DNA of 64,000 nt. Source: Sulfurimonas paralvinellae. Lineage in GTDB: Bacteria; Campylobacterota; Campylobacteria; Campylobacterales; Sulfurimonadaceae. How positions within the stretch are numbered: position 1 is the first letter of the stretch; each line of letters starts with the position of its first letter. Shown here in pieces: positions 1 through 64,000 of this stretch. Both the position numbers and the translations under genes were made by a program. Below the pieces are notes generated by a model that searched no databases, was not told the origin of the DNA, and worked only from the letters and a program-made list of their open reading frames with translations. The stretch spans positions 434,001 through 498,000 of the forward strand of contig NZ_CP041406.1 in assembly GCF_014905135.1 (NCBI RefSeq), read 5' to 3'.

Positions 1-1
1 A

Positions 2-571
2 AACTATGCCATCGATGCATCTACTGGAACAGTGACGCTCACAGCAGCAGGCGCAGCCGTAGTCAATGGTGGTGGCAATCTTCCAGACTTTACTGTAACA
101 GCAGCCTCTACAACAGGACAAACTTCCTCTGCTACAGCCAATGTAAACCCAGCCGATACCGATACAAATGAGCCATTAACATTAACAGTGACTCCGGTAG
201 ACGGTCCATTCGTAGAAGACAGCACAAACGCAGGCGATACAGTAGCAACATCCACTGCAAATGACCCTGACGGCGGCGATATCACCTACACAATAGATGA
301 CACAACAAACTATGCCATCGATGCATCTACTGGAACAGTGACGCTCACAGCAGCAGGCGCAGCCGTAGTCAATGGTGGTGGCAATCTTCCAGACTTTACT
401 GTAACAGCAGCCTCTACAACAGGACAAACTTCCTCTGCTACAGCCAATGTAAACCCAGCCGATACCGATACAAATGAGCCATTAACATTAACAGTGACTC
501 CGGTAGACGGTCCATTCGTAGAAGACAGCAAAAACGCAGGCGATACAGTAGCAACATCCACTGCCAAATGA
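2..571 (+). CDS. Giant repeat adhesin, upstream fragment (partial, interrupted)
   Basis: This is an open stretch of the same tandem-repeat protein that continues to 5489. It runs off the left edge, so the true start is outside the window. It encodes nearly two copies of a roughly 102-residue unit containing PVDGPFVEDS and ITYTIDD motifs, a beta-rich cadherin/VCBS-like pattern rich in Thr, Asp and Ala. Reading stops at 569-571 only because one extra C near 565 shifts the frame relative to every clean copy downstream. I read the stop as an artefact or a recent mutation rather than a real end of gene. Confidence is high that it is part of the adhesin, low that it is a separate product. Confidence 0.6.
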   Translation, partial: NYAIDASTGTVTLTAAGAAVVNGGGNLPDFTVTAASTTGQTSSATANVNPADTDTNEPLTLTVTPVDGPFVEDSTNAGDTVATSTANDPDGGDITYTIDDTTNYAIDASTGTVTLTAAGAAVVNGGGNLPDFTVTAASTTGQTSSATANVNPADTDTNEPLTLTVTPVDGPFVEDSKNAGDTVATSTAK

Positions 572-1060
572 CCCTGACGGCGGCGATATCACCTACCAAT
601 AGATGACACAACAACAAACTATGCCATCGATGCATCTACTGGAACAGGACGCTCACAGCAGCAGGCGCAGCCGTAGTCAATGGTGGTGGCAATCTTCCAG
701 ACTTTACTGTAACAGCAGCCTCTACAACAGGGACAAACTTCCTCTGCTACAGCCAATGTAACCCAGCCGATACCGATACAAATGAGCCATTAACATTAAC
801 AGTGACTCCGGTAGACGGTCCATTCGTAGAAGACAGCACAACGCAGGCGATACAGTAGCAACATCCACTGCAAATGACCCTGACGGCGGCGATATCACCT
901 ACACAATAGATGACACAACAAACTATGCCATCGATGCATCTACTGGAACAGTGACGCTCACAGCAGCAGGCGCAGCCGTAGTCAATGGTGGTGCAATCTT
1001 CCAGACTTTACTGTAACAGCAGCCTCTACAACAGGACAAACTTCCTCTGCTAGCCAATGT
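560..1060 (+). other. Cluster of frame-breaking indels inside the repeat array
   Basis: Compared with the clean units, this stretch carries an extra C near 565, a lost A near 596, three extra bases near 611, TG lost near 648, an extra G near 731, single A losses near 761 and 841, a lost G near 993 and CA lost near 1051. Almost all are one- or two-base length changes, many in short homopolymers. They break the frame several times within two units while the following ten units are perfect. This looks more like consensus error in a collapsed or thinly covered repeat than gene decay. Confidence 0.7.
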
Positions 1061-1103
1061 AAACCCAGCCGATACCGATACAAATGAGCCATTAACATTA
1101 ACA

Positions 1104-4100
1104 GTGACTCCGGTAGACGGTCCATTCGTAGAAGACAGCACAAACGCAGGCGATACAGTAGCAACATCCACTGCAAATGACCCTGACGGCGGCGATATCA
1201 CCTACACAATAGATGACACAACAAACTATGCCATCGATGCATCTACTGGAACAGTGACGCTCACAGCAGCAGGCGCAGCCGTAGTCAATGGTGGTGGCAA
1301 TCTTCCAGACTTTACTGTAACAGCAGCCTCTACAACAGGACAAACTTCCTCTGCTACAGCCAATGTAAACCCAGCCGATACCGATACAAATGAGCCATTA
1401 ACATTAACAGTGACTCCGGTAGACGGTCCATTCGTAGAAGACAGCACAAACGCAGGCGATACAGTAGCAACATCCACTGCAAATGACCCTGACGGCGGCG
1501 ATATCACCTACACAATAGATGACACAACAAACTATGCCATCGATGCATCTACTGGAACAGTGACGCTCACAGCAGCAGGCGCAGCCGTAGTCAATGGTGG
1601 TGGCAATCTTCCAGACTTTACTGTAACAGCAGCCTCTACAACAGGACAAACTTCCTCTGCTACAGCCAATGTAAACCCAGCCGATACCGATACAAATGAG
1701 CCATTAACATTAACAGTGACTCCGGTAGACGGTCCATTCGTAGAAGACAGCACAAACGCAGGCGATACAGTAGCAACATCCACTGCAAATGACCCTGACG
1801 GCGGCGATATCACCTACACAATAGATGACACAACAAACTATGCCATCGATGCATCTACTGGAACAGTGACGCTCACAGCAGCAGGCGCAGCCGTAGTCAA
1901 TGGTGGTGGCAATCTTCCAGACTTTACTGTAACAGCAGCCTCTACAACAGGACAAACTTCCTCTGCTACAGCCAATGTAAACCCAGCCGATACCGATACA
2001 AATGAGCCATTAACATTAACAGTGACTCCGGTAGACGGTCCATTCGTAGAAGACAGCACAAACGCAGGCGATACAGTAGCAACATCCACTGCAAATGACC
2101 CTGACGGCGGCGATATCACCTACACAATAGATGACACAACAAACTATGCCATCGATGCATCTACTGGAACAGTGACGCTCACAGCAGCAGGCGCAGCCGT
2201 AGTCAATGGTGGTGGCAATCTTCCAGACTTTACTGTAACAGCAGCCTCTACAACAGGACAAACTTCCTCTGCTACAGCCAATGTAAACCCAGCCGATACC
2301 GATACAAATGAGCCATTAACATTAACAGTGACTCCGGTAGACGGTCCATTCGTAGAAGACAGCACAAACGCAGGCGATACAGTAGCAACATCCACTGCAA
2401 ATGACCCTGACGGCGGCGATATCACCTACACAATAGATGACACAACAAACTATGCCATCGATGCATCTACTGGAACAGTGACGCTCACAGCAGCAGGCGC
2501 AGCCGTAGTCAATGGTGGTGGCAATCTTCCAGACTTTACTGTAACAGCAGCCTCTACAACAGGACAAACTTCCTCTGCTACAGCCAATGTAAACCCAGCC
2601 GATACCGATACAAATGAGCCATTAACATTAACAGTGACTCCGGTAGACGGTCCATTCGTAGAAGACAGCACAAACGCAGGCGATACAGTAGCAACATCCA
2701 CTGCAAATGACCCTGACGGCGGCGATATCACCTACACAATAGATGACACAACAAACTATGCCATCGATGCATCTACTGGAACAGTGACGCTCACAGCAGC
2801 AGGCGCAGCCGTAGTCAATGGTGGTGGCAATCTTCCAGACTTTACTGTAACAGCAGCCTCTACAACAGGACAAACTTCCTCTGCTACAGCCAATGTAAAC
2901 CCAGCCGATACCGATACAAATGAGCCATTAACATTAACAGTGACTCCGGTAGACGGTCCATTCGTAGAAGACAGCACAAACGCAGGCGATACAGTAGCAA
3001 CATCCACTGCAAATGACCCTGACGGCGGCGATATCACCTACACAATAGATGACACAACAAACTATGCCATCGATGCATCTACTGGAACAGTGACGCTCAC
3101 AGCAGCAGGCGCAGCCGTAGTCAATGGTGGTGGCAATCTTCCAGACTTTACTGTAACAGCAGCCTCTACAACAGGACAAACTTCCTCTGCTACAGCCAAT
3201 GTAAACCCAGCCGATACCGATACAAATGAGCCATTAACATTAACAGTGACTCCGGTAGACGGTCCATTCGTAGAAGACAGCACAAACGCAGGCGATACAG
3301 TAGCAACATCCACTGCAAATGACCCTGACGGCGGCGATATCACCTACACAATAGATGACACAACAAACTATGCCATCGATGCATCTACTGGAACAGTGAC
3401 GCTCACAGCAGCAGGCGCAGCCGTAGTCAATGGTGGTGGCAATCTTCCAGACTTTACTGTAACAGCAGCCTCTACAACAGGACAAACTTCCTCTGCTACA
3501 GCCAATGTAAACCCAGCCGATACCGATACAAATGAGCCATTAACATTAACAGTGACTCCGGTAGACGGTCCATTCGTAGAAGACAGCACAAACGCAGGCG
3601 ATACAGTAGCAACATCCACTGCAAATGACCCTGACGGCGGCGATATCACCTACACAATAGATGACACAACAAACTATGCCATCGATGCATCTACTGGAAC
3701 AGTGACGCTCACAGCAGCAGGCGCAGCCGTAGTCAATGGTGGTGGCAATCTTCCAGACTTTACTGTAACAGCAGCCTCTACAACAGGACAAACTTCCTCT
3801 GCTACAGCCAATGTAAACCCAGCCGATACCGATACAAATGAGCCATTAACATTAACAGTGACTCCGGTAGACGGTCCATTCGTAGAAGACAGCACAAACG
3901 CAGGCGATACAGTAGCAACATCCACTGCAAATGACCCTGACGGCGGCGATATCACCTACACAATAGATGACACAACAAACTATGCCATCGATGCATCTAC
4001 TGGAACAGTGACGCTCACAGCAGCAGGCGCAGCCGTAGTCAATGGTGGTGGCAATCTTCCAGACTTTACTGTAACAGCAGCCTCTACAACAGGACAAACT

Positions 4101-5489
4101 TCCTCTGCTACAGCCAATGTAAACCCAGCCGATACAACTCCTAACGATAACCCTCCTGTTGCAGTAGATGATATAATCTTAACTACTGTCGATGAAGGTG
4201 ATGTAATATCTATTGCACAAGGGATATTAACGAGAAATGATTATGATTTAGATTTGAGTGATTTAAATATTACAAATACATATAATGCTCAAGCAGGAAA
4301 TGTAAGTGGTGTAAATCCTGTTTCTTTTATCGATCAATCTTCATTTGGTCTATTGGCACAGTCAGCGGATAATACGCTTGAACAACCTGCAGATTCTGAA
4401 GCTAATCCTTTAAATAATGATATTGCACATGCGGTGGAAATTTCAAGAGCTCAGTTTGGTCAAGTTAGCAGTGCTCAATCAGGAGAAGTAGGTGATTCAA
4501 GTTTACCAAGTTTTAAATGGACTGGTTATATTGATGATGATGGCTCTACACGTGATAGAACAGATCAAGATTTTATTAAAGTTTATTTATATGCTGGGGA
4601 AAAAATTGTTTTAGATATCGATAATGGAGATGATGGGGATAGAGATACTGGGATAGATGATCAAGATGTAGATACATATCTGGTTTTATATGATGCTCAA
4701 GGTAATGAATTAGCAAGAAATGATGATGCTTCTGCTGATTTAGGCGGAACTGGTTCTACAGATAGTGATTATCATCATGGGACATCTCTTGATGCTTATT
4801 TAGAGCATACAGTAACACAAGATGGTTATTATTATGTTGATGCTACTGCATGGGATAATTCTAACAATGGTATTTCAGATGATGATGGAAAATATGATTT
4901 ATGGATCTCTATAGACCCTGTTCCAGGTACTGACTTAGCAACATTTGATTATGACATTAGTGATGGAAAAAGTTCGGATTCTGCTACTGTAAGTGTTGAT
5001 ACCATAGCAGATTCAAATCAAATAGATGGAACAGATAGTAATGAGATACTTATAGGAACTGTTGGTGTTGTTGATACTCTGAATGGCGGGGGTGGAGATG
5101 ATGAGATTGTTGTTGATGGAACAGATATAGTGGATGGTGGTACAGGTTTTGATACAGTTCATATTGATACAGCTATTACTCTTGATACGACAACAACATT
5201 GGATTTTAGTAAGTTAGATAACATAGAAAAAATTGATTTTTCCACTAATAGTCATAATGATACAATAACAAATTTATCCTTAGATGATGTTCTTGACATG
5301 ACAGATACCAATAATACGCTTGAAATTACAGGTGACAGTGCAGATCAGGTAAATGTCGATACAAGTGGATGGACTCAACAGAGTGCTGTAGATGATGGTA
5401 CTGTGACAACATATACATATTCAAATGATTCTACATCAGACAGTGTTACACTCATTGTAGATGACAATTTGCAAAATTCAGGTTTATAA
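1104..5489 (+). CDS. Giant repetitive surface adhesin with RTX-like C-terminus (partial)
   Basis: The 1461-residue readable part begins at an internal GTG inside a repeat, so it is the C-terminal part of a much larger protein. Residues 1 to about 1010 are ten near-identical 102-residue cadherin/VCBS-like repeats. Next come a divergent cadherin-like segment (PPVAVDDIILTT), a region resembling the pre-peptidase C-terminal (PPC) beta-sandwich at about 1125-1265 (YLYAGEKIVLDI, DTYLVLYDAQG), and Asp/Gly-rich RTX-like calcium-binding motifs (LNGGGGDDEI, VDGGTGFDTV) at about 1315-1345. Acidic repeats plus RTX motifs near the C-terminus are typical of LapA-type adhesins exported by type I secretion, so a cell-surface or biofilm role is inferred. 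No type I secretion genes are in this window. The unique C-terminal DNA is visibly more AT-rich than the repeats. Confidence 0.75.
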   Translation: MTPVDGPFVEDSTNAGDTVATSTANDPDGGDITYTIDDTTNYAIDASTGTVTLTAAGAAVVNGGGNLPDFTVTAASTTGQTSSATANVNPADTDTNEPLTLTVTPVDGPFVEDSTNAGDTVATSTANDPDGGDITYTIDDTTNYAIDASTGTVTLTAAGAAVVNGGGNLPDFTVTAASTTGQTSSATANVNPADTDTNEPLTLTVTPVDGPFVEDSTNAGDTVATSTANDPDGGDITYTIDDTTNYAIDASTGTVTLTAAGAAVVNGGGNLPDFTVTAASTTGQTSSATANVNPADTDTNEPLTLTVTPVDGPFVEDSTNAGDTVATSTANDPDGGDITYTIDDTTNYAIDASTGTVTLTAAGAAVVNGGGNLPDFTVTAASTTGQTSSATANVNPADTDTNEPLTLTVTPVDGPFVEDSTNAGDTVATSTANDPDGGDITYTIDDTTNYAIDASTGTVTLTAAGAAVVNGGGNLPDFTVTAASTTGQTSSATANVNPADTDTNEPLTLTVTPVDGPFVEDSTNAGDTVATSTANDPDGGDITYTIDDTTNYAIDASTGTVTLTAAGAAVVNGGGNLPDFTVTAASTTGQTSSATANVNPADTDTNEPLTLTVTPVDGPFVEDSTNAGDTVATSTANDPDGGDITYTIDDTTNYAIDASTGTVTLTAAGAAVVNGGGNLPDFTVTAASTTGQTSSATANVNPADTDTNEPLTLTVTPVDGPFVEDSTNAGDTVATSTANDPDGGDITYTIDDTTNYAIDASTGTVTLTAAGAAVVNGGGNLPDFTVTAASTTGQTSSATANVNPADTDTNEPLTLTVTPVDGPFVEDSTNAGDTVATSTANDPDGGDITYTIDDTTNYAIDASTGTVTLTAAGAAVVNGGGNLPDFTVTAASTTGQTSSATANVNPADTDTNEPLTLTVTPVDGPFVEDSTNAGDTVATSTANDPDGGDITYTIDDTTNYAIDASTGTVTLTAAGAAVVNGGGNLPDFTVTAASTTGQTSSATANVNPADTTPNDNPPVAVDDIILTTVDEGDVISIAQGILTRNDYDLDLSDLNITNTYNAQAGNVSGVNPVSFIDQSSFGLLAQSADNTLEQPADSEANPLNNDIAHAVEISRAQFGQVSSAQSGEVGDSSLPSFKWTGYIDDDGSTRDRTDQDFIKVYLYAGEKIVLDIDNGDDGDRDTGIDDQDVDTYLVLYDAQGNELARNDDASADLGGTGSTDSDYHHGTSLDAYLEHTVTQDGYYYVDATAWDNSNNGISDDDGKYDLWISIDPVPGTDLATFDYDISDGKSSDSATVSVDTIADSNQIDGTDSNEILIGTVGVVDTLNGGGGDDEIVVDGTDIVDGGTGFDTVHIDTAITLDTTTTLDFSKLDNIEKIDFSTNSHNDTITNLSLDDVLDMTDTNNTLEITGDSADQVNVDTSGWTQQSAVDDGTVTTYTYSNDSTSDSVTLIVDDNLQNSGL

Positions 5490-5540
5490 AATAACCTCTA
5501 TTTTGCTACAATTTGATAGTTAAAATAAAGGTCAGTCACT

Positions 5541-6215
5541 ATGAGTGCAAATATCGTCATTGTAGAAGATGAAGAGGATCTCCTTGAACTTTTAGAGTAT
5601 CATTTAGAAAAAGAGGGGTTTGAAACTACTGGGTTTTTAAATACGAAAACGGTAGCGCAGATGCTTGAAGAAGAAGATGTTGACCTGCTCATTATGGATA
5701 GAAACCTTCCCGGAGTGGAGGGGAGTGAGTTTGTTAAAGGGCTGCGTGAGGATGGCTTTGACACTCCTGTTATCTTTTTGAGTGCAAAAGACAGTGATGA
5801 AGACATAGAAGAAGGCTTTGTGCGAGGCGGAGATGATTACATCACAAAACCTTTCAATATGAAAGAACTTCTTTTACGTGTCCGTTCTGTTTTGAAAAGA
5901 ACTTCAAAAAAAGTAAGTAGCGGGAAGTTGCATTTTAGAGATCTGGTTCTTGATAATGACACAAGAGAGGTCTTTGTCGATGGTAAGAATATTGAAGTTA
6001 CGAAACTTGAGTTTGATCTTTTGAGTGAATTTATCAAAAATAAAAACTCGGTACTAGAGCGTGATTATCTACTGGAGAATGTCTGGGGAGACAGTGAAAA
6101 TTATCAATATAAGACTGTCAATGTAGCGATTAACAGACTGAAAGAAAAAATAGACCCTGATAAATCAAAAGATTATATTCAGACGGTTCGGGGGGTTGGT
6201 TACAAGCTGTGTTAA
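5541..6215 (+). CDS. OmpR/PhoB-family response regulator
   Basis: This 224-residue cytoplasmic transcription factor has an N-terminal receiver domain (about 1-120) with the acidic pocket near residues 9-11, the phosphoacceptor Asp53 in LIMDRNLPG, and a Lys in the YITKPF motif. A C-terminal winged-helix DNA-binding domain follows (about 125-224), ending in the usual VRGVGYKL motif. Length and order are standard for the family. It overlaps the next gene by 7 bp, where a histidine kinase would be expected, but that gene codes only for a membrane sensor stub. The signal and target genes cannot be read from the sequence. It could be driven by a kinase elsewhere. Confidence 0.9.
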   Translation: MSANIVIVEDEEDLLELLEYHLEKEGFETTGFLNTKTVAQMLEEEDVDLLIMDRNLPGVEGSEFVKGLREDGFDTPVIFLSAKDSDEDIEEGFVRGGDDYITKPFNMKELLLRVRSVLKRTSKKVSSGKLHFRDLVLDNDTREVFVDGKNIEVTKLEFDLLSEFIKNKNSVLERDYLLENVWGDSENYQYKTVNVAINRLKEKIDPDKSKDYIQTVRGVGYKLC

Positions 6216-6574
6216 AGTTAGAAAGTGAGCTTTTCAAAAAGACAGTAATTATCTACACTCTGATCTTTTCTCTGTTTATTGGGTTTACTTTTTTTGTACT
6301 CTTATTTTTTTTAGAGTCTGAAGCTGCTTTTTATGTGGGCGCTGCGATCAGTGTCGTATTTGTTCTGCTTTCACTGCTTTTCTTTCTTTTTTTAGGACGT
6401 TATTTTAAAAATATTGCGGCTGATATGGAAGCATTGATGGAGTACACGAATGCTATCAATGAAAAAGAGTACACTGCAGAAGTAAAGATAATGCACTTTG
6501 TCGAGTTTTTGCAACTCTCTGTGCTTTTAAAAAACATCGCCAAGAGGCTGCATCAAAAAAAGAAAAAGTCTTAA
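6209..6574 (+). CDS. Sensor-like membrane protein lacking kinase core
   Basis: A GTG start at 6209 overlaps the regulator stop by 7 bp, which suggests translational coupling. The 121-residue product has two transmembrane helices (about 10-34 and 40-65) with almost no periplasmic loop, then a HAMP-like or coiled-coil cytoplasmic tail ending in a Lys-rich stretch. The layout matches the first third of a small histidine kinase such as the one at 45953, but there is no His box, N box or glycine box. It ends on a TTAA shared with the stop of dnaX on the other strand. It may be a truncated kinase or a kinase-less membrane partner of the regulator. Confidence 0.7.
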   Translation: MLKLESELFKKTVIIYTLIFSLFIGFTFFVLLFFLESEAAFYVGAAISVVFVLLSLLFFLFLGRYFKNIAADMEALMEYTNAINEKEYTAEVKIMHFVEFLQLSVLLKNIAKRLHQKKKKS

Positions 6575-8319
6575 ATCTTCGACTGAACAGTTACCTTTTT
6601 AGCTTCAAACATCTCTATGGCTTTTTGCACCATTGGCTCTTTTGTAATGTCTGTGCCGTCACGCTCATCCTGAATGGAAGACTCGGCGCAGTTTGTAACA
6701 CAGCTCGCACCGCCGCCGGCTTCTATATCTTCAACTGTTGACGCACTTTGTCCGCCTTGTGGTTGTGTTTGCTCTTGGGGCATAGTTTCTTCTGGTTTTT
6801 CTTTTACAGGGTTGGAACAGGCTATACCTTTGATCTGTGTCTCAAAAGAGAAGGTCTCCCGTACCAGCTGTTTGATAACACCGTAACCGTGCTTGAGGCT
6901 CTTTTTGCACGCTTCATCGGCACAGCTTTCCCATGTAAGCACATTGTCTTCATACGAGACAAAGGAAATCTGCTGTTCAAAACACTCACCAAGAGCCGCA
7001 TTTCTGTCTTTTATCTTTGCGACGAGTTCATTGAATTTTGCAAGAGCGGGATCACTTCTATTTTCTTGTTGGTGCATTGGCTCATCTGGTACAATTGTTT
7101 TTTCTTCTTGTGTGATAACCTCCTGTTTCGGTTGGCTTGCTGCAGGAATAGGTTGGGCAATGACGCCGTTCATTTCAGGTGTGGTCTCTTGCAGTTTTAC
7201 CTTTGGTGTCGGTACAGGTGTTTCAGACTGCGTAAGAATTTCCGGACGTGAGACATCTTTTTGGAAGCTCTCTATCATCTGGTCAATCTCACGGATTCGG
7301 AGCGCTTCTATCATCTTGAAAAATATCATACTTAGTACAAATGAACCGTCTGCATTGATACTAAAGAGATATTTCGATTCGCTTAAAATTCTGAAAAATC
7401 TGTCAAGGACAAGGGTTGAAAAGAGGGCGTCTTGGTTATACATCTTCTCTTTTAAAAATGCTATCAGCTCATCGACGACCATCTCGCTCTCATAATCTTC
7501 AAGCACTTTTGTATACGCGACAAGTGCTGCGTAATCTTTGGCAAAAACAGCGTCGAAGATCTGTGCAATGAATTTAGGGTCAACTAGCCCCAGCATATCG
7601 GTAACGGTTCTGACATCGACATGATTTTTGGAGTAGATAATGGCCTGATCGAGCAGCGTGAGCGTGTCACGCAGACTACCGCTGCCGCTTCGTGCAAGGA
7701 TCTCAAGTGCATCGTGTTCATAGCTGATGCCCTCAAGGTTTAAGATGTGTGCCAAGTGGTCGACTATCTTGTTTGTTGCAATGCTCTTAAATCGAAAATG
7801 CTGCGTTCGGCTAAGAATGGTTGCCGGAAGTTTGAGCGGATCGGTCGTAGCAAGAATGAACTTGACATACTCAGGCGGCTCTTCAAGCGTTTTTAGCAGG
7901 GCATTAAAGGCCTCTTTTGTGAGCATATGCACTTCATCGATGATGAAGATCTTGTAACGTGCGGCAGCCGGTTTGTATTTAGTCTGCTCTATGAGGTCTC
8001 GAATATCGTCTATCTTGCGTGAGGAAGCACCGTCCATCTCGATGATGTCCATGTGCCGTCCCTCTTTTGCCATGATGCAGTTGGAGCATTTGTCACAGGG
8101 TTGATGACTCATTCCCTCTTCACAGATAAGCGCTTTTGCAAAGATACGGGCTGTTGAAGTCTTACCGCTGCCTCGAAGTCCGGAAAAGAGGTATGCGTGA
8201 GAGAGGCGGTTGGCATCAAGTGCCAAAGAGAGTGTCTGCGCAATAGTTTCTTGACCAATAAGTTCATCAAAATTCGACGGACGATATTTTCGTGCTAATA
8301 CTTCATGTGCTTCTTGCAA
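6571..8319 (-). CDS. dnaX: DNA polymerase III subunit gamma/tau
   Basis: The clamp-loader ATPase loads the sliding clamp at the replication fork. The N-terminal AAA+ domain has Walker A GLRGSGKTSTA, a four-cysteine zinc module (CEEG...CDKCSNC), Walker B-type DEVHML and the SRTQHFRF sensor region. The rest is a collar domain and a Gln/Pro-rich tail. I chose the TTG at 8319, giving 582 residues that begin with QEAHEVLARKYRP after the start, because AGAGGAG lies 7 bases upstream. A longer reading to an ATG at 8376 adds 19 residues that do not fit the family. No clear frameshift signal for a gamma form was recognised. The gene is convergent with the sensor fragment. Confidence 0.95.
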   Translation of the reverse strand: MQEAHEVLARKYRPSNFDELIGQETIAQTLSLALDANRLSHAYLFSGLRGSGKTSTARIFAKALICEEGMSHQPCDKCSNCIMAKEGRHMDIIEMDGASSRKIDDIRDLIEQTKYKPAAARYKIFIIDEVHMLTKEAFNALLKTLEEPPEYVKFILATTDPLKLPATILSRTQHFRFKSIATNKIVDHLAHILNLEGISYEHDALEILARSGSGSLRDTLTLLDQAIIYSKNHVDVRTVTDMLGLVDPKFIAQIFDAVFAKDYAALVAYTKVLEDYESEMVVDELIAFLKEKMYNQDALFSTLVLDRFFRILSESKYLFSINADGSFVLSMIFFKMIEALRIREIDQMIESFQKDVSRPEILTQSETPVPTPKVKLQETTPEMNGVIAQPIPAASQPKQEVITQEEKTIVPDEPMHQQENRSDPALAKFNELVAKIKDRNAALGECFEQQISFVSYEDNVLTWESCADEACKKSLKHGYGVIKQLVRETFSFETQIKGIACSNPVKEKPEETMPQEQTQPQGGQSASTVEDIEAGGGASCVTNCAESSIQDERDGTDITKEPMVQKAIEMFEAKKVTVQSKI

Positions 8320-8390
8320 AATGAGAACTCCTCTAGTTATTAAAAAGATTTTATCATTTATAGAGTTAAAAAACACTATAATTATCTACA

Positions 8391-9740
8391 ATGAAAAAAT
8401 TTAATGAATTACGTGCACAAAACAATCAGTTTATATATAAATCTTATAAAATTTCAAAAAATGAAACGGAAATCTCTTTAGAGTTTCACTATCAACTCAA
8501 AGAACAAGAGCAGACAACGGATTTTCATCACCGACTTGTCTTGCCAAAAGATGAGAAGATCGTGACAGAGACAAATATGGACAATATAGTTTTTCATATA
8601 GGTCTTGCCGAAGCGATAAGCTACTATAAAATAGCAGTGCCGCAAACCTTCATTATTGAGTGCGGGAATCTCTGCGAGTCGCAAAAAAAGTGGTTTCAAA
8701 AGCTCTATTTTAACGGTCTTGGTGAGTTTATCTATCTTAACAAGATCGAAGTGACACAAGATGACCTCGTAGAGTTCATCGCTTTGCCGACAGAGGGTTT
8801 TGCAAAGATAGCAGTGCAGACACGTGAGAACAATATCATTCCAATCGGCGGCGGAAAAGATTCGCTTGTGAGTTATGAGCTTTTAAAAGAGGCTTTTCCC
8901 GAGTCGCTGCTTTTTTCCATGAACCCGATCGTCGCTTCAAAAAAGATACTTGACAAACATCCTTCTCACGCAATAGAGCTGCGACGTGAGCTTGATCTTG
9001 AGAAGATATTTGACTTCAACAAGCGGGGCTATCTCAACGGGCATATACCTTTTTCATCCATTGTCGGTTTTATTTCCATCTGGCTTGGACTGCTGACAAA
9101 AACGAAGTACATCGTTCTCTCGAACGAATCAAGTGCCAATGAAGAAAACATCGTTTACAACGGACAAAAAATCAACCATCAGTATTCAAAATCCATAGAG
9201 TTTGAGAATGATTTTCGAGCGTATGTTTCAGAGTATATTACCGAGGATGTGGAGTATTTCAGCTTTTTGCGTCCGCTTGATGAGATACACATTGCCAAGC
9301 TTTTCAGCGTTGAAGCGCGTGAGCACTTTTTTGATTTTCGCAGCTGCAATGTCGGAAGCAAAAAGAATGAGTGGTGCGGCAAGTGTCCGAAGTGTCTCTT
9401 TACCTACATCATGCTCTGCAACTATATCGATGATGCAACGCTGCGTGAGATATTTGGCAAAGATATGCTGGATGACCCTGAACTTCAAGAACTTTTTGAT
9501 GGGCTCAGCCAGAGTGATGCCGTCAAACCTTTTGAGTGCGTGGGAACCTATGATGAAGTCAATTATGCACTCTCGAAAAAGTACAACAGTTACAAAAAAG
9601 AGGAGCTGCCATATCTGCTGAAAAACTATAAGCCGCAAGAGATGCATTATAATCTTGCAGTTGATTACGATGGGCAAAATAATCTGCCGCAAAAATTTAA
9701 AGAGGTGCTGCGTGAGCATGTTGAACGACTTAGTTTCTGA
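8391..9740 (+). CDS. murL: MurL-type UDP-MurNAc-L-Ala-L-Glu epimerase
   Basis: The 449-residue product resembles the MurL family, which epimerises the terminal L-Glu of UDP-MurNAc-L-Ala-L-Glu to D-Glu in cytoplasmic peptidoglycan precursor synthesis. What I see: a PP-loop-like PIGGGKDS motif at residues 151-158, a conserved NESSANEEN segment at about 245-255, and a Cys motif CGKCPKC at about 330. Assignment rests on this motif pattern plus the directly following MurD-type ligase, the pairing known from Xanthomonas MurD2-MurL. A TATAAT box at 8377-8382 ends 8 bases before the ATG and there is no Shine-Dalgarno sequence, so the mRNA may be leaderless. An unrelated PP-loop enzyme is the main alternative. 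Confidence 0.75.
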   Translation: MKKFNELRAQNNQFIYKSYKISKNETEISLEFHYQLKEQEQTTDFHHRLVLPKDEKIVTETNMDNIVFHIGLAEAISYYKIAVPQTFIIECGNLCESQKKWFQKLYFNGLGEFIYLNKIEVTQDDLVEFIALPTEGFAKIAVQTRENNIIPIGGGKDSLVSYELLKEAFPESLLFSMNPIVASKKILDKHPSHAIELRRELDLEKIFDFNKRGYLNGHIPFSSIVGFISIWLGLLTKTKYIVLSNESSANEENIVYNGQKINHQYSKSIEFENDFRAYVSEYITEDVEYFSFLRPLDEIHIAKLFSVEAREHFFDFRSCNVGSKKNEWCGKCPKCLFTYIMLCNYIDDATLREIFGKDMLDDPELQELFDGLSQSDAVKPFECVGTYDEVNYALSKKYNSYKKEELPYLLKNYKPQEMHYNLAVDYDGQNNLPQKFKEVLREHVERLSF

Positions 9741-10974
9741 CCTTGAACAGTATAAAAAGATAGCGATTTTCGGTTATGGCGTTGAGGGAAGGTCCTTTCA
9801 TGCTTTTGCTGAGAAATATCTGCCTGATGTTGCCATCAGCATAGTCGATAAAAATTATGCAGATGATGATAATTATCTCGATGGTCTGCGTGAGGCAGAG
9901 CTTATCGTAAAATCTCCCGGAATCTCTTTACATACGCTTGGTATCGATTATGATGCATACAATTTTACCTCGATAACGGAACTTTTTTTAAAACATTTCG
10001 GCTCACAAATTATCGGTGTGACGGGAACAAAAGGTAAAAGTACACTTGTAACGCTTATAGATTCTATGCTTAAAAACGCAGGAAGAAAATCACTTCTATG
10101 TGGTAATATCGGTATCTCCCCACTGCAGGCGATAGAGACGATAGATGAAGAGACAACGGTTGTTATGGAACTCTCTTCCCATCAACTCCATCATGTCAAC
10201 CACTCCCCTCACATAGCTGTTTTGACAAATCTTTTTCCTGAACATTTGGACTATTATGAGGATCTGGCTGATTACTATGAAGCAAAGTTCAATATCTTCA
10301 GACATCAAAATGCTAGAGATATCTTTATCTATAATCTGCAAAATCCAAATAATTACTTTGATACTGAAAAAGCGCCAAGCAAGCATACATACAATGTTTT
10401 TGCAAATGAGCTGAAGAATGAGGTTCAGTTTAACATTAAAAATGGCTACATCCATCATGCGACATTGCAGATACTTGAAAAATTGGCAGAAATTTTAGAG
10501 ATAGATGAGAGTACCTTTATGAAGACGGTTACAACATTTCAAACCCTGCCACATCGTTTGGAATTTGTAGATGAGATTGATGGCGTGAGCTATATAAATG
10601 ACTCGATCTCGACCATACCGCAGGCATCTATGGAAGCGATGAAGATCTTGAAAAATGTTGATACGATAATTCTTGGCGGTTATGACAGGGGAGTTGACTA
10701 TAGTGAACTTGTGAACTTCCTGCGTGAGAGTAATGTGAAAAATATTATCTGTTTTTCAGATACCGGTAAGCAAATCTATGAGAAAATTAATGAAGAAGAA
10801 AATAACAAACACCTGTTTTATATGCACGACTTGCGTGAGAGTGTGAAAAAAGCAGGTGAGTGTGCAAGAGAGATAGTGCTCTTTTCTCCGGCAGCTTCAA
10901 GTTTTAATAGTTACAAAAACTTTGCTGAACGTGGAGAAGAGTTTAAGTCTCTGGTAAACAATTTAAAAGGATAG
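9718..10974 (+). CDS. murD: MurD-type UDP-MurNAc-L-alanine:glutamate ligase (likely MurD2)
   Basis: This cytoplasmic Mur ligase adds glutamate to UDP-MurNAc-L-Ala using ATP. An N-terminal Rossmann-like domain (IAIFGYGVEGRS) precedes the central P-loop VTGTKGKST at about 102-109, the catalytic segment with ELSSHQL, and a C-terminal domain with LPHRLEFV and NDSISTIP. The start ATG at 9718 gives 418 residues and overlaps murL by 23 bp, with GAGG upstream; an earlier ATG at 9655 would lie deep inside murL and is unlikely. Tight coupling to murL suggests the L-Glu-adding MurD2 subtype, whose product MurL would epimerise. If instead it adds D-Glu it would be ordinary MurD. Confidence 0.85.
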   Translation: MLNDLVSDLEQYKKIAIFGYGVEGRSFHAFAEKYLPDVAISIVDKNYADDDNYLDGLREAELIVKSPGISLHTLGIDYDAYNFTSITELFLKHFGSQIIGVTGTKGKSTLVTLIDSMLKNAGRKSLLCGNIGISPLQAIETIDEETTVVMELSSHQLHHVNHSPHIAVLTNLFPEHLDYYEDLADYYEAKFNIFRHQNARDIFIYNLQNPNNYFDTEKAPSKHTYNVFANELKNEVQFNIKNGYIHHATLQILEKLAEILEIDESTFMKTVTTFQTLPHRLEFVDEIDGVSYINDSISTIPQASMEAMKILKNVDTIILGGYDRGVDYSELVNFLRESNVKNIICFSDTGKQIYEKINEEENNKHLFYMHDLRESVKKAGECAREIVLFSPAASSFNSYKNFAERGEEFKSLVNNLKG

Positions 10975-10977
10975 AAA

Positions 10978-11307
10978 ATGCCGTTTATTGCTGTTGATGA
11001 AGAGAGTTTTGATGATATTGTCGAGCGTGAATTTGAAAAGGGTCATACGGTCATATTGAAGTTTGGTTCGGCTTACTGTGATTCATGTCAGTTGATGGAG
11101 TTTGAACTTGAAGAGGTGCATGACAGAGTGACAAAAGTGTCCATTTTAGATATTGACGTTGGTGAATGTTTAGGATTGATGCAGCGTTTTGAGATAGAAC
11201 AGGTGCCGACGACGCTCATTTTTCAGACCGCTTCATCGCAACTGCTTTATAAAAATGGCATAATGCTGGCAGATGATATGATTGATATCATATTAAAAGA
11301 GAGGTAG
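10978..11307 (+). CDS. Thioredoxin-fold protein with CDSC motif
   Basis: The 109-residue protein has a thioredoxin-like fold with a CDSC active-site motif at residues 34-37 (GSAYCDSCQ) and the cis-Pro loop in EQVPTTLIF. There is no signal peptide, so it is probably cytoplasmic. The standard thioredoxin motif is WCGPC, so redox properties may differ. It starts 3 bp after the murD stop and is probably co-transcribed with the Mur genes. A role in thiol-disulfide exchange is inferred and the partner is unknown. Its stop lies inside a hairpin shared with the end of rho. Confidence 0.8.
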   Translation: MPFIAVDEESFDDIVEREFEKGHTVILKFGSAYCDSCQLMEFELEEVHDRVTKVSILDIDVGECLGLMQRFEIEQVPTTLIFQTASSQLLYKNGIMLADDMIDIILKER

Positions 11308-11327
11308 TTAGAAAACTAACTACTTTT
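11304..11327. terminator. Bidirectional hairpin between thioredoxin-like gene and rho
   Basis: An 8-bp perfect stem (GTAGTTAG, loop AAAA, CTAACTAC) is followed by TTTT on the + strand and, read on the other strand, again by T-rich loop and flank. It includes the stop codons of both converging genes, so it can end transcription in both directions. Confidence 0.6.
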
Positions 11328-12687
11328 CTGTATTCATACTCTCCAAGAACTCTTCGTTTGTCGCTTTTTTACCCATTGTATTATAGATAAATTTCAACGC
11401 TTCGACTTCATTATCTTGTTTATGAAGCATTTGACGAAGGATAAAGACTTTTTGCAGTGTCTCTTTGCCGATAAGCAGTTCATCTTTACGTGTACCTGAT
11501 TTAAGAATGTCAATAGCAGGGAAAATTCTTCTGTCTGCGATTTTTCTGTCAAGCACGACTTCCATATTACCGGTACCTTTGAACTCTTCGAAGATCACTT
11601 CATCCATACGGCTTCCTGTATCAACAAGCGCTGTTGCGATGATAGTCAAACTGCCGCCGTTTTCGATGTTACGAGCTGCACCAAAGAAACGTTTTGGTTT
11701 GTGGAGTGCGTTGGCATCAACACCACCGGAAAGAACTTTACCGCTTGATGGTGTCACTGTATTGTACGCACGTGCAAGACGTGTGATAGAGTCAAGCAAG
11801 ATAACAACATCACGACCGATCTCAACGCGGCGTTTCGCTTTTTCTATAACCATCTCCGCTACTTTTACGTGATTTTTAGCCGGCATATCAAAAGTAGAAG
11901 AGTAGACTTCACCCTTAACGCTGCGCTCCATGTCCGTTACCTCTTCAGGTCTCTCATCGACAAGTAGAACCATCAGATCAACTTCTGCATGATTTGCCGT
12001 GATACCGTGAGCAATCTCTTTGAGAAGCTCTGTCTTACCGCTTCTAGGCGGTGCGACAATCAAACCACGCTGACCTTTTCCGATAGGTGAGAAAAGATCA
12101 AGCATACGACCTGTCAGTTTTTTCTCGTTGTACTCGAGTTTGAGCTGTTCTTCCGGATAAAGTGGTGTAAGGTTGTCAAAGAGAGGACGTTTTTTGCTCT
12201 CTTCAGGTGGAAGAGAGTTTACCGCTTCTATTTTGATAAGTGCATAGTAACGCTCCTGATCTTTTGGAGGGCGTACTTGGCCGGTTACCACATCCCCGTT
12301 TCTAAGGGCAAATCTTTTTATCTGCGTGTTGGAAACATAGGCATCATTGATAGATTCGTTGAATGACTTGTCGATAGAACGGATAAAGCCGTAACCATCC
12401 TGCATAATCTCTAAAATCCCTGAAAAGAGTATATAGCCGCCTTGAGCTGTTTGCGCTTTAAGGATCTCAAAGATGACATCCTGACGTTTTAGCTCATTTG
12501 GATCTTCGACTCCAAGTTCTGTTGCAATCTCTACAAGTTCCTGAATACTTTTTGTACGAAGCTCTTCAACACTTGAACCTTTTACCGGTGTATGTGTGCG
12601 TTTAGCGTTGTTATTGTTGTTATTGTTGTTGTTTTTATTGTTTTGTTTTGAATTTTTGCGGGGTTGCGATGAAGTGTTTTCACTCAT
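11320..12687 (-). CDS. rho: Transcription termination factor Rho
   Basis: Rho is the hexameric RNA helicase that ends transcription. The 455-residue product has the N-terminal Rho helix-turn-helix region ([13 protein letters not shown]), the RNA-binding cold-shock-like domain (GYGFIRS), and the RecA-type ATPase with Walker [10 protein letters not shown] and the [13 protein letters not shown] segment. The first 30 residues are an Asn-rich tract with nine consecutive Asn, encoded by an AAC/AAT run prone to length change. The start ATG has AAGG upstream. A promoter with TTGACA and TAAAAT boxes lies at 12763-12792, leaving a leader of about 75 bases. Confidence 0.97.
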
Positions 12688-12762
12688 AAGTAAGACTACC
12701 TTAATTTTTTTGGGATTTTGAATGTGGGAAAGTTTGAAAGATATTTATCTTTTGTTGGCGTA

Positions 12763-12792
12763 ATTTTACAATAAGAGACGTGTGAATGTCAA
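12763..12792 (-). promoter_or_regulatory. Probable sigma-70-type promoter of rho
   Basis: Read on the minus strand there is a perfect TTGACA (12787-12792), an 18-bp spacer and TAAAAT (12763-12768). It faces rho and is the only good match in the 164-bp gap. Confidence 0.55.
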
Positions 12793-12851
12793 GTTTTGGC
12801 TATTTGGTACATTAAATAGGTATTTATTGAATTATTTGTTAGAATTTCTTT

Positions 12852-15374
12852 ATGATAGTGAAAGTTAATAATAAAGAAGAATATTTTAAGTACCTTAACT
12901 CGATTCCTGTTGCCATCGTAATAGCCTCTGCTAAGACGGGATTGATACTGCATGCCAATCCAAAAGCAGAGGCTTTGTGGATGCGAAGTGCTGATGACCT
13001 TGTTGGCAAGCCGCAGACGACACTCCATTCGGATTATTGGAACGCAAAGGGACGGGAGACCTTTTCAACAGATATCGCCGCTTTGGAATCGGGACAATCC
13101 ATCACACATGTAAAAAATGCCGCTCTGCGTTCTGATGGCAAAGAAGTGCCGATCGAGATCACGGCCATTATGGTAGAGATTGACGGCGAGAGGGCTTTAG
13201 TGGGTACATTTATCTCCATCGAAGCTAGAGAGAAAGCGTATGTAGAGCTGCATGAGCGTGAGCGTGAGCTCAACTCCATCTTTGAAAATTCCCAGATTGG
13301 TATCATGTATCTCAAAGGTGGACGATACCTCTATAAAGCTAATCAGCGTCTTGCTGATATTTTGGGCTATGACTCTCCAGAGGAGATGGAAGGCATTTCG
13401 ATGGAGCAACTGCATCTCTCCCATGAGCGCTTTGTCTGGTTTGGAGAGCACCACTATAAACCACTCTCTAACAATGAATCTTCTCATATCAATTATGAAC
13501 TGCGCAAGAAAAATGGAGAGCGTGTTTGGATAAGTCTCAGTGGAAAAGCGGTCGATTCTTCCAAGCCTGCCGATCTGGACAAAGGTGTTATTTGGATTAT
13601 CGATGACATCAGTGACTACAAGGCACTTGAAGAGAAACTCGTTTCGCAGAACAAACGACTTGAGAATCTTCTTGAGAACATAAACGGCATCAGTTGGGAG
13701 TTTGATTTGCGTGAGAACAGATTTGTCTATGTTTCTCAAAATGCAAAACATATTCTTGGGTATGAACGCGAAGAGTGGACGGATCTGGATTCATGGAAGA
13801 TGATGCTCCATCCTGAAGACAGGGAAGAAACAGCCGCATACTGTATGAACGAGACGCAAAAAGGCAAGGATCATTTGATGGAGTATCGAATGGTGAAAAA
13901 AGATGGATCGGTTATATGGGTGCTTGATATTGTCAGTCTCGGCAGGGACAAAGAGGGTAATCCAATATCACTATTTGGCTTTATCATAGATATCACGCAG
14001 CAAAAAAATGACAGACTCAAGATAGAGAGTGATCATGAACATCTCAAAAGTACGCTCAAAGAGTTGGAAGTAAAAAGTGCTTTGCTTGATTTTCAAGCGC
14101 ACCATGATGCACTGACAGGTCTGCCAAATCGTACGCTCTATTATGACAGAATAGAACAGGCCATACAAAAGGCTAAGCGTAATAATTCAAAATTTGTTCT
14201 TTTCTTCATCGATCTCGATCATTTTAAAGAGGTCAATGATTCTCTTGGTCATGACATCGGTGATCAGATACTGCTTGAGTCAAGCAAACGGCTCAGTTCA
14301 GAGCTGCGAGCCGAAGATACTTTAGCAAGACTTGGCGGCGATGAATTTACAGTATTGCTTGAAAACATCGAAAAGATCTCGGATGCTACGCATATAGCAC
14401 AGAAGATCATTGAGACATTTCGTAAACCTTTTATCATTGAAGGACGTACTATCTACCTTTCATGCAGTATAGGTATCAGTATCTATCCCGACGACGGTAC
14501 ACTTTCAAGTGACCTGCTAAAGTATGCAGATAATGCAATGTACAAAGCAAAAGATGAAGGAAGGGATAACTTTCAGTTCTATACAAAAGAGATGACGGAA
14601 CTTGCATTTGAAAGAGTTGTGCTGGAGTCAAATATTCGGCAGGCACTTATCAATGATGAATTCACGCTCTATTATCAGCCTCAATTTAATGGCAGTACAA
14701 AAGAGATTATCGGCATGGAAGCCTTGATACGCTGGGAACATCCAAGTCTGGGCCTTATTCCTCCTTCAAAGTTTATTCCTTTGGCTGAGGAGTCTTCTTT
14801 AATTATAGAGATAGATAATTGGGTTATGAAAACTGCTATGAAGCAGATAAAAGAGTGGTATGATAAAGGTCTTAGTCCTGGTGTGTTGTCACTTAATCTT
14901 GCTATTAAACAGCTTGAGTCCGCGGTATTTTTAGATACTTTGAAAAAACGAATGGATGAGAGTTCATTTTTACCTGAATGGTTGAAACTTGAAGTTTTGG
15001 AGCGTGACGTTATGCGTAATCCACAGGATAATGTAGAAAAGCTGAATCTCATTCATAAGTTAGGTGTGGAACTGGCACTCGATGATTTTGGAACAGGACA
15101 ATCTTCTCTTACCTATTTGAAAAGATTTCCGCTCGATGAACTCAAGATCGACCGTTCGTTTATAAAGGATATTAATCAGGATGCGGAAGACGATGCAATC
15201 GTTATGGCCATCATCGCTCTTGCGAAATCAATGAAGCTCAATATCATCGCCGAAGGTGTCGAGACAGAAGAACAGCTCTCTTTTCTACTTGACAACGGCT
15301 GTCAAAATATTCAAGGGTACTATTTTAGTAAACCGCTCAATGCTATAGCTATGGAGAAACTGCTCAAAGAGTAG
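12852..15374 (+). CDS. PAS-GGDEF-EAL cyclic-di-GMP signalling protein
   Basis: This 840-residue protein makes and/or degrades c-di-GMP. Three PAS sensor regions (about 1-130, 135-255, 270-385) precede a GGDEF domain (about 410-575) with intact LARLGGDEF and an RxxD inhibitory site (RAED) five residues upstream. The EAL domain (about 595-838) keeps MEALIRWEH, LALDDFGTG and IAEGVETEEQ, so phosphodiesterase residues look complete. No membrane segment is visible, so it is likely cytoplasmic. A TAGAAT box at 12840-12845 ends only 6 bases before the ATG, which suggests a leaderless transcript. Its last codons lie in a perfect 12-bp palindrome shared with the converging gene. The sensed signal is unknown. 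Confidence 0.92.
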   Translation: MIVKVNNKEEYFKYLNSIPVAIVIASAKTGLILHANPKAEALWMRSADDLVGKPQTTLHSDYWNAKGRETFSTDIAALESGQSITHVKNAALRSDGKEVPIEITAIMVEIDGERALVGTFISIEAREKAYVELHERERELNSIFENSQIGIMYLKGGRYLYKANQRLADILGYDSPEEMEGISMEQLHLSHERFVWFGEHHYKPLSNNESSHINYELRKKNGERVWISLSGKAVDSSKPADLDKGVIWIIDDISDYKALEEKLVSQNKRLENLLENINGISWEFDLRENRFVYVSQNAKHILGYEREEWTDLDSWKMMLHPEDREETAAYCMNETQKGKDHLMEYRMVKKDGSVIWVLDIVSLGRDKEGNPISLFGFIIDITQQKNDRLKIESDHEHLKSTLKELEVKSALLDFQAHHDALTGLPNRTLYYDRIEQAIQKAKRNNSKFVLFFIDLDHFKEVNDSLGHDIGDQILLESSKRLSSELRAEDTLARLGGDEFTVLLENIEKISDATHIAQKIIETFRKPFIIEGRTIYLSCSIGISIYPDDGTLSSDLLKYADNAMYKAKDEGRDNFQFYTKEMTELAFERVVLESNIRQALINDEFTLYYQPQFNGSTKEIIGMEALIRWEHPSLGLIPPSKFIPLAEESSLIIEIDNWVMKTAMKQIKEWYDKGLSPGVLSLNLAIKQLESAVFLDTLKKRMDESSFLPEWLKLEVLERDVMRNPQDNVEKLNLIHKLGVELALDDFGTGQSSLTYLKRFPLDELKIDRSFIKDINQDAEDDAIVMAIIALAKSMKLNIIAEGVETEEQLSFLLDNGCQNIQGYYFSKPLNAIAMEKLLKE

Positions 15375-15389
15375 GCTTACTCTTTGAGC
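15362..15389. terminator. 12-bp perfect hairpin across converging stop codons
   Basis: GCTCAAAGAGTA and TACTCTTTGAGC flank a 4-base loop (GGCT). The palindrome contains the end of the GGDEF-EAL gene and the end of the MCP-like gene, so both proteins finish in Leu-Lys-Glu. There is no long T tract, so efficiency as an intrinsic terminator is uncertain. Confidence 0.5.
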
Positions 15390-16516
15390 GTCGAGATCGA
15401 ATCAACAATAGTAGATATCTCAACTTTTGCTTCTGAGAGTGTTTTTTGCGTTCTCTCAGCCAGTTTTCTCACTTCATCGGCAACGACGGCGAAGCCGCGT
15501 CCATGTTCACCCGCACGTGCGGCTTCTATGGCTGCATTGAGGGCTAGGAGATTCGTTTGATCAGCTATATCGGCGATGGTGTTTAATACGGAGTGAATGT
15601 TCTGACTTTGATCTTGTACTGACTGTAATTTCTCATCAAAATGAAAATTATTTTCTTCGCTATTACTTTGCTGCTCACCCAGAGTGGCAAGATCCTGCAT
15701 AAGTTTCTCTTTTTCTTCTTGTAGTTCAGTTAACTTGGTTTCAATCTCTTGTGTATAATGTTGCTGCTCACGCTGCAGGTTTTCTATGCTTTTTTGCAGT
15801 GCTTCATTCTTTTCTTTGAGAGCACTGTTCTCATAATGAAGCGCATCATTATCCTCTTTATACTTTTTTTCTTTGTTTTTCAATTGTTCCTGCGTGAGGA
15901 TGAGCTGTTGATGAAGTTCCTGCTTTTGCTGCTCAATTTCTTTTATAAACGGAGTACTGTTTTCTTTTTGATCAAAAACATGGGCGGTTTTTTTTCTAAA
16001 AAGAAAATAACCAGCTCCAAGACCAACCACAAAGCTGAGAAGGGAAGCAATACTCAATAAGAGATAGTTGTTGTGCTCAACTTTTTTCTCTTTGTAGATG
16101 ATCTTGTCTCTATAAACAATTTTATCTTTATAGATCACTTTTTGTGTTTGCGGATGTTTCAGCGCTTTTTGTTTTATAAGCTTTTGAGCCTCTTCATTCA
16201 TTGAAAGATAGAGCTTTTTTATCTGCGTGAGACTTTTTTTGTCTATTTTGTCTGAATTACCCAGTTTTGCAATCGTTTTGAGTGTTTCGCTCTGGATGTT
16301 CTCTAATGAATTTGCTTGAGATTCATCGATGGAGAGCGATGCTGTGATCTTGTCATGAGTAGTAAGTATGAGATAGTATAGTGCAACCTTCTCTTCCGGG
16401 GTAAGTTCTTTAGAGATGGAATCGACAATAGAGTTGAGTTTTTCATAATTTTGTTCGATCGTTGTCGTTGCAAATAAAAAAGAGCTTAGTAATAGTGTCA
16501 TAAAGAGAAATTTCAT
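15377..16516 (-). CDS. Membrane-anchored MCP-like protein with short signalling tip
   Basis: The 379-residue protein starts with a signal peptide (about 1-17), has a helical region to residue 145, one clear transmembrane helix at about 150-170, and then a long Glu/Gln/Lys coiled coil (about 180-285). The C-terminal 95 residues match the methyl-accepting chemotaxis protein tip, with [20 protein letters not shown] and [14 protein letters not shown]. It stops soon after the tip, so the returning helix of the hairpin is short and there is no HAMP domain. It probably feeds into CheA/CheW, whose genes lie at 22072-24971. The ligand is unknown. Confidence 0.8.
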
Positions 16517-16563
16517 AACTTATAGTAAGCATTTTAAGTACCAATAATCTCTTTTAGTATAAA

Positions 16564-17355
16564 ATGATGACCATGAATAAAAAATATAAAATTTTAGTAA
16601 CAAATGATGACGGTTACGAGGCAAAAGGGCTGTTCTCTTTGGTAAGCGCTTTGCGTGAGCTTGATGATGTCGAAGTGACAGTGGTCGCACCGGCGAATGA
16701 AAAGTCAGCCTGCGGACATTCCTTGACATTGACAAAGCCGCTGCGATTCATCGGCATCGAAGAGAACTTTTTCAAGCTTGAAGACGGAACGCCGACAGAT
16801 TGTGTCTACCTTTCACTTTCTGCGATCTTTCAAGATACAAAGCCCAATCTTATCATCAGCGGTATCAACCGCGGCTCGAATATGGGCGAAGATATCACAT
16901 ACAGCGGAACGGCAGCGGGAGCTATGGAAGGTGTACTGCACAACATCCCTTCTATCGCCATCTCACAGGTGATGGACTTTACCAATCCAAACGGTGACTT
17001 TTCTTTAGCGCAAAAGACGATAAAAAAGATAGTGACAAAGATACGTGAAGATAACTTTCCTTTGCGTGAGCGTGAGTTTTTAAACATCAATATTCCGCCC
17101 GATGTTGACGAAGCTGAGATGAAGATCACCTATGCCGGTTACAGAGTCTACTCCAATGAGGCGGAGATTCATAGAAACCCACGCGGTGAAGAGCACTATT
17201 GGCTTGGTCTGCATCCGCTGAACTTTCGTGCGCGTGAGGGGCAAAGCGGCGTGAGCGATTATGAAGCGATTCGTGATGGTTATATCTCCATCACGCCTAT
17301 TATGCTCGACCTTACAGCTTACAAAAGCATTGAAACTTTAGAGAAATGGCTGTAG
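16564..17355 (+). CDS. surE: 5'/3'-nucleotidase SurE
   Basis: SurE is a metal-dependent phosphatase acting on nucleoside monophosphates and is linked to stationary-phase survival. The N-terminal ILVTNDDGYEAKGL motif carries the metal-binding Asp pair, and SGINRGSNMGEDITYSGTA is the family signature. The length of 263 residues is normal. Three in-frame ATGs occur at 16564, 16567 and 16573. A TATAAA box abuts the first, so the third (starting MNKKYKILVTND) may be the real start on a leaderless message. The next gene begins directly at the stop. Confidence 0.95.
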   Translation: MMTMNKKYKILVTNDDGYEAKGLFSLVSALRELDDVEVTVVAPANEKSACGHSLTLTKPLRFIGIEENFFKLEDGTPTDCVYLSLSAIFQDTKPNLIISGINRGSNMGEDITYSGTAAGAMEGVLHNIPSIAISQVMDFTNPNGDFSLAQKTIKKIVTKIREDNFPLREREFLNINIPPDVDEAEMKITYAGYRVYSNEAEIHRNPRGEEHYWLGLHPLNFRAREGQSGVSDYEAIRDGYISITPIMLDLTAYKSIETLEKWL

Positions 17356-17358
17356 TTG

Positions 17359-18009
17359 ATGGAAAAATATGACCGCATAAAACTTGTTCTTAAAGAGGAT
17401 TTCAACAAACTTGAAAATGCTAAAGTTATCTTGCTTGGTGTCGGCGGCGTAGGGAGCTTTTGTCTTGACTGTTTGTATAGAAGCGGGGTGAAAGATATTA
17501 CAATAGTCGATTTTGATACCTATGACAAGTCTAACCAAAATCGTCAGATGTGGTCGGAGTTGCATGAAGGCGAAGTGAAAGTTGAAGCACTCAAGGAACA
17601 TTACCCAGACCTGATTGTTATTAACAAAAGAATTGATGAAGAGTGGGTGCGGGAGTTTGACTTTGACCCGTATGACCTCGTACTCGATGCTATTGATGAT
17701 AGAAATGCAAAACTTGCTGTAGCGCAAAAGTGCTACAAAAAGCTTATCTCCTCTTTTGGCAGTGCAAAAAGATTGGACCCGACACAGGTGCAGGTAGGTG
17801 ATATTTGGAAAAGTTACGGCGATAAGTTCGGTGCAAAGATCCGCAACGAGCTGAAAAAACGTGGCTTTAACAAAAAATACAAAGTTGTTTTTTCAAGTGA
17901 AGAAGCAGTTGTAAAAGAGAAAGGCAGTTTTATGGGTGTAACGGCAACTTTTGGCTTGACGATGTGTGCTGAATCCATAAAAGTATTACGAAAGAAGAAA
18001 AATGTTTGA
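17359..18009 (+). CDS. ThiF/MoeB/HesA-family adenylyltransferase (TcdA-like)
   Basis: The 216-residue product is an E1-like ATP-binding enzyme. It has the nucleotide motif LLGVGGVGSF near the N-terminus, the Asp in TIVDFDTYDKSNQNRQ that binds ATP, and a DAIDD segment. Length and lack of a C-terminal rhodanese domain fit the TcdA (CsdL) subgroup that cyclises t6A in tRNA, but the call is only to family level. I prefer ATG at 17359 over the TTG at 17356; either way it sits directly after surE. It overlaps the next gene by 8 bp, so surE, this gene and the following small genes form an operon. Confidence 0.8.
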   Translation: MEKYDRIKLVLKEDFNKLENAKVILLGVGGVGSFCLDCLYRSGVKDITIVDFDTYDKSNQNRQMWSELHEGEVKVEALKEHYPDLIVINKRIDEEWVREFDFDPYDLVLDAIDDRNAKLAVAQKCYKKLISSFGSAKRLDPTQVQVGDIWKSYGDKFGAKIRNELKKRGFNKKYKVVFSSEEAVVKEKGSFMGVTATFGLTMCAESIKVLRKKKNV

Positions 18010-18385
18010 TTTTTTAGATAGTGACTGGTTCAATATTACACTCGAGATAGTTTTTTTGATTCTCATCTCTTATGATGTAAAAAAATATTTTGAGACACGA
18101 AAATGGGAATATATCATAAATATTGTTCTTACCATTGGGTTTGCAATCTGGGCTCTTTATCCGTACTATAATTCCTATGTAGGCTGGAAAGAAAATCAAA
18201 AAAGTGAAATGCTTTCACACTGCAGTGGTGATGAGAGCTCGACCAAACTTTGCAAATGCCTCGATGATGCCACTTTTAAAGAGTATACCTATGATGAGTA
18301 TAGATCGCTTGACAAAAACTCAAGTGATTACAAAAAGTTCGTAAAAGATGCGAAAGAGGAGTGTTTAGATGACTCATGGTTTTGA
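18002..18385 (+). CDS. Small two-span membrane protein with Cys-containing tail
   Basis: This 127-residue protein is not recognised. Two hydrophobic helices lie at about 12-25 and 39-57, followed by a hydrophilic tail of about 70 residues with Cys at about 74, 83, 85 and 120 (SHCSGD, KLCKCLDD, EECLDD). If the tail is outside the membrane it could be disulfide-bonded, or it could bind metal. The ATG overlaps the ThiF-like stop by 8 bp and its end overlaps the next gene by 17 bp, so it is translationally coupled on both sides. Confidence 0.65.
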   Translation: MFDFLDSDWFNITLEIVFLILISYDVKKYFETRKWEYIINIVLTIGFAIWALYPYYNSYVGWKENQKSEMLSHCSGDESSTKLCKCLDDATFKEYTYDEYRSLDKNSSDYKKFVKDAKEECLDDSWF

Positions 18386-18629
18386 TCTGAACTCACCTCT
18401 GGTCTGTGAAGGTATTATCGGTGATGGATGCGGCGGCGGACGACTTTTTATCATTGAAGAAGATATTCTCTTTGCTTATGACCCGCTCACGCAGGAGAAA
18501 ATAGTGCTCTTGCGTGAGATACGAAATGCACAGGAAATCTCTAAAATAGGATGTGTGATTACTATCAGGACAAAAGAAAATATTTTATACTTTGATCTTT
18601 CACTCTTATCACTTGTAGAGAAGGCGTGA
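18369..18629 (+). CDS. Small soluble protein of unknown function
   Basis: The 86-residue product is not recognised. It has no membrane helix or signal peptide. The pattern is alternating hydrophobic strands with a glycine-rich DGCGGGR stretch at about 20-26, suggesting a small beta-barrel or PH-like fold. GAGGAG lies 8 bases before the ATG inside the preceding gene, supporting a real start and coupled translation. It lies between two small membrane-protein genes. Confidence 0.6.
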   Translation: MTHGFDLNSPLVCEGIIGDGCGGGRLFIIEEDILFAYDPLTQEKIVLLREIRNAQEISKIGCVITIRTKENILYFDLSLLSLVEKA

Positions 18630-18631
18630 CA

Positions 18632-18838
18632 ATGTATAAAATATTTTTTACGGTAGGTATCATATTTATTATATTGGGAGTTTTGGCATATCTGTTGAAT
18701 GGACATCTCTTTAGATTGCCGGGTGATATAGTGATAGAGAGAGAAAATTTTAGTTTTTATTTTCCCATAACAAGTATGATTTTGATAAGTGTAGTGTTGA
18801 GTCTTCTTTTTGCACTCTTCTCAAAATTTTCAAGTTAA
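18632..18838 (+). CDS. DUF2905-family small membrane protein
   Basis: The 68-residue product has two transmembrane helices (about 4-22 and 45-66) joined by a conserved-looking loop RLPGDIVIERENFSFYFP. That loop is the hallmark of DUF2905 proteins, whose function is unknown. I chose ATG at 18632 because AGAAGG lies 7 bases upstream; a GTG at 18626 overlaps the previous stop and is possible. It is the last gene of the surE cluster before greA. Confidence 0.75.
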   Translation: MYKIFFTVGIIFIILGVLAYLLNGHLFRLPGDIVIERENFSFYFPITSMILISVVLSLLFALFSKFSS

Positions 18839-18886
18839 ACTTTCGCTATAATAATAGAATCAAAAAATTTAATACAGAGAACAATT

Positions 18887-19387
18887 ATGCAAAATAACGT
18901 AGAACCGATGACAATATATGGTTATGAAAAACTGCAGGCTGAGGTCAAGGATTTAAAAGAAGTAAAACGCCCCGGCATTGTAAAAGCGATAGAAGAGGCC
19001 CTTGAACATGGTGACTTGAAAGAAAATGCAGAGTACCATGCGGCAAAAGAGGCGCAGAAAAATATTGACAATCGTCTCGCAGAACTGCAAGAAATACTTG
19101 GAAATGCACAGATAGTAGATCCAAGTGAACTTGCACACTCGAAGGTCTCTTTTGGTTCTACTGTTGTTATGACCGATATGGACAGCGATGAAGAGGTTAC
19201 GTACACGATCGTCGGCGGTGCTGAGAGTAATCCTGACAAAGGGCTTATCTCATTTAACTCGCCGCTTGCAAAACAGCTTTTAGGACGTGAAGAGGGTGAT
19301 GAGGTCGTGGTGCAGCTTCCTGGCGGTAAAAAAGAGTTTGAGATAGATGAAGTAAAATATCAGGAGATCATTTTTGACAGCCACTAA
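18887..19387 (+). CDS. greA: Transcription elongation factor GreA
   Basis: GreA rescues backtracked RNA polymerase by stimulating transcript cleavage. The 166-residue product has the N-terminal coiled coil with the acidic tip (EHGDLKENAEYHAAKE) and the C-terminal FKBP-like domain (NSPLAKQLLGREEGDEV). Length is typical. A TATAAT box at 18847-18852 lies 35 bases before the ATG, so it likely has its own promoter. Its 3' end overlaps argC by 14 bp. Confidence 0.97.
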   Translation: MQNNVEPMTIYGYEKLQAEVKDLKEVKRPGIVKAIEEALEHGDLKENAEYHAAKEAQKNIDNRLAELQEILGNAQIVDPSELAHSKVSFGSTVVMTDMDSDEEVTYTIVGGAESNPDKGLISFNSPLAKQLLGREEGDEVVVQLPGGKKEFEIDEVKYQEIIFDSH

Positions 19388-20387
19388 AGATATAAATGTA
19401 GGTATAGTCGGTGCAACGGGATATACGGGACTTGAACTCGTAAAAATGCTAGTAAAGCATCCAAGGTTTCAACTTGCATATATCGCAAACTCAGAAGGCG
19501 ACACGACTATCAATGAACTCCATCCGTCACTCAGCGGTGTATGTGAAGATAAGGTTGAAAAAGCGGATGTCGATGCTATAGCAAAACACTGTGAGCTTGT
19601 TTTTCTGGCACTGCCTCATAAAACTGCCATGGCATATGTGAAGCCTTTAATTGCAAAAGGCGTGAAAGTTGTGGACCTCTCCGCTGACTATAGACTTCCT
19701 CTTGATATCTATGAAGAATTTTATTGTCCGCATACTGATGTTGAAAATCTCTCTCATGTAGTCTATGGACTGCCGGAACTATTTCGCCAAGAGCTGAAAT
19801 CTGCCAAACTTGTGGCAAATCCTGGTTGTTTTCCGACATCTGCTATTTTAGGGCTGCTGCCGTTTATGTCAAAACGCGTAGCTGATACTCCTATTATTAT
19901 TGATGCAAAAACAGGTGTCAGCGGTGCCGGCAAAAAACTCAGTGAAGTGACACACTTTGTCAATGTCAACGACAACCTTTTTGCCTACAATCCACTTATG
20001 CACAGACATGCACCGGAGATCGCCAATAAACTGGGCGTTGATTTTGAGATGGTCAATTTCGTACCACATTTGGTTCCTGTAACGCGTGGTATGTTAAGCT
20101 CCATCTACATTACGGTAGAGGGTGATTTTGATGCTGAGGCTTTATTGCGTGAGCATTATAAAAACGATGCTCACGTGAGAGTCTCATCAAAACCCGTAGA
20201 TATGAAAAATGTAGCCGGAACAAATTTCTGTGACATCTATGTACAGAAAAAAGGCAATCTTCTCTTTATTGCCTCTGCTATTGACAATCTAATGCGCGGT
20301 GCTTCATCTCAAGCCGTTGTCAATGCCAATCTGATGATGGGACTTGATGAGACTATGGGTATTCCAGATATAGCGTATGTCCCATAG
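19374..20387 (+). CDS. argC: N-acetyl-gamma-glutamyl-phosphate reductase
   Basis: ArgC makes N-acetylglutamate semialdehyde in arginine synthesis, using NADPH. The N-terminal Rossmann motif VGIVGATGYTGLEL is clear, and the catalytic Cys is in VANPGCFPTSAI. The 337-residue length is normal. The start is TTG at 19374, with AGGAG six bases upstream inside greA. The coupling of argC to greA and to the LpxH-like gene (11-bp overlap) looks like a compact housekeeping operon rather than an arginine operon. Confidence 0.96.
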   Translation: MTATKDINVGIVGATGYTGLELVKMLVKHPRFQLAYIANSEGDTTINELHPSLSGVCEDKVEKADVDAIAKHCELVFLALPHKTAMAYVKPLIAKGVKVVDLSADYRLPLDIYEEFYCPHTDVENLSHVVYGLPELFRQELKSAKLVANPGCFPTSAILGLLPFMSKRVADTPIIIDAKTGVSGAGKKLSEVTHFVNVNDNLFAYNPLMHRHAPEIANKLGVDFEMVNFVPHLVPVTRGMLSSIYITVEGDFDAEALLREHYKNDAHVRVSSKPVDMKNVAGTNFCDIYVQKKGNLLFIASAIDNLMRGASSQAVVNANLMMGLDETMGIPDIAYVP

Positions 20388-21114
20388 TATTGAGATAAAA
20401 GAGGGTGCATACATCATTTCCGATGCGCACTACTCTGACGATAGAGTGCAACTCCTTGCCTTTATAAAAGCGATCCACTCAAAAGAGCTCAAGCCGACAC
20501 AACTCATTTTGATGGGTGACATCTTTGATGCACTCTTTGGACTTATTGACTACACGTACGAGACAAATCAGGAGATGATAGACCTGCTTGAAGTGATTGC
20601 GGAAGATATAGAAGTGTTCTATTTTGAAGGCAATCATGACTTCAATCTCAAAGCCATATTTAAAAATATTCAAATTTTCCCAATTGCAAAACAGCCTCTC
20701 TTGGCATCGTATAAAAATAAAAAGATCTATCTTGCCCATGGTGATTTCGATGCACCTTTTGGCTATCAACTTTATACGGCGCTGATTCGTAACCCTTTTA
20801 TGCTCTTTGTTTTAAAGTATATAGACATTGCGCTGAATCATTTTATTATCAATAAAATAGAAGGGCATCTTGATAAAAAAGATGACTGTAAAGAGCTTGT
20901 GTGGTTTGAGGATTTTATACAAAAACGCTTTAGAAATAAGTATAAATGTGACTATTTTATAGAAGGACATTTTCATCAAAATAAAACTCTCAGATTGAAT
21001 AGTTTTACTTATATCAATCTGGGGGCTTTTGCTTGCAATCAAAGATATTTTATTGTAAAATCAGTGCAAGATAAAGAACTATTGGAAGAACATCAATTTT
21101 CCAATGAGAGGTAA
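20377..21114 (+). CDS. lpxH: LpxH-like UDP-2,3-diacylglucosamine hydrolase / metallophosphoesterase
   Basis: The 245-residue protein carries all calcineurin-type metal motifs in order: SDAHY at about 15-19, GDIFD at about 47, GNHD at about 87, HGDFD at about 117, and GHFH near residue 192. This matches LpxH, which cleaves UDP-diacylglucosamine to lipid X in lipid A synthesis at the inner membrane. The first motif is SDAHY rather than SDLHL, and no other lpx gene is nearby, so a related phosphoesterase remains possible. It overlaps argC by 11 bp and lies 3 bp before cheV. Confidence 0.75.
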   Translation: MSHSIEIKEGAYIISDAHYSDDRVQLLAFIKAIHSKELKPTQLILMGDIFDALFGLIDYTYETNQEMIDLLEVIAEDIEVFYFEGNHDFNLKAIFKNIQIFPIAKQPLLASYKNKKIYLAHGDFDAPFGYQLYTALIRNPFMLFVLKYIDIALNHFIINKIEGHLDKKDDCKELVWFEDFIQKRFRNKYKCDYFIEGHFHQNKTLRLNSFTYINLGAFACNQRYFIVKSVQDKELLEEHQFSNER

Positions 21115-21117
21115 AAT

Positions 21118-22059
21118 ATGGATGATAACTCCCTAAAAGTCGGTTCTAACGAGATGGAACTTGTAGACTTTCGTATACTCAAACAAGAAGATGACGGGAA
21201 AGTATATGAAGGTATCTATGGTATAAATGTATCAAAGGTACGAGAGATTATTCGCGTACCTTTTTTAACAGAACTGCCGGGTACGCCTGAGTTTATCGAA
21301 GGAATTTTCGATCTGCGTGAGGTAGTGATTCCTGTTGTAAATCTTGCGAAATGGATGGGTGTAAAAGAGCCTGAAGATGCGCAGAAAAATGCTCGTGTCA
21401 TTATTACCGAGTTCAATAATGTGCTCATTGGATTCATTGTTCATGAAGCAAAGAGAATTCGAAGAATTTCATGGGGTGATATTGAACCTGCAACTTTCAT
21501 GAACAGCTCAAACGGGCTTGATGCTAATAAGATCACCGGAGTAACGAAGATTGAAGGGGACAGTGTTCTTCTTATATTGGATCTTGAAAGCGTTGTTCAG
21601 GATCTTGGACTGTATGAGCCGGAGACGGATACTGCACCTGAGCAGATAGAACACTTCTCAGGACTTGCTATGGTTCTAGATGATAGTTCAACAGCTCGAA
21701 AGATCGTTAAAGATGCACTGCAGAAGATGGGCTTTAATGTTGTCGAAGCGATGGACGGGGATGAAGGTCTTCGCAAACTAGATGAACTTTATGCTACTTA
21801 TGGAGACAAACTGGTTGATACACTCAAAATTATAATTTCTGATGTTGAGATGCCGAAGATGGATGGTTTTCACTTTGCAGCCAATGCAAAAGATGATGCC
21901 AGATTTAAAGATATTCCAATTGTTTTCAACTCTTCGATAAGTGATCACTTTAGTGAAGGCAGAGGTATTGAGGCTGGTGGAGAAGCTTACTTGGTAAAAT
22001 TCCAGGCAAGTTCATTTTATGATGAAGTGTCACGTGTCGTACGTGCACATATGAAGTAG
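21118..22059 (+). CDS. cheV: Chemotaxis protein CheV
   Basis: CheV couples receptors to CheA. Residues 1 to about 165 form a CheW-like domain (GINVSKVREIIRVP, IFDLREVVIPVVNL). Residues about 180-313 form a receiver domain with VLDDSSTARKI and the phosphoacceptor Asp in IISDVEMPKMDG. The length of 313 residues is standard. It is the first of three chemotaxis genes in the order cheV-cheA-cheW, typical of Campylobacterota. Confidence 0.95.
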   Translation: MDDNSLKVGSNEMELVDFRILKQEDDGKVYEGIYGINVSKVREIIRVPFLTELPGTPEFIEGIFDLREVVIPVVNLAKWMGVKEPEDAQKNARVIITEFNNVLIGFIVHEAKRIRRISWGDIEPATFMNSSNGLDANKITGVTKIEGDSVLLILDLESVVQDLGLYEPETDTAPEQIEHFSGLAMVLDDSSTARKIVKDALQKMGFNVVEAMDGDEGLRKLDELYATYGDKLVDTLKIIISDVEMPKMDGFHFAANAKDDARFKDIPIVFNSSISDHFSEGRGIEAGGEAYLVKFQASSFYDEVSRVVRAHMK

Positions 22060-22071
22060 GGAGTATAAAAT

Positions 22072-24477
22072 ATGGATGAATTTCAAGAGATACTGCAGGA
22101 TTTTTTAGTTGAATCATTTGAATTGGTTGAAAAACTCGACGAAGATCTTGTCGAACTGGAATCAAACCCGGAAGATCTAGAACTTTTAAACGGAATATTT
22201 CGTGTAGCGCATACCGTTAAAGGTGCTTCATCATTTTTAAATTTCGATGTATTGACTCACCTTACACACCATATGGAGGATGTTCTTAATCGTGCACGTC
22301 ATGGAGAACTCACAATTACTCCGGATGTCATGGATGTTATTTTAGAATCTATTGACCTTATGAAAGCGCTTCTTGAGACTATTCGTGACACAAGCAGTGA
22401 TGCGGGTATTGATGTCTCTGCATGTGTGGCTAAGCTAGATAAGATAACAGGCGGTACGGGTGAAGTAGAAACACCGACAGTAACGACACCGCCTGAAGAA
22501 GCAGGAGCTACAGAAGAGATAGAGGCTGAAGAAGAAAAAGCCGAAGAATCTGAAGAAGATGAAATAGATTATGAAAATATGTCTCCTGAAGAGGTTGAAG
22601 CTGAGATTGAGAGACTTTTAGCCCAGCGTCAAGAAGAGGACAGAAAAAAACGTGAAGCTAAAATAGCTGCAGGTGAATCAGTACCTCAGATGCCGGATGA
22701 AGAAGAAGCAGAAGAAGAAAAAGCTCCACAAGAGGAGCCAAAAGAGAGTGCCCCTGCACCGACTCCTGCACCGGCTGTAAAGAAAGAAGCACCAAAAGAA
22801 GAGGCAAAAGCGGCAGCACCTGCGAAAAAGACGCCTGCTGCGGTAGAACAGACGATTCGTGTTGATGTGAAACGACTTGATCACTTGATGAACCTTATCG
22901 GTGAACTTGTTCTTGCAAAAAATAGACTGATAAAAATCAATGACGATGTGGAAGAGCGTTATGAAGGTGAAGAGTTTTTAGAAGAGCTGAACCAGGTTGT
23001 TTCTATTGTATCTCTTGTAACGACTGATCTGCAGATAGCTGTTATGAAGACAAGAATGCTTCCAATCGGTAAAGTCTTTAACAAATTCCCTCGTATGATT
23101 CGTGACCTTTCGCGTGAGCTTAACAAAAAGATCGAACTTGTGATCTCAGGGGAAGAGACGGAGCTTGACAAGTCAATCGTCGAAGAGATAGGTGATCCAC
23201 TTGTCCATATTATCCGTAACTCTTGTGATCACGGAATTGAATCTCCTGATGAACGTCTGGCAAAAGGAAAACCTGAAACAGGAACTATAGCGCTGAAAGC
23301 ATATAATGAAGGAAATCAGATTGTCATTCAGATAGATGATGACGGAAAAGGTCTTGATCCTGAAATGTTAAAGAACAAATCGCTTGAAAAAGGCATTATC
23401 ACTGAAAAAGAGGCTGACTCCATGAGTGATAAAGAGGCTTATGCGCTTATCTTTAAACCAGGATTCTCAACGGCTGCAGCGGTTACTAATGTCTCGGGCC
23501 GTGGTGTAGGAATGGATGTTGTAAAAACAAACATCGAAAAACTCAACGGTATTATCGATATTGACTCTGAAGTTGGCAAGGGAACTTCTATAAAACTAAA
23601 AATCCCTCTCACACTTGCCATTATTCAGGCACTTCTTGTAGGTGTTCAGGAGGAACATTATGCGATTCCTTTGGCTTCTGTACTGGAGACAGTGAGAATT
23701 TCAAAAGATGAGATCTATACTGTTGAGGGCAAAAACGTTATGCGTCTGCGTGATGATGTCCTCTCTCTCGTTCATATCGGTGATATTTTTGAAGTAGAAC
23801 GCATACTTGATGCGAGTGAACATGCCTATGTCGTTGTTCTTGGACTTGGAACAAGCAAGCTGGGACTTATAGTAGATACATTGGTCGGTCAGGAAGAGAT
23901 CGTTATCAAATCACTTGGTGATTATCTCAAAGGCATTGAAGGTATTGCTGGTGCAACGATTCGTGGTGATGGTGGCGTAACACTCATTGTTGATGTTGTT
24001 GCCTTGATGAATATGGCAAAGGATGTCAAAGCATCTGCTGTGAGTGAAGGTTCTGAAGGTAGCGCAAGTAATGAAAAAACGAAGGCATCTGATTATACGG
24101 TCATGATAGTAGATGATTCAAAAACAGACAGAACCATTATGAGAAAAGCATTGGAACCTATGGGTGTGACACTTGTTGAAGCATCTGATGGTCAAGAAGC
24201 CTTGGGTATCTTGAAATCAGGTGACTATAATTTCGATGCGATGCTCATTGATATCGAAATGCCGAGAATGGATGGTTATACACTGGCAAATGAGATTAAA
24301 AAGTACAACAGGTATAAAAATCTTCCACTTATTGCCGTTACTTCAAGAACAAGTAAAGCGGATCGTATGCGTGGTGTTGAATCTGGTATGGTTGAGTATA
24401 TTACAAAACCATACTCTGCAGATTATCTGGCAAGTGTTGTTCAGAGAAATGTTAACTTTAAAGCGGAGTTCTTATAA
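22072..24477 (+). CDS. cheA: Chemotaxis histidine kinase CheA with C-terminal receiver
   Basis: CheA phosphorylates response regulators to steer flagella. The 801-residue protein has an HPt domain with His47 in RVAHTVKGASS, an acidic and Pro/Ala-rich linker (about 145-255) without a clear P2 domain, a dimerisation helix pair, the ATPase (NSCDHGIESPDERL, GRGVGMDVVK), a CheW-like domain (about 530-665) and a C-terminal receiver (about 680-801) with Asp in LIDIEMPRMDG. The CheA-receiver fusion (CheAY) is characteristic of Campylobacterota and may act as a phosphate sink. The stop overlaps the cheW start by 1 bp. Confidence 0.97.
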   Translation: MDEFQEILQDFLVESFELVEKLDEDLVELESNPEDLELLNGIFRVAHTVKGASSFLNFDVLTHLTHHMEDVLNRARHGELTITPDVMDVILESIDLMKALLETIRDTSSDAGIDVSACVAKLDKITGGTGEVETPTVTTPPEEAGATEEIEAEEEKAEESEEDEIDYENMSPEEVEAEIERLLAQRQEEDRKKREAKIAAGESVPQMPDEEEAEEEKAPQEEPKESAPAPTPAPAVKKEAPKEEAKAAAPAKKTPAAVEQTIRVDVKRLDHLMNLIGELVLAKNRLIKINDDVEERYEGEEFLEELNQVVSIVSLVTTDLQIAVMKTRMLPIGKVFNKFPRMIRDLSRELNKKIELVISGEETELDKSIVEEIGDPLVHIIRNSCDHGIESPDERLAKGKPETGTIALKAYNEGNQIVIQIDDDGKGLDPEMLKNKSLEKGIITEKEADSMSDKEAYALIFKPGFSTAAAVTNVSGRGVGMDVVKTNIEKLNGIIDIDSEVGKGTSIKLKIPLTLAIIQALLVGVQEEHYAIPLASVLETVRISKDEIYTVEGKNVMRLRDDVLSLVHIGDIFEVERILDASEHAYVVVLGLGTSKLGLIVDTLVGQEEIVIKSLGDYLKGIEGIAGATIRGDGGVTLIVDVVALMNMAKDVKASAVSEGSEGSASNEKTKASDYTVMIVDDSKTDRTIMRKALEPMGVTLVEASDGQEALGILKSGDYNFDAMLIDIEMPRMDGYTLANEIKKYNRYKNLPLIAVTSRTSKADRMRGVESGMVEYITKPYSADYLASVVQRNVNFKAEFL

Positions 24478-24971
24478 TGAGTGATAAATTAAAAGATATT
24501 ATTAACAAACAGGGCGAACAACAAGAGAGTGTCGTAGAACAGCTTGATGATGTAGTACAGCTTGTCGGATTTATGATAGGCGATGAAGAGTATGCAGTGC
24601 CTATTTTATCTATTCAGGAGATTATAAAACCTTTCACATGGACGCGTGTACCACAGGTTCCGGCTTATGTGCTGGGAGTATTCAATCTCCGTGGAGCTGT
24701 TATTCCACTTATTGATCTGCGTGCAAAATTTGGTTTGAGTACGAAAAAACAGAGTGAAGATACCCGCTTTATCGTTATGCGTCATGGTGATGATGTAGCC
24801 GGGTTCGTTATTGACAGGCTGACCATGGCAATTCGCATTAAAAAAGAGAATATCGGGCCGGCACCTGATACTGTGAATGGGGATGATACTATTATTGACG
24901 GTGTTGGAAAACAGGCAGATAAGATCATTACTATTTTAAAAGTAAATAAACTTCTAGAGAGAGATTTCTAG
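24477..24971 (+). CDS. cheW: Chemotaxis coupling protein CheW
   Basis: CheW bridges receptors and CheA. The 164-residue product is a single CheW domain (FMIGDEEYAVPILSIQEII, VFNLRGAVIPLIDL), with a short N-terminal extension of about 25 residues. Its ATG shares a base with the cheA stop (TAATG), giving coupled translation. Confidence 0.96.
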   Translation: MSDKLKDIINKQGEQQESVVEQLDDVVQLVGFMIGDEEYAVPILSIQEIIKPFTWTRVPQVPAYVLGVFNLRGAVIPLIDLRAKFGLSTKKQSEDTRFIVMRHGDDVAGFVIDRLTMAIRIKKENIGPAPDTVNGDDTIIDGVGKQADKIITILKVNKLLERDF

Positions 24972-24979
24972 ACATTTAG

Positions 24980-26098
24980 ATGTATATAAAACCTCTTATA
25001 GACCTTCAAGACACTAAGCTCTCCATAACTTTTAACGGAGATCTTAGTCTTGCTACAATTGCTACGATACAAAAAGAGATAGCAAAAATTAAGACATACT
25101 CTTTTGAAGAAATCACACTCAACTTTCAATCCATAGATTTTTTAGATACGGCAGGCGGAATATTTATCTATGAACTGCAAAAATATTTTAAAGACAAAGG
25201 TATTTCTGTCAGTACGGTCTTAAAAGATGAACTTCAAAAATCTACTTTGGAACTTGTAACAAGCAATATGCAAAGAAGTTCTCAACTACCCCAAAAGAAA
25301 GAAGAAAGTTTTCTTGAAGTTACAGGAAGACTTTTTTATGAATACTATATTGGATTTATCTCGTTTTTGCAGTTCTTTGGGGAGCTTTTTGTGACAAATA
25401 TACGCTCTATGACATCTTTGAAAAATATTCGTTTTAAAGAGATAGCTTTTGAAATAAATGAAAGCGCCATCAAGGCGCTTGGTATTATTGCTCTTACAAG
25501 TTTCTTGATCGGTCTCGTCGTTGCTTACCAGTCAGCATATCAGTTGAAGATCTATGGAGCAAATATCTTTATTGTCGATATGCTCGGCCTCTCCATCTTC
25601 CGTGAACTCTCTCCGCTCATCACTGCCATCGTTATAGCAGGACGAAGCGGTTCTGCCTATGCTGCACAGATAGGGGCTATGAAGATTACACAGGAGCTTG
25701 ATGCAATGAAGACGATGGGGTTTGAGCCTTTTGCATTTCTTGTTCTGCCTCGCATCATTGCTCTTGTGATAATGATGCCAATTTTAATTTTTGTATCGGA
25801 TATGATGGCAATGTTTGGCGGGTTGATAGTGGCAAATCTTGATCTGCATATTACTCCGGAACTCTTTATAGACAGATTTAGAGAAGTGATCGCTGCAAAA
25901 CATTTTTATGTAGGGATTGTCAAAGGGCCATTTTTTGCATTTTTAATCGCTTCCATTGGAATATACCGTGGTTTGATGGTCAAAGATGACACCCAAAGCA
26001 TAGGATTTAACACGACAAAAAGTGTTGTTGAATCCATCTTTGCAGTGATTGTCTGTGATGCTGTTTTCTCGATAGCATTTACGAACTTGGGAATATAA
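24980..26098 (+). CDS. mlaE: MlaE-type lipid ABC permease with N-terminal STAS domain
   Basis: This is the inner-membrane permease of an Mla-type (MCE) phospholipid transporter acting between inner and outer membranes. Residues 1 to about 90 resemble a STAS/MlaB domain (LNFQSIDFLDTAGGIFIYEL), fused ahead of the MlaE permease (about 150-372) with its typical AGRSGSAYAAQIGAMK and ELDAMKTMGFEPFAF motifs. The fusion explains why there is no separate mlaB. It starts 8 bp after cheW. The genes mlaF, mlaD and an auxiliary lipoprotein follow; no mlaC is seen. Confidence 0.93.
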   Translation: MYIKPLIDLQDTKLSITFNGDLSLATIATIQKEIAKIKTYSFEEITLNFQSIDFLDTAGGIFIYELQKYFKDKGISVSTVLKDELQKSTLELVTSNMQRSSQLPQKKEESFLEVTGRLFYEYYIGFISFLQFFGELFVTNIRSMTSLKNIRFKEIAFEINESAIKALGIIALTSFLIGLVVAYQSAYQLKIYGANIFIVDMLGLSIFRELSPLITAIVIAGRSGSAYAAQIGAMKITQELDAMKTMGFEPFAFLVLPRIIALVIMMPILIFVSDMMAMFGGLIVANLDLHITPELFIDRFREVIAAKHFYVGIVKGPFFAFLIASIGIYRGLMVKDDTQSIGFNTTKSVVESIFAVIVCDAVFSIAFTNLGI

Positions 26099-26100
26099 GC

Positions 26101-26847
26101 GTGAAAGAGCTGATAAAAGTAGAAAATGTAACAACGCGCTTTGGAGATAAGCTTGTTCATGACGGTTTGAATCTGACGATACATGAAGGGGAGATTTACG
26201 GGCTGCTTGGTCCAAGCGGCTGTGGTAAGACGACTCTGCTGCGTGAGATGGTTTTACTGCAGGATATTGCCGGCGGCTCAATTGAGATACTTGGCAAAAG
26301 TCTTAAAAATATAAGTGAGAAGGATGCACAGAGTTTACGATATCGGTGGGGCGTGCTTTTTCAGTTCGGTGCTCTTTTTTCATCTTTGACAATCAGAGAA
26401 AACGTGGCATTACCTCTTGTTGAATATACGAAACTATCAAAAGAGATGATCGATGAGATCGTACGATTTAAGATCAATCTTGTAGGCTTGAAACCTGAGG
26501 ATTCAAATCTTTACCCGTCAGAAATAAGCGGTGGTATGCGAAAAAAAGCAGGCTTGGCACGCGCTTTGGTGATGGACCCGAAACTGCTCTTTTTGGATGA
26601 ACCGACAAGCGGACTTGATCCTATTTCGGCTCGTGAATTCGACAATCTTATTTTGAAACTGAGAAAAATGCTGGGACTAACAATAGTAATGGTAAGTCAT
26701 GATCTGCACTCCATATACAATACTTTAGATAAAGTTGCTATAATAGACAATAAAAAAATAGTATATGAAGGAACGCTGCAGGGATTGAAGTCAGCAAAAA
26801 GTGATTTTATCGATGCTTTTTTTGGGGATAATAGACCTCTTTCATAA
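26101..26847 (+). CDS. mlaF: MlaF-type lipid ABC transporter ATPase
   Basis: The 248-residue ATPase powers the MlaE permease. Walker A is GPSGCGKTTLL, the signature is EISGGMRKKAGLARAL, and Walker B is LLFLDEPTSGLDP with a following SHDLHS switch His. It starts with GTG two bases after mlaE. The last codons (Arg-Pro-Leu-Ser-stop) lie inside the left arm of the palindromic element at 26833-27100, so the C-terminus may have been altered when that element arrived. Confidence 0.94.
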   Translation: MKELIKVENVTTRFGDKLVHDGLNLTIHEGEIYGLLGPSGCGKTTLLREMVLLQDIAGGSIEILGKSLKNISEKDAQSLRYRWGVLFQFGALFSSLTIRENVALPLVEYTKLSKEMIDEIVRFKINLVGLKPEDSNLYPSEISGGMRKKAGLARALVMDPKLLFLDEPTSGLDPISAREFDNLILKLRKMLGLTIVMVSHDLHSIYNTLDKVAIIDNKKIVYEGTLQGLKSAKSDFIDAFFGDNRPLS

Positions 26848-27100
26848 CCTCTGATACTCTTCAGAGGGCTAAAAAGAGTTAAGATTGTGAAAAATCTTTT
26901 TTGAAGCGTAGCTGTAGCTACAGTGATGAAAAGTTTTTTGCAAGATTGATTCTTTTTAACCCTCCCTTTGGGTAAACTATTGCATGCAATACTCTGCGTT
27001 GGATAACCTTCGCCATAGTAAAACTATGCCAAAGAACATCCGCCTTGATTATCTTTTGCACTAGTTTACTGAAGAATATCAGAGGTTATGAAAGAGGTCT
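26833..27100. mobile_element. 268-bp nested palindrome, MITE-like element
   Basis: A 32-bp left arm (26833-26864, AGACCTCTTTCATAACCTCT...) matches the reverse complement of 27069-27100 at 31 of 32 positions. Between the arms lie two further imperfect palindromes: about 26865-26964, centred near TAGCTGTAGCTA, and about 26972-27068, centred on CATAGTAAAACTATG. The whole can fold into a three-arm structure. There is no ORF. AAT flanks both sides and could be a short target duplication. The left arm covers the mlaF stop and the right arm supplies GAAAGAGG, which serves as the mlaD ribosome binding site. A MITE or a structured intercistronic RNA element are both possible. Confidence 0.75.
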
Positions 27101-27101
27101 A

Positions 27102-28055
27102 ATGAATAATAAAGTCAACTATACACTTATCGGTATCTCTGTTTTGGCAGGTCTTGCTTTGCTGTTTGGCTTTGCTTATTGGATGCTCAAACCATCGAGC
27201 GATCAAGAGATGCAGAAGTATCTTATCTATTTCGATGAGTCTGTTTTGGGACTCAATCTCAATGCTCCCGTAAAATACAGAGGTATTAATGTTGGGAAGG
27301 TTGTCAAGCTGCGTATCAATCCAAAGAACACAGAACAGGTTGAAGTAACGGTCGATATTTTAAAAAGTACGCCTATTAAGGAAAATACCGTTGCGAAATT
27401 AACAGCGCAGGGTATTACAGGACTTACTTACATCAACCTCACGCAGGGAAAAAATGATGCTCCGCCACTTAAAGCAAAAGAGGGTGAAGCCTATCCTGTT
27501 ATAAAAACAGTTCCCTCGTTTTTCGAACACTTGGAAAACTCACTTGGTGATGTGTCGTCTCAACTCTCCGCAACACTTTATAAAACACAAAAACTTCTCA
27601 ATGATGAGAATCAACAGCAGATGGCTTTGCTGTTACAGCGAACAGCCAGTGTCATGGATAAATTCGATCGTATTCTCGATGAAAAAACGATCGTTCACTT
27701 CCAAAAAAGCATGAGTAACCTGGATCATATTACATACAAAATAGATAATAGTGTTCTGCCAAATGTAGAAAAATTTGTAGATCAGAGTGTTGCCTGGGAA
27801 CATAAGATAAACAACTCTTTTGAATCAATACAAGAGACATATCTGCGTATGGATAAAACGATGAAGAATATGGGCGTGAGCTTCTCAAAAGCACAAATAG
27901 GTTTTGATACGATGAGCCACAATGTAAACAACACAATGTTGGAGAGTCAGAATGTTATGATAGACCTGCAAAATACACTCGATGACTTTAGACATAATCC
28001 GTCCGCAGTTTTATATAAAAAAACAGAGCCAAAACCTGCTCCGGGAGAGAGATAG
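27102..28055 (+). CDS. mlaD: MlaD-type MCE-domain lipid transport protein
   Basis: The protein binds and passes lipids in the periplasm and is anchored by one N-terminal helix (about 8-29). The MCE domain spans about 37-120 (GLNLNAPVKYRGINVGKV, GITGLTYINL). A long helical tail follows, with little similarity expected between species. The start at 27102 gives 317 residues; the ribosome binding site AGAGG comes from the right arm of the palindromic element. An ATG at 27045 inside that element would add 19 non-family residues and is rejected. Confidence 0.92.
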   Translation: MNNKVNYTLIGISVLAGLALLFGFAYWMLKPSSDQEMQKYLIYFDESVLGLNLNAPVKYRGINVGKVVKLRINPKNTEQVEVTVDILKSTPIKENTVAKLTAQGITGLTYINLTQGKNDAPPLKAKEGEAYPVIKTVPSFFEHLENSLGDVSSQLSATLYKTQKLLNDENQQQMALLLQRTASVMDKFDRILDEKTIVHFQKSMSNLDHITYKIDNSVLPNVEKFVDQSVAWEHKINNSFESIQETYLRMDKTMKNMGVSFSKAQIGFDTMSHNVNNTMLESQNVMIDLQNTLDDFRHNPSAVLYKKTEPKPAPGER

Positions 28056-28652
28056 ATGAAAATACTTGTTACAACTTTTTTACTACTGGTTTTTACAGCC
28101 TGCAGCACAACATATCCTGCTGTTACACAGTACCGTCTTACAGTCCAAGAAGCTCAAAAAGGAGCGTTGCAAAGCAATTGCAAAGAACACTCTTTAAAGG
28201 TTTCACAGGCTTTTGTCAAAAGCTCATTGGTAAGTAAAGAGATGAAATATACACTGGGCGCATATCAAGAGGGTAGGTTTAACAGGTCTGAATGGGCAGA
28301 AGATCTCAACAGAGCTCTCAGTGATACAATCGTAAGTAGTTTGGAAGATAGTGCACTTTTTCAAAATGTCACAAGTTACAAGTCTCTCAGCGGCAGTGAT
28401 TATACATTAGAGACCAGGGTGTCTGACTTTACCCAGCATTTTAGTGATGATCAAAAGAGCTCTGTTGTCAAAGTGGATATGACATTTACACTCATTGACA
28501 ACAAAACAGGTATGGCTGTATCGTCAAAGCATATCGTCAAAGAGATGCCGACAAAATCTCCTGATGCCAAAAGCGGTGTAGAAGCACTCAATCAGGTTCT
28601 TAACGAAGTACTGCATACAATGCACATATGGATTGCGGGAACATGTCAATGA
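28056..28652 (+). CDS. ABC-type transport auxiliary lipoprotein (MCE-associated)
   Basis: The 198-residue protein has a lipoprotein signal peptide ending in the lipobox FTAC (Cys at about 16). The mature part resembles the PqiC/DUF330-like auxiliary lipoproteins that accompany MCE transporters: a QYRLTV strand early on, then a domain with DYTLETRVSDF. It starts directly after the mlaD stop and is probably the outer-membrane or periplasmic partner of the MlaEFD complex. Its end overlaps pepP slightly, depending on the pepP start. Confidence 0.75.
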   Translation: MKILVTTFLLLVFTACSTTYPAVTQYRLTVQEAQKGALQSNCKEHSLKVSQAFVKSSLVSKEMKYTLGAYQEGRFNRSEWAEDLNRALSDTIVSSLEDSALFQNVTSYKSLSGSDYTLETRVSDFTQHFSDDQKSSVVKVDMTFTLIDNKTGMAVSSKHIVKEMPTKSPDAKSGVEALNQVLNEVLHTMHIWIAGTCQ

Positions 28653-29929
28653 TAACAGAGCGTGAGTACAGAAAAAGAAGAGAGACTTTTGGTAAAAAAC
28701 TTAAAAACGGTTCTGTAGCCGTTTTGTTTACGGCAGAGCCGAAAACACGTTCAAATGATACGGAGTACCCTTATCGACAGAACAGTAATTTTTACTATAT
28801 GTCCGGTTTTAAAGAAGATAGTGCAGCACTTGTTCTTGTCAAAACCTCTAAGCGTATCAAAAGCTACCTTTTTGTTCATAAGAAAGATGCCGCAGAGGAG
28901 CTTTGGAACGGGAAACGACTTGGTGTTGAAAAAGCAAAAGAGCGTTTTGACGTGAGCGATGTATTTGAGTATGGTGAGTTGAATGCAAAGCTCAAAGAAT
29001 TTTTAGCAGAGCCTAAAGTGCTGTACTATGATTTTGGTTTGGATTATTCAAAAGTAAAACTATTAAAACGCTATGCAAAAAACATAGATACTTTTAAAAA
29101 TGCAGCAAAGAAGATTCAAAAGATGCGCCTTATAAAATCAGATGCCGAAGTAGCTCTTATTCGTAAAGCTTTAACCATTACGCAAGAGGCACATCATCGA
29201 GCAGTGACAAGAGTAAGTGCTTTACAGTATGAGTATGAACTGCAGGCTGAGATAGAGTATGTTTTTAAAAAGAACGGTGCTTACAGTGATGCTTATACAT
29301 CCATTGTCGCTTCCGGAAACAATGCAAATACCCTGCACTATATAACGAACGATCAAAAGATAAATCATAATGACCTGATACTCATAGATGCCGGATGTGA
29401 GTATGACTATTATGCCAGTGATATTACACGAACTATTCCGGCAAAAGGAAGATTTTCAAAAGTACAAAAAGAACTTTATAATTTGGTTCTGAGTGTCAAT
29501 AAAGAGATTATCGAATGTATCAAACCCGGAGTGTTAAGGAGTCAACTGCAGCAAAAATCAGAAGAGATGTTATGTCGTGGACTTGTCGAATTGGGCATAT
29601 TGAAAGGAAGTGTGAAAAAACTTCTGAAAAAAGGGGCGCATAAAAAGTATTATCCGCATGGCATAGGGCACTGGATGGGGATAGATGTGCATGATGCATG
29701 TCCTTACAAAGATAATAAGGGAAAAGAAATTCCACTGCAGCCAGGTATGGTTTTGACAATAGAACCGGGAATCTACATAGATAAAGACGATATGAGTGTT
29801 CCAAAAAGATTTAGAGGTATAGGCATTCGTATTGAAGATGATATTTTGGTGACGAAAGATGGCTTTGACAATCTCTCAAAGAAGATAAAAAAAGAGACCA
29901 GGGATATTGAATCCTTAGCCTCTTTGTAA
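28649..29929 (+). CDS. pepP: Xaa-Pro aminopeptidase (aminopeptidase P)
   Basis: This M24 metallopeptidase removes N-terminal residues preceding proline. The catalytic domain keeps the metal ligands: two Asp in IDAGCEYDYYASDITRTIP, His in HGIGHWMGIDVHD, Glu in TIEPGIYI and Glu in GIRIEDDILVT. The N-terminal aminopeptidase-P domain (NSNFYYMSGF) is also present. I prefer the ATG at 28649 (MITEREYRKRR), with GGGA at a suitable distance; ATGs at 28643 or 28628 are alternatives. It overlaps the lipoprotein stop by a few bases. Confidence 0.93.
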   Translation: MITEREYRKRRETFGKKLKNGSVAVLFTAEPKTRSNDTEYPYRQNSNFYYMSGFKEDSAALVLVKTSKRIKSYLFVHKKDAAEELWNGKRLGVEKAKERFDVSDVFEYGELNAKLKEFLAEPKVLYYDFGLDYSKVKLLKRYAKNIDTFKNAAKKIQKMRLIKSDAEVALIRKALTITQEAHHRAVTRVSALQYEYELQAEIEYVFKKNGAYSDAYTSIVASGNNANTLHYITNDQKINHNDLILIDAGCEYDYYASDITRTIPAKGRFSKVQKELYNLVLSVNKEIIECIKPGVLRSQLQQKSEEMLCRGLVELGILKGSVKKLLKKGAHKKYYPHGIGHWMGIDVHDACPYKDNKGKEIPLQPGMVLTIEPGIYIDKDDMSVPKRFRGIGIRIEDDILVTKDGFDNLSKKIKKETRDIESLASL

Positions 29930-29935
29930 TTCGAA

Positions 29936-30820
29936 TTATTTACTTTTTTCTGAAAAGATTTTATTTTTAAAGTCTTTAAGCTCTTTTTTGAGCTCATCAA
30001 AAAGTTTTTCCGCTTTGTTTTTTCCTTTGATCTCTTTTCTTACATTTTTGATCGCTTTGTGCAGAGATTTGTAAGTATTGCTTGAATGACTTACATATCC
30101 GAGTGCTTCCGCTACATCCAACTCATCTTCCGCTGCTGCAAGATATTTCAGAGCATCCTCTTTTTTGCCGTTTTTAGAGAGCAGAGCAGATGTGTTGATA
30201 AGATCTGTCGCTTTTAAGAGTGGCAGAGGAATGACAGTTGTTGTTGTGTCAAATGTGTTGAGTGCAATTTGCAAAATATTTTTGGCTTTTTCAAGCTTAT
30301 TCTCATGAATATATTTTGCTGCAAGTTTCAAGGCATCCGGATATGTTACAAGCGGAAGACTTACAACAGAGACATCGATCTCACTTTGCAGTGAATTTAA
30401 AAGCGCGCGGGCTGTTTGAACTTTGTTATGTTCAAGCAGATCTTTTACTGTATCTACAGATTTTTTGACATCGTCTTTTGTCCCGACAAACTCCACTATA
30501 CTTACCTGTGAATCAATAGGCAATAATTTTGGTGAATTTTTGGCACTTAAAATAACTTCAAGTTTGCCTAAGGCTTTTTCTATATTAGCAGTTGCTGCTT
30601 TGGCATCTTTTTTATTGAGTGCAACGAGTGCGTCACTTGTAAATTGTAGTGAGCTTATAGCCTCTTGGACAAGTTTTTTCTGTGATGCAAGTGCATCTTG
30701 TGTACCTTTTGCGATGGCAGCATGGTTTACCTCTGTCACACTTTTTATTTTGCTGTTAGCGATAACTGATGTTGAAAGCAGCAATGAAGCTACAATAGTT
30801 GAAATGATAGTCTTTTTCAT
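29936..30820 (-). CDS. YfdX-family periplasmic protein
   Basis: The 294-residue protein has a Sec signal peptide (about 1-21, cleavage near VIANS) and an all-helical mature domain with a repeated Lys/Ala/Leu pattern, matching the YfdX family. YfdX proteins are linked to acid or other stress in enterobacteria, but the biochemical role is unclear. The ATG has a good AGGAGAAAGAG upstream and a TATAAT box at 30861-30866. It is convergent with pepP and is the only gene of its transcription unit. Confidence 0.8.
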   Translation of the reverse strand: MKKTIISTIVASLLLSTSVIANSKIKSVTEVNHAAIAKGTQDALASQKKLVQEAISSLQFTSDALVALNKKDAKAATANIEKALGKLEVILSAKNSPKLLPIDSQVSIVEFVGTKDDVKKSVDTVKDLLEHNKVQTARALLNSLQSEIDVSVVSLPLVTYPDALKLAAKYIHENKLEKAKNILQIALNTFDTTTTVIPLPLLKATDLINTSALLSKNGKKEDALKYLAAAEDELDVAEALGYVSHSSNTYKSLHKAIKNVRKEIKGKNKAEKLFDELKKELKDFKNKIFSEKSK

Positions 30821-30906
30821 CTCTTTCTCCTAGTTTTTGATTTATTTGTAAACTGGAGAAATTATAGATCTGTTTGTTTAATAGCAATGTTACTTTAGTT
30901 GCATTG

Positions 30907-31338
30907 CTATTCGTAGGAGTAACTCCATCCTGTAAGATTTTTTTCTTTGGCTTCAAAGAATTCATCGGAATCTGCTAAGAAATCCATCACATGCATAGGC
31001 ACGTGAGGGATGCTTCTTTGATCCTCAGGTTTTACAAGCAAGAGCGGCATTGGCGTGTCCTGTGCAGAGCTGATCGCAAAACCTACAGGCATAAGCTGCG
31101 AGAGTAGTTCGGCAGGTTCTCCTATTTTATGCTCATCTCTGAATTTGTCTAAAATGGCATCTTGAATATCTTTTGGAATTGTGTCGGCAGTATTTAAAAA
31201 GATAGTGAAGTGAATGGGTGTTTGCTTAAATGTATCGGGTGCGGGTGCCGCCATAATGATATACTCGACATTTTGCAGATGTTTTTTTATATCTTCTAAC
31301 GAGAGGTAACGTTCTGTTTTAATCGCTTTTGCTTTCAT
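30907..31338 (-). CDS. Conserved-looking protein of unknown function
   Basis: The 143-residue product is not recognised. It is soluble, with no signal peptide, and has hydrophobic strands (EYIIMAAPAP, HFTIFLNTAD, MPLLLVKPE) consistent with a compact alpha/beta fold. It is transcribed alone, convergent to nothing close and divergent from the diguanylate cyclase gene at 31422. No catalytic motif is evident. Confidence 0.6.
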   Translation of the reverse strand: MKAKAIKTERYLSLEDIKKHLQNVEYIIMAAPAPDTFKQTPIHFTIFLNTADTIPKDIQDAILDKFRDEHKIGEPAELLSQLMPVGFAISSAQDTPMPLLLVKPEDQRSIPHVPMHVMDFLADSDEFFEAKEKNLTGWSYSYE

Positions 31339-31421
31339 ATTGTGACCTTACTTTTTGAATGCTATTTTAGCATAAAGTTTGGTACAACTTATGCTTATTA
31401 TCAACAAGCTAAGGGAGTTGT

Positions 31422-32681
31422 ATGCAGTTTTTAGAGGCACTAAAGCTAAGAAGCAAGTTATTATTTCTTTTTTTGCTTATTACCTTGGGGCTGATAAGTG
31501 TAGGCATTATGGGAACAATCTATGTTAATGCCATGAAAAAAAATATAGACTCCCTCTATTTCGGCTCTTTGGTTCCTGTAACAGAACTCAATGAAATCCT
31601 TCAAAAATATCATAACGGTCTTGCCGATACGGTCTATAAAGCCTCACGCAACGAGATGAGCTCATCTGAGATCATATTTAATCTTGAAGATGCTCTGCAT
31701 GATATCGATAAAAAATGGAAAAGTTATATGTCCCATTTTAAAACGGATGAAGAGATGGAGTATATTGAATATACCAACATTGAGATAAAAGCAACGAACA
31801 GGTATTTCAGACAGATTCTTTATGCAGCAAAGAATGGTAAGGACTTGAGTCAGATATCTATCAATACTCTGGAAAAAAAGGTCGAATATATTCACAGAGT
31901 TTTGCAGAAGCTCATCAATTATGAAGTTGGTGTAGCCAGCTTTGAGAGAAAAAAGTTTCTACATACTTATAAGTCGATGCTTCTACAGATAGGAACAGTG
32001 TTAAGTGCTGTCATTTTGATCGTTCTGGCAATTCTTTTTTACGTCTTTAAAAGTATTCAAAAAGACCAGACACAGCTGGAACTAGCAGCAAAAAAACTAA
32101 AAATAGCCAATAAAAAGCTTGAAAACGCTTCCTATACCGACTCCTTGACAGGATTGCACAACAGAAGATACTTCAATTTTATATATGAACGTGAGCTTAA
32201 ACGGGCAAAAAGAAATAAAACATACATCACTTTCATGATGCTTGATATTGATTATTTTAAACAATATAATGATACTTATGGACATGTGGAAGGGGATTTC
32301 GCACTCAAATCTGTTGCAAAAGTTCTCAAAGATACACTGAAGCGTCCGAGTGATTATGTATTTAGACTTGGCGGTGAAGAGTTTGGCGTGCTGATGAGCG
32401 AAACAGATGAATCAAACTCAGCAAAACTTGCCCGTGAGATCTGTGATGCCGTACGCGGACGTGAGCTTAAACATGAAAAGTCGAAAGTAGGAGAATTCGT
32501 GACCATATCCATCGGTGTCGTCTGTTGTGTCGCCGATGATGCTCTCAATGATGAGATACTTATATCACGTGCTGATGAGATGCTTTATGAAGCCAAAGAG
32601 AGTGGACGTGATAGATACATCATTACCTCAAATGTCAGTGAGGCAACTACAAAACATAATGATGAGGCCAAAATTGCCTAG
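31422..32681 (+). CDS. Membrane diguanylate cyclase (GGDEF) with four-helix sensor domain
   Basis: The 419-residue protein makes c-di-GMP. A helix at about 12-33 and another at about 184-209 flank a helical periplasmic domain of the 4HB_MCP type. The GGDEF domain (about 240-400) has an intact FRLGGEEF and an RxxD inhibitory site (RPSD) five residues before it, so it should be active and product-inhibited. AAGGGAG precedes the ATG. Its end overlaps the SUI1 gene on the other strand by 4 bp. Confidence 0.93.
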   Translation: MQFLEALKLRSKLLFLFLLITLGLISVGIMGTIYVNAMKKNIDSLYFGSLVPVTELNEILQKYHNGLADTVYKASRNEMSSSEIIFNLEDALHDIDKKWKSYMSHFKTDEEMEYIEYTNIEIKATNRYFRQILYAAKNGKDLSQISINTLEKKVEYIHRVLQKLINYEVGVASFERKKFLHTYKSMLLQIGTVLSAVILIVLAILFYVFKSIQKDQTQLELAAKKLKIANKKLENASYTDSLTGLHNRRYFNFIYERELKRAKRNKTYITFMMLDIDYFKQYNDTYGHVEGDFALKSVAKVLKDTLKRPSDYVFRLGGEEFGVLMSETDESNSAKLAREICDAVRGRELKHEKSKVGEFVTISIGVVCCVADDALNDEILISRADEMLYEAKESGRDRYIITSNVSEATTKHNDEAKIA

Positions 32682-33022
32682 TGGTCCTGTTTAAAACGAA
32701 AACCTTCTGCAATTAAAAGCGGGCGAATCTTCTCTTTGAGCTCACCTTGAAATTCCATAATGCCATTTTTGTAACTGCCGCCGCATCCAAGTCTCTTCTT
32801 GAGTCTTTTTAGCAATGTAGAAGCATCTTCTTTGGAAAGTTCAAAAGGAGAGACCAGTGTAACAGTTTTTCCTCTGCGTTTCTCTTTTGAAAAATGCAGC
32901 ATGTGTTTACCCGGCTCTGAGATTTTAGAATAGGGTTTATTTTTTGGAGCTGTTTGAACTTCGCTCCATTCATCTTTAAAATCTGCACCTATGAAGAGAT
33001 CGAGTTTCTTTCCTCTGCTCAT
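32678..33022 (-). CDS. SUI1/YciH-family translation factor-like protein
   Basis: The 114-residue protein has the eIF1/SUI1 fold: RRGKTVTLVSPFEL, LLKRLKKRLGCGGSYKNG and IMEFQGELKEKIRPLL are the core strands and basic loop. Bacterial YciH proteins of this family can influence start-codon choice, but their normal role is not settled. It follows the DUF5718-like gene with no gap and overlaps the stop of the diguanylate cyclase. Confidence 0.9.
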   Translation of the reverse strand: MSRGKKLDLFIGADFKDEWSEVQTAPKNKPYSKISEPGKHMLHFSKEKRRGKTVTLVSPFELSKEDASTLLKRLKKRLGCGGSYKNGIMEFQGELKEKIRPLLIAEGFRFKQDH

Positions 33023-33871
33023 TTAGAGAACTTTTTGTGCCAATATACTTAGAGCAGGCTCTTCATACTGCTTGTTTTGTAAAAGTGCTTCAATATTTTC
33101 AAGAGAGTATCTGTTGTGATTGTAAACAGCGATCAGTACTTCATCACCGCTTTGCAGGAATGTTTTTTCTCCATAGTCCGTATATCGTGTAGCGCCTATA
33201 CTGATGATGAGTTTTGTAGGGTTGTTACACTCTTTGATGTAGGATTTGATATCTTCGAGTGGTCCAAAATCTTCCTGTGTGTTGATCTGATTGAGTATCC
33301 AATCGGTTAGTTTTTCATAAAAATAGCTGTAGCCTGTCAGTTCTACATTCTCACCATAGGCATAAAGTGCATCATCTCTACGTAAAAAGCTACAAATTGA
33401 GTAGTTGTCCATCATACCGCCATCTTCAAAAATATCCAACGGAAGCAGTTCAGTTGCAATACCTTTTGTATTGGCACCCCAGTTTTTTTTGTCACTTATC
33501 TTCTGTGCTCCTGCAACACGGATGGAAGCATCATTGTAGGCACCAAAAGCTTGTGGTGCAATGTGGACAAGCTTCTCTTTTATGTAAGTCAGTTCACAGA
33601 TAAGGGCCACTTCCGGTTCAGCCTGCACATTGAGATTTTCGTTTGGAAGTTGGAGTGTTTCAGATGAGAGCGGATAGGTAAAGAGCATCTCACGTGGACG
33701 CTCGCTTTGGCTGCTCTTTTTGCAAGGCAGATAGAAAGGAAAGATTCCTTTTGGTGCTGCTTCATCTGCAGTGATGACATCTTTAAACTCTTCGAGTTCA
33801 CCTGCTTGGGCAAGGTGAAGTGCAAAGTTGCCGGCAATGCCGAGACCTAGATACTCTTTATAATCACTCAT
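33023..33871 (-). CDS. DUF5718-like protein
   Basis: The 282-residue soluble protein looks like the DUF5718 family found in Campylobacterota. The segment EPEVALICEL and the following GAYNDASIRVAGAQKIS resemble the metal-binding Glu and Asn-Asp positions of fumarylacetoacetate hydrolase-like enzymes, so a distant FAH fold is an inference. It abuts the ABC-F gene and the SUI1 gene, with 0-2 bp gaps, forming a three-gene unit linked to translation. Confidence 0.6.
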   Translation of the reverse strand: MSDYKEYLGLGIAGNFALHLAQAGELEEFKDVITADEAAPKGIFPFYLPCKKSSQSERPREMLFTYPLSSETLQLPNENLNVQAEPEVALICELTYIKEKLVHIAPQAFGAYNDASIRVAGAQKISDKKNWGANTKGIATELLPLDIFEDGGMMDNYSICSFLRRDDALYAYGENVELTGYSYFYEKLTDWILNQINTQEDFGPLEDIKSYIKECNNPTKLIISIGATRYTDYGEKTFLQSGDEVLIAVYNHNRYSLENIEALLQNKQYEEPALSILAQKVL

Positions 33872-33873
33872 AA

Positions 33874-35481
33874 TTAGATTTTACCTTCTTCTTTTGCCCG
33901 TGCAAACTCTTCATAAGAACCTTGGAAATCAACATAGGTATGATCCGGACGGATTTCTATGACACGCGTTGCAAAAGCGTCAAGCAGTTCCCTATCGTGA
34001 GAGACACAGATGACATTGCCTTTAAACTCATGCAAGGCCTCACCAAGAGCAACAATGGCTTCAAGGTCAAGGTGGTTGGTAGGTTCATCGAGAACTAAAA
34101 AGTTTCCACCTTCAAGCATCATTTTAGAGAGCATCATACGGTGTTTTTCCCCACCTGAAATAGCTTCGACAGATTTTTCCTGTTGCTCACCGTTAAAGAG
34201 CATACGACCTAAACAGTTGCGAATTTCAGCGATCTCACGTTTTGGATCAAATGCACGCAGCCAGTCATAAAGTGTACCGTCACCTTCGATGATATCAGCA
34301 GTATCCTGCGGAAAGTATGAAGGCTCGATCGTTGCACCCCATGTTACTGTTCCGCCGCAGCTTGGTTTCATCTCTTCCATAATGATCTTGATAAGTGTCG
34401 TTTTCCCTACACCGTTTCCACCGATGACAGCGATCTTTTCATCTGGATTTACTTTAAAAGTGACATCTTTAAGAACTTCGTTATCTCCATAGGAGTGGCA
34501 TACATGTTCAACATTGAGAGCTTCGTCACCCATGACACGTTTTGCTTTAAAGACGATGGAAGGATCACGACGAGACGATGGTTTGATCTCTTCTATATTG
34601 AGTTTTTCAAGTTGTTTCTGACGTGATGTTGCCTGTTTTGCTTTGGAAGCATTGGCACTGAATCGACGTACGAAAGCTTCTAGCTGCTCTTTCTCTTTTT
34701 GTTTTTTTGCATTATCGAGTTCCATCTGTTTTGCCATGACATTGGCAGCGATGTACCAGTCATCATAGTTTCCTGTAAACTCACGTATCTTTTGATAGTC
34801 AACATCGAGAATGTTCGTGACAACAGCATTTAAAAAGTGTCTATCGTGAGAGATGACGACCATTGTCCCTTCATGACGCTGAAGCTCATGCTCAAGCCAG
34901 CTGATAGTTTCGATGTCGAGGTTGTTGGTAGGCTCATCGAGGAAAAGTACGTCAGGTTTCGGGTAAAGCACCTGTGCCAAAAGTACTTTGAACTTATCAG
35001 CAGAGTCAAGTGTGCTCATCAATTCGCCGTGCTTTTCAGCCGGAATGCCGACATTTTCAAGAATCTTTGCAATATTGACATCATACTCATAAGTAGGATC
35101 TTCTTCAACACAAATAGTCTCAAGCTCTGCAAGACGATTGTTGACCGCATCATCTTCAAAATCACCCGTCATATAGATCTCTTCTTTTTCTTTGATGGCA
35201 TCATAAAGACGTTTGTTTCCATAAAGAACGGCATCTGAGATTGTATAATCTTCAAAGGCATATTGATTTTGACCTAAAACACCGACTTTGTTTTGTTTAG
35301 GAATGATAACCTCACCCTCATACTCATTGATCTGTCCGGAGAGAATCTTTAAAAATGTTGTTTTACCCGCACCGTTTGCGCCAATAAGACCATATCTTTT
35401 GTGGCGGTCTAGTTTTAGGTTGATATCTTGAAAAAGCACTCTGTTTCCAAAGCGCATCGTTAAGTTTTGTACTGTTACCAT
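33874..35481 (-). CDS. ABC-F family ATPase (YbiT-like)
   Basis: The 535-residue protein has two ABC ATPase domains joined by a linker of the ABC-F type and no membrane part. Walker A motifs are GANGAGKTT and GGNGVGKTT, the second signature is AISGGEKHRMML, and the Walker B motifs are VLFLDEPTNNLD and LVLDEPTNHLD. The first domain has a weak signature (TLDSADKFKV), as in YbiT. ABC-F proteins bind the ribosomal E site and relieve stalled or stressed translation. It leads an operon with the DUF5718-like and SUI1 genes. Confidence 0.92.
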   Translation of the reverse strand: MVTVQNLTMRFGNRVLFQDINLKLDRHKRYGLIGANGAGKTTFLKILSGQINEYEGEVIIPKQNKVGVLGQNQYAFEDYTISDAVLYGNKRLYDAIKEKEEIYMTGDFEDDAVNNRLAELETICVEEDPTYEYDVNIAKILENVGIPAEKHGELMSTLDSADKFKVLLAQVLYPKPDVLFLDEPTNNLDIETISWLEHELQRHEGTMVVISHDRHFLNAVVTNILDVDYQKIREFTGNYDDWYIAANVMAKQMELDNAKKQKEKEQLEAFVRRFSANASKAKQATSRQKQLEKLNIEEIKPSSRRDPSIVFKAKRVMGDEALNVEHVCHSYGDNEVLKDVTFKVNPDEKIAVIGGNGVGKTTLIKIIMEEMKPSCGGTVTWGATIEPSYFPQDTADIIEGDGTLYDWLRAFDPKREIAEIRNCLGRMLFNGEQQEKSVEAISGGEKHRMMLSKMMLEGGNFLVLDEPTNHLDLEAIVALGEALHEFKGNVICVSHDRELLDAFATRVIEIRPDHTYVDFQGSYEEFARAKEEGKI

Positions 35482-35496
35482 TGTTTGTTGCCTGTA

Positions 35497-35634
35497 TTAG
35501 TTGGATTTGTCTTTTGAGTTTTCAAAAGCATTTGTAATGTCATTTGTTATGCTGTTCGTTGTGTCGTTGATCTCTTTTGCAGAACAGCCATTGAATACAA
35601 ATAGAATAAAAAGTGAAAGAAAGATGTATTTCAT
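35497..35634 (-). CDS. 45-residue lipoprotein
   Basis: A short gene upstream of the ABC-F gene, reading MKYIFLSLFILFVFNGCSAK at its start. The signal peptide ends in a lipobox (FNGC, Cys at 17), leaving a mature chain of 29 residues rich in Asn, Asp, Thr and Ser (EINDTTNSITNDITNAF). AAGG lies about 11 bases upstream. It resembles the small entericidin-like lipoproteins only in size and layout. Function is unknown. It is 15 bp upstream of the ABC-F start and could be co-transcribed. Confidence 0.65.
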   Translation of the reverse strand: MKYIFLSLFILFVFNGCSAKEINDTTNSITNDITNAFENSKDKSN

Positions 35635-35702
35635 AATTTTCTAGCCTTATATTTTTCCGCGATTATATCGAAAAGTTCATAAAAATTTGGTTATGATATG
35701 CT

Positions 35703-36128
35703 ATGCAGATAAGAAAATTAGACCTAAAAGAGCTGGACGTTGCGTGGAGTCTTGTAAAGCAGCTGCGTGTGCAGTTGGAGTATGAAGAGTTTGAAAACCT
35801 GATCTATGAGATGCGTGATCGTGAATATACGATGTTGGGTGTCTTTGAAAAAGAACGACTGATGTGCTATGCAGGTGTTGTAATACAGACAAATCTCTAC
35901 CACAAACGGCATCTTTTTATAGATGAACTGGTGAGTGATGAGAACTACCGTTCACAGGGCTATGGAAAAATGATGCTGGAGTATTTACAGGATTATGCCA
36001 AAATCGCGGCATGTGAAAACATTGTCCTCTCTTCGGGACTGCAGCGTGAGGATGCACACAGGTTCTATGAAAAAGAGGGCTTTATGAAAAAAAGTTTTGT
36101 ATTTGTAAAACCTATGAAAAACTCTTAA
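35703..36128 (+). CDS. GNAT-family N-acetyltransferase
   Basis: The 141-residue protein has the GNAT fold with the acetyl-CoA binding loop NYRSQGYGKMML and the later HRFYEKEGF motif. The substrate is not predictable. The stop overlaps the SEC-C gene on the opposite strand by 4 bp. Start ATG at 35703 lies about 70 bp from the divergent lipoprotein start. Confidence 0.88.
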   Translation: MQIRKLDLKELDVAWSLVKQLRVQLEYEEFENLIYEMRDREYTMLGVFEKERLMCYAGVVIQTNLYHKRHLFIDELVSDENYRSQGYGKMMLEYLQDYAKIAACENIVLSSGLQREDAHRFYEKEGFMKKSFVFVKPMKNS

Positions 36129-36565
36129 TTTTTCATACAGCACTTTTTATATTTTTTGCCGCTGCCGCATGGACAGGGCCCGTTTCTTTCTATTTTTGTA
36201 TTAAAAAGTTCTCCGTCTTTATATTTCCATTCATCGTCTATTTTTACAAAAGTACTTTTTTCATGTAAAACCTGTATGCCCTTGTTATCTCTGTAATAAG
36301 CTTTAAATTCTACTTGATTCTCTTTTGTATGCAGAACATCAAGTTTGAGCCATTCTACGGAGTTTGAAAATTCTTCAATTAGAGCGATGTCATCTGCATA
36401 TCTGTTTTGCTGAACTGCAGAGTAGACAAGATAATCGCCGTTGCCGATTACATAGGCGGAGTATCTGCTGCACATAAGCGCTTCGGGACTTTTTGGTAAT
36501 TCTTTTTTTAATATGAGAGGTTCACAGCACTTTGAAAAATCTTGACTTTTTCCACAGATACACAT
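36125..36565 (-). CDS. YchJ-like SEC-C zinc-motif protein
   Basis: The 146-residue protein has a Cys motif at its start (MCICGKSQDFSKCC) and a C-terminal SEC-C zinc-binding motif (GPCPCGSGKKYKKCC), with an NTF2-like middle domain. This is the YchJ family layout; the role is unknown. I chose the ATG at 36565 because a TATAAT box on the same strand lies at 36597-36602, so a start at 36610 would lie upstream of the transcript. AAGG precedes the chosen ATG. Confidence 0.88.
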   Translation of the reverse strand: MCICGKSQDFSKCCEPLILKKELPKSPEALMCSRYSAYVIGNGDYLVYSAVQQNRYADDIALIEEFSNSVEWLKLDVLHTKENQVEFKAYYRDNKGIQVLHEKSTFVKIDDEWKYKDGELFNTKIERNGPCPCGSGKKYKKCCMKN

Positions 36566-36681
36566 TGATGACTTGCCTTTTTTGTAATTATACACAGTTT
36601 TTGATTTCAAGCTAATTTATCAAATTTTTGTAATAAATAATTTTTATGCTAGAATAAGAATCACTAATAAAAGGATATCCA

Positions 36682-38208
36682 ATGCAAATACCAGATTTTA
36701 TGATGATTATCTCCTCATCACAGGGCTTGTCTGTAGTTTTATGGATTGTTATAATAATGATGCTTTTATATATGGCACGTAAACCGGCACACGAAGTGAT
36801 ACTTTCTGCTTCAAAAGTCCTTTTTCATGCATTTCATCTTATTGCAGCTTCCATTTTTTTAGCAGAAAAAAAGCTTAAAGAGAGAAACAAAGAGGTACTC
36901 CTTGCTGATGGAAAAGAGGCAACAGAACGTATTATTGAACGGGAGTTTGAGCGCATTGATGCTTATGTCAAAAAAGATTTGGCACAGTTTCCTACACTGC
37001 AAAGAGATATACGCGATAATGTCGTCAAGATAGATGAAGATTATCAGCAAAGTACAGAGATTCCACCATCACCTCCCGGCTGGACAAAGGCGATTGAACC
37101 GATTGCTTCCATTCCACCTTCGGAAGATTCAATGGTTGTTGAAATCTTAAAAAGTATTCGTGACACTTTGGACAAAGGCCAGCAAAAAGCACTTGAAGCC
37201 TATAGAACAAGTTCAAAACTGCGCCATTCATATCTCAGTAAAATGATCCCAACACTGCGCCAGATAAATAAATCTATAGGTGTTTTAGATAAAAATGTGC
37301 AGGTCCTGCTTGACCGATCTGCTACGGTAGATAGACATATGGATGAGTATTATGAGATAAACAAAAAAAGTGACAAAGCGGCACAGATGCTCTCATCTTC
37401 TTCTCTTACACAGTTTTTTATTTCCGGGTTTGTTCTGGCTATTGCCATCGGCGGTGCATTTATTAACTTTAATCTCATCGCGCGTCCAATGCAGGAGATG
37501 GTTGGCGGGTCTGTCTATATGATGGGTTTTCGAGTTGCAGATATTGCCGCACTTGTCATTATTCTTGTTGAGATTTCAATGGGTCTGTTTTTAATGGAAT
37601 CATTGAGAATTACACGGCTTTTTCCAATCATCGGCGCCTTGGAAGATAAGATACGCGTGCGTATGATAATAGTCTCTTTTGTCTTTTTGCTGCTTCTGGC
37701 AAGTGTTGAAGCAGGATTGGCCTATATGCGTGAACTGCTCTCGGCTGATGATGCTGCACTTGTTGCAGGACTGCTCGGTGGCGCTGCCGCAGATGGAGTT
37801 GAGCAGTCAGGCAGGTGGATAACTACTGCAGCACAGATGGGTATGGGATTTATCTTGCCGTTTGCTCTTGCATTCATCGCTATTCCGCTAGAGTCTTTCA
37901 TTCATTCCTCCCGTACAGTTTTGGGTGTTCTTGTCGCTGCACTGTTACGTTTTAGTGCAGTTTTATCACGCTTTTTGGGTAACTTGAGCAGATATATAGG
38001 CAAAAGTCTTGTTAACTTTTATGATTTAGTTATATTTTTTCCTCTATGGATTGAAAATATAGTAACAAAAATTGAAGCCAAGAATAGTTCAAAAGAGGAA
38101 TTAAAAGAGACAGAGAAAAAAGAGGTGCAGAAAAAAGCGCCGGCGCGTAAACCAAGGAAAACAGCTTCTAAAGAGCAAACCGATGATAAAACAAAGGATG
38201 TATCATGA
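36682..38208 (+). CDS. Multi-span membrane protein of unknown function, partner of VWA lipoprotein
   Basis: The 508-residue protein is not recognised. An N-terminal helix (about 17-33) and a second hydrophobic stretch (about 48-62) precede a soluble, largely helical region (about 65-245) with a Pro-rich segment (STEIPPSPPGW). Five further membrane helices follow at about 248-270, 285-305, 330-350, 388-410 and 416-436. The tail from 465 is Lys/Glu-rich and charged. AAAGGA precedes the ATG and a TAGAAT box is at 36650-36655. The stop overlaps the next start as ATGA, so the two proteins are made together. Channel, scaffold or sensor roles are all possible. Confidence 0.7.
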   Translation: MQIPDFMMIISSSQGLSVVLWIVIIMMLLYMARKPAHEVILSASKVLFHAFHLIAASIFLAEKKLKERNKEVLLADGKEATERIIEREFERIDAYVKKDLAQFPTLQRDIRDNVVKIDEDYQQSTEIPPSPPGWTKAIEPIASIPPSEDSMVVEILKSIRDTLDKGQQKALEAYRTSSKLRHSYLSKMIPTLRQINKSIGVLDKNVQVLLDRSATVDRHMDEYYEINKKSDKAAQMLSSSSLTQFFISGFVLAIAIGGAFINFNLIARPMQEMVGGSVYMMGFRVADIAALVIILVEISMGLFLMESLRITRLFPIIGALEDKIRVRMIIVSFVFLLLLASVEAGLAYMRELLSADDAALVAGLLGGAAADGVEQSGRWITTAAQMGMGFILPFALAFIAIPLESFIHSSRTVLGVLVAALLRFSAVLSRFLGNLSRYIGKSLVNFYDLVIFFPLWIENIVTKIEAKNSSKEELKETEKKEVQKKAPARKPRKTASKEQTDDKTKDVS

Positions 38209-38855
38209 AAAAAATAGTACTTGTACTGCTGTTACTGCTTGGACTGAGTTCATGTTCAAGTGATGGCGCACAAAAACACAACAAAGGTGTCTATATGCTT
38301 GTAGACACGTCAGGAACATACACACATGAGCTGAAGAAAGCGCAGCAGATTATTAATTATATTCTCTCACAGCTTGAATCAGGTGACAGTTTTGTAGTTG
38401 CCAGCATTGATACGGGAAGTTTCAGCGAGAAAGACATTATTGCAAAAGCAACATTCAGCGACCGTCCGAGTAAAGCTAACCAGCAAAAACGTGCTTTTGT
38501 CAAGGTTGTAGACAATTATGTCAAACATGTTAAATCAAGCCCTTATACGGACATTACGGGAGGCATTCTGCAGGCTACGGAGTTTTTAAATGAAAAAGAT
38601 ACAGCCTCAAAGACAATTTTAATCTTTTCAGATTTAAAAGAGGAACTTAAAAAAGGCTATATGCGAGATATTCCACTACAGCTGCAGGGCTATAAGGTCG
38701 TCGCGCTTAATGTAACAAAACTAAGAAGTGACAATGTGGATCCGCGTAAATATATGGCACGTTTAAAAGAGTGGAAAGAAAAAGTCGAAAAAGGCGGCGG
38801 AGAGTGGGAAGTCATCAATGACCTTGAACGTTTAGATAAATTATTGAAACAATAG
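38205..38855 (+). CDS. VWA-domain lipoprotein
   Basis: The 216-residue protein has a lipoprotein signal peptide (lipobox LSSC, Cys at 17) and a von Willebrand factor A-like domain. The metal-dependent adhesion site looks intact: DTSGT at about residue 34 (DxSxT), Thr/Asp in YTDITGG near 109, and Asp in FSDLK near 144. It overlaps the membrane-protein gene by 4 bp and has AAGGA upstream. VWA domains usually mediate metal-dependent protein binding, so it may bind the periplasmic side of its partner or an extracellular target. Confidence 0.8.
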   Translation: MKKIVLVLLLLLGLSSCSSDGAQKHNKGVYMLVDTSGTYTHELKKAQQIINYILSQLESGDSFVVASIDTGSFSEKDIIAKATFSDRPSKANQQKRAFVKVVDNYVKHVKSSPYTDITGGILQATEFLNEKDTASKTILIFSDLKEELKKGYMRDIPLQLQGYKVVALNVTKLRSDNVDPRKYMARLKEWKEKVEKGGGEWEVINDLERLDKLLKQ

Positions 38856-38895
38856 CGTATAATAGTAGAGTTGATTTGCGTGAGGATAAAAAAAT

Positions 38896-40980
38896 ATGAA
38901 GATAAAATCACTCTACATAGCGGCACAGGAAAAAAATGCAGGGACTCTTTTTGTCTCGATGGGGATGATGGAGATACTCAAACGTAATCTCCATCGTGTC
39001 GCATTTTTTCGACCTATTATCTATGCACGCGATATTCAAGATGGTGACATCTCTTTTATCAAAGAGCGATACAGTCTCGATATAAAATATGAAGAGTGCT
39101 ACGGCTACGATATCGCAGAAGTCGAAGAACTCATAGCCAACGGTAAGGACAATGAGCTTATAGAGAACCTGATAAGTAAATTTAAAAAGCTTGAGGATGC
39201 GTATGATTTTGTACTGTGCGAGGGCATCCGTAAATCCTTTTTGACAACTGCCATCTCATACGATCTTAATGTTAAGATCGCTCAAAACTTCGGTGCGCCC
39301 TACATTAACATCATCAATGCCAAAGATAAGAATCCAAAAGAGATCTATGAAGATGTTTTGATAGAAAATGAGTACTCCACTTCTGTAGATTGTACCCACT
39401 TCGCAACATTTGTAAATCGAGTTAGAGAGAGTGAACTGAGCGGTTTGCGTGAACTCTTTGCAAAAACTCCTTATACTGTCTACATGCTTCCTGAGCTTGA
39501 AGAGTTGAATTTGCCTACTATCGAAGATGTTATAGAGAGTTTAGATGCAAAAAGCATTATTTTAGGTGAGCATGATCCGCTTCGTGTCATTAAAAGTGTA
39601 AAAGTGGCCGCTCTTAGCCTGGATAACTTCTTAGAACACATTGAAGGAGAAGACCTTGTAATCGTTCCGGCTGACAGGTCGGACATTATTTTAGGTCTCT
39701 ACGGGGCACTGCACTCGACAAACTACCCGAGTATTTCAGCGATTGTTTTTCCTTTTGATATGAAAATACATCCAAATATCCAAAAGCTTATAGACGGCCT
39801 TGAAGGTTTCAAAGTACCGATACTTTCCGTGGGGAGTGATACATTTAATACCGCTAAAGATATTATGAAAGTGCACTCACGACTGCGTGTCGATTCACAG
39901 AGAAAGATCGCTTTAGCTCTTGGACTTTTTAATGAAAGTGTAGATATAAAAGCCATAGAAGCAAAAATAGCTACGACCTATAGTGACATTATGACGCCGC
40001 AGATGTTTGAGTATAAACTTTTTGATATGGCGCGTCAGCACAAAAAGAGAATCGTGCTGCCGGAATCTTCCGATGAACGCATACTTCGTGCCGTTGAGAT
40101 CATCCTTCGTCGTGATGTCGCCGAGATTATTTTATTGGGAGATGAAAATGAGTTGCGTGAGCGTTCTGCCCGCTTGGGACTTGATCTCTCAAAAGCCAAC
40201 ATTATCAATCATCTTGAATCGGAACATATCGAAGAGTTTACAGAGATATTTTACGAGAAGAGAAAACATAAAGGTCTGACACGCGAAGGTGCTCGTGATG
40301 CCATGACGCATCTGAGTTACTTCGCAACAATGATGGTGGAGTGCGGCTATGCCAACGGTATGGTCAGCGGTGCGATTCACTCAACGGCAGATACCATACG
40401 TCCGGCTCTGCAGATTATCAAAACGAAAGAGGGTGTCTCTATTGTCTCAAGCGTTTTTTTCATGTGTTTTGAGACCAAAGTACTTGTTTATGGGGATTGT
40501 GCCATCAATGAAGATCCAAATGCACAGGAGCTTGCGGACATAGCCATCGCTTCAGCCGATACCGCCAAAGCTTTTGGCATTGTGCCAAAGGTGGCGATGC
40601 TCTCATACTCTACAGGAGAGAGTGGACATGGTGCAGATGTCGATAAGGTAAGAGAAGCGACAAAGCTTGTAAAACGAAAAAGAGAAGATCTGCTTGTGGA
40701 AGGTCCTATTCAATATGATGCGGCAATAAATAAAGAGGTCGCACGCATAAAACTGCCAAACTCAAAAGTGGCCGGAGAGGCAACAGTTTTCATCTTCCCA
40801 GATTTAAATACGGGAAATAATACCTACAAAGCGGTGCAGCGAAGCAGTGGCGCAATTGCCATCGGACCAATTATTCAAGGACTGAAAAAACCGGTAAATG
40901 ATTTGAGTCGCGGCTGTCTTGTAGAAGACATCGTCAATACTGTGGCTATTACAGCCATTCAGGCAGGGGAAGAACAGTGA
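38896..40980 (+). CDS. pta: Phosphate acetyltransferase
   Basis: Pta interconverts acetyl-CoA and acetyl phosphate. The 694-residue protein has the long form: an N-terminal P-loop-like domain (AAQEKNAGTLFVSMG), a DRTGG domain (about 215-330) and the catalytic C-terminal PTA_PTB domain (about 375-690; KKRIVLPESSDERILRA, STADTIRPALQI). A TATAAT box at 38858-38863 and GTGAGGA upstream fit its own promoter. The stop overlaps ackA by 4 bp. Confidence 0.96.
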   Translation: MKIKSLYIAAQEKNAGTLFVSMGMMEILKRNLHRVAFFRPIIYARDIQDGDISFIKERYSLDIKYEECYGYDIAEVEELIANGKDNELIENLISKFKKLEDAYDFVLCEGIRKSFLTTAISYDLNVKIAQNFGAPYINIINAKDKNPKEIYEDVLIENEYSTSVDCTHFATFVNRVRESELSGLRELFAKTPYTVYMLPELEELNLPTIEDVIESLDAKSIILGEHDPLRVIKSVKVAALSLDNFLEHIEGEDLVIVPADRSDIILGLYGALHSTNYPSISAIVFPFDMKIHPNIQKLIDGLEGFKVPILSVGSDTFNTAKDIMKVHSRLRVDSQRKIALALGLFNESVDIKAIEAKIATTYSDIMTPQMFEYKLFDMARQHKKRIVLPESSDERILRAVEIILRRDVAEIILLGDENELRERSARLGLDLSKANIINHLESEHIEEFTEIFYEKRKHKGLTREGARDAMTHLSYFATMMVECGYANGMVSGAIHSTADTIRPALQIIKTKEGVSIVSSVFFMCFETKVLVYGDCAINEDPNAQELADIAIASADTAKAFGIVPKVAMLSYSTGESGHGADVDKVREATKLVKRKREDLLVEGPIQYDAAINKEVARIKLPNSKVAGEATVFIFPDLNTGNNTYKAVQRSSGAIAIGPIIQGLKKPVNDLSRGCLVEDIVNTVAITAIQAGEEQ

Positions 40981-42020
40981 AGATTGCCGTTATAAACTCC
41001 GGAAGTTCCTCTTTGAAGTTCAAGCTTTTTGCTATGCCATCGAAAAAACTACTACAAGAAAAAGAGATACAAAAGATTGGTGAAGATGATTCCGGCATTG
41101 CTTCTCACGCAGAAGCGCTTGATGCGCTCGATATGGATCTGGCAGAGATAGATGCAGTAGGACACAGAGTGGTTCACGGGGGAGAAAAACTGCAAAAGAG
41201 CTGTTTGATAGATACTTCTGTTATGAAAACAATCGAATCCTTGATACCGCTTGCTCCACTGCATAATCCGGCAAACATTGAAGGCATTCAAGCCATGAAA
41301 GAGAAAATGCCGGATATTCCACAGATGGCTGTTTTTGATACGGCTTTTCATGCCACATTGCCCGAAGAAGCGTTCGTATATGCTCTGCCGTATAAGTTAT
41401 ATGCAAAACATGAGATACGTCGTTATGGTTTTCATGGAACTTCTCACTCTTATCTCACTAAAGAGGCTGCAAAGCTTTTAGATAAGCCAGTCGATGAGGT
41501 CAATCTCATTACCCTGCATTTAGGTAACGGTGCTTCTGCCTGTGCTGTTAAGAATGGTAAAAGCATAGACACTTCTATGGGATTTACACCTTTGGAAGGC
41601 TTGGTAATGGGGACACGCTGTGGTGATATTGATCCTGACATTGCTCTTTTTTTGCAAAGAGAGCTAGGCTTAAGTACAAAAGAAGTCGATACTTTGCTAA
41701 ATAAAGAGTCGGGATTAAAAGGTATCTGTGGAGAAAATGATCTGCGTGAGATACTCTTGCGTGAGGATGAACGTGCAAACTTAGCGCTTAAAATCATGGT
41801 GCGGCGTATTCAAAAGTACATAGGTTCTTATATGGTGTTACTTGAAAATGTTGATGCCATTGTTTTTAGCGGCGGCATAGGAGAGCACTCAGCATATGTA
41901 CGTGAGCAGGTGATGCAAAACAGTGTCATTGAAAATATCAAATCATTGGTGATCGAAACGAATGAAGAACTTGAAATTGCGAATGAGTGTTACAGGATTT
42001 TAAAAAATGAAGATATATAG
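40977..42020 (+). CDS. ackA: Acetate kinase (short form)
   Basis: AckA converts acetyl phosphate and ADP to acetate and ATP, next to pta. Core motifs are present: NSGSSSLKF, GHRVVHGG, FDTAFHATL, GFHGTSH, HLGNGAS, GTRCGDIDP and FSGGIGEHS. At 347 residues it is about 50 shorter than usual, mainly in the first domain, where the segment after the NSGSSS motif is compressed. The catalytic residues seem kept, so it is probably active. A weak hairpin follows at 42015-42036. Confidence 0.94.
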   Translation: MKIAVINSGSSSLKFKLFAMPSKKLLQEKEIQKIGEDDSGIASHAEALDALDMDLAEIDAVGHRVVHGGEKLQKSCLIDTSVMKTIESLIPLAPLHNPANIEGIQAMKEKMPDIPQMAVFDTAFHATLPEEAFVYALPYKLYAKHEIRRYGFHGTSHSYLTKEAAKLLDKPVDEVNLITLHLGNGASACAVKNGKSIDTSMGFTPLEGLVMGTRCGDIDPDIALFLQRELGLSTKEVDTLLNKESGLKGICGENDLREILLREDERANLALKIMVRRIQKYIGSYMVLLENVDAIVFSGGIGEHSAYVREQVMQNSVIENIKSLVIETNEELEIANECYRILKNEDI

Positions 42021-42036
42021 GCGTAAAAGCCTATAT
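42015..42036. terminator. Weak hairpin after ackA
   Basis: An 8-bp stem ATATAGGC/GCCTATAT with a 6-base loop overlaps the ackA stop. There is no T tract on the + strand, so it may stabilise the 3' end rather than end transcription. A second small hairpin, AGTAG/CTACT, follows at 42042-42056, at the end of the cold shock gene. Confidence 0.35.
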
Positions 42037-42054
42037 AAAGAAGTAGGTTAACTA

Positions 42055-42273
42055 CTAAAGTGGAGTTACGTTCTCAGCTTGTGGGCCTTTTTGACCTTCA
42101 CCGATTTCGAATGTTACTCTTTGACCTTCTGCAAGAGAAACTCTTCCACCTGTGTTGTTGTTTACTTGACGAAAATGTACGAATACATCTGCTCCGCCAT
42201 TATCTTGTTGAATAAAACCATAACCTTTTTCGTCATTGAACCATTTAACTGATCCGTCCATTAATTCTGCCAT
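42055..42273 (-). CDS. Cold shock domain protein
   Basis: The 72-residue protein is a single cold shock domain that binds single-stranded RNA and DNA. Both RNA-binding motifs are clear: KGYGFI and VFVHF. AAGG lies 7 bases before the ATG. The 226-bp gap upstream contains a leader rich in short A/T tracts but I see no convincing promoter boxes. Confidence 0.95.
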
Positions 42274-42499
42274 TTTGCAGCCTTGTATATAAATTTGTGT
42301 AAAAATTGGAGAATCTTTAGGAGTTTAACGCAGTAGAGCAGTAGTAACACACTAAAGATGAATTCACGCCTCATCTTTCACTTGGCAACAGTATATCGCA
42401 ATAAAAGCAATTAACAAAGCTTTTTGCTATATTTGTCCAAATTCTTTTTTTAAGGCATAGTTGAGTAGAATTGCAACATTATAATTTCAAGGAAATATT

Positions 42500-43858
42500 T
42501 TGAGCATCTACAGAGAGTATGACATACGCGGTATTTATGAAAAAGAGTTAAATGAAGCAAGTGTGACCAAGATCGGCTATGCTTTGGCTTCGAAAATAGA
42601 TGGAGATTATGTTGCAGTCGGTTACGATGCGCGTTCTCACTCTCCGATTCTTTTTGAGTATCTTGTCGTAGGGCTCAATGCCGGCGGGAAAAAAGTACTC
42701 GATATGGGACTCGTGCCTACACCTGTGAACTACTTTACGAACTATCAGGAGTGGGATGGCATTACGCCTTCGGCTTCGGTGATGATAACTGGCTCTCATA
42801 ACCCAAGCGAGTACAACGGTTTTAAGATTACAGTAGATAGAGCACCTTTTTTCGGTGAAGAGATCTACGCACTCGGACGTGAGTGTGAAGCGATGGAGTT
42901 GCCGAAAAAAGTAGAGCATCAGGTCAAGCAGATAGATGCAAAAAGCCGCTATATAGGCTTTATAGTTGATGCCTTTTCACATCTCAAAGGTATGAAGACC
43001 AAGATAGTCTATGATTGTGGAAACGGTGTCGCAGGTGTTGTACTGCCGGAGATATTTGAAAGACTTGAGCTTAATACAAAAGGACTCTATATTGAGCCAG
43101 ACGGAACTTTTCCAAACCACCATCCAGACCCTTCAGTAGAAAAAAACCTCGCAGATGTCAAAGCGCTGCTTGAAAAAGAGGGTGATATTGCTTTTGCCTA
43201 TGATGGAGATGCGGACAGAATTGCCGTGCTCACGCACAAGAACAATATCAAAGGCGATATGATGGCACTTCTTTACAGTATGAAGATGAATAAACCGACA
43301 GTTGTCGGGGAAGTAAAATGTTCGCAAGTAATGTATGATGAGTTAAAACGTCGCGGTGCAAATGCTGTTATGTACAAGACAGGGCACTCTAACTTAAAAG
43401 TGAAGATGAAAGAGATAGATGCCGACTTGGCATGTGAAGTCAGCGGGCATGTCTTTTTCAAAAACCGTTATTTTGGTTATGATGATGCCATATATGCGAC
43501 ATTCAGAATGTTGGAACTTATTGATGACGGCATCGATCTCGATGTAGAACTTGCCAAACTGCCGCAAGTCTTTTCAACGGAAGAGATCAAAGTGGAGACG
43601 ACAGAGGCTGAAAAATTTCAACTTATGGATAGAATCAAAGAGTTGCTGCAAAACCCGCCGGCGGATTTTCCGACTATCAAAGATATCATTGATGTTGACG
43701 GTGTAAGAATCAATTTTGAAAAAGGATGGGGACTTGTACGCGCGTCAAATACAACACCTGTCCTTGTTACCCGTTTTGAATCTACTGAAGAAGTAGAAGC
43801 GAAACATTATGAAGATGCTCTCAATAGACTCATTTTAGAAGCAAAAAATAGCTTATAA
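42500..43858 (+). CDS. Phosphomannomutase/phosphoglucomutase
   Basis: This alpha-D-phosphohexomutase moves phosphate between C1 and C6 of mannose or glucose phosphates, for sugar-nucleotide and envelope polysaccharide synthesis. The 452-residue protein has the catalytic Ser in TGSHNPSEYNG, the metal loop DGDADR and the sugar loop GEVKCSQ / CEVSGH. The start is TTG at 42500 with AAGGAAA upstream. AlgC/ManB-type dual specificity is likely but not shown. Confidence 0.93.
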   Translation: MSIYREYDIRGIYEKELNEASVTKIGYALASKIDGDYVAVGYDARSHSPILFEYLVVGLNAGGKKVLDMGLVPTPVNYFTNYQEWDGITPSASVMITGSHNPSEYNGFKITVDRAPFFGEEIYALGRECEAMELPKKVEHQVKQIDAKSRYIGFIVDAFSHLKGMKTKIVYDCGNGVAGVVLPEIFERLELNTKGLYIEPDGTFPNHHPDPSVEKNLADVKALLEKEGDIAFAYDGDADRIAVLTHKNNIKGDMMALLYSMKMNKPTVVGEVKCSQVMYDELKRRGANAVMYKTGHSNLKVKMKEIDADLACEVSGHVFFKNRYFGYDDAIYATFRMLELIDDGIDLDVELAKLPQVFSTEEIKVETTEAEKFQLMDRIKELLQNPPADFPTIKDIIDVDGVRINFEKGWGLVRASNTTPVLVTRFESTEEVEAKHYEDALNRLILEAKNSL

Positions 43859-43919
43859 TAAACATAACTTAATCTTAATTAGATAGAATTCCGTAAACTT
43901 AATTGAAGGAATTCTATCC

Positions 43920-44261
43920 ATGCTCTTTTATCTCGGTCTCTTTTTTTCATTTATCTACTTTAAAATTGCGCGTGTTTATAAAAAAGAAGAAAAAGCAAAT
44001 CTCAATATGCTCGTTCAAAATGTCATCGTTCTTGCTGCGGTTATTGCCCTGTTTGCATATGGATTTATACACAAAACATGGTATGTAGTGCTTTTGGTCT
44101 CTTATCTCTTTTTTATCCTTGCTTCTTTGATGGTCTCTGCTGTTCAGCTTGGTATTTTCATCGACGGAAAGCCGTTTATAAAGTTGAGCCATCTCTATAA
44201 AATGCTTGCTTTTTTAGGTATGTTCATCTCTTTTATAGATGTTTATTTATGGGTGCTTTAA
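43920..44261 (+). CDS. Small membrane protein, unknown function
   Basis: The 113-residue protein is not recognised. It has about four hydrophobic helices (about 2-18, 30-48, 54-76, 90-112) with a short basic loop KKEEK after the first. AAGGAATT lies upstream of the ATG. It sits between the phosphohexomutase and pyrC on the same strand; pyrC has its own TATAAT box, so the link may not be functional. Confidence 0.7.
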   Translation: MLFYLGLFFSFIYFKIARVYKKEEKANLNMLVQNVIVLAAVIALFAYGFIHKTWYVVLLVSYLFFILASLMVSAVQLGIFIDGKPFIKLSHLYKMLAFLGMFISFIDVYLWVL

Positions 44262-44309
44262 TTCCATATACGCTATAATTATCTTACTAAATTTAAAGGA
44301 TTTTTCCAA

Positions 44310-45317
44310 ATGAAAACGCATACTCTTTTAATGCCGCTTGATATGCACCTGCACCTGCGTGACGGTGTTATGCTTGAAAATATAGCACCGCTTACCGCCT
44401 ACTCTTTCAGCGGTGCGCTCGTCATGCCAAATCTCGTTCCGCCAGTTGAGAGCAAAGAGGATGTCATCGCTTATAAAGAGCGTATTATGGCTGCTGTGCC
44501 AAATGACTACTTTGAACCGTACATGACACTTTTTTACAAAAACTATGACAAAAAATTTCTTGCAGATGTCGCAGAAGAGATCACGGCGATCAAACTCTAT
44601 CCTGCCGGCATTACAACAAACTCTGAAGGGGGCGTTAGCTCGTTTGACATTGAAGAGATGAGACCGACTTTGGAGGCGATGAGCCAGCTTGGTATTCCTT
44701 TGTGTGTTCATGGTGAAACAGATGGTTTTGTGATGGATAGAGAAGCTGAGTTTATGAGTATCTATGAACTTTTGGCGAAAAACTTCCCTGAGCTGAAGAT
44801 CGTTATGGAACACATCACGACAAAAGCGGCTGTCGATATGCTTGATAAGTATCCAAACCTTTATGCGACGATTACGGTGCATCACCTGCTTTTGACACTT
44901 GATGATGTTGTTGGCGGTATGATGCAGCCTCATCTTTTCTGTAAGCCGATCGCGAAACGTCCTGAAGATTTGGATGCACTTTTAAGTGTTGCTCTTGAAG
45001 CACATCCGAAAGTGATGTTCGGAAGTGACTCTGCACCGCATCCAAGAAGCAAAAAAGAGTCATGTGGCTGTGCTGCCGGTGTCTTTACTGCACCTATTGC
45101 ATTGCAGCTTCTGTGTGAGATATTTGAGCAGTTTGATAAACTTGACAACTTACAGGCGTTTGTCAGTGACAATGCGCAGAGTATCTATGGTATCTGCCCT
45201 GAATTCAAAGAAGTGACTCTTGAAAAACGTCCGTTTGTCGTTCCTGAGAGCTACTCAAATGTTGTACCTATGTATGCGGGTGAGACTATTAACTGGGCTA
45301 TTGAGAGTGTCGATTAA
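44310..45317 (+). CDS. pyrC: Dihydroorotase
   Basis: PyrC closes carbamoyl aspartate to dihydroorotate in pyrimidine synthesis. The 335-residue protein has the zinc-binding DMHLHLRDG motif near the N-terminus, the carboxylated Lys in IKLYPAG, His in CVHGE and HITT, and the catalytic Asp in [16 protein letters not shown] box at 44274-44279 and AAAGGA upstream give a good promoter and start. The end overlaps the start of the next response regulator gene. Confidence 0.96.
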
Positions 45318-45963
45318 AATACTCCTGCTCGAAGATGATCTGCTCTTTGGTGAGACGATCGTCGATCTTCTTGAGGATGAAGGCTATGAAGTTAGTCATT
45401 CTCCAAATGGTCAAGACGCGCTTGACGCAACATTTGCAAATAGATTTGATCTCTACCTTTTAGATATCAATGTTCCTCTTATCGATGGACTCTCTCTGCT
45501 CAAAGAACTTCGCAGAGCGGATGATATGACGCCTGCTATCTTTTTAACCTCACGCAAGGACAAAGAGAGTCTGGAAGAGGGCTTTTTAAACGGCGGGGAC
45601 GATTACATCACAAAACCTTTTGAAATGAATGAGATGCTCTTGCGTGTAAAAGCGGTGTTGCGTCGCACTCATAAAGAAACAAGTAACTGCATCGGTGATT
45701 TTTGTTACGATGAGGTTCATAAGACCATTCGCTACAAGCAAGAGATATTGAGTCTATCGCAAAAAGAGTATGAACTTCTGCTGCTGTTTATAAAGCATCA
45801 CGATGAAACACTGCCAAAGGAGCTTATACTCGATGAACTCTGGAGCAGTGCAGAAGGCGGCAGCGATGGTGCTTTAAGAGTCTATGTCAATCGTCTTAAA
45901 CATATGCTGCCGGATATATGCATTGAAAATGTTCGCGGCATAGGGTATAAACTTGTTTCGTAA
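45307..45963 (+). CDS. OmpR-family response regulator
   Basis: The receiver domain has acidic residues at 9-11 (LLLEDD), phosphoacceptor Asp53 in YLLDINVP and Lys in YITKPF. A winged-helix DNA-binding domain ends in [11 protein letters not shown] chose GTG at 45307 ([10 protein letters not shown] after the start), giving 218 residues and an 11-bp overlap with pyrC; TTG at 45301 is an alternative. The stop overlaps the kinase start, so the pair is coupled. Targets are not visible, but exbB-exbD follow in the same operon. Confidence 0.9.
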
Positions 45964-46786
45964 TCTTCGTATCAATATTATAGTCTTCTATGTCCTGACA
46001 GTAACCGCATTTTTGTCAGTACTCTATTATGCACTTGAGATAATAGAGCTGAAAAATCATTTTTTATTGTTGGTTGTTCTGCTTTCATTAGTAGTGCTTT
46101 CAGCTGTTTTTATTTCCAAACTCGCTGTCGATCCACTGCAGGAGTATGTCAGAAACCTGCAGTCACTTTCAAAAGAGACCCTTCACGAACTCAATCTTCC
46201 TATCAGTACCATAACGACAAATACACAAATGCTGCAGAGAAATCTTAAAGATGAAAAAAATGTCAAACGTGCAGCACGCATAGAGAGTGCCTGCGAGATG
46301 CTGCAGCAGCGTTACAACGAGCTTGATTATATCATCAAGATGCAGACAAAGCAGGAGATAAAGGAACACTTTTCTCTTGATGAACTTGTTACCAAAAGAG
46401 TCGCTTTTTTACAAAAGATATACCCACATATAAAGTTCACTTTGGTATTATCCAAACAGGAACTTTATCTCGATAAAATAGGACTAAGCAAAGTTATTGA
46501 CAACCTCATTGATAATGGGGTAAAATACTCTCAAGATTCCAAAAACATAGATATTACAATAGAAAAAAACAGACTGCTTATTCGTGATTACGGTATAGGT
46601 ATGAATGAAGTAGAACTTTTGGCAATTTTTGACAACTATTACCAGATAAACAGTGAAATGAAGGGCTTTGGCATCGGTTTGAACATGGTCAAACGGTTTT
46701 GTGATGAAAACAATATAGAGCTTATCTTTGATTCGGTACCAGATAAAGGTACGACAGTACAATTAAAATTTAAACAGGAACAATAA
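45953..46786 (+). CDS. Compact sensor histidine kinase
   Basis: The 277-residue kinase has two membrane helices (about 8-30 and 36-56) with a very short loop between them, so it probably senses within or near the membrane. The phosphoacceptor is His78 in KETLHELNLP, the N box is NLIDNGVKYS and the glycine boxes are RDYGIGM and GFGIGLNMV. The TTG start at 45953 overlaps the regulator gene by 11 bp. It ends at a TAATG shared with exbB. Confidence 0.92.
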   Translation: MFRNLRINIIVFYVLTVTAFLSVLYYALEIIELKNHFLLLVVLLSLVVLSAVFISKLAVDPLQEYVRNLQSLSKETLHELNLPISTITTNTQMLQRNLKDEKNVKRAARIESACEMLQQRYNELDYIIKMQTKQEIKEHFSLDELVTKRVAFLQKIYPHIKFTLVLSKQELYLDKIGLSKVIDNLIDNGVKYSQDSKNIDITIEKNRLLIRDYGIGMNEVELLAIFDNYYQINSEMKGFGIGLNMVKRFCDENNIELIFDSVPDKGTTVQLKFKQEQ

Positions 46787-47235
46787 TGCAAGCAACAAGT
46801 TCGATGATATCGTATGCAGAAACAGCACTCGACTGGGGTGTAATGGGAACACTCGGTTTGATGAGTGTTGTAACCCTTTGGCTTTTTATAGAGAGAATGA
46901 TGTTTTTCAAAAGTGTTCGTATAGAAGACTATAAACACAGAGATGACCTTGAAATGGACCTTACGGACAATATCGGCATCATTAGTATGATAGGGTCAAA
47001 TGCTCCTTATATTGGACTGCTTGGAACGGTTGTGGGTATCATGATAACTTTTTACTCATTAGGTGATATCGGGACTGTGGATGCAAAGAAGATCATGATG
47101 GGATTGGCTCTGGCACTTAAAGCCACTGCGACAGGGTTGGTCGTTGCTATGCCGGCGATCGTTGCTTATACGATCGTTCTTAGAAAGGTCGAGCGTATTC
47201 TTGCAAAATTTGATGTAGCCCATGAAGAAGTATAG
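46786..47235 (+). CDS. exbB: ExbB/TolQ-family proton channel protein
   Basis: The 149-residue inner-membrane protein has three helices and the family motif GLLGTVVGIMITF and the ALKATATGLVVAMPAIVAY region. With ExbD it uses the proton gradient to drive TonB-type outer-membrane transport. The start shares a base with the kinase stop. No tonB gene follows, so TonB must be encoded elsewhere. Confidence 0.9.
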   Translation: MQATSSMISYAETALDWGVMGTLGLMSVVTLWLFIERMMFFKSVRIEDYKHRDDLEMDLTDNIGIISMIGSNAPYIGLLGTVVGIMITFYSLGDIGTVDAKKIMMGLALALKATATGLVVAMPAIVAYTIVLRKVERILAKFDVAHEEV

Positions 47236-47237
47236 CA

Positions 47238-47630
47238 ATGGCAAAATGTAAAAAAAGTTTCAAGCGTTTCGATCAGATAAATGTTATTCCGTTTATCGAT
47301 ATCATGCTTGTTCTTTTGGTTATGGTCTTAACGACAGCGACATTCATTAAGCAGGGTGTTATACCTGTGGATCTTCCAGAGGCAAAAGCAACGCAAAAAG
47401 AAGAGACAAAAAAAGAAGTGACGGTCTATGTCAATGCAAAAGGGGAGATGTTCTTTGAAAAAGAGAAAGTAAACCTCACGCAATTGGAGCAGAAGCTTTC
47501 AGGTGTTTCAAAAAAGCAGACAGTTGTCCTTCGTAGTGACAAAGAGTCAAAATTTCAAGACTTTGTCTCTGTTATGGATATCTTAAAACGACTCGGACAC
47601 GAACAGCTCTATATCGTTACAAAAGAGTAA
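47238..47630 (+). CDS. exbD: ExbD/TolR-family protein
   Basis: The 130-residue protein has one N-terminal membrane helix with the conserved proton-carrying Asp in PFIDIMLVLLV, and a periplasmic domain (about 55-130). Its preference for ExbD over TolR comes from its pairing with a short ExbB and the lack of tolA/tolB/pal here. It starts 2 bp after exbB and ends the pyrC-led operon. Confidence 0.9.
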   Translation: MAKCKKSFKRFDQINVIPFIDIMLVLLVMVLTTATFIKQGVIPVDLPEAKATQKEETKKEVTVYVNAKGEMFFEKEKVNLTQLEQKLSGVSKKQTVVLRSDKESKFQDFVSVMDILKRLGHEQLYIVTKE

Positions 47631-47631
47631 G

Positions 47632-47871
47632 CTAGTACCCCGTTTTTAGCAGTTTAAACTTTGGTTTGTCTGCATGAAGGAGTTTTTCTTCTTTTGCTTT
47701 AACTCTTTTTTGCGAAGCATTGACCTCTGTGTTAAATGTTCTTTTCTCTATTTTCTTCTCATCTTCATCGAAAAGCGATGTCGCTATAAAAAAAAGTATC
47801 ATGATAACAACAACGCTCACGTAGAGAAGAATATAGTTCTTTATATGTCCGTTTTCAAATGGATTTTCCAT
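47632..47871 (-). CDS. Small single-span membrane protein, unknown
   Basis: The 79-residue product has a short N-terminus, one membrane helix (about 13-34) and a Lys/Glu-rich tail, likely outside the inner membrane. It is not recognised. AAAGGAG lies 4 bases before the ATG, which is strong support for translation. It overlaps the patatin gene by 17 bp on the same strand. Confidence 0.65.
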   Translation of the reverse strand: MENPFENGHIKNYILLYVSVVVIMILFFIATSLFDEDEKKIEKRTFNTEVNASQKRVKAKEEKLLHADKPKFKLLKTGY

Positions 47872-48730
47872 TATGCTCCTTTAGTTCATCAATGGTTTCA
47901 CAGATATTGTAGCCGTATTCTATCAGCTCTTTTGCTCTGTTAAACTCAAATGTCCCGCAAAGATTAATGGGAATGTCAATCTCCACATCGGACGGATAAG
48001 CTGCTAGTTTCATTCGTGCGATGCTGCTTTGCATCGTCTCAAACGATCTGTTCGCTACGGCATACATGCCGTTTTCTTTTATAAAAGAGTCAGGAAGTGA
48101 AATTCTATTGAGATAATTATCGATGATGTTCTTGAATGATTTTTGCGATTTTTCTTCTTTTTCAAGGAGAGGCTTTTGCATGGCTTCACCACCAAGATTG
48201 ACAGATATCGTGAGATCTGTAGCATCGTGAAAGGTTGGCGCAATCGGTACAGGATTTAGTACACCGCCATCTACAACACGTTTACCTTTGTAGGTAAAAG
48301 GGGTAAAGAAAAGAGGCAAAGAGATGGAGGCACGTATAGCATCAAGAAGAGGGCCTTCATTTATCCAGACCTCTTTTTGGGTATCTATATCAGTAGCGAC
48401 GGCTGTGAATTTAATAGGCAAACTTTCGATATTGTGCTCACCTATAAGCTCTTGGAGTTTTTGCATAAGTCTTGTCCCCGATACAAAACCACCGCTTCCT
48501 TTAAAATCAAGGAGTTTAAGCATATCGAGTACATCTATGTTCTCTAACCACTGGGCATAGGCATCGAGCTTGCCGGCAGCATAAAAACCGCCAACGAGTG
48601 CACCCATAGAACAGCCGGAGATAGATTTTATCTCATAACCGTTCTCTTCAAGCCACTTAATTATGCCAATGTGTGTGATGCCCCGTGCACCGCCACTGCC
48701 AAGAACGAGAGAGATAGTTTTTTCCTTCAC
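47855..48730 (-). CDS. Patatin-like phospholipase (RssA-like)
   Basis: The 291-residue protein has the patatin serine hydrolase dyad: oxyanion hole GSGGARG, nucleophile Ser in GCSMGAL (GxSxG) and the Asp in VVDGGVLNPVP. It is probably a lipid acyl hydrolase acting at the inner membrane. The start is GTG at 48730. It leads the small membrane-protein gene, which it overlaps by 17 bp. Confidence 0.92.
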   Translation of the reverse strand: MKEKTISLVLGSGGARGITHIGIIKWLEENGYEIKSISGCSMGALVGGFYAAGKLDAYAQWLENIDVLDMLKLLDFKGSGGFVSGTRLMQKLQELIGEHNIESLPIKFTAVATDIDTQKEVWINEGPLLDAIRASISLPLFFTPFTYKGKRVVDGGVLNPVPIAPTFHDATDLTISVNLGGEAMQKPLLEKEEKSQKSFKNIIDNYLNRISLPDSFIKENGMYAVANRSFETMQSSIARMKLAAYPSDVEIDIPINLCGTFEFNRAKELIEYGYNICETIDELKEHNGKSI

Positions 48731-48850
48731 TGTTTGTGCTCTTTTTGAGTGTATTATATCAAGATATAAATAATGAAGGTTTAGAAAATGTATTTAAAAA
48801 GGAAGGAGTGGATTCTGTTGTCTAATGTTTTGCATATCAGACTTTGGTGC

Positions 48851-48894
48851 ACAGGCTAAAAACGACAAGAAATTGTCGTTTTCTTAACGCCTGT
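48851..48894 (-). terminator. Terminator of groES-groEL
   Basis: A perfect 10-bp stem (AAAACGACAA, loop GAAA, TTGTCGTTTT) lies just after the groEL stop, with an outer ACAGGC/GCCTGT pair extending it. Read on the minus strand it ends in a short T run. Position and symmetry fit an intrinsic terminator. Confidence 0.8.
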
Positions 48895-50538
48895 TTACAT
48901 CATACCCGGCATTCCCATCTGTGGAGGCATTCCTGCTCCCATATCCGGTGCGGCAGCTTCTTCTTTTGGAAGTTCGAAGATAGCAGCTTCTGTTGTAAGG
49001 AGTAAGCTAGATACCGATGTTGCATTTGTAAGTGCAACACGTTCAACTTTAAGCGGGTCGATGATACCTGCTTCGAACATATCTACATACTCACCGTTTG
49101 CCGCATTGAAACCGATTGTTTCGCTTTCAGCATTTTCGATTGCATTAACAACGACACCTGTATCATAACCGGCATTTTTTGCAATCTGTTTTACAGGCGC
49201 TTTTACAGCACGTAAGATAATCTCAGCACCGATTTTTTGATCACCTTCAAGATCATCGAGACTTACTTTTGCAGCTGCACGAACAAGAGCCGCACCACCA
49301 CCGATGACGATTCCCTCTTCAACAGCGGCTTTTGTCGCTGAGAGTGCATCATCTACACGGTCTTTTTTCTCTTTCATCTCAGTTTCAGTCGCCGCACCTA
49401 CTTTGATGACTGCGACACCACCGCTGAGTTTTGCAAGACGCTCTTGAAGTTTCTCTTTATCATACTCGCTTGTTGTCGCTTCCATCTGTGTTCTGATCTC
49501 TTTTACACGTGTTTCAACAGCTTCTTTGCTTCCTGAACCATCGACGATGACAGTGTTGTCTTTGTCGATAACGACGCGAGAAGCTTGTCCAAGCATATCG
49601 ATGTTGGCACCTTCAAGTGTAAGCCCTGTCTCTTCAGAGATGACAGTTCCACCTGTAAGGATTGCTATGTCTTGAAGCATCGCTTTACGTCTGTCACCAA
49701 ATCCAGGCGCTTTTACTGCAGAGATGTTGAGAACACCGCGAAGTTTGTTGACAACCAATGTTGAAAGTGCTTCACCCTCTACATCTTCAGCGATGATGAG
49801 CAGTGGACGGTTTGTTTTTTGAACTTGCTCTAAAACAGGAAGCAGGTCTTTGAGTGAGTTAATTTTGCTGTCAACAAGTAAGATCCAAGGATTTTCAATC
49901 TCAGCTGTCATCTTTTCAGTGTTTGTAATGAAATATGGACTTAGATATCCACGATCGAACTGCATACCTTCAACTACATCAAGCTCATCAACGATACCTT
50001 TTGCCTCTTCAACAGTGATAACACCGTCTTGCCCGACTTTTTCCATCGCCTCTGCGATCATATTTCCAATCTCTTCATCAGAGTTTGCAGAGATTGTAGC
50101 AACCTGTGCGATCTCATTTTTATCTTTGATGGCTTTTGAACTTGCTTTGAGATTTGCTAAGATGGCTTCACTCGCTTTGTCCATACCACGTTTTACTTCA
50201 ACAGGATTCGCACCTGCTGTAATGTTTCTAAGACCCTCAGAGAAGATTGCATTTGCCAGTACCGTTGCAGTTGTAGTACCGTCACCTGCTTCATCAGCAG
50301 TGTTTGATGCCACCTCTTTAACAAGCTGTGCACCCATATCTTCTAGTTTGTCAGCGAGCTCTACCTCACGCGCAACGGAAACACCATCTTTTGTAATTAC
50401 CGGTGAGCCGTATGATTTTTGAATCAAAACATTACGACCGCGTGGCCCCATTGTCACTTTTACCGCATCTGTGAGTTTTTCAACTCCGCGTGCCAGTTTA
50501 TTTCTTGCATTGTCTGAAAAAATTATCTCTTTTGCCAT
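48895..50538 (-). CDS. groL: Chaperonin GroEL
   Basis: The 547-residue protein is the 60-kDa chaperonin that refolds proteins inside its double ring. The start ([18 protein letters not shown]), the ATP site [11 protein letters not shown] and the Met/Gly-rich C-terminal tail ([16 protein letters not shown]) are all standard. AAGGAG precedes the ATG. It follows groES by 27 bp. Confidence 0.99.
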
Positions 50539-50565
50539 ATAAATCTCCTTATAAATATTTTATGA

Positions 50566-50826
50566 TTACGCTTTTATTCCAAGAATGTCTGAAGTATCCA
50601 AAACAAGATACTCTTTTCCGTCGAGTGTAAGATCAGTACCGGAGTATTTACCAAAAACAACTATATCATCTACTTTTACATCTTCTACTTCGCTTGATAC
50701 TGCGACTACTTTTGCTTCTGAAGGTTTTTCCTTCGCATTGTCAGGGATGATAATACCACTTGCAGTTGTATTTGTCTCTTCGACTCTCTGCACTAAAACT
50801 CTATCACCTAGTGGTTTGAAATTCAT
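50566..50826 (-). CDS. groES: Co-chaperonin GroES
   Basis: The 86-residue lid of the GroEL chamber. The N-terminal [15 protein letters not shown], mobile loop ([21 protein letters not shown]) and C-terminal [12 protein letters not shown] are typical. AGGAGG precedes the ATG. A strong promoter at 50866-50894 drives groES-groEL. Confidence 0.98.
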
Positions 50827-50865
50827 TTAATTATCCTCCTAATATGTTTATAAATTACAAATGAG

Positions 50866-50894
50866 ATAATACAAGAAAAAAAATAAAATGTCAA
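50866..50894 (-). promoter_or_regulatory. Promoter of groES-groEL
   Basis: Read on the minus strand there is a perfect TTGACA (50889-50894), a 17-bp spacer and TATTAT (50866-50871). This is the best sigma-70 promoter I see in the window. It is consistent with constitutive expression modulated by a repressor. Confidence 0.85.
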
Positions 50895-50899
50895 TACTC

Positions 50900-50916
50900 T
50901 TAGTCTAAGCGACTAA
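50900..50916. promoter_or_regulatory. Inverted repeat upstream of groES promoter
   Basis: TTAGTC and GACTAA separated by 5 bp, located 6 bp upstream of the -35 box. It is not the HrcA CIRCE element (TTAGCACTC), nor the HspR repeat. A repressor or activator site is possible, but a chance 6-bp palindrome cannot be excluded. Confidence 0.4.
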
Positions 50917-51008
50917 ACTTTTCTTAATATTATTATGAAACTTTATTAACTATAAAGAAAACAGGTCTTATAATAACAAAAAGATTTATATAAAGGAGAG
51001 AACAGTAT

Positions 51009-51251
51009 ATGGAAGCAAAAAAACAGAAAAAAGTGGTTCTTTTTACTTCACCAACATGTAAATGGTGCAATGTGGCAAAAGAGTATTTTAAAAACAAGGG
51101 CATAAAATTCAAAGCCATAGATATTACAAAAGACACAAAAGCTGCACAAGATTGTGAAAAACACGGATGTCGAGGCGTACCGGTCGTTCTTATCGGCAGT
51201 CGATGGATCTGCGGCTTTGATCAAAAAGCGATAGAAAAAGCATTAAATTAA
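51009..51251 (+). CDS. Glutaredoxin-like protein
   Basis: The 80-residue protein has a thioredoxin fold with a CKWC active site at 17-20 (TSPTCKWCN) and the GVPVVLI cis-Pro motif. It probably reduces disulfides or handles glutathione or small thiols. AAGGAG precedes the ATG and a TATAAT box lies at 50969-50974. It is monocistronic, followed by tRNA genes. Confidence 0.85.
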   Translation: MEAKKQKKVVLFTSPTCKWCNVAKEYFKNKGIKFKAIDITKDTKAAQDCEKHGCRGVPVVLIGSRWICGFDQKAIEKALN

Positions 51252-51315
51252 AAGATATATAACTTTTATAAAACTCTAAGATGAACTTATGTATAATTCC
51301 AGCCTCTTAAGCGAT

Positions 51316-51392
51316 GTCAAGGTAGCTCAGCTGGTTAGAGCGCTGGTCTCATAAGCCGGAGGTCGAGAGTTCAAGTCTCTCTCTTGACACCA
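51316..51392 (+). tRNA. tRNA-Met (CAT)
   Basis: A 77-base cloverleaf with acceptor GTCAAGG/TCTTGAC, D arm with AGCTCAGCTGGTTAGAGC, anticodon loop CTCATAA, T arm GAGAG-TTCAAGT-CTCTC, and encoded CCA. A TATAAT box at 51292-51297 lies upstream. The first pair G-C argues against initiator tRNA. An Ile2 tRNA read by a lysidine-modified CAT cannot be fully excluded. Confidence 0.9.
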
Positions 51393-51414
51393 TTTCTTAA
51401 GATACTTCTTACAT

Positions 51415-51489
51415 TCCGGATTAGCTCAGCGGTAGAGTAGGTGACTGTTAATCACTTGGTCACTGGTTCGAATCCAGTATCCGGAGCCA
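51415..51489 (+). tRNA. tRNA-Asn (GTT)
   Basis: A 75-base cloverleaf with acceptor TCCGGAT/ATCCGGA, D arm TAGCTCAGCGGTAGAG, anticodon loop CTGTTAA (GTT), T arm ACTGG-TTCGAAT-CCAGT, discriminator G and encoded CCA. It is 22 bases after tRNA-Met, so the two are probably co-transcribed. Confidence 0.95.
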
Positions 51490-51529
51490 CTTCAAAATCA
51501 ATTTATAAAATCAAAAAGATATAATAACA

Positions 51530-51916
51530 ATGAAAAAAATACTACTACTATTAAGCACAGTGACTCTCTCCTTACAATTACATGCAAATGATTCATTCAA
51601 CAGTGAAGCAAGCCACTTTGTTGGTGGAGCAGTTCTTGCCGGCGTCAGCACTGCTGTTGCAGATCAATTTTCTGACTATAAACAAGATCGTGCCATTATT
51701 GGATTTGGTGTGAGTGCACTGTATGGTCTGGTGGATCAAAGTATACAGTATGCTGAGTATGGCGGTGCTGGCGGACAATTCTTAGATTTCACTGCCAATA
51801 CACTTGGGGCTGCCTTTGGTGCATGGCTTACTGATAAATATATTTTAACTCCTGTTATAACACATTCTCAAACTGAAGGTAAGTATGTCGGTCTGGCACT
51901 TGGGTATACTTTTTAA
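51530..51916 (+). CDS. Secreted small protein of unknown function
   Basis: The 128-residue protein has a signal peptide (about 1-19, cleavage near LHANDS). The mature part contains glycine-rich hydrophobic stretches (VGGAVLAGVSTAVADQF, NTLGAAFGAWLTDKY) and ends with GLALGYTF, suggesting an outer-membrane or membrane-inserted small protein. It is not recognised. A TATAAT-like sequence at 51520-51525 lies only 4 bases before the ATG, so the true promoter is unclear and no ribosome binding site is seen. Confidence 0.6.
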   Translation: MKKILLLLSTVTLSLQLHANDSFNSEASHFVGGAVLAGVSTAVADQFSDYKQDRAIIGFGVSALYGLVDQSIQYAEYGGAGGQFLDFTANTLGAAFGAWLTDKYILTPVITHSQTEGKYVGLALGYTF

Positions 51917-52005
51917 TCCTTCAGACCAACTTCCTCTCTTTTTACCCACAACTTTTTCATAAACATTTTTTATCGTTTTTAATAATGCATTAATCTTAGA
52001 AGCAT

Positions 52006-52032
52006 TATAATCATTGAACGATAGTCGGTCAA
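52006..52032 (+). promoter_or_regulatory. Promoter -10 and operator of the efflux operon
   Basis: A TATAAT box (52006-52011) is followed at 52014-52032 by an imperfect inverted repeat TTGAACGATAGTCGGTCAA (TTGAACGA and TCGGTCAA around TAG). The position just after the -10 box and before the TetR-family gene suggests that this regulator represses its own operon here. Confidence 0.6.
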
Positions 52033-52052
52033 AATAAATTTGGAGGTTACTC

Positions 52053-52643
52053 TTGGCAATCATTGTCGATAAGGAACAGAAGAAAAAAGATATTGCTCTT
52101 GGGGCGAAAGAGCTGATTTTAGAAGAGGGTATTAACAACATTACGATCTCTCAAATTGCAAAGGCTGCCAAAATTGGCAAAGGGACGGTTTATGAATACT
52201 TCAAAAACAAAGATGAGATTGTTTTTGAACTCGTTGAAATTCTTATGCTCAAACATAACCTTGTAAAAGAGGCTAATTTAGCTGAACTTACTACAACGCG
52301 AGAAAAGATAAAAAACTTTTTTGGTTTCTTTTATGTAGATGCAGATAAAGAGCTGCGTGAGATATATAAGCAGTTTATGGCAATCGCACTGACAAGTAAA
52401 AATGAAGCAATGCTGGATTTTCAAACCGAGTGCTATAACTTTTATGCGAATTGGATGGAAACTATTGTACAAGAGGGAATCAATAAAGGTGAGCTAAAGG
52501 CTGAATCAAAAGAGTTTATTATGGGAATATTTGCTTTTGCACAGGGGCTTTTTTTGATGAGTGTTACTACAAAAGCCATTGATGATCTGCAAAACAAGAT
52601 AAATGCACAGATAGATATTTTATTTGATTTAATGGAGAAATAA
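52053..52643 (+). CDS. TetR/AcrR-family transcriptional regulator
   Basis: The 196-residue repressor has an N-terminal helix-turn-helix (ISQIAKAAKIGKGTVYEYF) and a C-terminal ligand domain. The TTG start at 52053 has GGAGG 8 bases upstream. It is first in an operon with outer-membrane, RND and ABC export genes and 2 bp separate it from the TolC gene, so it probably controls efflux in response to an exported compound. An inverted repeat in its promoter is the likely operator. Confidence 0.92.
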   Translation: MAIIVDKEQKKKDIALGAKELILEEGINNITISQIAKAAKIGKGTVYEYFKNKDEIVFELVEILMLKHNLVKEANLAELTTTREKIKNFFGFFYVDADKELREIYKQFMAIALTSKNEAMLDFQTECYNFYANWMETIVQEGINKGELKAESKEFIMGIFAFAQGLFLMSVTTKAIDDLQNKINAQIDILFDLMEK

Positions 52644-52645
52644 AA

Positions 52646-53905
52646 ATGAAGAAACTACTTTTACTCACGGTTGTTCCTGTTTTGATGTTTGGTGATGATC
52701 TGAAGTCATTGCTGGAGTTCGCCAAAGAGAACAATAATCTTGTCAATGCTTCTAAAATTACTGTAGAGGCAAAAGACAAGGAGGTGCAAAGTGCAAAAAG
52801 CAACTATTATCCTACACTTGATGCAAGTGCTTTTTACAAAAGAGATGATGATGCAAGCCCTTTTCAACCGGGAACTGTCTATGGAGCAAACGCAAAACTT
52901 GGATTTGACATCTATGATGGCGGAAAAAAATCATATACTGAAAAACAAAAGATAAATGAGAAAAGAGCCGCCGGATTTACTTATGAAGATACGAAAAAAT
53001 CAACTGAGCTTTCAATTACACAGGACTTTTATAATCTCCAAAGTCTCAATGCTTCGCTGCAAGCAAGAGTGGAAGCTTCAAACGCAGTAAAAGCACAACT
53101 TGACCGTGTCCGACATTTTTATGAGGCCGATTTAGCAACTAGCGATGATGTAGATAGACTGCAGTCTGCATATGACAGCAATATTTATGCGATTGAGTCT
53201 ATCAAGTTTCAGATCACAGCGCTTAAAAAAGCACTAGAACTCAAAGTAGGAAAAAGAATCAGCTCTCTGGATGAATCTGAGTTTGTAAAAACTGTTCAAG
53301 ACAACCAAGAAGAACTTGACAGTATTCAGGCTTTGAGGTTTAACAAACGTGCACTTGAGAATCTGAGTGAGACAGTGACGAGTTACTATATGCCTACTAT
53401 CCGCATAGAAGATACCTACTCTGTTTACGGTTATCAAGACAAACCTGTTATACAGATTCCTGTTGCTGGTGTGCCGCCTGCACCAATAGAGCTTTTGGAT
53501 AATCAAAACGAAATTATGGCAACAGTGGGTATACGACTCTTTGACTTTGGAACGCTTCGAGAACAAAAAGAGGCTATTCAACTGCAAGCAGATGCACTCA
53601 ATCAGCAGATAATTTTTAAATCTAAAGAACAAAAAATGCAGTTAGAACTTGCAACGCAGCGTATTCATACTGCCAAACTCAACATAAAAAGTTCAAAAAG
53701 TGCTCTCAAAGCAGCAACTAGTGCTCTAAAAACAATTACCGAAAAATACAATGCAGGCATAGTGGACAATGTTGTCTATCTTGATGCGCTTTCATCAAAA
53801 ACAGAGGCAAAAGCAAGGTATGAAACTGCGCTGAACAATCTGGAAATCGCTTATGCACTTTATTATTACTATAACAATAAAAATCTCGAGGAGTACCTCA
53901 AATGA
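52646..53905 (+). CDS. TolC-family outer membrane efflux protein
   Basis: The 419-residue protein has a signal peptide (about 1-15) and the long heptad-rich helices of the TolC family (OEP domains at about 20-210 and 225-415). It forms the outer-membrane exit duct. As the only TolC gene in the operon it may serve both the RND and ABC pumps. The stop overlaps the adaptor start by 4 bp. Confidence 0.92.
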   Translation: MKKLLLLTVVPVLMFGDDLKSLLEFAKENNNLVNASKITVEAKDKEVQSAKSNYYPTLDASAFYKRDDDASPFQPGTVYGANAKLGFDIYDGGKKSYTEKQKINEKRAAGFTYEDTKKSTELSITQDFYNLQSLNASLQARVEASNAVKAQLDRVRHFYEADLATSDDVDRLQSAYDSNIYAIESIKFQITALKKALELKVGKRISSLDESEFVKTVQDNQEELDSIQALRFNKRALENLSETVTSYYMPTIRIEDTYSVYGYQDKPVIQIPVAGVPPAPIELLDNQNEIMATVGIRLFDFGTLREQKEAIQLQADALNQQIIFKSKEQKMQLELATQRIHTAKLNIKSSKSALKAATSALKTITEKYNAGIVDNVVYLDALSSKTEAKARYETALNNLEIAYALYYYYNNKNLEEYLK

Positions 53906-54609
53906 AAAAAACAGTTTTAGCCCTATTAATGTTGGTGAGTTTCACTCACGCAGAGAAAATTTATGCTACTTTTGATGTGAGCGCGCAAAAGAGTGCGAAC
54001 CTTGCTTTTACGGCCAGCGGTATCGTCAAGCAGGTCAATGTAGATATCGGTTCTGTTGTAAAAAAGAATCAGACTCTGGCTTCTCTTGATAATGATGACA
54101 TTAAAGCGATGCTAGAGAAAACAAAGATAGTCTATAAATACGCAAAAAGAGAACTCGCTAGACAAGAGAAAATAAAAAAACTTATTGACGCAAGTAAATA
54201 TGACAAAGTGCTTAGCAACTATGAAAATGCAAAAGCATCCGTTGCCTATCAGCAGGCCTTATATAATAAAACCATTTTAAAAGCTCCGTTTGAAGGTGTG
54301 ATTTATGATAAAAGTATCGAAGTTGGAGATGCAGTGAGCGGCATGATGCTCAAAACCGTTTTTAAAATTCAAAGTCTGCGTGAGAGAAAACTCATTTTGG
54401 AGTTCGATCAAAAATATCATGGTGTAGTAAAAGTCGGGCAGACATTTGAGTACAGAGTAGACGGTGATAACAAAGCTTATAAAGGTGTTATCTCAAAAGT
54501 TTATCCGTATGCTGATTTCAAAAACAGAAAGATGCGGGCTGAAGTCAAAGCAAAAGATTTTACTGTCGGGCTTTTTGGCGATGGTTACATCATCGTTGAT
54601 GGAAAATAA
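53902..54609 (+). CDS. RND efflux periplasmic adaptor
   Basis: The 235-residue periplasmic adaptor has a signal peptide (about 1-16), a biotinyl/lipoyl-like hybrid motif (TASGIVKQVNVDIGSVVKKNQTL as first half, LKAPFEGVIYDKSIEVGDAV as second half) around a short helical hairpin, and a beta-barrel region. It is short for an RND adaptor (usually 330-400), lacking a full membrane-proximal domain. It connects the RND pump to the TolC-type duct. Confidence 0.88.
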   Translation: MKKTVLALLMLVSFTHAEKIYATFDVSAQKSANLAFTASGIVKQVNVDIGSVVKKNQTLASLDNDDIKAMLEKTKIVYKYAKRELARQEKIKKLIDASKYDKVLSNYENAKASVAYQQALYNKTILKAPFEGVIYDKSIEVGDAVSGMMLKTVFKIQSLRERKLILEFDQKYHGVVKVGQTFEYRVDGDNKAYKGVISKVYPYADFKNRKMRAEVKAKDFTVGLFGDGYIIVDGK

Positions 54610-54611
54610 AA

Positions 54612-57600
54612 ATGTATAAACTAGCGATAAACAGACCGATAGCGACACTGATGTATGTCTTTACATTAGTGATATTCGGTTATATGAGTTTTAAAAGTAT
54701 GCCTTCGGCACTCTATCCAAATGTAGATTTTCCATTGGTTACAGTAAAGACTATTTACCCGGGTGTAGAAGCTGATACAATAGAGTCCCAGGTAACAGAG
54801 AAAATAGAAGAGGCGGTCTCACGCATCGGCGGTGTAGATTCCATTACTTCTACAAGCAGTGACGGTGTCTCAGTTGTCATTGTAAAATTCTTTTTAGAAC
54901 GCAACATTGATGAAGCAACGAATGATGTGCGTGACAAAGTTTCAGCTGTAGTACTACCAAGAGATGCTCAGACACCGCTTGTCAGTAAGCTTGACATCGG
55001 CGGCGCACCTGTTATCAATGTCTTTTTAACAGCGAAAAAAGAGTCGTTGCAGCATCTTATGGTTTTTGCAGATGAAAAAGTCAAACCGGCACTGCAGAAG
55101 ATCAATGGAGTAGGTGCGATCAATATTATCGGCTACAAAGACAGAGAGATTAAAATCTTTCCTGATATCTATAAACTCAATAAGTTCGGCATTACCGTTA
55201 AAGAATTAAATGACATAGTTGCACGTGAAAACGTTAAGATCGGTGGCGGGAAACTCATAACAAAAACCAAAGAGATCGTTCTCAAAACAAAAGCTGATGC
55301 ACTCAGTGTAGATGAGTTGAAAAATATCATCGTCAAAGATGATCTGCGACTTAAAGATCTGGCAACGGTAGTCGACTCTTTGAGTGATGCAAAAAGTTAC
55401 TCCTCATACAATGGCACGCCAGGTGTTATGCTTGAAGTGCAAAAGATCTCGGGAACAAATACCATAGACATTGTCAATCGTGTCAAAGCAACGATCCCAC
55501 AACTGAAAAAGATGGCAGGGGAGAAGTATGGCGTCGCAACGCTGCAGGATACGACACCTTTTATCATCCACTCTCTTGAAGATGTAAAGTTCGATCTGAT
55601 CTACGGTGCATTTCTGGCTGTTATTATTATATTTGTATTTTTGAGAAACTTTACTATTACTTTGGTTTCCGCTTTGTCGATCCCTATCTCTATTCTTGGC
55701 ACAATAGCTCTGATGAACTTTATGGGGTTTGATCTTAATAAAATGACACTTATCGGACTTACTCTAGCCATCGGTATTATTATCGACGATGCCATTGTTG
55801 TACTGGAAAATATCTATAAAAAGATGGAAGCAGGGATGGATAAGTTTGAAGCGGCACTTTACGGTGTTAAAGAGATGGCATTTGCCATTCTTGCCATCTC
55901 GGCAATGCTTTTGGCGGTATTTCTGCCGGTTGCACATATGAGCGGGATAGTCGGAAAATTCTTTGAGAGTTTTGCTATGACGGTCGGTTTCGCTGTTATT
56001 ATCTCTTACACGGTTGCCATGAGTTTTATGCCGAGTTTGAGTGCAAGGGTACTGCATAAAGGAGAAAGCAGGTTCTATAATATAACGGAACCGATCTTTC
56101 AACTTTTAGATAGAATCTATGCGGTAACACTGAAATTTGTATTGCGTTTTAAAGTGCTTACACTTCTCTTTGTCATTGGTGTTTTTGTCGCTTCTTTATC
56201 ACTTTTTCCAAAAATCGGTATGGATTTCCTTCCTAAAGAGGATAAGGCAGAGTTTGAGATAAAACTGCGTGCTCCTACCGGAATAAGTCTTGATGAGATG
56301 ATACGAGAATCCAAAGAGGTCGAAAATATGGTGCATGCAGATAAAAATGTCGTCTTTACCACTTTAAGCGTCGGATATAACAGCGTGAAAGAAAAAAATA
56401 AAGCCCTGATCTATGTCAAACTGACGCCAAAAGCCAAACGCGTTAAAAATCAAGAAGAGATCATCCAGTCATTTCGTCAAAAATTAAAAGCGTTTTCTGA
56501 CAAGATGTTCATCACAGCTGCGGCTATTCCAAACATTAAAGGTGCGGGAGTGACGGTACCGTATCAGATCGTACTTACCGGAGACAGCTTTGATAAGCTT
56601 GACATGGCGCGTAAAAACCTGATGGATTACCTTGCCAAGAAAAAGGGATTTGTCGATATCGACTCTAATCTTGATGAAGGAAAACCGCAGATTGATATTA
56701 AAATCATTCGTGAAAATGCTAATCGTGTCGGTATCTCTGCAGCACAGATTGCAAAAGCGGTTTCTATCGCATTTTCAAGTGATCTGGAGATATCTTATTT
56801 TGAATACAGCGGGAAGCAGTATAAAATTACGCTTCGTCTGCCTGACAGTGAACGTGTGAGCATAGATGATCTGAAAAAGATCGAATTGCGTGCAAAAAAT
56901 GGGCAGCTCATTTCTCTTGACGGACTCGTAGAGTTTCATAAGTCACAATCTCTTGCTTCTATTTACCACTACAACAGACAACGGCAGGTGACCATCTACT
57001 CTGATCTTTTTGGACTTGACCTTGGCGGTGCGGTAAAATATACGCAAGAGGGCGTTGATAAATGGCTTCCAAAAGGAGTGAATTATAAATTTACAGGTTT
57101 TGCAGAAGAGATGGGTAAGACAATGAAAGCTTTTGGTGTAGCCATCGGTCTTTCTGTAATTCTGATGTTTATTATTTTAGCGATTTTATATGAATCTCTT
57201 ATTCAGCCGATTATCATCATGATGGCATTGCCGCTGAGCATTATCGGGGTTATGATAGCACTTTACCTCACGCAGCTTCATTTTAGTCTCTTTGTAATGA
57301 TAGGTTTTATGCTACTTATGGGTATGGTCGGTAAAAATGCGGTACTGTTGGTTGACTTCGCCAACGAAGCCGTTGCCAAAGGTAAAGATGCCGATGAAGC
57401 ACTCTTAGAAGCAGGTGAGAAAAGACTGCGCCCGATCCTTATGACGACGATTGCGATGATATTTGCGATGTTGCCATTGGCACTGAGTAATTCTTTGGGA
57501 AGTGAGACAAAAGCACCGATGGCCATTTCCATTATCGGTGGTTTAGTGAGTTCTATGGTATTGACACTGTTAGTTGTGCCGGTGATTTACAAGATGATAA

Positions 57601-57674
57601 ATCCTCTTGATAGATGGTTGCGTAAATGGTACGAGAAAAAGATAGAAAATGACACTCTGGTAAAGGAGGCTTAG
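54612..57674 (+). CDS. RND-family efflux pump permease
   Basis: The 1020-residue inner-membrane pump exports compounds using the proton gradient. It has the usual duplicated layout of 12 helices and two large periplasmic loops. The proton-relay pair Asp-Asp is in GIIIDDAIVVLENI (about residues 391-393), and the second half has VGKNAVLLVDFANEA. Two bases separate it from the adaptor gene. It is more like HAE-1 multidrug pumps than heavy-metal pumps. Confidence 0.95.
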   Translation: MYKLAINRPIATLMYVFTLVIFGYMSFKSMPSALYPNVDFPLVTVKTIYPGVEADTIESQVTEKIEEAVSRIGGVDSITSTSSDGVSVVIVKFFLERNIDEATNDVRDKVSAVVLPRDAQTPLVSKLDIGGAPVINVFLTAKKESLQHLMVFADEKVKPALQKINGVGAINIIGYKDREIKIFPDIYKLNKFGITVKELNDIVARENVKIGGGKLITKTKEIVLKTKADALSVDELKNIIVKDDLRLKDLATVVDSLSDAKSYSSYNGTPGVMLEVQKISGTNTIDIVNRVKATIPQLKKMAGEKYGVATLQDTTPFIIHSLEDVKFDLIYGAFLAVIIIFVFLRNFTITLVSALSIPISILGTIALMNFMGFDLNKMTLIGLTLAIGIIIDDAIVVLENIYKKMEAGMDKFEAALYGVKEMAFAILAISAMLLAVFLPVAHMSGIVGKFFESFAMTVGFAVIISYTVAMSFMPSLSARVLHKGESRFYNITEPIFQLLDRIYAVTLKFVLRFKVLTLLFVIGVFVASLSLFPKIGMDFLPKEDKAEFEIKLRAPTGISLDEMIRESKEVENMVHADKNVVFTTLSVGYNSVKEKNKALIYVKLTPKAKRVKNQEEIIQSFRQKLKAFSDKMFITAAAIPNIKGAGVTVPYQIVLTGDSFDKLDMARKNLMDYLAKKKGFVDIDSNLDEGKPQIDIKIIRENANRVGISAAQIAKAVSIAFSSDLEISYFEYSGKQYKITLRLPDSERVSIDDLKKIELRAKNGQLISLDGLVEFHKSQSLASIYHYNRQRQVTIYSDLFGLDLGGAVKYTQEGVDKWLPKGVNYKFTGFAEEMGKTMKAFGVAIGLSVILMFIILAILYESLIQPIIIMMALPLSIIGVMIALYLTQLHFSLFVMIGFMLLMGMVGKNAVLLVDFANEAVAKGKDADEALLEAGEKRLRPILMTTIAMIFAMLPLALSNSLGSETKAPMAISIIGGLVSSMVLTLLVVPVIYKMINPLDRWLRKWYEKKIENDTLVKEA

Positions 57675-58790
57675 ATGCAGATTTTTAAGAAATATTGGTT
57701 AGCGATTTTTATAGTGATTTTACTGGTGATTGCCAGTGTAATGATCTATACAAAGTTGCATCCGAAAACTTTAGCTTCAAATTTAGTTGAAGGAACCGGA
57801 CGCATGGATGGTGATTTGGTCAATCTAAATGCCAAATATGCAGGAAGATTGGAAAAGATATTTGTTGATGAGGGCGTGCCTGTTACAAAGGGTATGGTTG
57901 TGGGCATATTAAAAAGCAAAGAACTTGAAGCGCAAAAAGCAAGTTTGCAAGAGCAGATAAAAGCAAAAGAGATTGAGCAGGATATTTCAAAAACTGCTAT
58001 TCCTCTTCAACTTGAACAGGCAAAACAACAACTCTCTTCAGCGAAGGCTTCCCAAAATGCAATTGAGCAAAATATTTCGATTCAAAAAGAGGTGCTTGCT
58101 CAGGCTAAACGGGATTTTAAACGTTCTCAAAAACTTTATAAAAGTAAAAGTATTGACAAACACGCATTTGAACTTGCACAGCTTAAGGTCGATACCGAAA
58201 ATAAAAAATTAGCAGCTTTAAACGAACAGTTAAAAGAGATTGAATCAGCCGTGAAATTAGCCAAAATCAGTGTAACTAATGCGCAAGCGGCACAACAAAA
58301 TCTTTTAGCTATTCAAGCAGGGATTAAAGCGCTCAAAGCTTCAAAAGAACAAGTGGACGCGATGATAAATGAGATGACACTTCGTTCACCTATAGATGGA
58401 GTAACCGTTGAAAAAATTGCTAATGAAGGAGAAGTTATAGGCGGAGGTATGCCGGTAGCAACGCTTTTAGACCCTCATAGTTTATACCTGAAAATATTTG
58501 TAGATACTATTCAAAACGGAAAAATAAAGCTTGGTGATAAAGCGGTGATCTTTCTTGACGCCTATCCGGATCATCCTATTGAGGCAAAAGTTGTACGCAT
58601 CGCCCAAAAGGCGGAATTTACTCCAAAAGAGGTAAGTGTACGCAGTGACAGAATTCAAAGGGTTTTTGCTGTGCATCTCAAGCCTCTCAAGGTTGATCCA
58701 CTTTTAAAACTTGGTATTCCGGCGATTGGTGTTGTTTCCCTTGACGGTAAAGGTTTGCCGAATTCTCTTAATGATATTCCGGTACTTTAA
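57675..58790 (+). CDS. HlyD-family membrane fusion protein (ABC-linked)
   Basis: The 371-residue protein has one N-terminal helix (about 7-25), a lipoyl-like half (GRLEKIFVDEGVPVTKGMVV), a long coiled coil (about 80-200), and the second lipoyl half (LRSPIDGVTVEKIANEGEVI). It resembles the YbhG/YhiI group that works with YbhFSR-type ABC exporters. It starts at the base after the RND stop and 5 bp before the ATPase. Confidence 0.92.
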   Translation: MQIFKKYWLAIFIVILLVIASVMIYTKLHPKTLASNLVEGTGRMDGDLVNLNAKYAGRLEKIFVDEGVPVTKGMVVGILKSKELEAQKASLQEQIKAKEIEQDISKTAIPLQLEQAKQQLSSAKASQNAIEQNISIQKEVLAQAKRDFKRSQKLYKSKSIDKHAFELAQLKVDTENKKLAALNEQLKEIESAVKLAKISVTNAQAAQQNLLAIQAGIKALKASKEQVDAMINEMTLRSPIDGVTVEKIANEGEVIGGGMPVATLLDPHSLYLKIFVDTIQNGKIKLGDKAVIFLDAYPDHPIEAKVVRIAQKAEFTPKEVSVRSDRIQRVFAVHLKPLKVDPLLKLGIPAIGVVSLDGKGLPNSLNDIPVL

Positions 58791-58795
58791 AAAAC

Positions 58796-60418
58796 ATGGC
58801 TGCTCTTGAAGTAAAAAACGTCACTGTCTCTTACAAAAAAAGAGTAGGTATAAAAGATGCCTCACTTCAAGCCAAAAGCGGAGAAATTATTGGTTTCATC
58901 GGTGCCGATGGAGCCGGAAAAAGTTCATTGATGCATGCAATAGCAGGTGTTCTTCGTTTTAACGGGGAAGTTGTCTATAATGGTATTGCTTATCATTCAC
59001 CAAAAGAAGCGGAAAAGATAAAGCCGGATATCGGACTGATGCCTCAAGGTATAGGGCTTGTACTTTACGACACTTTGACTGTGGGCGAGCATTTGTCATT
59101 TTTTGCTGATATTCGAGGTATTAAGAAAGACGAAAAGTTCTATGCATACAGAGAAAAACTGCTTCATATGGCAGGACTTGGTTCGTTTGTTGACAGAGAA
59201 GCCGGAAAACTAAGCGGCGGAATGATGCAAAAGCTCTCACTGATCTGTACACTTTTGCATCGTCCCAAACTGCTTATCTTAGATGAGCCGACAACAGGAG
59301 TGGACCCTTTAAGCCGTTTGGAGTTATGGGAGATCTTAGACAATATACGCAAAGAAGAGGGCACGGTCATCTTAGTAAGTACCGCTTATATGCAAGAAGC
59401 CTCCAAAATGGACAAAATACTTTTGTTTGATGAAGGTGAAATTATTGCAAGAGGAACAAATGAAGAACTCATAGACTCCATTCGTCCTTATGTATATGAG
59501 CAGAGTGATTGTGGCAATGAATGCCTGACATTTAATAAACGTACCTATTCACTGAATTTTTTAGATGTAAAACATGCAGAGCCTACATTGGAAGGACTCT
59601 TTTTTGTAAATGCTTTACAAAAGAAAAGGCTTCTGCCTCAAGTTGACATTGCTCAAAGAGATGAAGAACTTGCAATGCCGCCAGTTGTAATGCAGGCTAA
59701 AGGTGTCACAAAAAGATTTGGAAATTTTACGGCAAACGATCATGTAGACATAGAACTCAAACGCGGTGAGATCTTAGGACTGCTCGGTGCGAATGGTGCA
59801 GGAAAGACGACTTTTATAAAAATGCTTTTGGGACTTTACCCTATCGATGAAGGAGAACTTACCTTACTTGAAAAAGTCATTAAAAGCGGAGATGATCGTC
59901 AAACACTCAAATCTAAAATAGGCTACGTCTCACAGCACTTTGCACTCTATAATGATATGACTGTACGGGAGAACTTGATCTATTTTGCCAATATGCACCA
60001 TTTGCCTTTAGATAAAGCTTTGCAAAGGATTGAGCAGTATGCCAAAGAGCTCGGCTTTAAAGAGTATATGGAAGAACTGCCGACCAACCTGCCTTTAGGT
60101 GTCAATCAACGATTTTCTATTGCAGCAGCACTTATACATGAACCGCTTGTGCTCTTTTTGGATGAACCGACGAGTGGAGTAGATACTATTGCAAGAGCGC
60201 AGTTTTGGGAGATACTAAGAAAGCTCAAAGAAAAATGGAATATCTCTATTTTGATTACGACACATTATATGAGTGAGGCGGAGTATTGTGACCGGGTCGT
60301 ACTTCTCAAACAAGGTAAAAAGATCGCAGATGACACTATAGAGAATTTTTACAAATCCCATCCAAACGCTGCAACTTTTGAAGATATTTTCCTGAGCTAT
60401 TACAAGGATGTTTCATGA
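58796..60418 (+). CDS. Tandem ABC ATPase (YbhF/RbbA-like)
   Basis: The 540-residue protein has two ATPase domains in one chain: Walker A GADGAGKSS (near residue 38) and GANGAGKTT (near 330), signatures KLSGGMMQKLSL and LPLGVNQRFS, Walker B LLILDEPTTGVDP and LVLFLDEPTSGVD. The second signature is degenerate (LPLGVNQR in place of LSGGQ), which is also usual in this subgroup. It powers the two ABC-2 permeases that follow, overlapping the first by 4 bp. Confidence 0.93.
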   Translation: MAALEVKNVTVSYKKRVGIKDASLQAKSGEIIGFIGADGAGKSSLMHAIAGVLRFNGEVVYNGIAYHSPKEAEKIKPDIGLMPQGIGLVLYDTLTVGEHLSFFADIRGIKKDEKFYAYREKLLHMAGLGSFVDREAGKLSGGMMQKLSLICTLLHRPKLLILDEPTTGVDPLSRLELWEILDNIRKEEGTVILVSTAYMQEASKMDKILLFDEGEIIARGTNEELIDSIRPYVYEQSDCGNECLTFNKRTYSLNFLDVKHAEPTLEGLFFVNALQKKRLLPQVDIAQRDEELAMPPVVMQAKGVTKRFGNFTANDHVDIELKRGEILGLLGANGAGKTTFIKMLLGLYPIDEGELTLLEKVIKSGDDRQTLKSKIGYVSQHFALYNDMTVRENLIYFANMHHLPLDKALQRIEQYAKELGFKEYMEELPTNLPLGVNQRFSIAAALIHEPLVLFLDEPTSGVDTIARAQFWEILRKLKEKWNISILITTHYMSEAEYCDRVVLLKQGKKIADDTIENFYKSHPNAATFEDIFLSYYKDVS

Positions 60419-61536
60419 AAATAACGACTATAAAAGCATATATGTTAAAAGAATTTATGGAGCTCTATAGAACGCGTCTTATTGTGATGGTGTATCTTCT
60501 TCCGACAATGATCTTACTGCTTTTTGGATATGGCATCCGCATGGATGTAACGCATGCTCGGGTTTTGATCATCGACAATGACAAGAGCCAATATTCCAAC
60601 ATGCTCACCTCCAAGTTCGAGCATACAAAGTACTTCAACGCCCAAGTTTCACAGATGGATGAACAGAGTGCACTTCGACTTATAAAGCAGGCGAAAAAAG
60701 ATGCTATTGTCATTATTCCAAGTTCTTTTGAAAAACGACTTTTACATGGGCAAAAAAGTGAGATCGGTGTCTTTGTCGATGCATCGTTTCCTACTCGTGC
60801 AACAACAATAGAGAGTTACATAGAAGGTACTGTGCTTGATGCTGCGAGTGAGGTGGCAAAAAAAAGTGGACTTGCTTCTAAAGGATTGATAACACTCAAT
60901 CAGCGCACGCTGTTTAATCAGGCAATGCGTGATGAAGATGCCATCGTTCCGGGACTTATCGGGCTTGTTCTTTTGGTCGCTCCGGCTATACTTGCGGCAC
61001 TTCTGATCGTAAAAGAGAAAGAAAAGGGTACTATCTTTAATTTCTATGCTTCGCCACTCAGTAAAGGTGAATTTTTATTTGCAAAACTCTTTCCTGCATT
61101 TTTACTGCACTCTGCGAATATTTTTATACTCTTTTTGTTGGCTGTCTATGTGTTTAGCGTTCCTTTTCGAGGGAGTTTTATGCTTTACTGGCTGAGCAGT
61201 GAGCTGTATGTACTCATTAGCCTTTCAATCGGCATGCTCATTTCAGTTATAACGAGTAGACAGGTGGTTGCAGTTGTTCTAACGGTCATTATCACTATTA
61301 TTCCGGGGTTTTTATACTCCGGTATCTTGATGCCTATCTCCTCTATGGTCGGAGAGTCGTATTATGAAGCACACAGTTTTCCTGTCATGTATTACAATCA
61401 TATTATTTATGATACATTTTTAATAGGGCAAGGGTTAAGCTCTGAGAAAAATATTTTATATCTATTTATCCTGACAGGCTTTGCCGTAGTGCTCTTTACT
61501 GCAGGTAGACTGCTGCTTAAAAAGGAGATGAAATAA
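60415..61536 (+). CDS. ABC-2 type permease, first
   Basis: The 373-residue permease has an N-terminal helix (about 23-40), a periplasmic domain (about 45-175) and five further helices (about 180-372), the typical YhhJ/YbhS layout. It would form the export channel with the second permease. Overlap with the ATPase gene is 4 bp and with the next permease 1 bp. Confidence 0.9.
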   Translation: MKITTIKAYMLKEFMELYRTRLIVMVYLLPTMILLLFGYGIRMDVTHARVLIIDNDKSQYSNMLTSKFEHTKYFNAQVSQMDEQSALRLIKQAKKDAIVIIPSSFEKRLLHGQKSEIGVFVDASFPTRATTIESYIEGTVLDAASEVAKKSGLASKGLITLNQRTLFNQAMRDEDAIVPGLIGLVLLVAPAILAALLIVKEKEKGTIFNFYASPLSKGEFLFAKLFPAFLLHSANIFILFLLAVYVFSVPFRGSFMLYWLSSELYVLISLSIGMLISVITSRQVVAVVLTVIITIIPGFLYSGILMPISSMVGESYYEAHSFPVMYYNHIIYDTFLIGQGLSSEKNILYLFILTGFAVVLFTAGRLLLKKEMK

Positions 61537-62615
61537 TGCGTATATTTGCTATGATCGTCAGTAAAGAACTCCTTAGTTTCTTGCGTTCAGTGATGCTGGT
61601 ATTGCTTGTCATCTACTTTTTTACGGCAGATGTCTATATTGCAGGAGCCGGTATACAGATAAAACCTCGCAATGTCGTTGTCGGTTATGTTGATGAGACA
61701 GGCGGCGGCGTGAGCCAAAAGATTCTTGCAAGATTGCATAAACCGGAATTTAGACAGCCGATCGCCTTTCTTTCACAAAAAGAACTTTCTAATGCCATTT
61801 TTAACAAAGAGGTAATGGTCGGCATTATATTTGATTCTGATTTTGCAAAAAATTATAGAAGCGGAAAAAAAGCACAGATAAATTTACTGCTTGATGCTAC
61901 AGCCGCATCACAAAGTTTGACGACATTCAGCTATCTTCAAAATATTGTCTTTGACTTTCAGGAACAAAATTTTCCACTTGAGATAAAGTCTCATAAGCTT
62001 TTTAACCAAAATGCGGACAATCACACTTTTATGGCACTGACAGAACTGCTATCTGTCATAACTCTTCTTATCGTCATTTTAACGGCAATCGTATTTGTAA
62101 AAGAGAAAGAAGAAGGTACTTGGGATATTATGCTGCTTATGCCGGTGGACTCAAAGATTACCATCTTGGCAAAAAGCTTTTCTCAGGTAATCATTGTCAT
62201 GGTTGGTACGGTTATGACAGTGGGGTTTGTACTGCTTGGTGCCTTTGATATACCACTCAATGGTTCCTTTTGGGCATTTATGCTGCTTACTCTTTTGTAC
62301 TCTATATCGAGTGCCGGTATTGGGCTTTTTGTAGCAGCAGTTTCCAAAGATGTGATGCAGGTGGCACAACTCTCCATTATGATCATGATGCCGTTGATCT
62401 TTTTAAGCGGTGCGTGGACACCTATCTACGCGATGCATCCTCTGTTTCAGACACTGTCACTCTTTTCACCGCTTCGTTATTATATTGAAGGTACTGAAAG
62501 TATATTTTTCAGAGGGACTGCATTTGTAGATCTGTGGCCGTATTTTAGTGGTGTTGTTATTTTGGGAATTCTACTGTACTGGTATGGGTTTAGAAAAATT
62601 GGAAAGTTATTCTAA
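61536..62615 (+). CDS. ABC-2 type permease, second
   Basis: The 359-residue permease has the same layout as its neighbour (helix at about 15-32, periplasmic domain, then helices at about 175-355) but only low sequence similarity by eye. It starts at the last base of the previous stop (TAATG). It is the last gene of the efflux operon, followed by a hairpin at 62617-62650. Confidence 0.9.
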   Translation: MRIFAMIVSKELLSFLRSVMLVLLVIYFFTADVYIAGAGIQIKPRNVVVGYVDETGGGVSQKILARLHKPEFRQPIAFLSQKELSNAIFNKEVMVGIIFDSDFAKNYRSGKKAQINLLLDATAASQSLTTFSYLQNIVFDFQEQNFPLEIKSHKLFNQNADNHTFMALTELLSVITLLIVILTAIVFVKEKEEGTWDIMLLMPVDSKITILAKSFSQVIIVMVGTVMTVGFVLLGAFDIPLNGSFWAFMLLTLLYSISSAGIGLFVAAVSKDVMQVAQLSIMIMMPLIFLSGAWTPIYAMHPLFQTLSLFSPLRYYIEGTESIFFRGTAFVDLWPYFSGVVILGILLYWYGFRKIGKLF

Positions 62616-62616
62616 A

Positions 62617-62650
62617 AACGAAGTGAGTGGAACCTTCGTTATTTCTTTTT
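62617..62650. terminator. Terminator after the efflux operon
   Basis: A 7-bp stem AACGAAG/CTTCGTT with a 10-base loop is followed by ATTTCTTTTT on the + strand. It overlaps the stop of the radical SAM gene on the opposite strand and fits the end of the efflux operon. Confidence 0.6.
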
Positions 62651-63616
62651 CTTTCTCTTACTGTTGGTAGCAGGGAGAAAAAACTCTAAATTATCGAGTG
62701 TTTTTGTAGTGATGATATTTTCTGCTACAAGTTTTTCAAGCCTTTTTTTGCTGATATCATCAAAAAGAAGGTCGATGTCCTCTTGCGTGAGGGGGCGTTT
62801 GTCCAAAGTGTTCACAATTTCATCTTCAGTATATGTAGTCTGATTGGCTTCTGCATGCTGGCGTGAGGCTATGTGAATCGGCAGAGAACTGTCAAAGAGG
62901 TGAGATAGTTCGTGCAGCTCTTTATAACTTATTCCCATTACAGGGTAGGCCGGAGGTCTGTCAATAGTTCCAAGGTCTATTCTTGTGGCATTGATGGAGA
63001 GAAGAACCTCGTTGAGTTTCTTTATCTCTTCTTCTGTATCGTTGAGTCCATGAACAAAGAGTATCTCAATAAAAAGCTTGCCTTTGTACTCTTTTGAAAA
63101 TGATTCTATCTTTTGAATGATATTTTCAATTGTTATAGCTGCGTGAGGTCGGTCTATTTTTTTAAAAACTTCCGCAGAGACGGCATCGAGAGAGAGTTTA
63201 ACCTGATCGAGCTTGAGAAGGGAATTGTAGACTTTTTCATCTGTCAATGTAGTAGAGTTCGTCAAGATGAGAGTCTGTGTCTTGCCTTTTATGGTATTTA
63301 TAGTATCAATGAGTTCGTCAAGATAAGGGTAGAGCGTCGGTTCACCATTCGCTGTGAGTGTAATGACATCGATTTTATCATTGAGATGCTTCTTCAGCTC
63401 TGTTATAATCTCCGAAACGCTGACAACGCTTCCTTGTTTATTAACGGTAGCACTGGGAGCAAGTTCACAATAGAGACAATCAAAATTGCACTGTTTCAAT
63501 GACGGAGAGAGGTCGATGCCCAGACTCATACCAAATCGGCGTGAGTTGATAGGGCCGAAGATGATGTTATTTTTTTCCACTGACTCTGTGACACTCATTA
63601 ATGAAGTGTTTTGCAT
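62639..63616 (-). CDS. Radical SAM protein
   Basis: The 325-residue protein has the radical SAM iron-sulfur motif CNFDCLYC (CX3CX2C) and the [13 protein letters not shown] and [11 protein letters not shown] strands. It resembles the COG0731-type Fe-S oxidoreductases; the substrate is unknown. The C-terminus is Lys-rich. The ATG at 63616 overlaps hemE by 50 bp; the in-frame ATG at 63598 ([11 protein letters not shown]) is equally likely and would shorten the overlap to 32 bp. Confidence 0.85.
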
Positions 63617-64000
63617 TCTCTACCGGTACATCAGGAAGGATTCCGTGTCCGAGATTGAAGATATGGCGTTTACCCTGCATAATATTTTGAATGGCTTCTA
63701 CACACTCTGTTGTAGCCTCTTTAGAATAGAGACGGCATGGTTCCATATTTCCTTGAAGTACGTATTTGTCTCCAAGTTTTTCTTTTGCAAATGCCATTGG
63801 TGTTGACCAGTCAACGCCAAATACATCGAAGTTTCCATATACTTTGTCTAAAAATGCAGGAATGCCTTTAGGGAACATGATAACAGGAATGTGTGGATAT
63901 TTCTCTTTAAGGTATTCTGCGATTTCTACCATATATTGCCAAGAGAATTCATCATATTTTCCTGGTTCAATAGCGGCTGCCCATGAGTCAAATATTTGAA
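63567..64000 (-). CDS. hemE: Uroporphyrinogen decarboxylase (3' partial)
   Basis: The visible C-terminal part (about 144 residues) runs off the right edge. It matches HemE, which converts uroporphyrinogen III to coproporphyrinogen III in haem synthesis: the [11 protein letters not shown] segment at the edge, [21 protein letters not shown] and [15 protein letters not shown] are family hallmarks. The reading continues to the window end without a stop. The true start is beyond 64000. It overlaps the radical SAM gene downstream. Confidence 0.96.

Follow-up and report, generated by a model that had tools for sequence, protein, structure and literature searches.

The window analysed here, a stretch of 64,000 nucleotides from Sulfurimonas paralvinellae, carries an overlapping pair of genes, murL and a gene for a MurD-type ligase (murD2), located between dnaX and rho and followed by a small thioredoxin-domain gene (Table 1). 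A preliminary description of this DNA had recognised the pair in a probable Campylobacterota, and had proposed that the ligase adds L-Glu to the peptidoglycan precursor, that MurL then epimerises it, and that the glutamate racemase MurI is thereby bypassed. The overlap of 23 bp lies exactly as it was claimed (9718-9740, stop included), and the host was correctly placed, as the closest relatives, at 64-86% identity, are Sulfurimonas. The longest frame of the ligase gene opens at a TTG (9655), but the ATG at 9718 was preferred, in agreement with relatives.

Table 1. Genes, residues and motifs of the dnaX-rho interval (positions in the window)
Feature	Positions	Strand	Remarks
dnaX, bounding the interval on the left	6571-8376	-	NF006280, 765 bits; longest frame given; actual start possibly more internal
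TATAAT, candidate -10 box for murL	8377-8382	+	8 nt before ATG
murL	8391-9740	+	ATG 8391, stop 9738-9740; 449 aa; NF041275, E 1.1e-75
PP-loop motif of MurL, G153-GGKDS-158	8847-8864	+	predicted ATP/PPi binding; G153-D157 invariant in 37 sequences; TtuA profile match
Cys4 motif of MurL, C319-x9-C329-xx-C332-xx-C335	9345-9395	+	all four Cys invariant
murD2, predicted L-Glu-adding ligase of MurD type	9718-10974	+	418 aa; TIGR01087; MurD2 clade; switch residues
MurD2 switch residue E175	10240-10242	+	E. coli D182, X. oryzae E197
MurD2 residue I297	10606-10608	+	E. coli K319
MurD2 switch residue R324	10687-10689	+	E. coli K348, X. oryzae R358
MurD2 residue F396	10903-10905	+	E. coli L416, X. oryzae F435
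Small thioredoxin-domain gene	10978-11307	+	PF00085, E 2.3e-11; 3 nt after murD2
rho, bounding the interval on the right	11320-12687	-	TIGR00767, 678 bits

The product of the first gene matches the MurL model NF041275 over model positions 9-393 of 447 (254.9 bits, E 1.1e-75), which upholds its identification as MurL. This score is far below the curated cut-off of the model (700 bits, set for Xanthomonadales), and identity with the MurL of X. sacchari is 28%. No Pfam family was matched at 1e-3, the only matches being weak ones to DUF6395 and QueC. In an alignment of 37 diverse MurL sequences, the GGGKD motif and four cysteines are invariant, and these motifs are shared from Xanthomonas relatives to Sulfurimonas. 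The murL transcript had also been described as leaderless. The position of the TATAAT makes it plausible that transcription begins at the ATG or beside it; however, a sigma-70 scan returned no full promoter, and in relatives the hexamer stands farther from the start codon (about 13-20 nt), so that leaderlessness is not conserved and can be retained for this gene as a tentative suggestion.

The ligase scores 281 bits against TIGR01087, above the cut-off of 212. Mutagenesis of X. oryzae MurD2 established that L-Glu specificity is set by E197 and R358, and a K319T mutant of E. coli MurD takes L-Glu (PMC8788868). We compared a canonical set of 31 MurD sequences (30 from murI-positive genomes of the genus Sulfurimonas, plus E. 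coli) with ligases encoded next to murL. The canonical proteins have D/K/K/L at positions D182/K319/K348/L416 in 31 of 31 cases. Among MurL-linked ligases, the first of these positions is E in 75 of 78 and D in three, the K348 position is R in all 77 readable sequences, and the K319 position is I in 73 and L in four of the 77 readable. The window ligase has neither the D nor the K of canonical MurD at D182 and K348. Its position 394 is S where X. oryzae has P433, a residue that proved dispensable for specificity in the published mutagenesis (PMC8788868). The MurL-linked ligases of three Lachnospiraceae (L065, L067, L069) combine D at the first switch position with R at the second, and their glutamate specificity could be relaxed.

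In the MurD tree, all MurL-linked ligases separate from the canonical ones with 99% support. The window protein does not join the canonical clade but lies inside a Campylobacterota MurD2 subclade (support 100), to which MurD2 of Bacillota and Bacteroidota is sister (98); it thus stands with MurL-linked MurD2 and away from canonical MurD, in keeping with the preliminary reading. It is 56-79% identical to MurD2 of other Sulfurimonas, and 25-30% identical to the canonical set, congeners' MurD included. Residues and phylogeny support its assignment as an L-Glu-type MurD2, for which use of L-Glu is predicted. The main branches of the MurL tree are broadly those of the MurD2 tree, and a Campylobacterota/Bacillota branch of MurL is placed apart from the Xanthomonas branch. 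The former includes a natural MurL-MurD2 fusion, found in one Oscillospiraceae genome as a single frame of 1020 aa with no stops, and MurD2 adjoins MurL in nearly all relatives for which enough contig is available. Three Pseudonocardia plasmids (L042, L043, L044) carry a MurL-like gene with no adjoining MurD2; it is convergent with a long gene, annotated as a WD40-repeat protein in two of the three, and perhaps has another role.

Other sources of D-Glu were sought in the host genome (two contigs, one of 2,029,060 bp; 2,078,871 bp in total; rated 100% complete). The search covered TIGR00067, PF01177 and Aminotran_4. No murI was detected with TIGR00067 at E <= 1e-3, nor any member of the Asp/Glu racemase family PF01177, and the genome has a single MurD. 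Its two Aminotran_4 proteins are, as in congeners, IlvE (TIGR01122, 394 bits) and a short protein similar to PabC; the Aminotran_4 survey revealed no D-amino-acid transaminase (Dat), and synthesis of D-Glu via Dat was rejected for this genome. The absence of murI, PF01177 and a second murD, together with the L-Glu switch residues, sustains the proposed bypass of MurI.

Our main finding is that murL and murD2 very probably (about 0.93) constitute the MurL-MurD2 branch of peptidoglycan synthesis and are the host's only source of D-Glu for the cell wall. We infer the enzyme activities, and the order of events, from sequence comparisons. MurD2 would attach L-Glu, and inversion would follow in place: MurL would activate the terminal L-Glu by adenylating its alpha-carboxylate (ATP to AMP and PPi), making the alpha-proton acidic, and this proton would be lost and regained before hydrolysis. 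The division of labour proposed in the preliminary description, with addition of L-Glu by MurD2 and epimerisation by MurL, thus agrees with the HMM match, the switch residues, the tree and the absence of murI.

The distribution of the two systems is strictly complementary. Among 397 Campylobacterota genomes from 68 genera, four have MurL, all in the genus Sulfurimonas and all without murI. The full set of 135 genomes of this genus contains 18 with MurL, 107 with murI and none with both, and the 79 good-quality genomes divide into 10 and 69 with none left over (mutual exclusion: Fisher 7e-13, kinship ignored). Across phyla, murI is above cut-off in 0 of 19 MurL-positive genomes, with weak superfamily matches in six. 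An apparent lack of MurD in one genome, G405, in a screen at 1e-40 was rejected: MurD2 is present, its HMM match being split in two. The cultured vent Sulfurimonas that could be identified, five in number (G000, G036, G128, G405 and G446; most of them only probably identified), all have MurL, and G325, probably the deep-sea-sediment strain B2, has murI, a contrast between vent and sediment that is confounded by kinship.

These data bear on whether the ligase could be an ordinary but diverged D-Glu-adding MurD, supplied with D-Glu by an unrecognised racemase or transaminase, the first gene being unrelated in function. TIGR01087 does name the ligase murD above its cut-off, and the Xanthomonas MurL and MurD2 are only 28-30% identical to the window pair. 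Such an enzyme would nevertheless have to carry L-Glu-type residues, cluster with MurL-linked ligases rather than with those of its congeners, and work in a genome with no MurI, PF01177 protein or Dat; the strict exclusion of MurL and MurI in 135 genomes, and the existence of the fusion protein, further argue for the MurL-MurD2 route, and we consider an ordinary MurD very improbable.

Some Campylobacterota have neither murI nor MurL. A second strong Aminotran_4 protein was observed in four such genomes of one genus (G025, G140, G204 and G311; genus code g21), as well as in G060, G173, G208 and G350 (f10) and in L191-L193. The three of these second proteins that were scanned score as D-amino-acid transaminases with NF005209 (332-355 bits); TIGR01121 gives them 258-279 bits, close to that model's cut-off (277). 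Because Dat-like proteins occur in genomes without murI and MurL, Campylobacterota probably use three routes to D-Glu: MurI, MurL-MurD2 and Dat. In G383, a 99%-complete genome from another family, murI, MurL and PF01177 were all not found, and Aminotran_4 detects a single strong protein besides a fusion of PabB with PabC; either a further D-Glu source or an assembly gap may account for this.

MurL has been described as an enzyme with no known domains that requires ATP and produces AMP (PMC5808125, PMC8788868). An AlphaFold2 model of the window protein (pLDDT 92.3, pTM 0.92) was compared with known structures by Foldseek, and the top matches were QatC (E 1.1e-5) and QueC (E 7.4e-5 and 9.7e-4), with probability 1.00. 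TM scores are 0.65-0.70 by QueC length, the ATPase half being well covered, and 0.33-0.39 by MurL length, so that QueC leaves the outer parts of MurL unexplained. QueC is defined by the motifs SGGxDS and C(x)8CxxCxxC, and performs ATP-driven work on a carboxylate (PMC13329287). The phosphate loop of MurL, GGGKDS, begins with G instead of S, and its cysteine motif, C(x)9CxxCxxC, is spaced one residue longer than the zinc motif of QueC (C188/C197/C200/C203 in E. coli). A MurL profile also matches the PP-loop of TtuA (E 0.004).

The gathering cut-off of PF06508 (QueC) was not reached, with matches in only two of 37 MurL sequences (best E 0.11), and we therefore call MurL QueC-like rather than QueC. 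A PDB sequence search with a four-sequence MurL profile retrieved nothing meaningful, and hhalign against the single E. coli QueC sequence aligned the PP-loop alone (probability 5%); the assignment thus relies on the fold, the motifs and the TtuA match. The 2026 QueC-family literature that was searched, including PMC13329287, makes no mention of MurL. We predict that MurL is a PP-loop enzyme of QueC fold, likely with a Cys4 metal site, the metal being deduced from the cysteine motif. It would resemble the QueC/QatC/Cap9 family (PF06508) in fold, phosphate loop, Cys4 motif and use of ATP on a carboxylate, and differ from it by additional N- and C-terminal parts and by its substrate, UDP-muramyl dipeptide. 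Such a fold fits the ATP-to-AMP chemistry. The discoverers of MurL reportedly proposed carboxylate adenylation on chemical grounds, and the predicted PP-loop offers this mechanism a candidate ATP site.

The downstream enzyme, MurE, normally needs D-Glu. This need, the fixed position of MurL beside MurD2 across phyla (once as a fusion), and the invariance of its motifs between Xanthomonas relatives and Sulfurimonas all speak against a reading in which MurD2 adds L-Glu and MurL does not epimerise it, so that the wall keeps L-Glu or MurL has a different substrate. The function of MurL in the Campylobacterota branch is a prediction from sequence, and substrates of the QueC family are many (PMC13329287), yet we judge this reading very improbable, and epimerisation by MurL is retained.

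Gene order in relatives suggests how the pair reached its present site. Two arrangements divide the genus. The first half has murD after mraY, as do two other genera of the family, and carries murI in the rho-dnaX interval. In the second half, murD is missing after mraY, which in most genomes checked is joined directly to the next gene, and the rho-dnaX interval contains either murI-murD or murL-murD2. The orders compared are rho-murI-murD-dnaX and dnaX-murL-murD2-(trx)-rho: murI-murD is co-oriented with rho and dnaX, whereas murL-murD2 points the other way. The thioredoxin gene accompanies murL-murD2 in most, not all, MurL-positive Sulfurimonas, and in L056, a relative from a different genus, the pair is located elsewhere. 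In an rpoB tree, MurL-positive and murI-positive species are intermixed, with three changes, and an AU test rejects a single MurL-positive clade (p = 1.3e-4). A tree of rho and dnaX agrees with it, its starred branches forcing three changes; the count of switches thus comes from a one-gene and a two-gene tree, in which several genomes are metagenome-assembled (MAGs).

These arrangements point to in-place exchange of an essential cassette, murI-murD against murL-murD2, with at least three switches. In the order of events proposed here, for the second half of the genus, canonical murD would first have moved from mraY to the side of murI, between rho and dnaX; murL-murD2, from a lineage of Bacillota, Bacteroidota or Patescibacteria type, would then have taken over this interval, which would afterwards have switched between both cassettes at least three times. 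The host itself would have lost MurI and had its canonical MurD replaced. Once murI and murD were neighbours, both functions may have become exchangeable in a single step. A Xanthomonas donor was rejected, as MurL and MurD2 are on the Bacillota/Bacteroidota side of their trees.

The mosaic of MurL-positive and murI-positive species could conceivably be an artefact of MAG binning, and three of the genomes concerned (G438, G413, G440) are indeed MAG-like, in 130-280 contigs. This is improbable: the contigs with murL also have rho and dnaX of Sulfurimonas, and the tree of these two genes concurs with that of rpoB; G438, 99% complete and MurL-positive, has no murI; and a single contig of G403 contains both murL and rpoB, so that binning error is no explanation for that case. 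An alternative for the history of the locus, to which we would give somewhat under even odds, is a single gain of murL-murD2 at the base of the second half of the genus, with later reversals to murI-murD by recombination. Campylobacterota MurL does form one clade, and the tree of MurL and MurD2 is partly like that of rho and dnaX; however, murI and murD of the murI-positive species look vertically inherited, which favours repeated entry of murL-murD2. On balance, we lean towards a joint reading in which the rho-dnaX interval is a repeated exchange site for alternative cassettes and MurL combines epimerase activity with a PP-loop scaffold of QueC type. In that case, the carboxylate activation of 7-deazaguanine enzymes would have been adapted to the inversion of an amino acid in a precursor of the wall.

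The reference for this system is the pair MurL XOO_1319 and MurD2 XOO_1320 of Xanthomonas oryzae (Feng et al. 2017/2019; reviews PMC8788868, PMC5808125). The Sulfurimonas and Xanthomonas pairs are alike in having two adjoining genes, the same switch residues and a genome without MurI or Dat, and X. sacchari has the same murL-murD2 order with an overlap of 20 bp. ATP use and the AMP product are proven for X. oryzae MurL and predicted for its Sulfurimonas counterpart. Unlike the Xanthomonas pair, that of Sulfurimonas belongs to a MurL branch with Bacillota, Bacteroidota and Gracilibacteria, comes from a phylum absent from the published list, occupies a rho-dnaX interval in place of murI-murD, and has a thioredoxin gene downstream. 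The canonical MurI-MurD of the same genus acts at the same pathway step and from the same rho-dnaX interval, but there Glu is racemised before ligation, MurD has D/K/K/L, and murI is present.

Previous knowledge of the MurL-MurD2 route comes mainly from Xanthomonas and actinobacteria. The pathway itself is not new; the phylum, the history of the locus and the fold assignment appear to be. An alternative route to the cell wall is extended to a further phylum, and because it strictly replaces MurI inside one genus, closely related species are available for matched comparisons of physiology. The locus would exemplify two essential genes swapped at once after becoming adjacent, and for MurL, which had no known domain, the predicted fold suggests a mechanism that can be tested. 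Annotation is also concerned: standard models (TIGR01087) misname MurL-linked ligases as D-Glu-adding MurD, and NF041275 would leave the window MurL unnamed (255 bits against a cut-off of 700). Elsewhere in the window, positions 1-4135 consist of a 306-bp unit repeated 13.5 times with 99% match, within a giant gene resembling those of surface proteins.

Follow-up and report, generated by a model that had tools for sequence, protein, structure and literature searches.

A probable MITE of a class-wide Campylobacteria family, with a covarying fold, at the mlaF-mlaD junction of Sulfurimonas paralvinellae

Among the described elements closest to the one considered here, the Correia elements (NEMIS) of Neisseria are non-coding, bounded by terminal inverted repeats (TIRs) and about 107-155 bp long, with TA termini; they are folded in transcripts and co-transcribed with genes, and a control of adjacent mRNA by RNase III has been proposed (PMC2229807). 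The BOX and RUP elements of Streptococcus pneumoniae are folded, with their TIRs paired, and 36 annotated genes take the stop codon at their 3′ end from BOX (PMC3049150). TIMEs, miniature elements derived from Tn3 and 262 bp long, contain conserved stretches in their core, have similar RNA folds by prediction and are believed to move in trans; they have Tn3-type 38-bp ends and duplications of 5-6 bp, and are mostly single copy (PMC4133298).

The junction between mlaF and mlaD in the stretch of Sulfurimonas paralvinellae DNA that we analysed (64,000 nucleotides, hereafter the window) holds a 268-bp segment that is very probably a MITE of a class-wide Campylobacteria family, one that has a conserved covarying fold, has likely been moved in trans by IS5-family transposases and includes a subfamily whose ends may double as a gene junction. 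We found no earlier description of MITEs from Sulfurimonas or Campylobacterota in the open-access literature searched, and the family is apparently both large and undescribed.

The element between mlaF and mlaD

All features described here lie on the + strand of the window. The complete non-autonomous element occupies 26833-27100, boundaries that are exact because a duplicated AAT flanks it on the left (26830-26832) and on the right (27101-27103), and it is without any ORF of at least 60 codons. Its left TIR (26833-26864), the 5′ strand of stem P1, has stops in all three frames within its first 22 nt and is complementary to the right TIR (27069-27100), the 3′ strand of P1; taken as arms of 33 nt each (26832-26864 and 27069-27101), the two are 97% complementary, and the end type is AGACYTCTTKCATAACC. 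Inside lie two hairpin domains, P2 (26864-26964), drawn from the minimum-free-energy fold and covariation, and P3 (26972-27069), with a conserved internal-loop motif, CUGCGUU (26994-27000) and GCCUUG (27042-27047); at their junction is a mini-hairpin, CCC-UUU-GGG (26964-26972), whose pairs are near-invariant class-wide (alignment columns 142-150). An earlier, sequence-only reading of this DNA had described a 268-bp segment with near-perfect terminal inverted repeats and internal palindromes, and it did so accurately.

The same reading had placed the end and stop of mlaF in the left arm and the ribosome binding site of mlaD in the right arm, which is what we find. The ATPase gene mlaF (26101-26847; Pfam PF00005) extends by 15 nt into the left arm; from this arm come the residues R-P-L-S at the C-terminus of MlaF and the stop TAA (26845-26847), the last four codons before the stop coming from the element as judged by comparison with the ends in relatives. 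Within the right arm is a Shine-Dalgarno-like GAGG (27094-27097), fully paired in the predicted fold, and 4 bases 3′ of it mlaD begins (27102-28055; Pfam PF02470), its ATG (27102-27104) overlapped by the right-hand AAT. Pfam matches in the operon are to MlaE, the ABC ATPase, MlaD and an ABC_trans_aux lipoprotein. That the other operon junctions measure 0-3 bp, as had been stated, is correct for mlaE/mlaF (+2) and mlaD/lipoprotein (0) but not for cheW-like/mlaE (+8), nor for the overlap after the lipoprotein gene.

That the segment is an insertion is borne out by empty sites in relatives. Of the 30 genomes whose junction was read, that of the window among them, 28 have a mlaF-mlaD gap between -11 and +16 nt, and the element is absent from the junction in nearly all relatives; this comparison of spacing, one of the checks proposed for the locus, indicates that the element is not conserved there. 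The nearest relative, with a MlaF that is 88% identical, has GGGGATATGAATGAATAATAAAG at the junction, as against GGGGATAAT, the element and then AATGAATAATAAAG in the window. At the level of sequence, this comparison shows an insertion at an AAT overlapping the original mlaF/mlaD junction (...GGGGATAATGAATAATAAAG...), with the AAT duplicated. On the simplest reading, the insertion duplicated AAT, swapped the end of mlaF (...DNE* to ...DNRPLS*) and gave the old mlaD start a new Shine-Dalgarno sequence.

Besides the window, only genome G067 departs from the short spacing; it has at the same junction a very diverged member of the family with other ends (ATACCAATCCCCAC...; covariance model E = 6e-27), so that the mlaF-mlaD junction has been hit twice. 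This member (L302, G067:C270, about 1362-1622), which inserted independently in a second species, scores nearly equally on both strands, and its two domains therefore look like inverted copies of one another.

A dispersed family and its partner insertion sequences

A search of the genome and its relatives, likewise proposed beforehand, found multiple dispersed copies. The genome of the window has six: the window's own, three further full-length copies that are 86-87% identical, a fifth at 72% and a sixth that has 80% identity over the interior and different ends. A covariance model built from 24 copies and used for both the genus and the class searches detected the family in 71 of 135 genus genomes and, class-wide, in 40 of 298 genomes and 16 of the 58 genera sampled. 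By record name in the collection scan, carriers are mostly Sulfurimonas, with some Sulfurospirillum, 'Helicobacteraceae', Campylobacterales and Epsilonproteobacteria bins. When plasmid and phage carriage of the element was looked for, there was no match.

Of 65 copies with type-A ends (AGAC[TC]T...), 41 are flanked by an exact duplication of 3 bp (AAT 21, ATT 18, ACT 2) against a mean of about 18 with the flanks permuted, a mean that is high because the target itself is restricted to ANT. Type-B ends, GGGCACCTCTAAAAACC, are carried by about a quarter of the copies examined and go with a 4-bp duplication (TTAA, TTTA, TAAA or ATAA), exact in 13 of 23 against a permutation mean of about 4. Elsewhere in the class, copies also come with a third end type, TTATTACGCC..., or with one of several more. 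In relatives there are also palindromes of 51-142 bp that have type-A ends but unrelated interiors (L106, L107, L109, L116, L117 and L119), some of them containing stretches like GTCATTGCGAG...GCAATCT.

The ends of the type-A MITE are matched by those of a 906-bp insertion sequence (IS) in genome G075 (L105, G075:C23:7256-8161), which has an ATT duplication and a transposase with HTH_Tnp_4 and DDE_Tnp_4 above the Pfam cut-offs; its best NCBIfam match is IS5 (transpos_IS5_4), with a score that stays under the curated cut-off owing to the division of the reading frame into two. An IS5-family DDE transposase together with a 3-bp ANT duplication is found in the ISL2-like group of the IS5 family, a candidate donor of the type-A ends. 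The two frames of this transposase (148 + 167 codons) could reflect programmed frameshifting or a broken copy. The type-B partner is an IS of 1254-1300 bp with the same ends as the type-B copies and a DUF772 transposase, present in G075, G078, G090, G117 and G155.

It is likely that copies have been moved in trans by IS5-family transposases that recognise their ends. No DDE_Tnp_1, DDE_Tnp_4 or DUF772-type transposase was found in a search of the window's own genome, and the copies there are therefore probably immobile at present and the window copy fixed. The suggestion that the segment is a MITE has held up on dispersed copies (in this genome and in relatives), empty sites, target duplications and IS with matching ends, and the window element shows every feature of a MITE that could be tested.

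Fold and interior

Folded as RNA, as had been advised, the element reaches -114.1 kcal/mol against a shuffle mean of -55.3 (z = -13.4), and none of 200 shuffles was as stable. The fold of the family comprises a long terminal stem, two hairpin domains and a mini-hairpin, with changes on both sides at 53 of 92 pairs in the first alignment and at 87 of 98 class-wide, covariation counts that call for caution in that distant members were gathered with a structure-aware model. Among four close copies of the window's own genome, all four terminal-stem changes are compensated. Retained beyond pairing are the hairpin CCC(NNN)GGG and the internal-loop motif CUGCGUU/GCCUUG, and length is near-constant, at ~267 nt, across families. 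One copy (L114, G077:C107:92769-93060) measures 292 bp, with ~25 extra nt (around CCCCAAGGGCATTTCCTACGGGCAA) inserted close to the apex of its first hairpin domain. Two others (L027, G023:C10; L037, G031:C1:1829141-1829256) are shortened, part of the interior gone and both ends kept, and the join in L027 sits at mutually complementary hairpin apices.

Two candidate signs of an RNA function were tried and rejected. Counts of G-U versus A-C pairs had been considered as a mark of selection on the + strand RNA, but the G-U excess in interior helices recurs on folding the reverse complement and is therefore a folding bias. A known RNA family was also rejected, no Rfam score being above the gathering threshold: 20 loci that hold distant members gave no match at that threshold, and the window gave only sub-threshold matches at chance level.

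What maintains such a fold? A purely selfish MITE, in which the fold would be a by-product of palindromic DNA and the layout of stop codon and ribosome binding site whatever a tight junction tolerated, falls just short of an even prospect in our estimation. It accords with the observation that both strands fold and covary about equally, the + strand being slightly more stable in 20 of 24 cases, and template-switch correction of palindromes can imitate covariation. Against it, families share the internal-loop motif and a near-constant length of ~267 nt, and interiors persist while ends change.

The last point is best seen in the folded interior of ~215 nt, which is framed by different transposon ends, two of the end types matching two different IS5-type elements. 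In the clearest pairs, as in loci L022 and L033, interiors are 95% identical and ends about 54% identical; it follows that the interior did not arise as the leftover of any single IS. We tentatively entertain, as somewhat less probable, a cassette of structured RNA (or hairpin DNA) that has its own function and would spread by acquiring the ends of whichever IS is active. One interior in two end types with matching autonomous IS, several further end types, and the high interior identity despite unlike ends all fit such a cassette. No function, partner protein or transcript is known for it, however, and the change of ends could partly be gradual drift, type-A and type-B arms aligning at about 56%. 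If ends were exchanged, one possibility is recombination with the very small end-only palindromes. The usual view is that MITE interiors are leftovers of the parent transposon, whereas in this family conservation lies in the interior and not in the ends, and because this conserved interior is seen with the ends of different IS, selection on a mobile non-coding structure becomes testable.

Start-codon subfamily and comparison with described elements

We collected copies with the right arm of the window element (TCAGAGGTTATGAAAGARGTCT) regardless of the genes around them. All eight, from three genomes, end 1-3 nt before a downstream start codon, against 0 of 79 other genus copies (p about 2e-11), a regularity that counts against the purely selfish MITE. 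The downstream genes are mlaD, gmhB, nth and a gene at G000:C1:101825 in the window's own genome, murG, pnp and one small gene in G031, and polA in G071. Of these copies, two are shortened in the interior and another consists of no more than a fragment of the right end. Within 22 nt, the left arm of the subfamily presents TAG, TAA and TGA, one in each of the three frames, and five of the eight copies have an upstream gene that closes at or in the left end: mlaF and the genes before gmhB, murG, pnp and polA (by eye, we take those before gmhB and murG to be gmhA and ftsW). The AAT duplication is present in two of the seven copies with both ends read (mlaD and polA), and its absence on both sides of the others may reflect later change around the start codon. 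The description of the element as wired into the mla operon was thus apt, and it extends to the whole subfamily. With moderate confidence, we take the subfamily ends to double as a gene junction. Because the element brings its own stop codons and ribosome binding site, the downstream gene is apparently not cut off, and the subfamily offers a natural example of a mobile element able to enter tightly packed operons, even before murG, pnp and polA.

Such a junction would work as follows. The left end would bring any upstream reading frame to a stop, at TAG, TAA or TGA, and the Shine-Dalgarno sequence would come from the right end. In the mRNA the arms would pair, hiding the mlaD ribosome binding site and bringing the mlaF stop beside the mlaD start, until a ribosome terminating on mlaF opened the stem and exposed the site, so that mlaD translation would be kept coupled to that of mlaF across the insert. 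In the predicted mRNA fold, the unpaired probability of the mlaD Shine-Dalgarno sequence is 0.00, and about 0.4-0.5 with the mlaF stop region held open, which suggests, as far as a model can, that mlaD translation stays coupled to mlaF. Coupling cannot be the rule, since two copies, the one before nth and the one at G000:C1:101825, are not directly preceded by a co-directional gene.

Does the family regulate genes more generally? Sense and antisense copies at tandem sites, by simple ORF calls, stood at 35:8 in the first set, almost all from the genus, but at 15:14 among 60 copies from other genera, an independent set called in the same simple way; we therefore rejected orientation as a sign of a general 5′-leader function, and a general regulatory role for the family is not supported. 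The lack of an orientation preference outside the genus is what a purely selfish MITE would show, as is the intergenic position of most genus copies, with start codons 7-387 nt off. In the genus, right ends face gene starts and gene ends at about 69:12, and other genera have no such bias.

A fixed, signal-sensing, riboswitch-like mla RNA that sets the MlaF:MlaD ratio and is not mobile could draw on the very stable fold and the buried mlaD ribosome binding site but is very improbable, given that the element is not conserved at mla in relatives, that copies precede unrelated genes, that Rfam offers no family at the gathering threshold and otherwise chance-level matches, and that a consensus scan found no promoter or intrinsic terminator in the element. 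As a single-copy regulator it is rejected by the six copies in its own genome and the empty junctions of relatives. A fixed mla regulator is largely refuted as the sole explanation; secondary recruitment is possible, and a structure setting the MlaF:MlaD ratio, as the sequence-only reading had suggested, would be compatible with the modelled fold.

Returning to a MITE moved in trans, we offer as a possible but doubtful extension that the ~215-nt structured module, its fold conserved throughout the Campylobacteria, persists by pairing with various IS ends, one lineage having turned into a portable junction between genes that inserts at start codons, with stops in three frames, a folded spacer that holds stop near start and a ribosome binding site opened by upstream translation.

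How does the family compare with described elements? Like Correia/NEMIS it is non-coding and bounded by TIRs, but its 268-bp length, ANT duplication, IS5-type ends and four-part covarying interior (none is reported for Correia/NEMIS in PMC2229807) set it apart, and it does not group with them, having ends AGACYTC... and an ANT duplication against TA termini and a Neisseria-type TIR. BOX likewise supplies stop codons to upstream genes; BOX and RUP differ in being mostly confined to pneumococcus and relatives and in sequence, and in the passages drawn on here no subfamily whose end is the ribosome binding site of every downstream gene is described. Unlike TIMEs, the window family has IS5-type ends, many copies and several end types on one core. 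The IS5-family partners (in G075, G078 and others) share the terminal sequences and the duplication type, but the element lacks a transposase gene, and the partner IS has a different interior. The family is thus different from the known MITE-like kinds in its class-wide conserved interior, in the several end types found per interior and in its start-codon subfamily.
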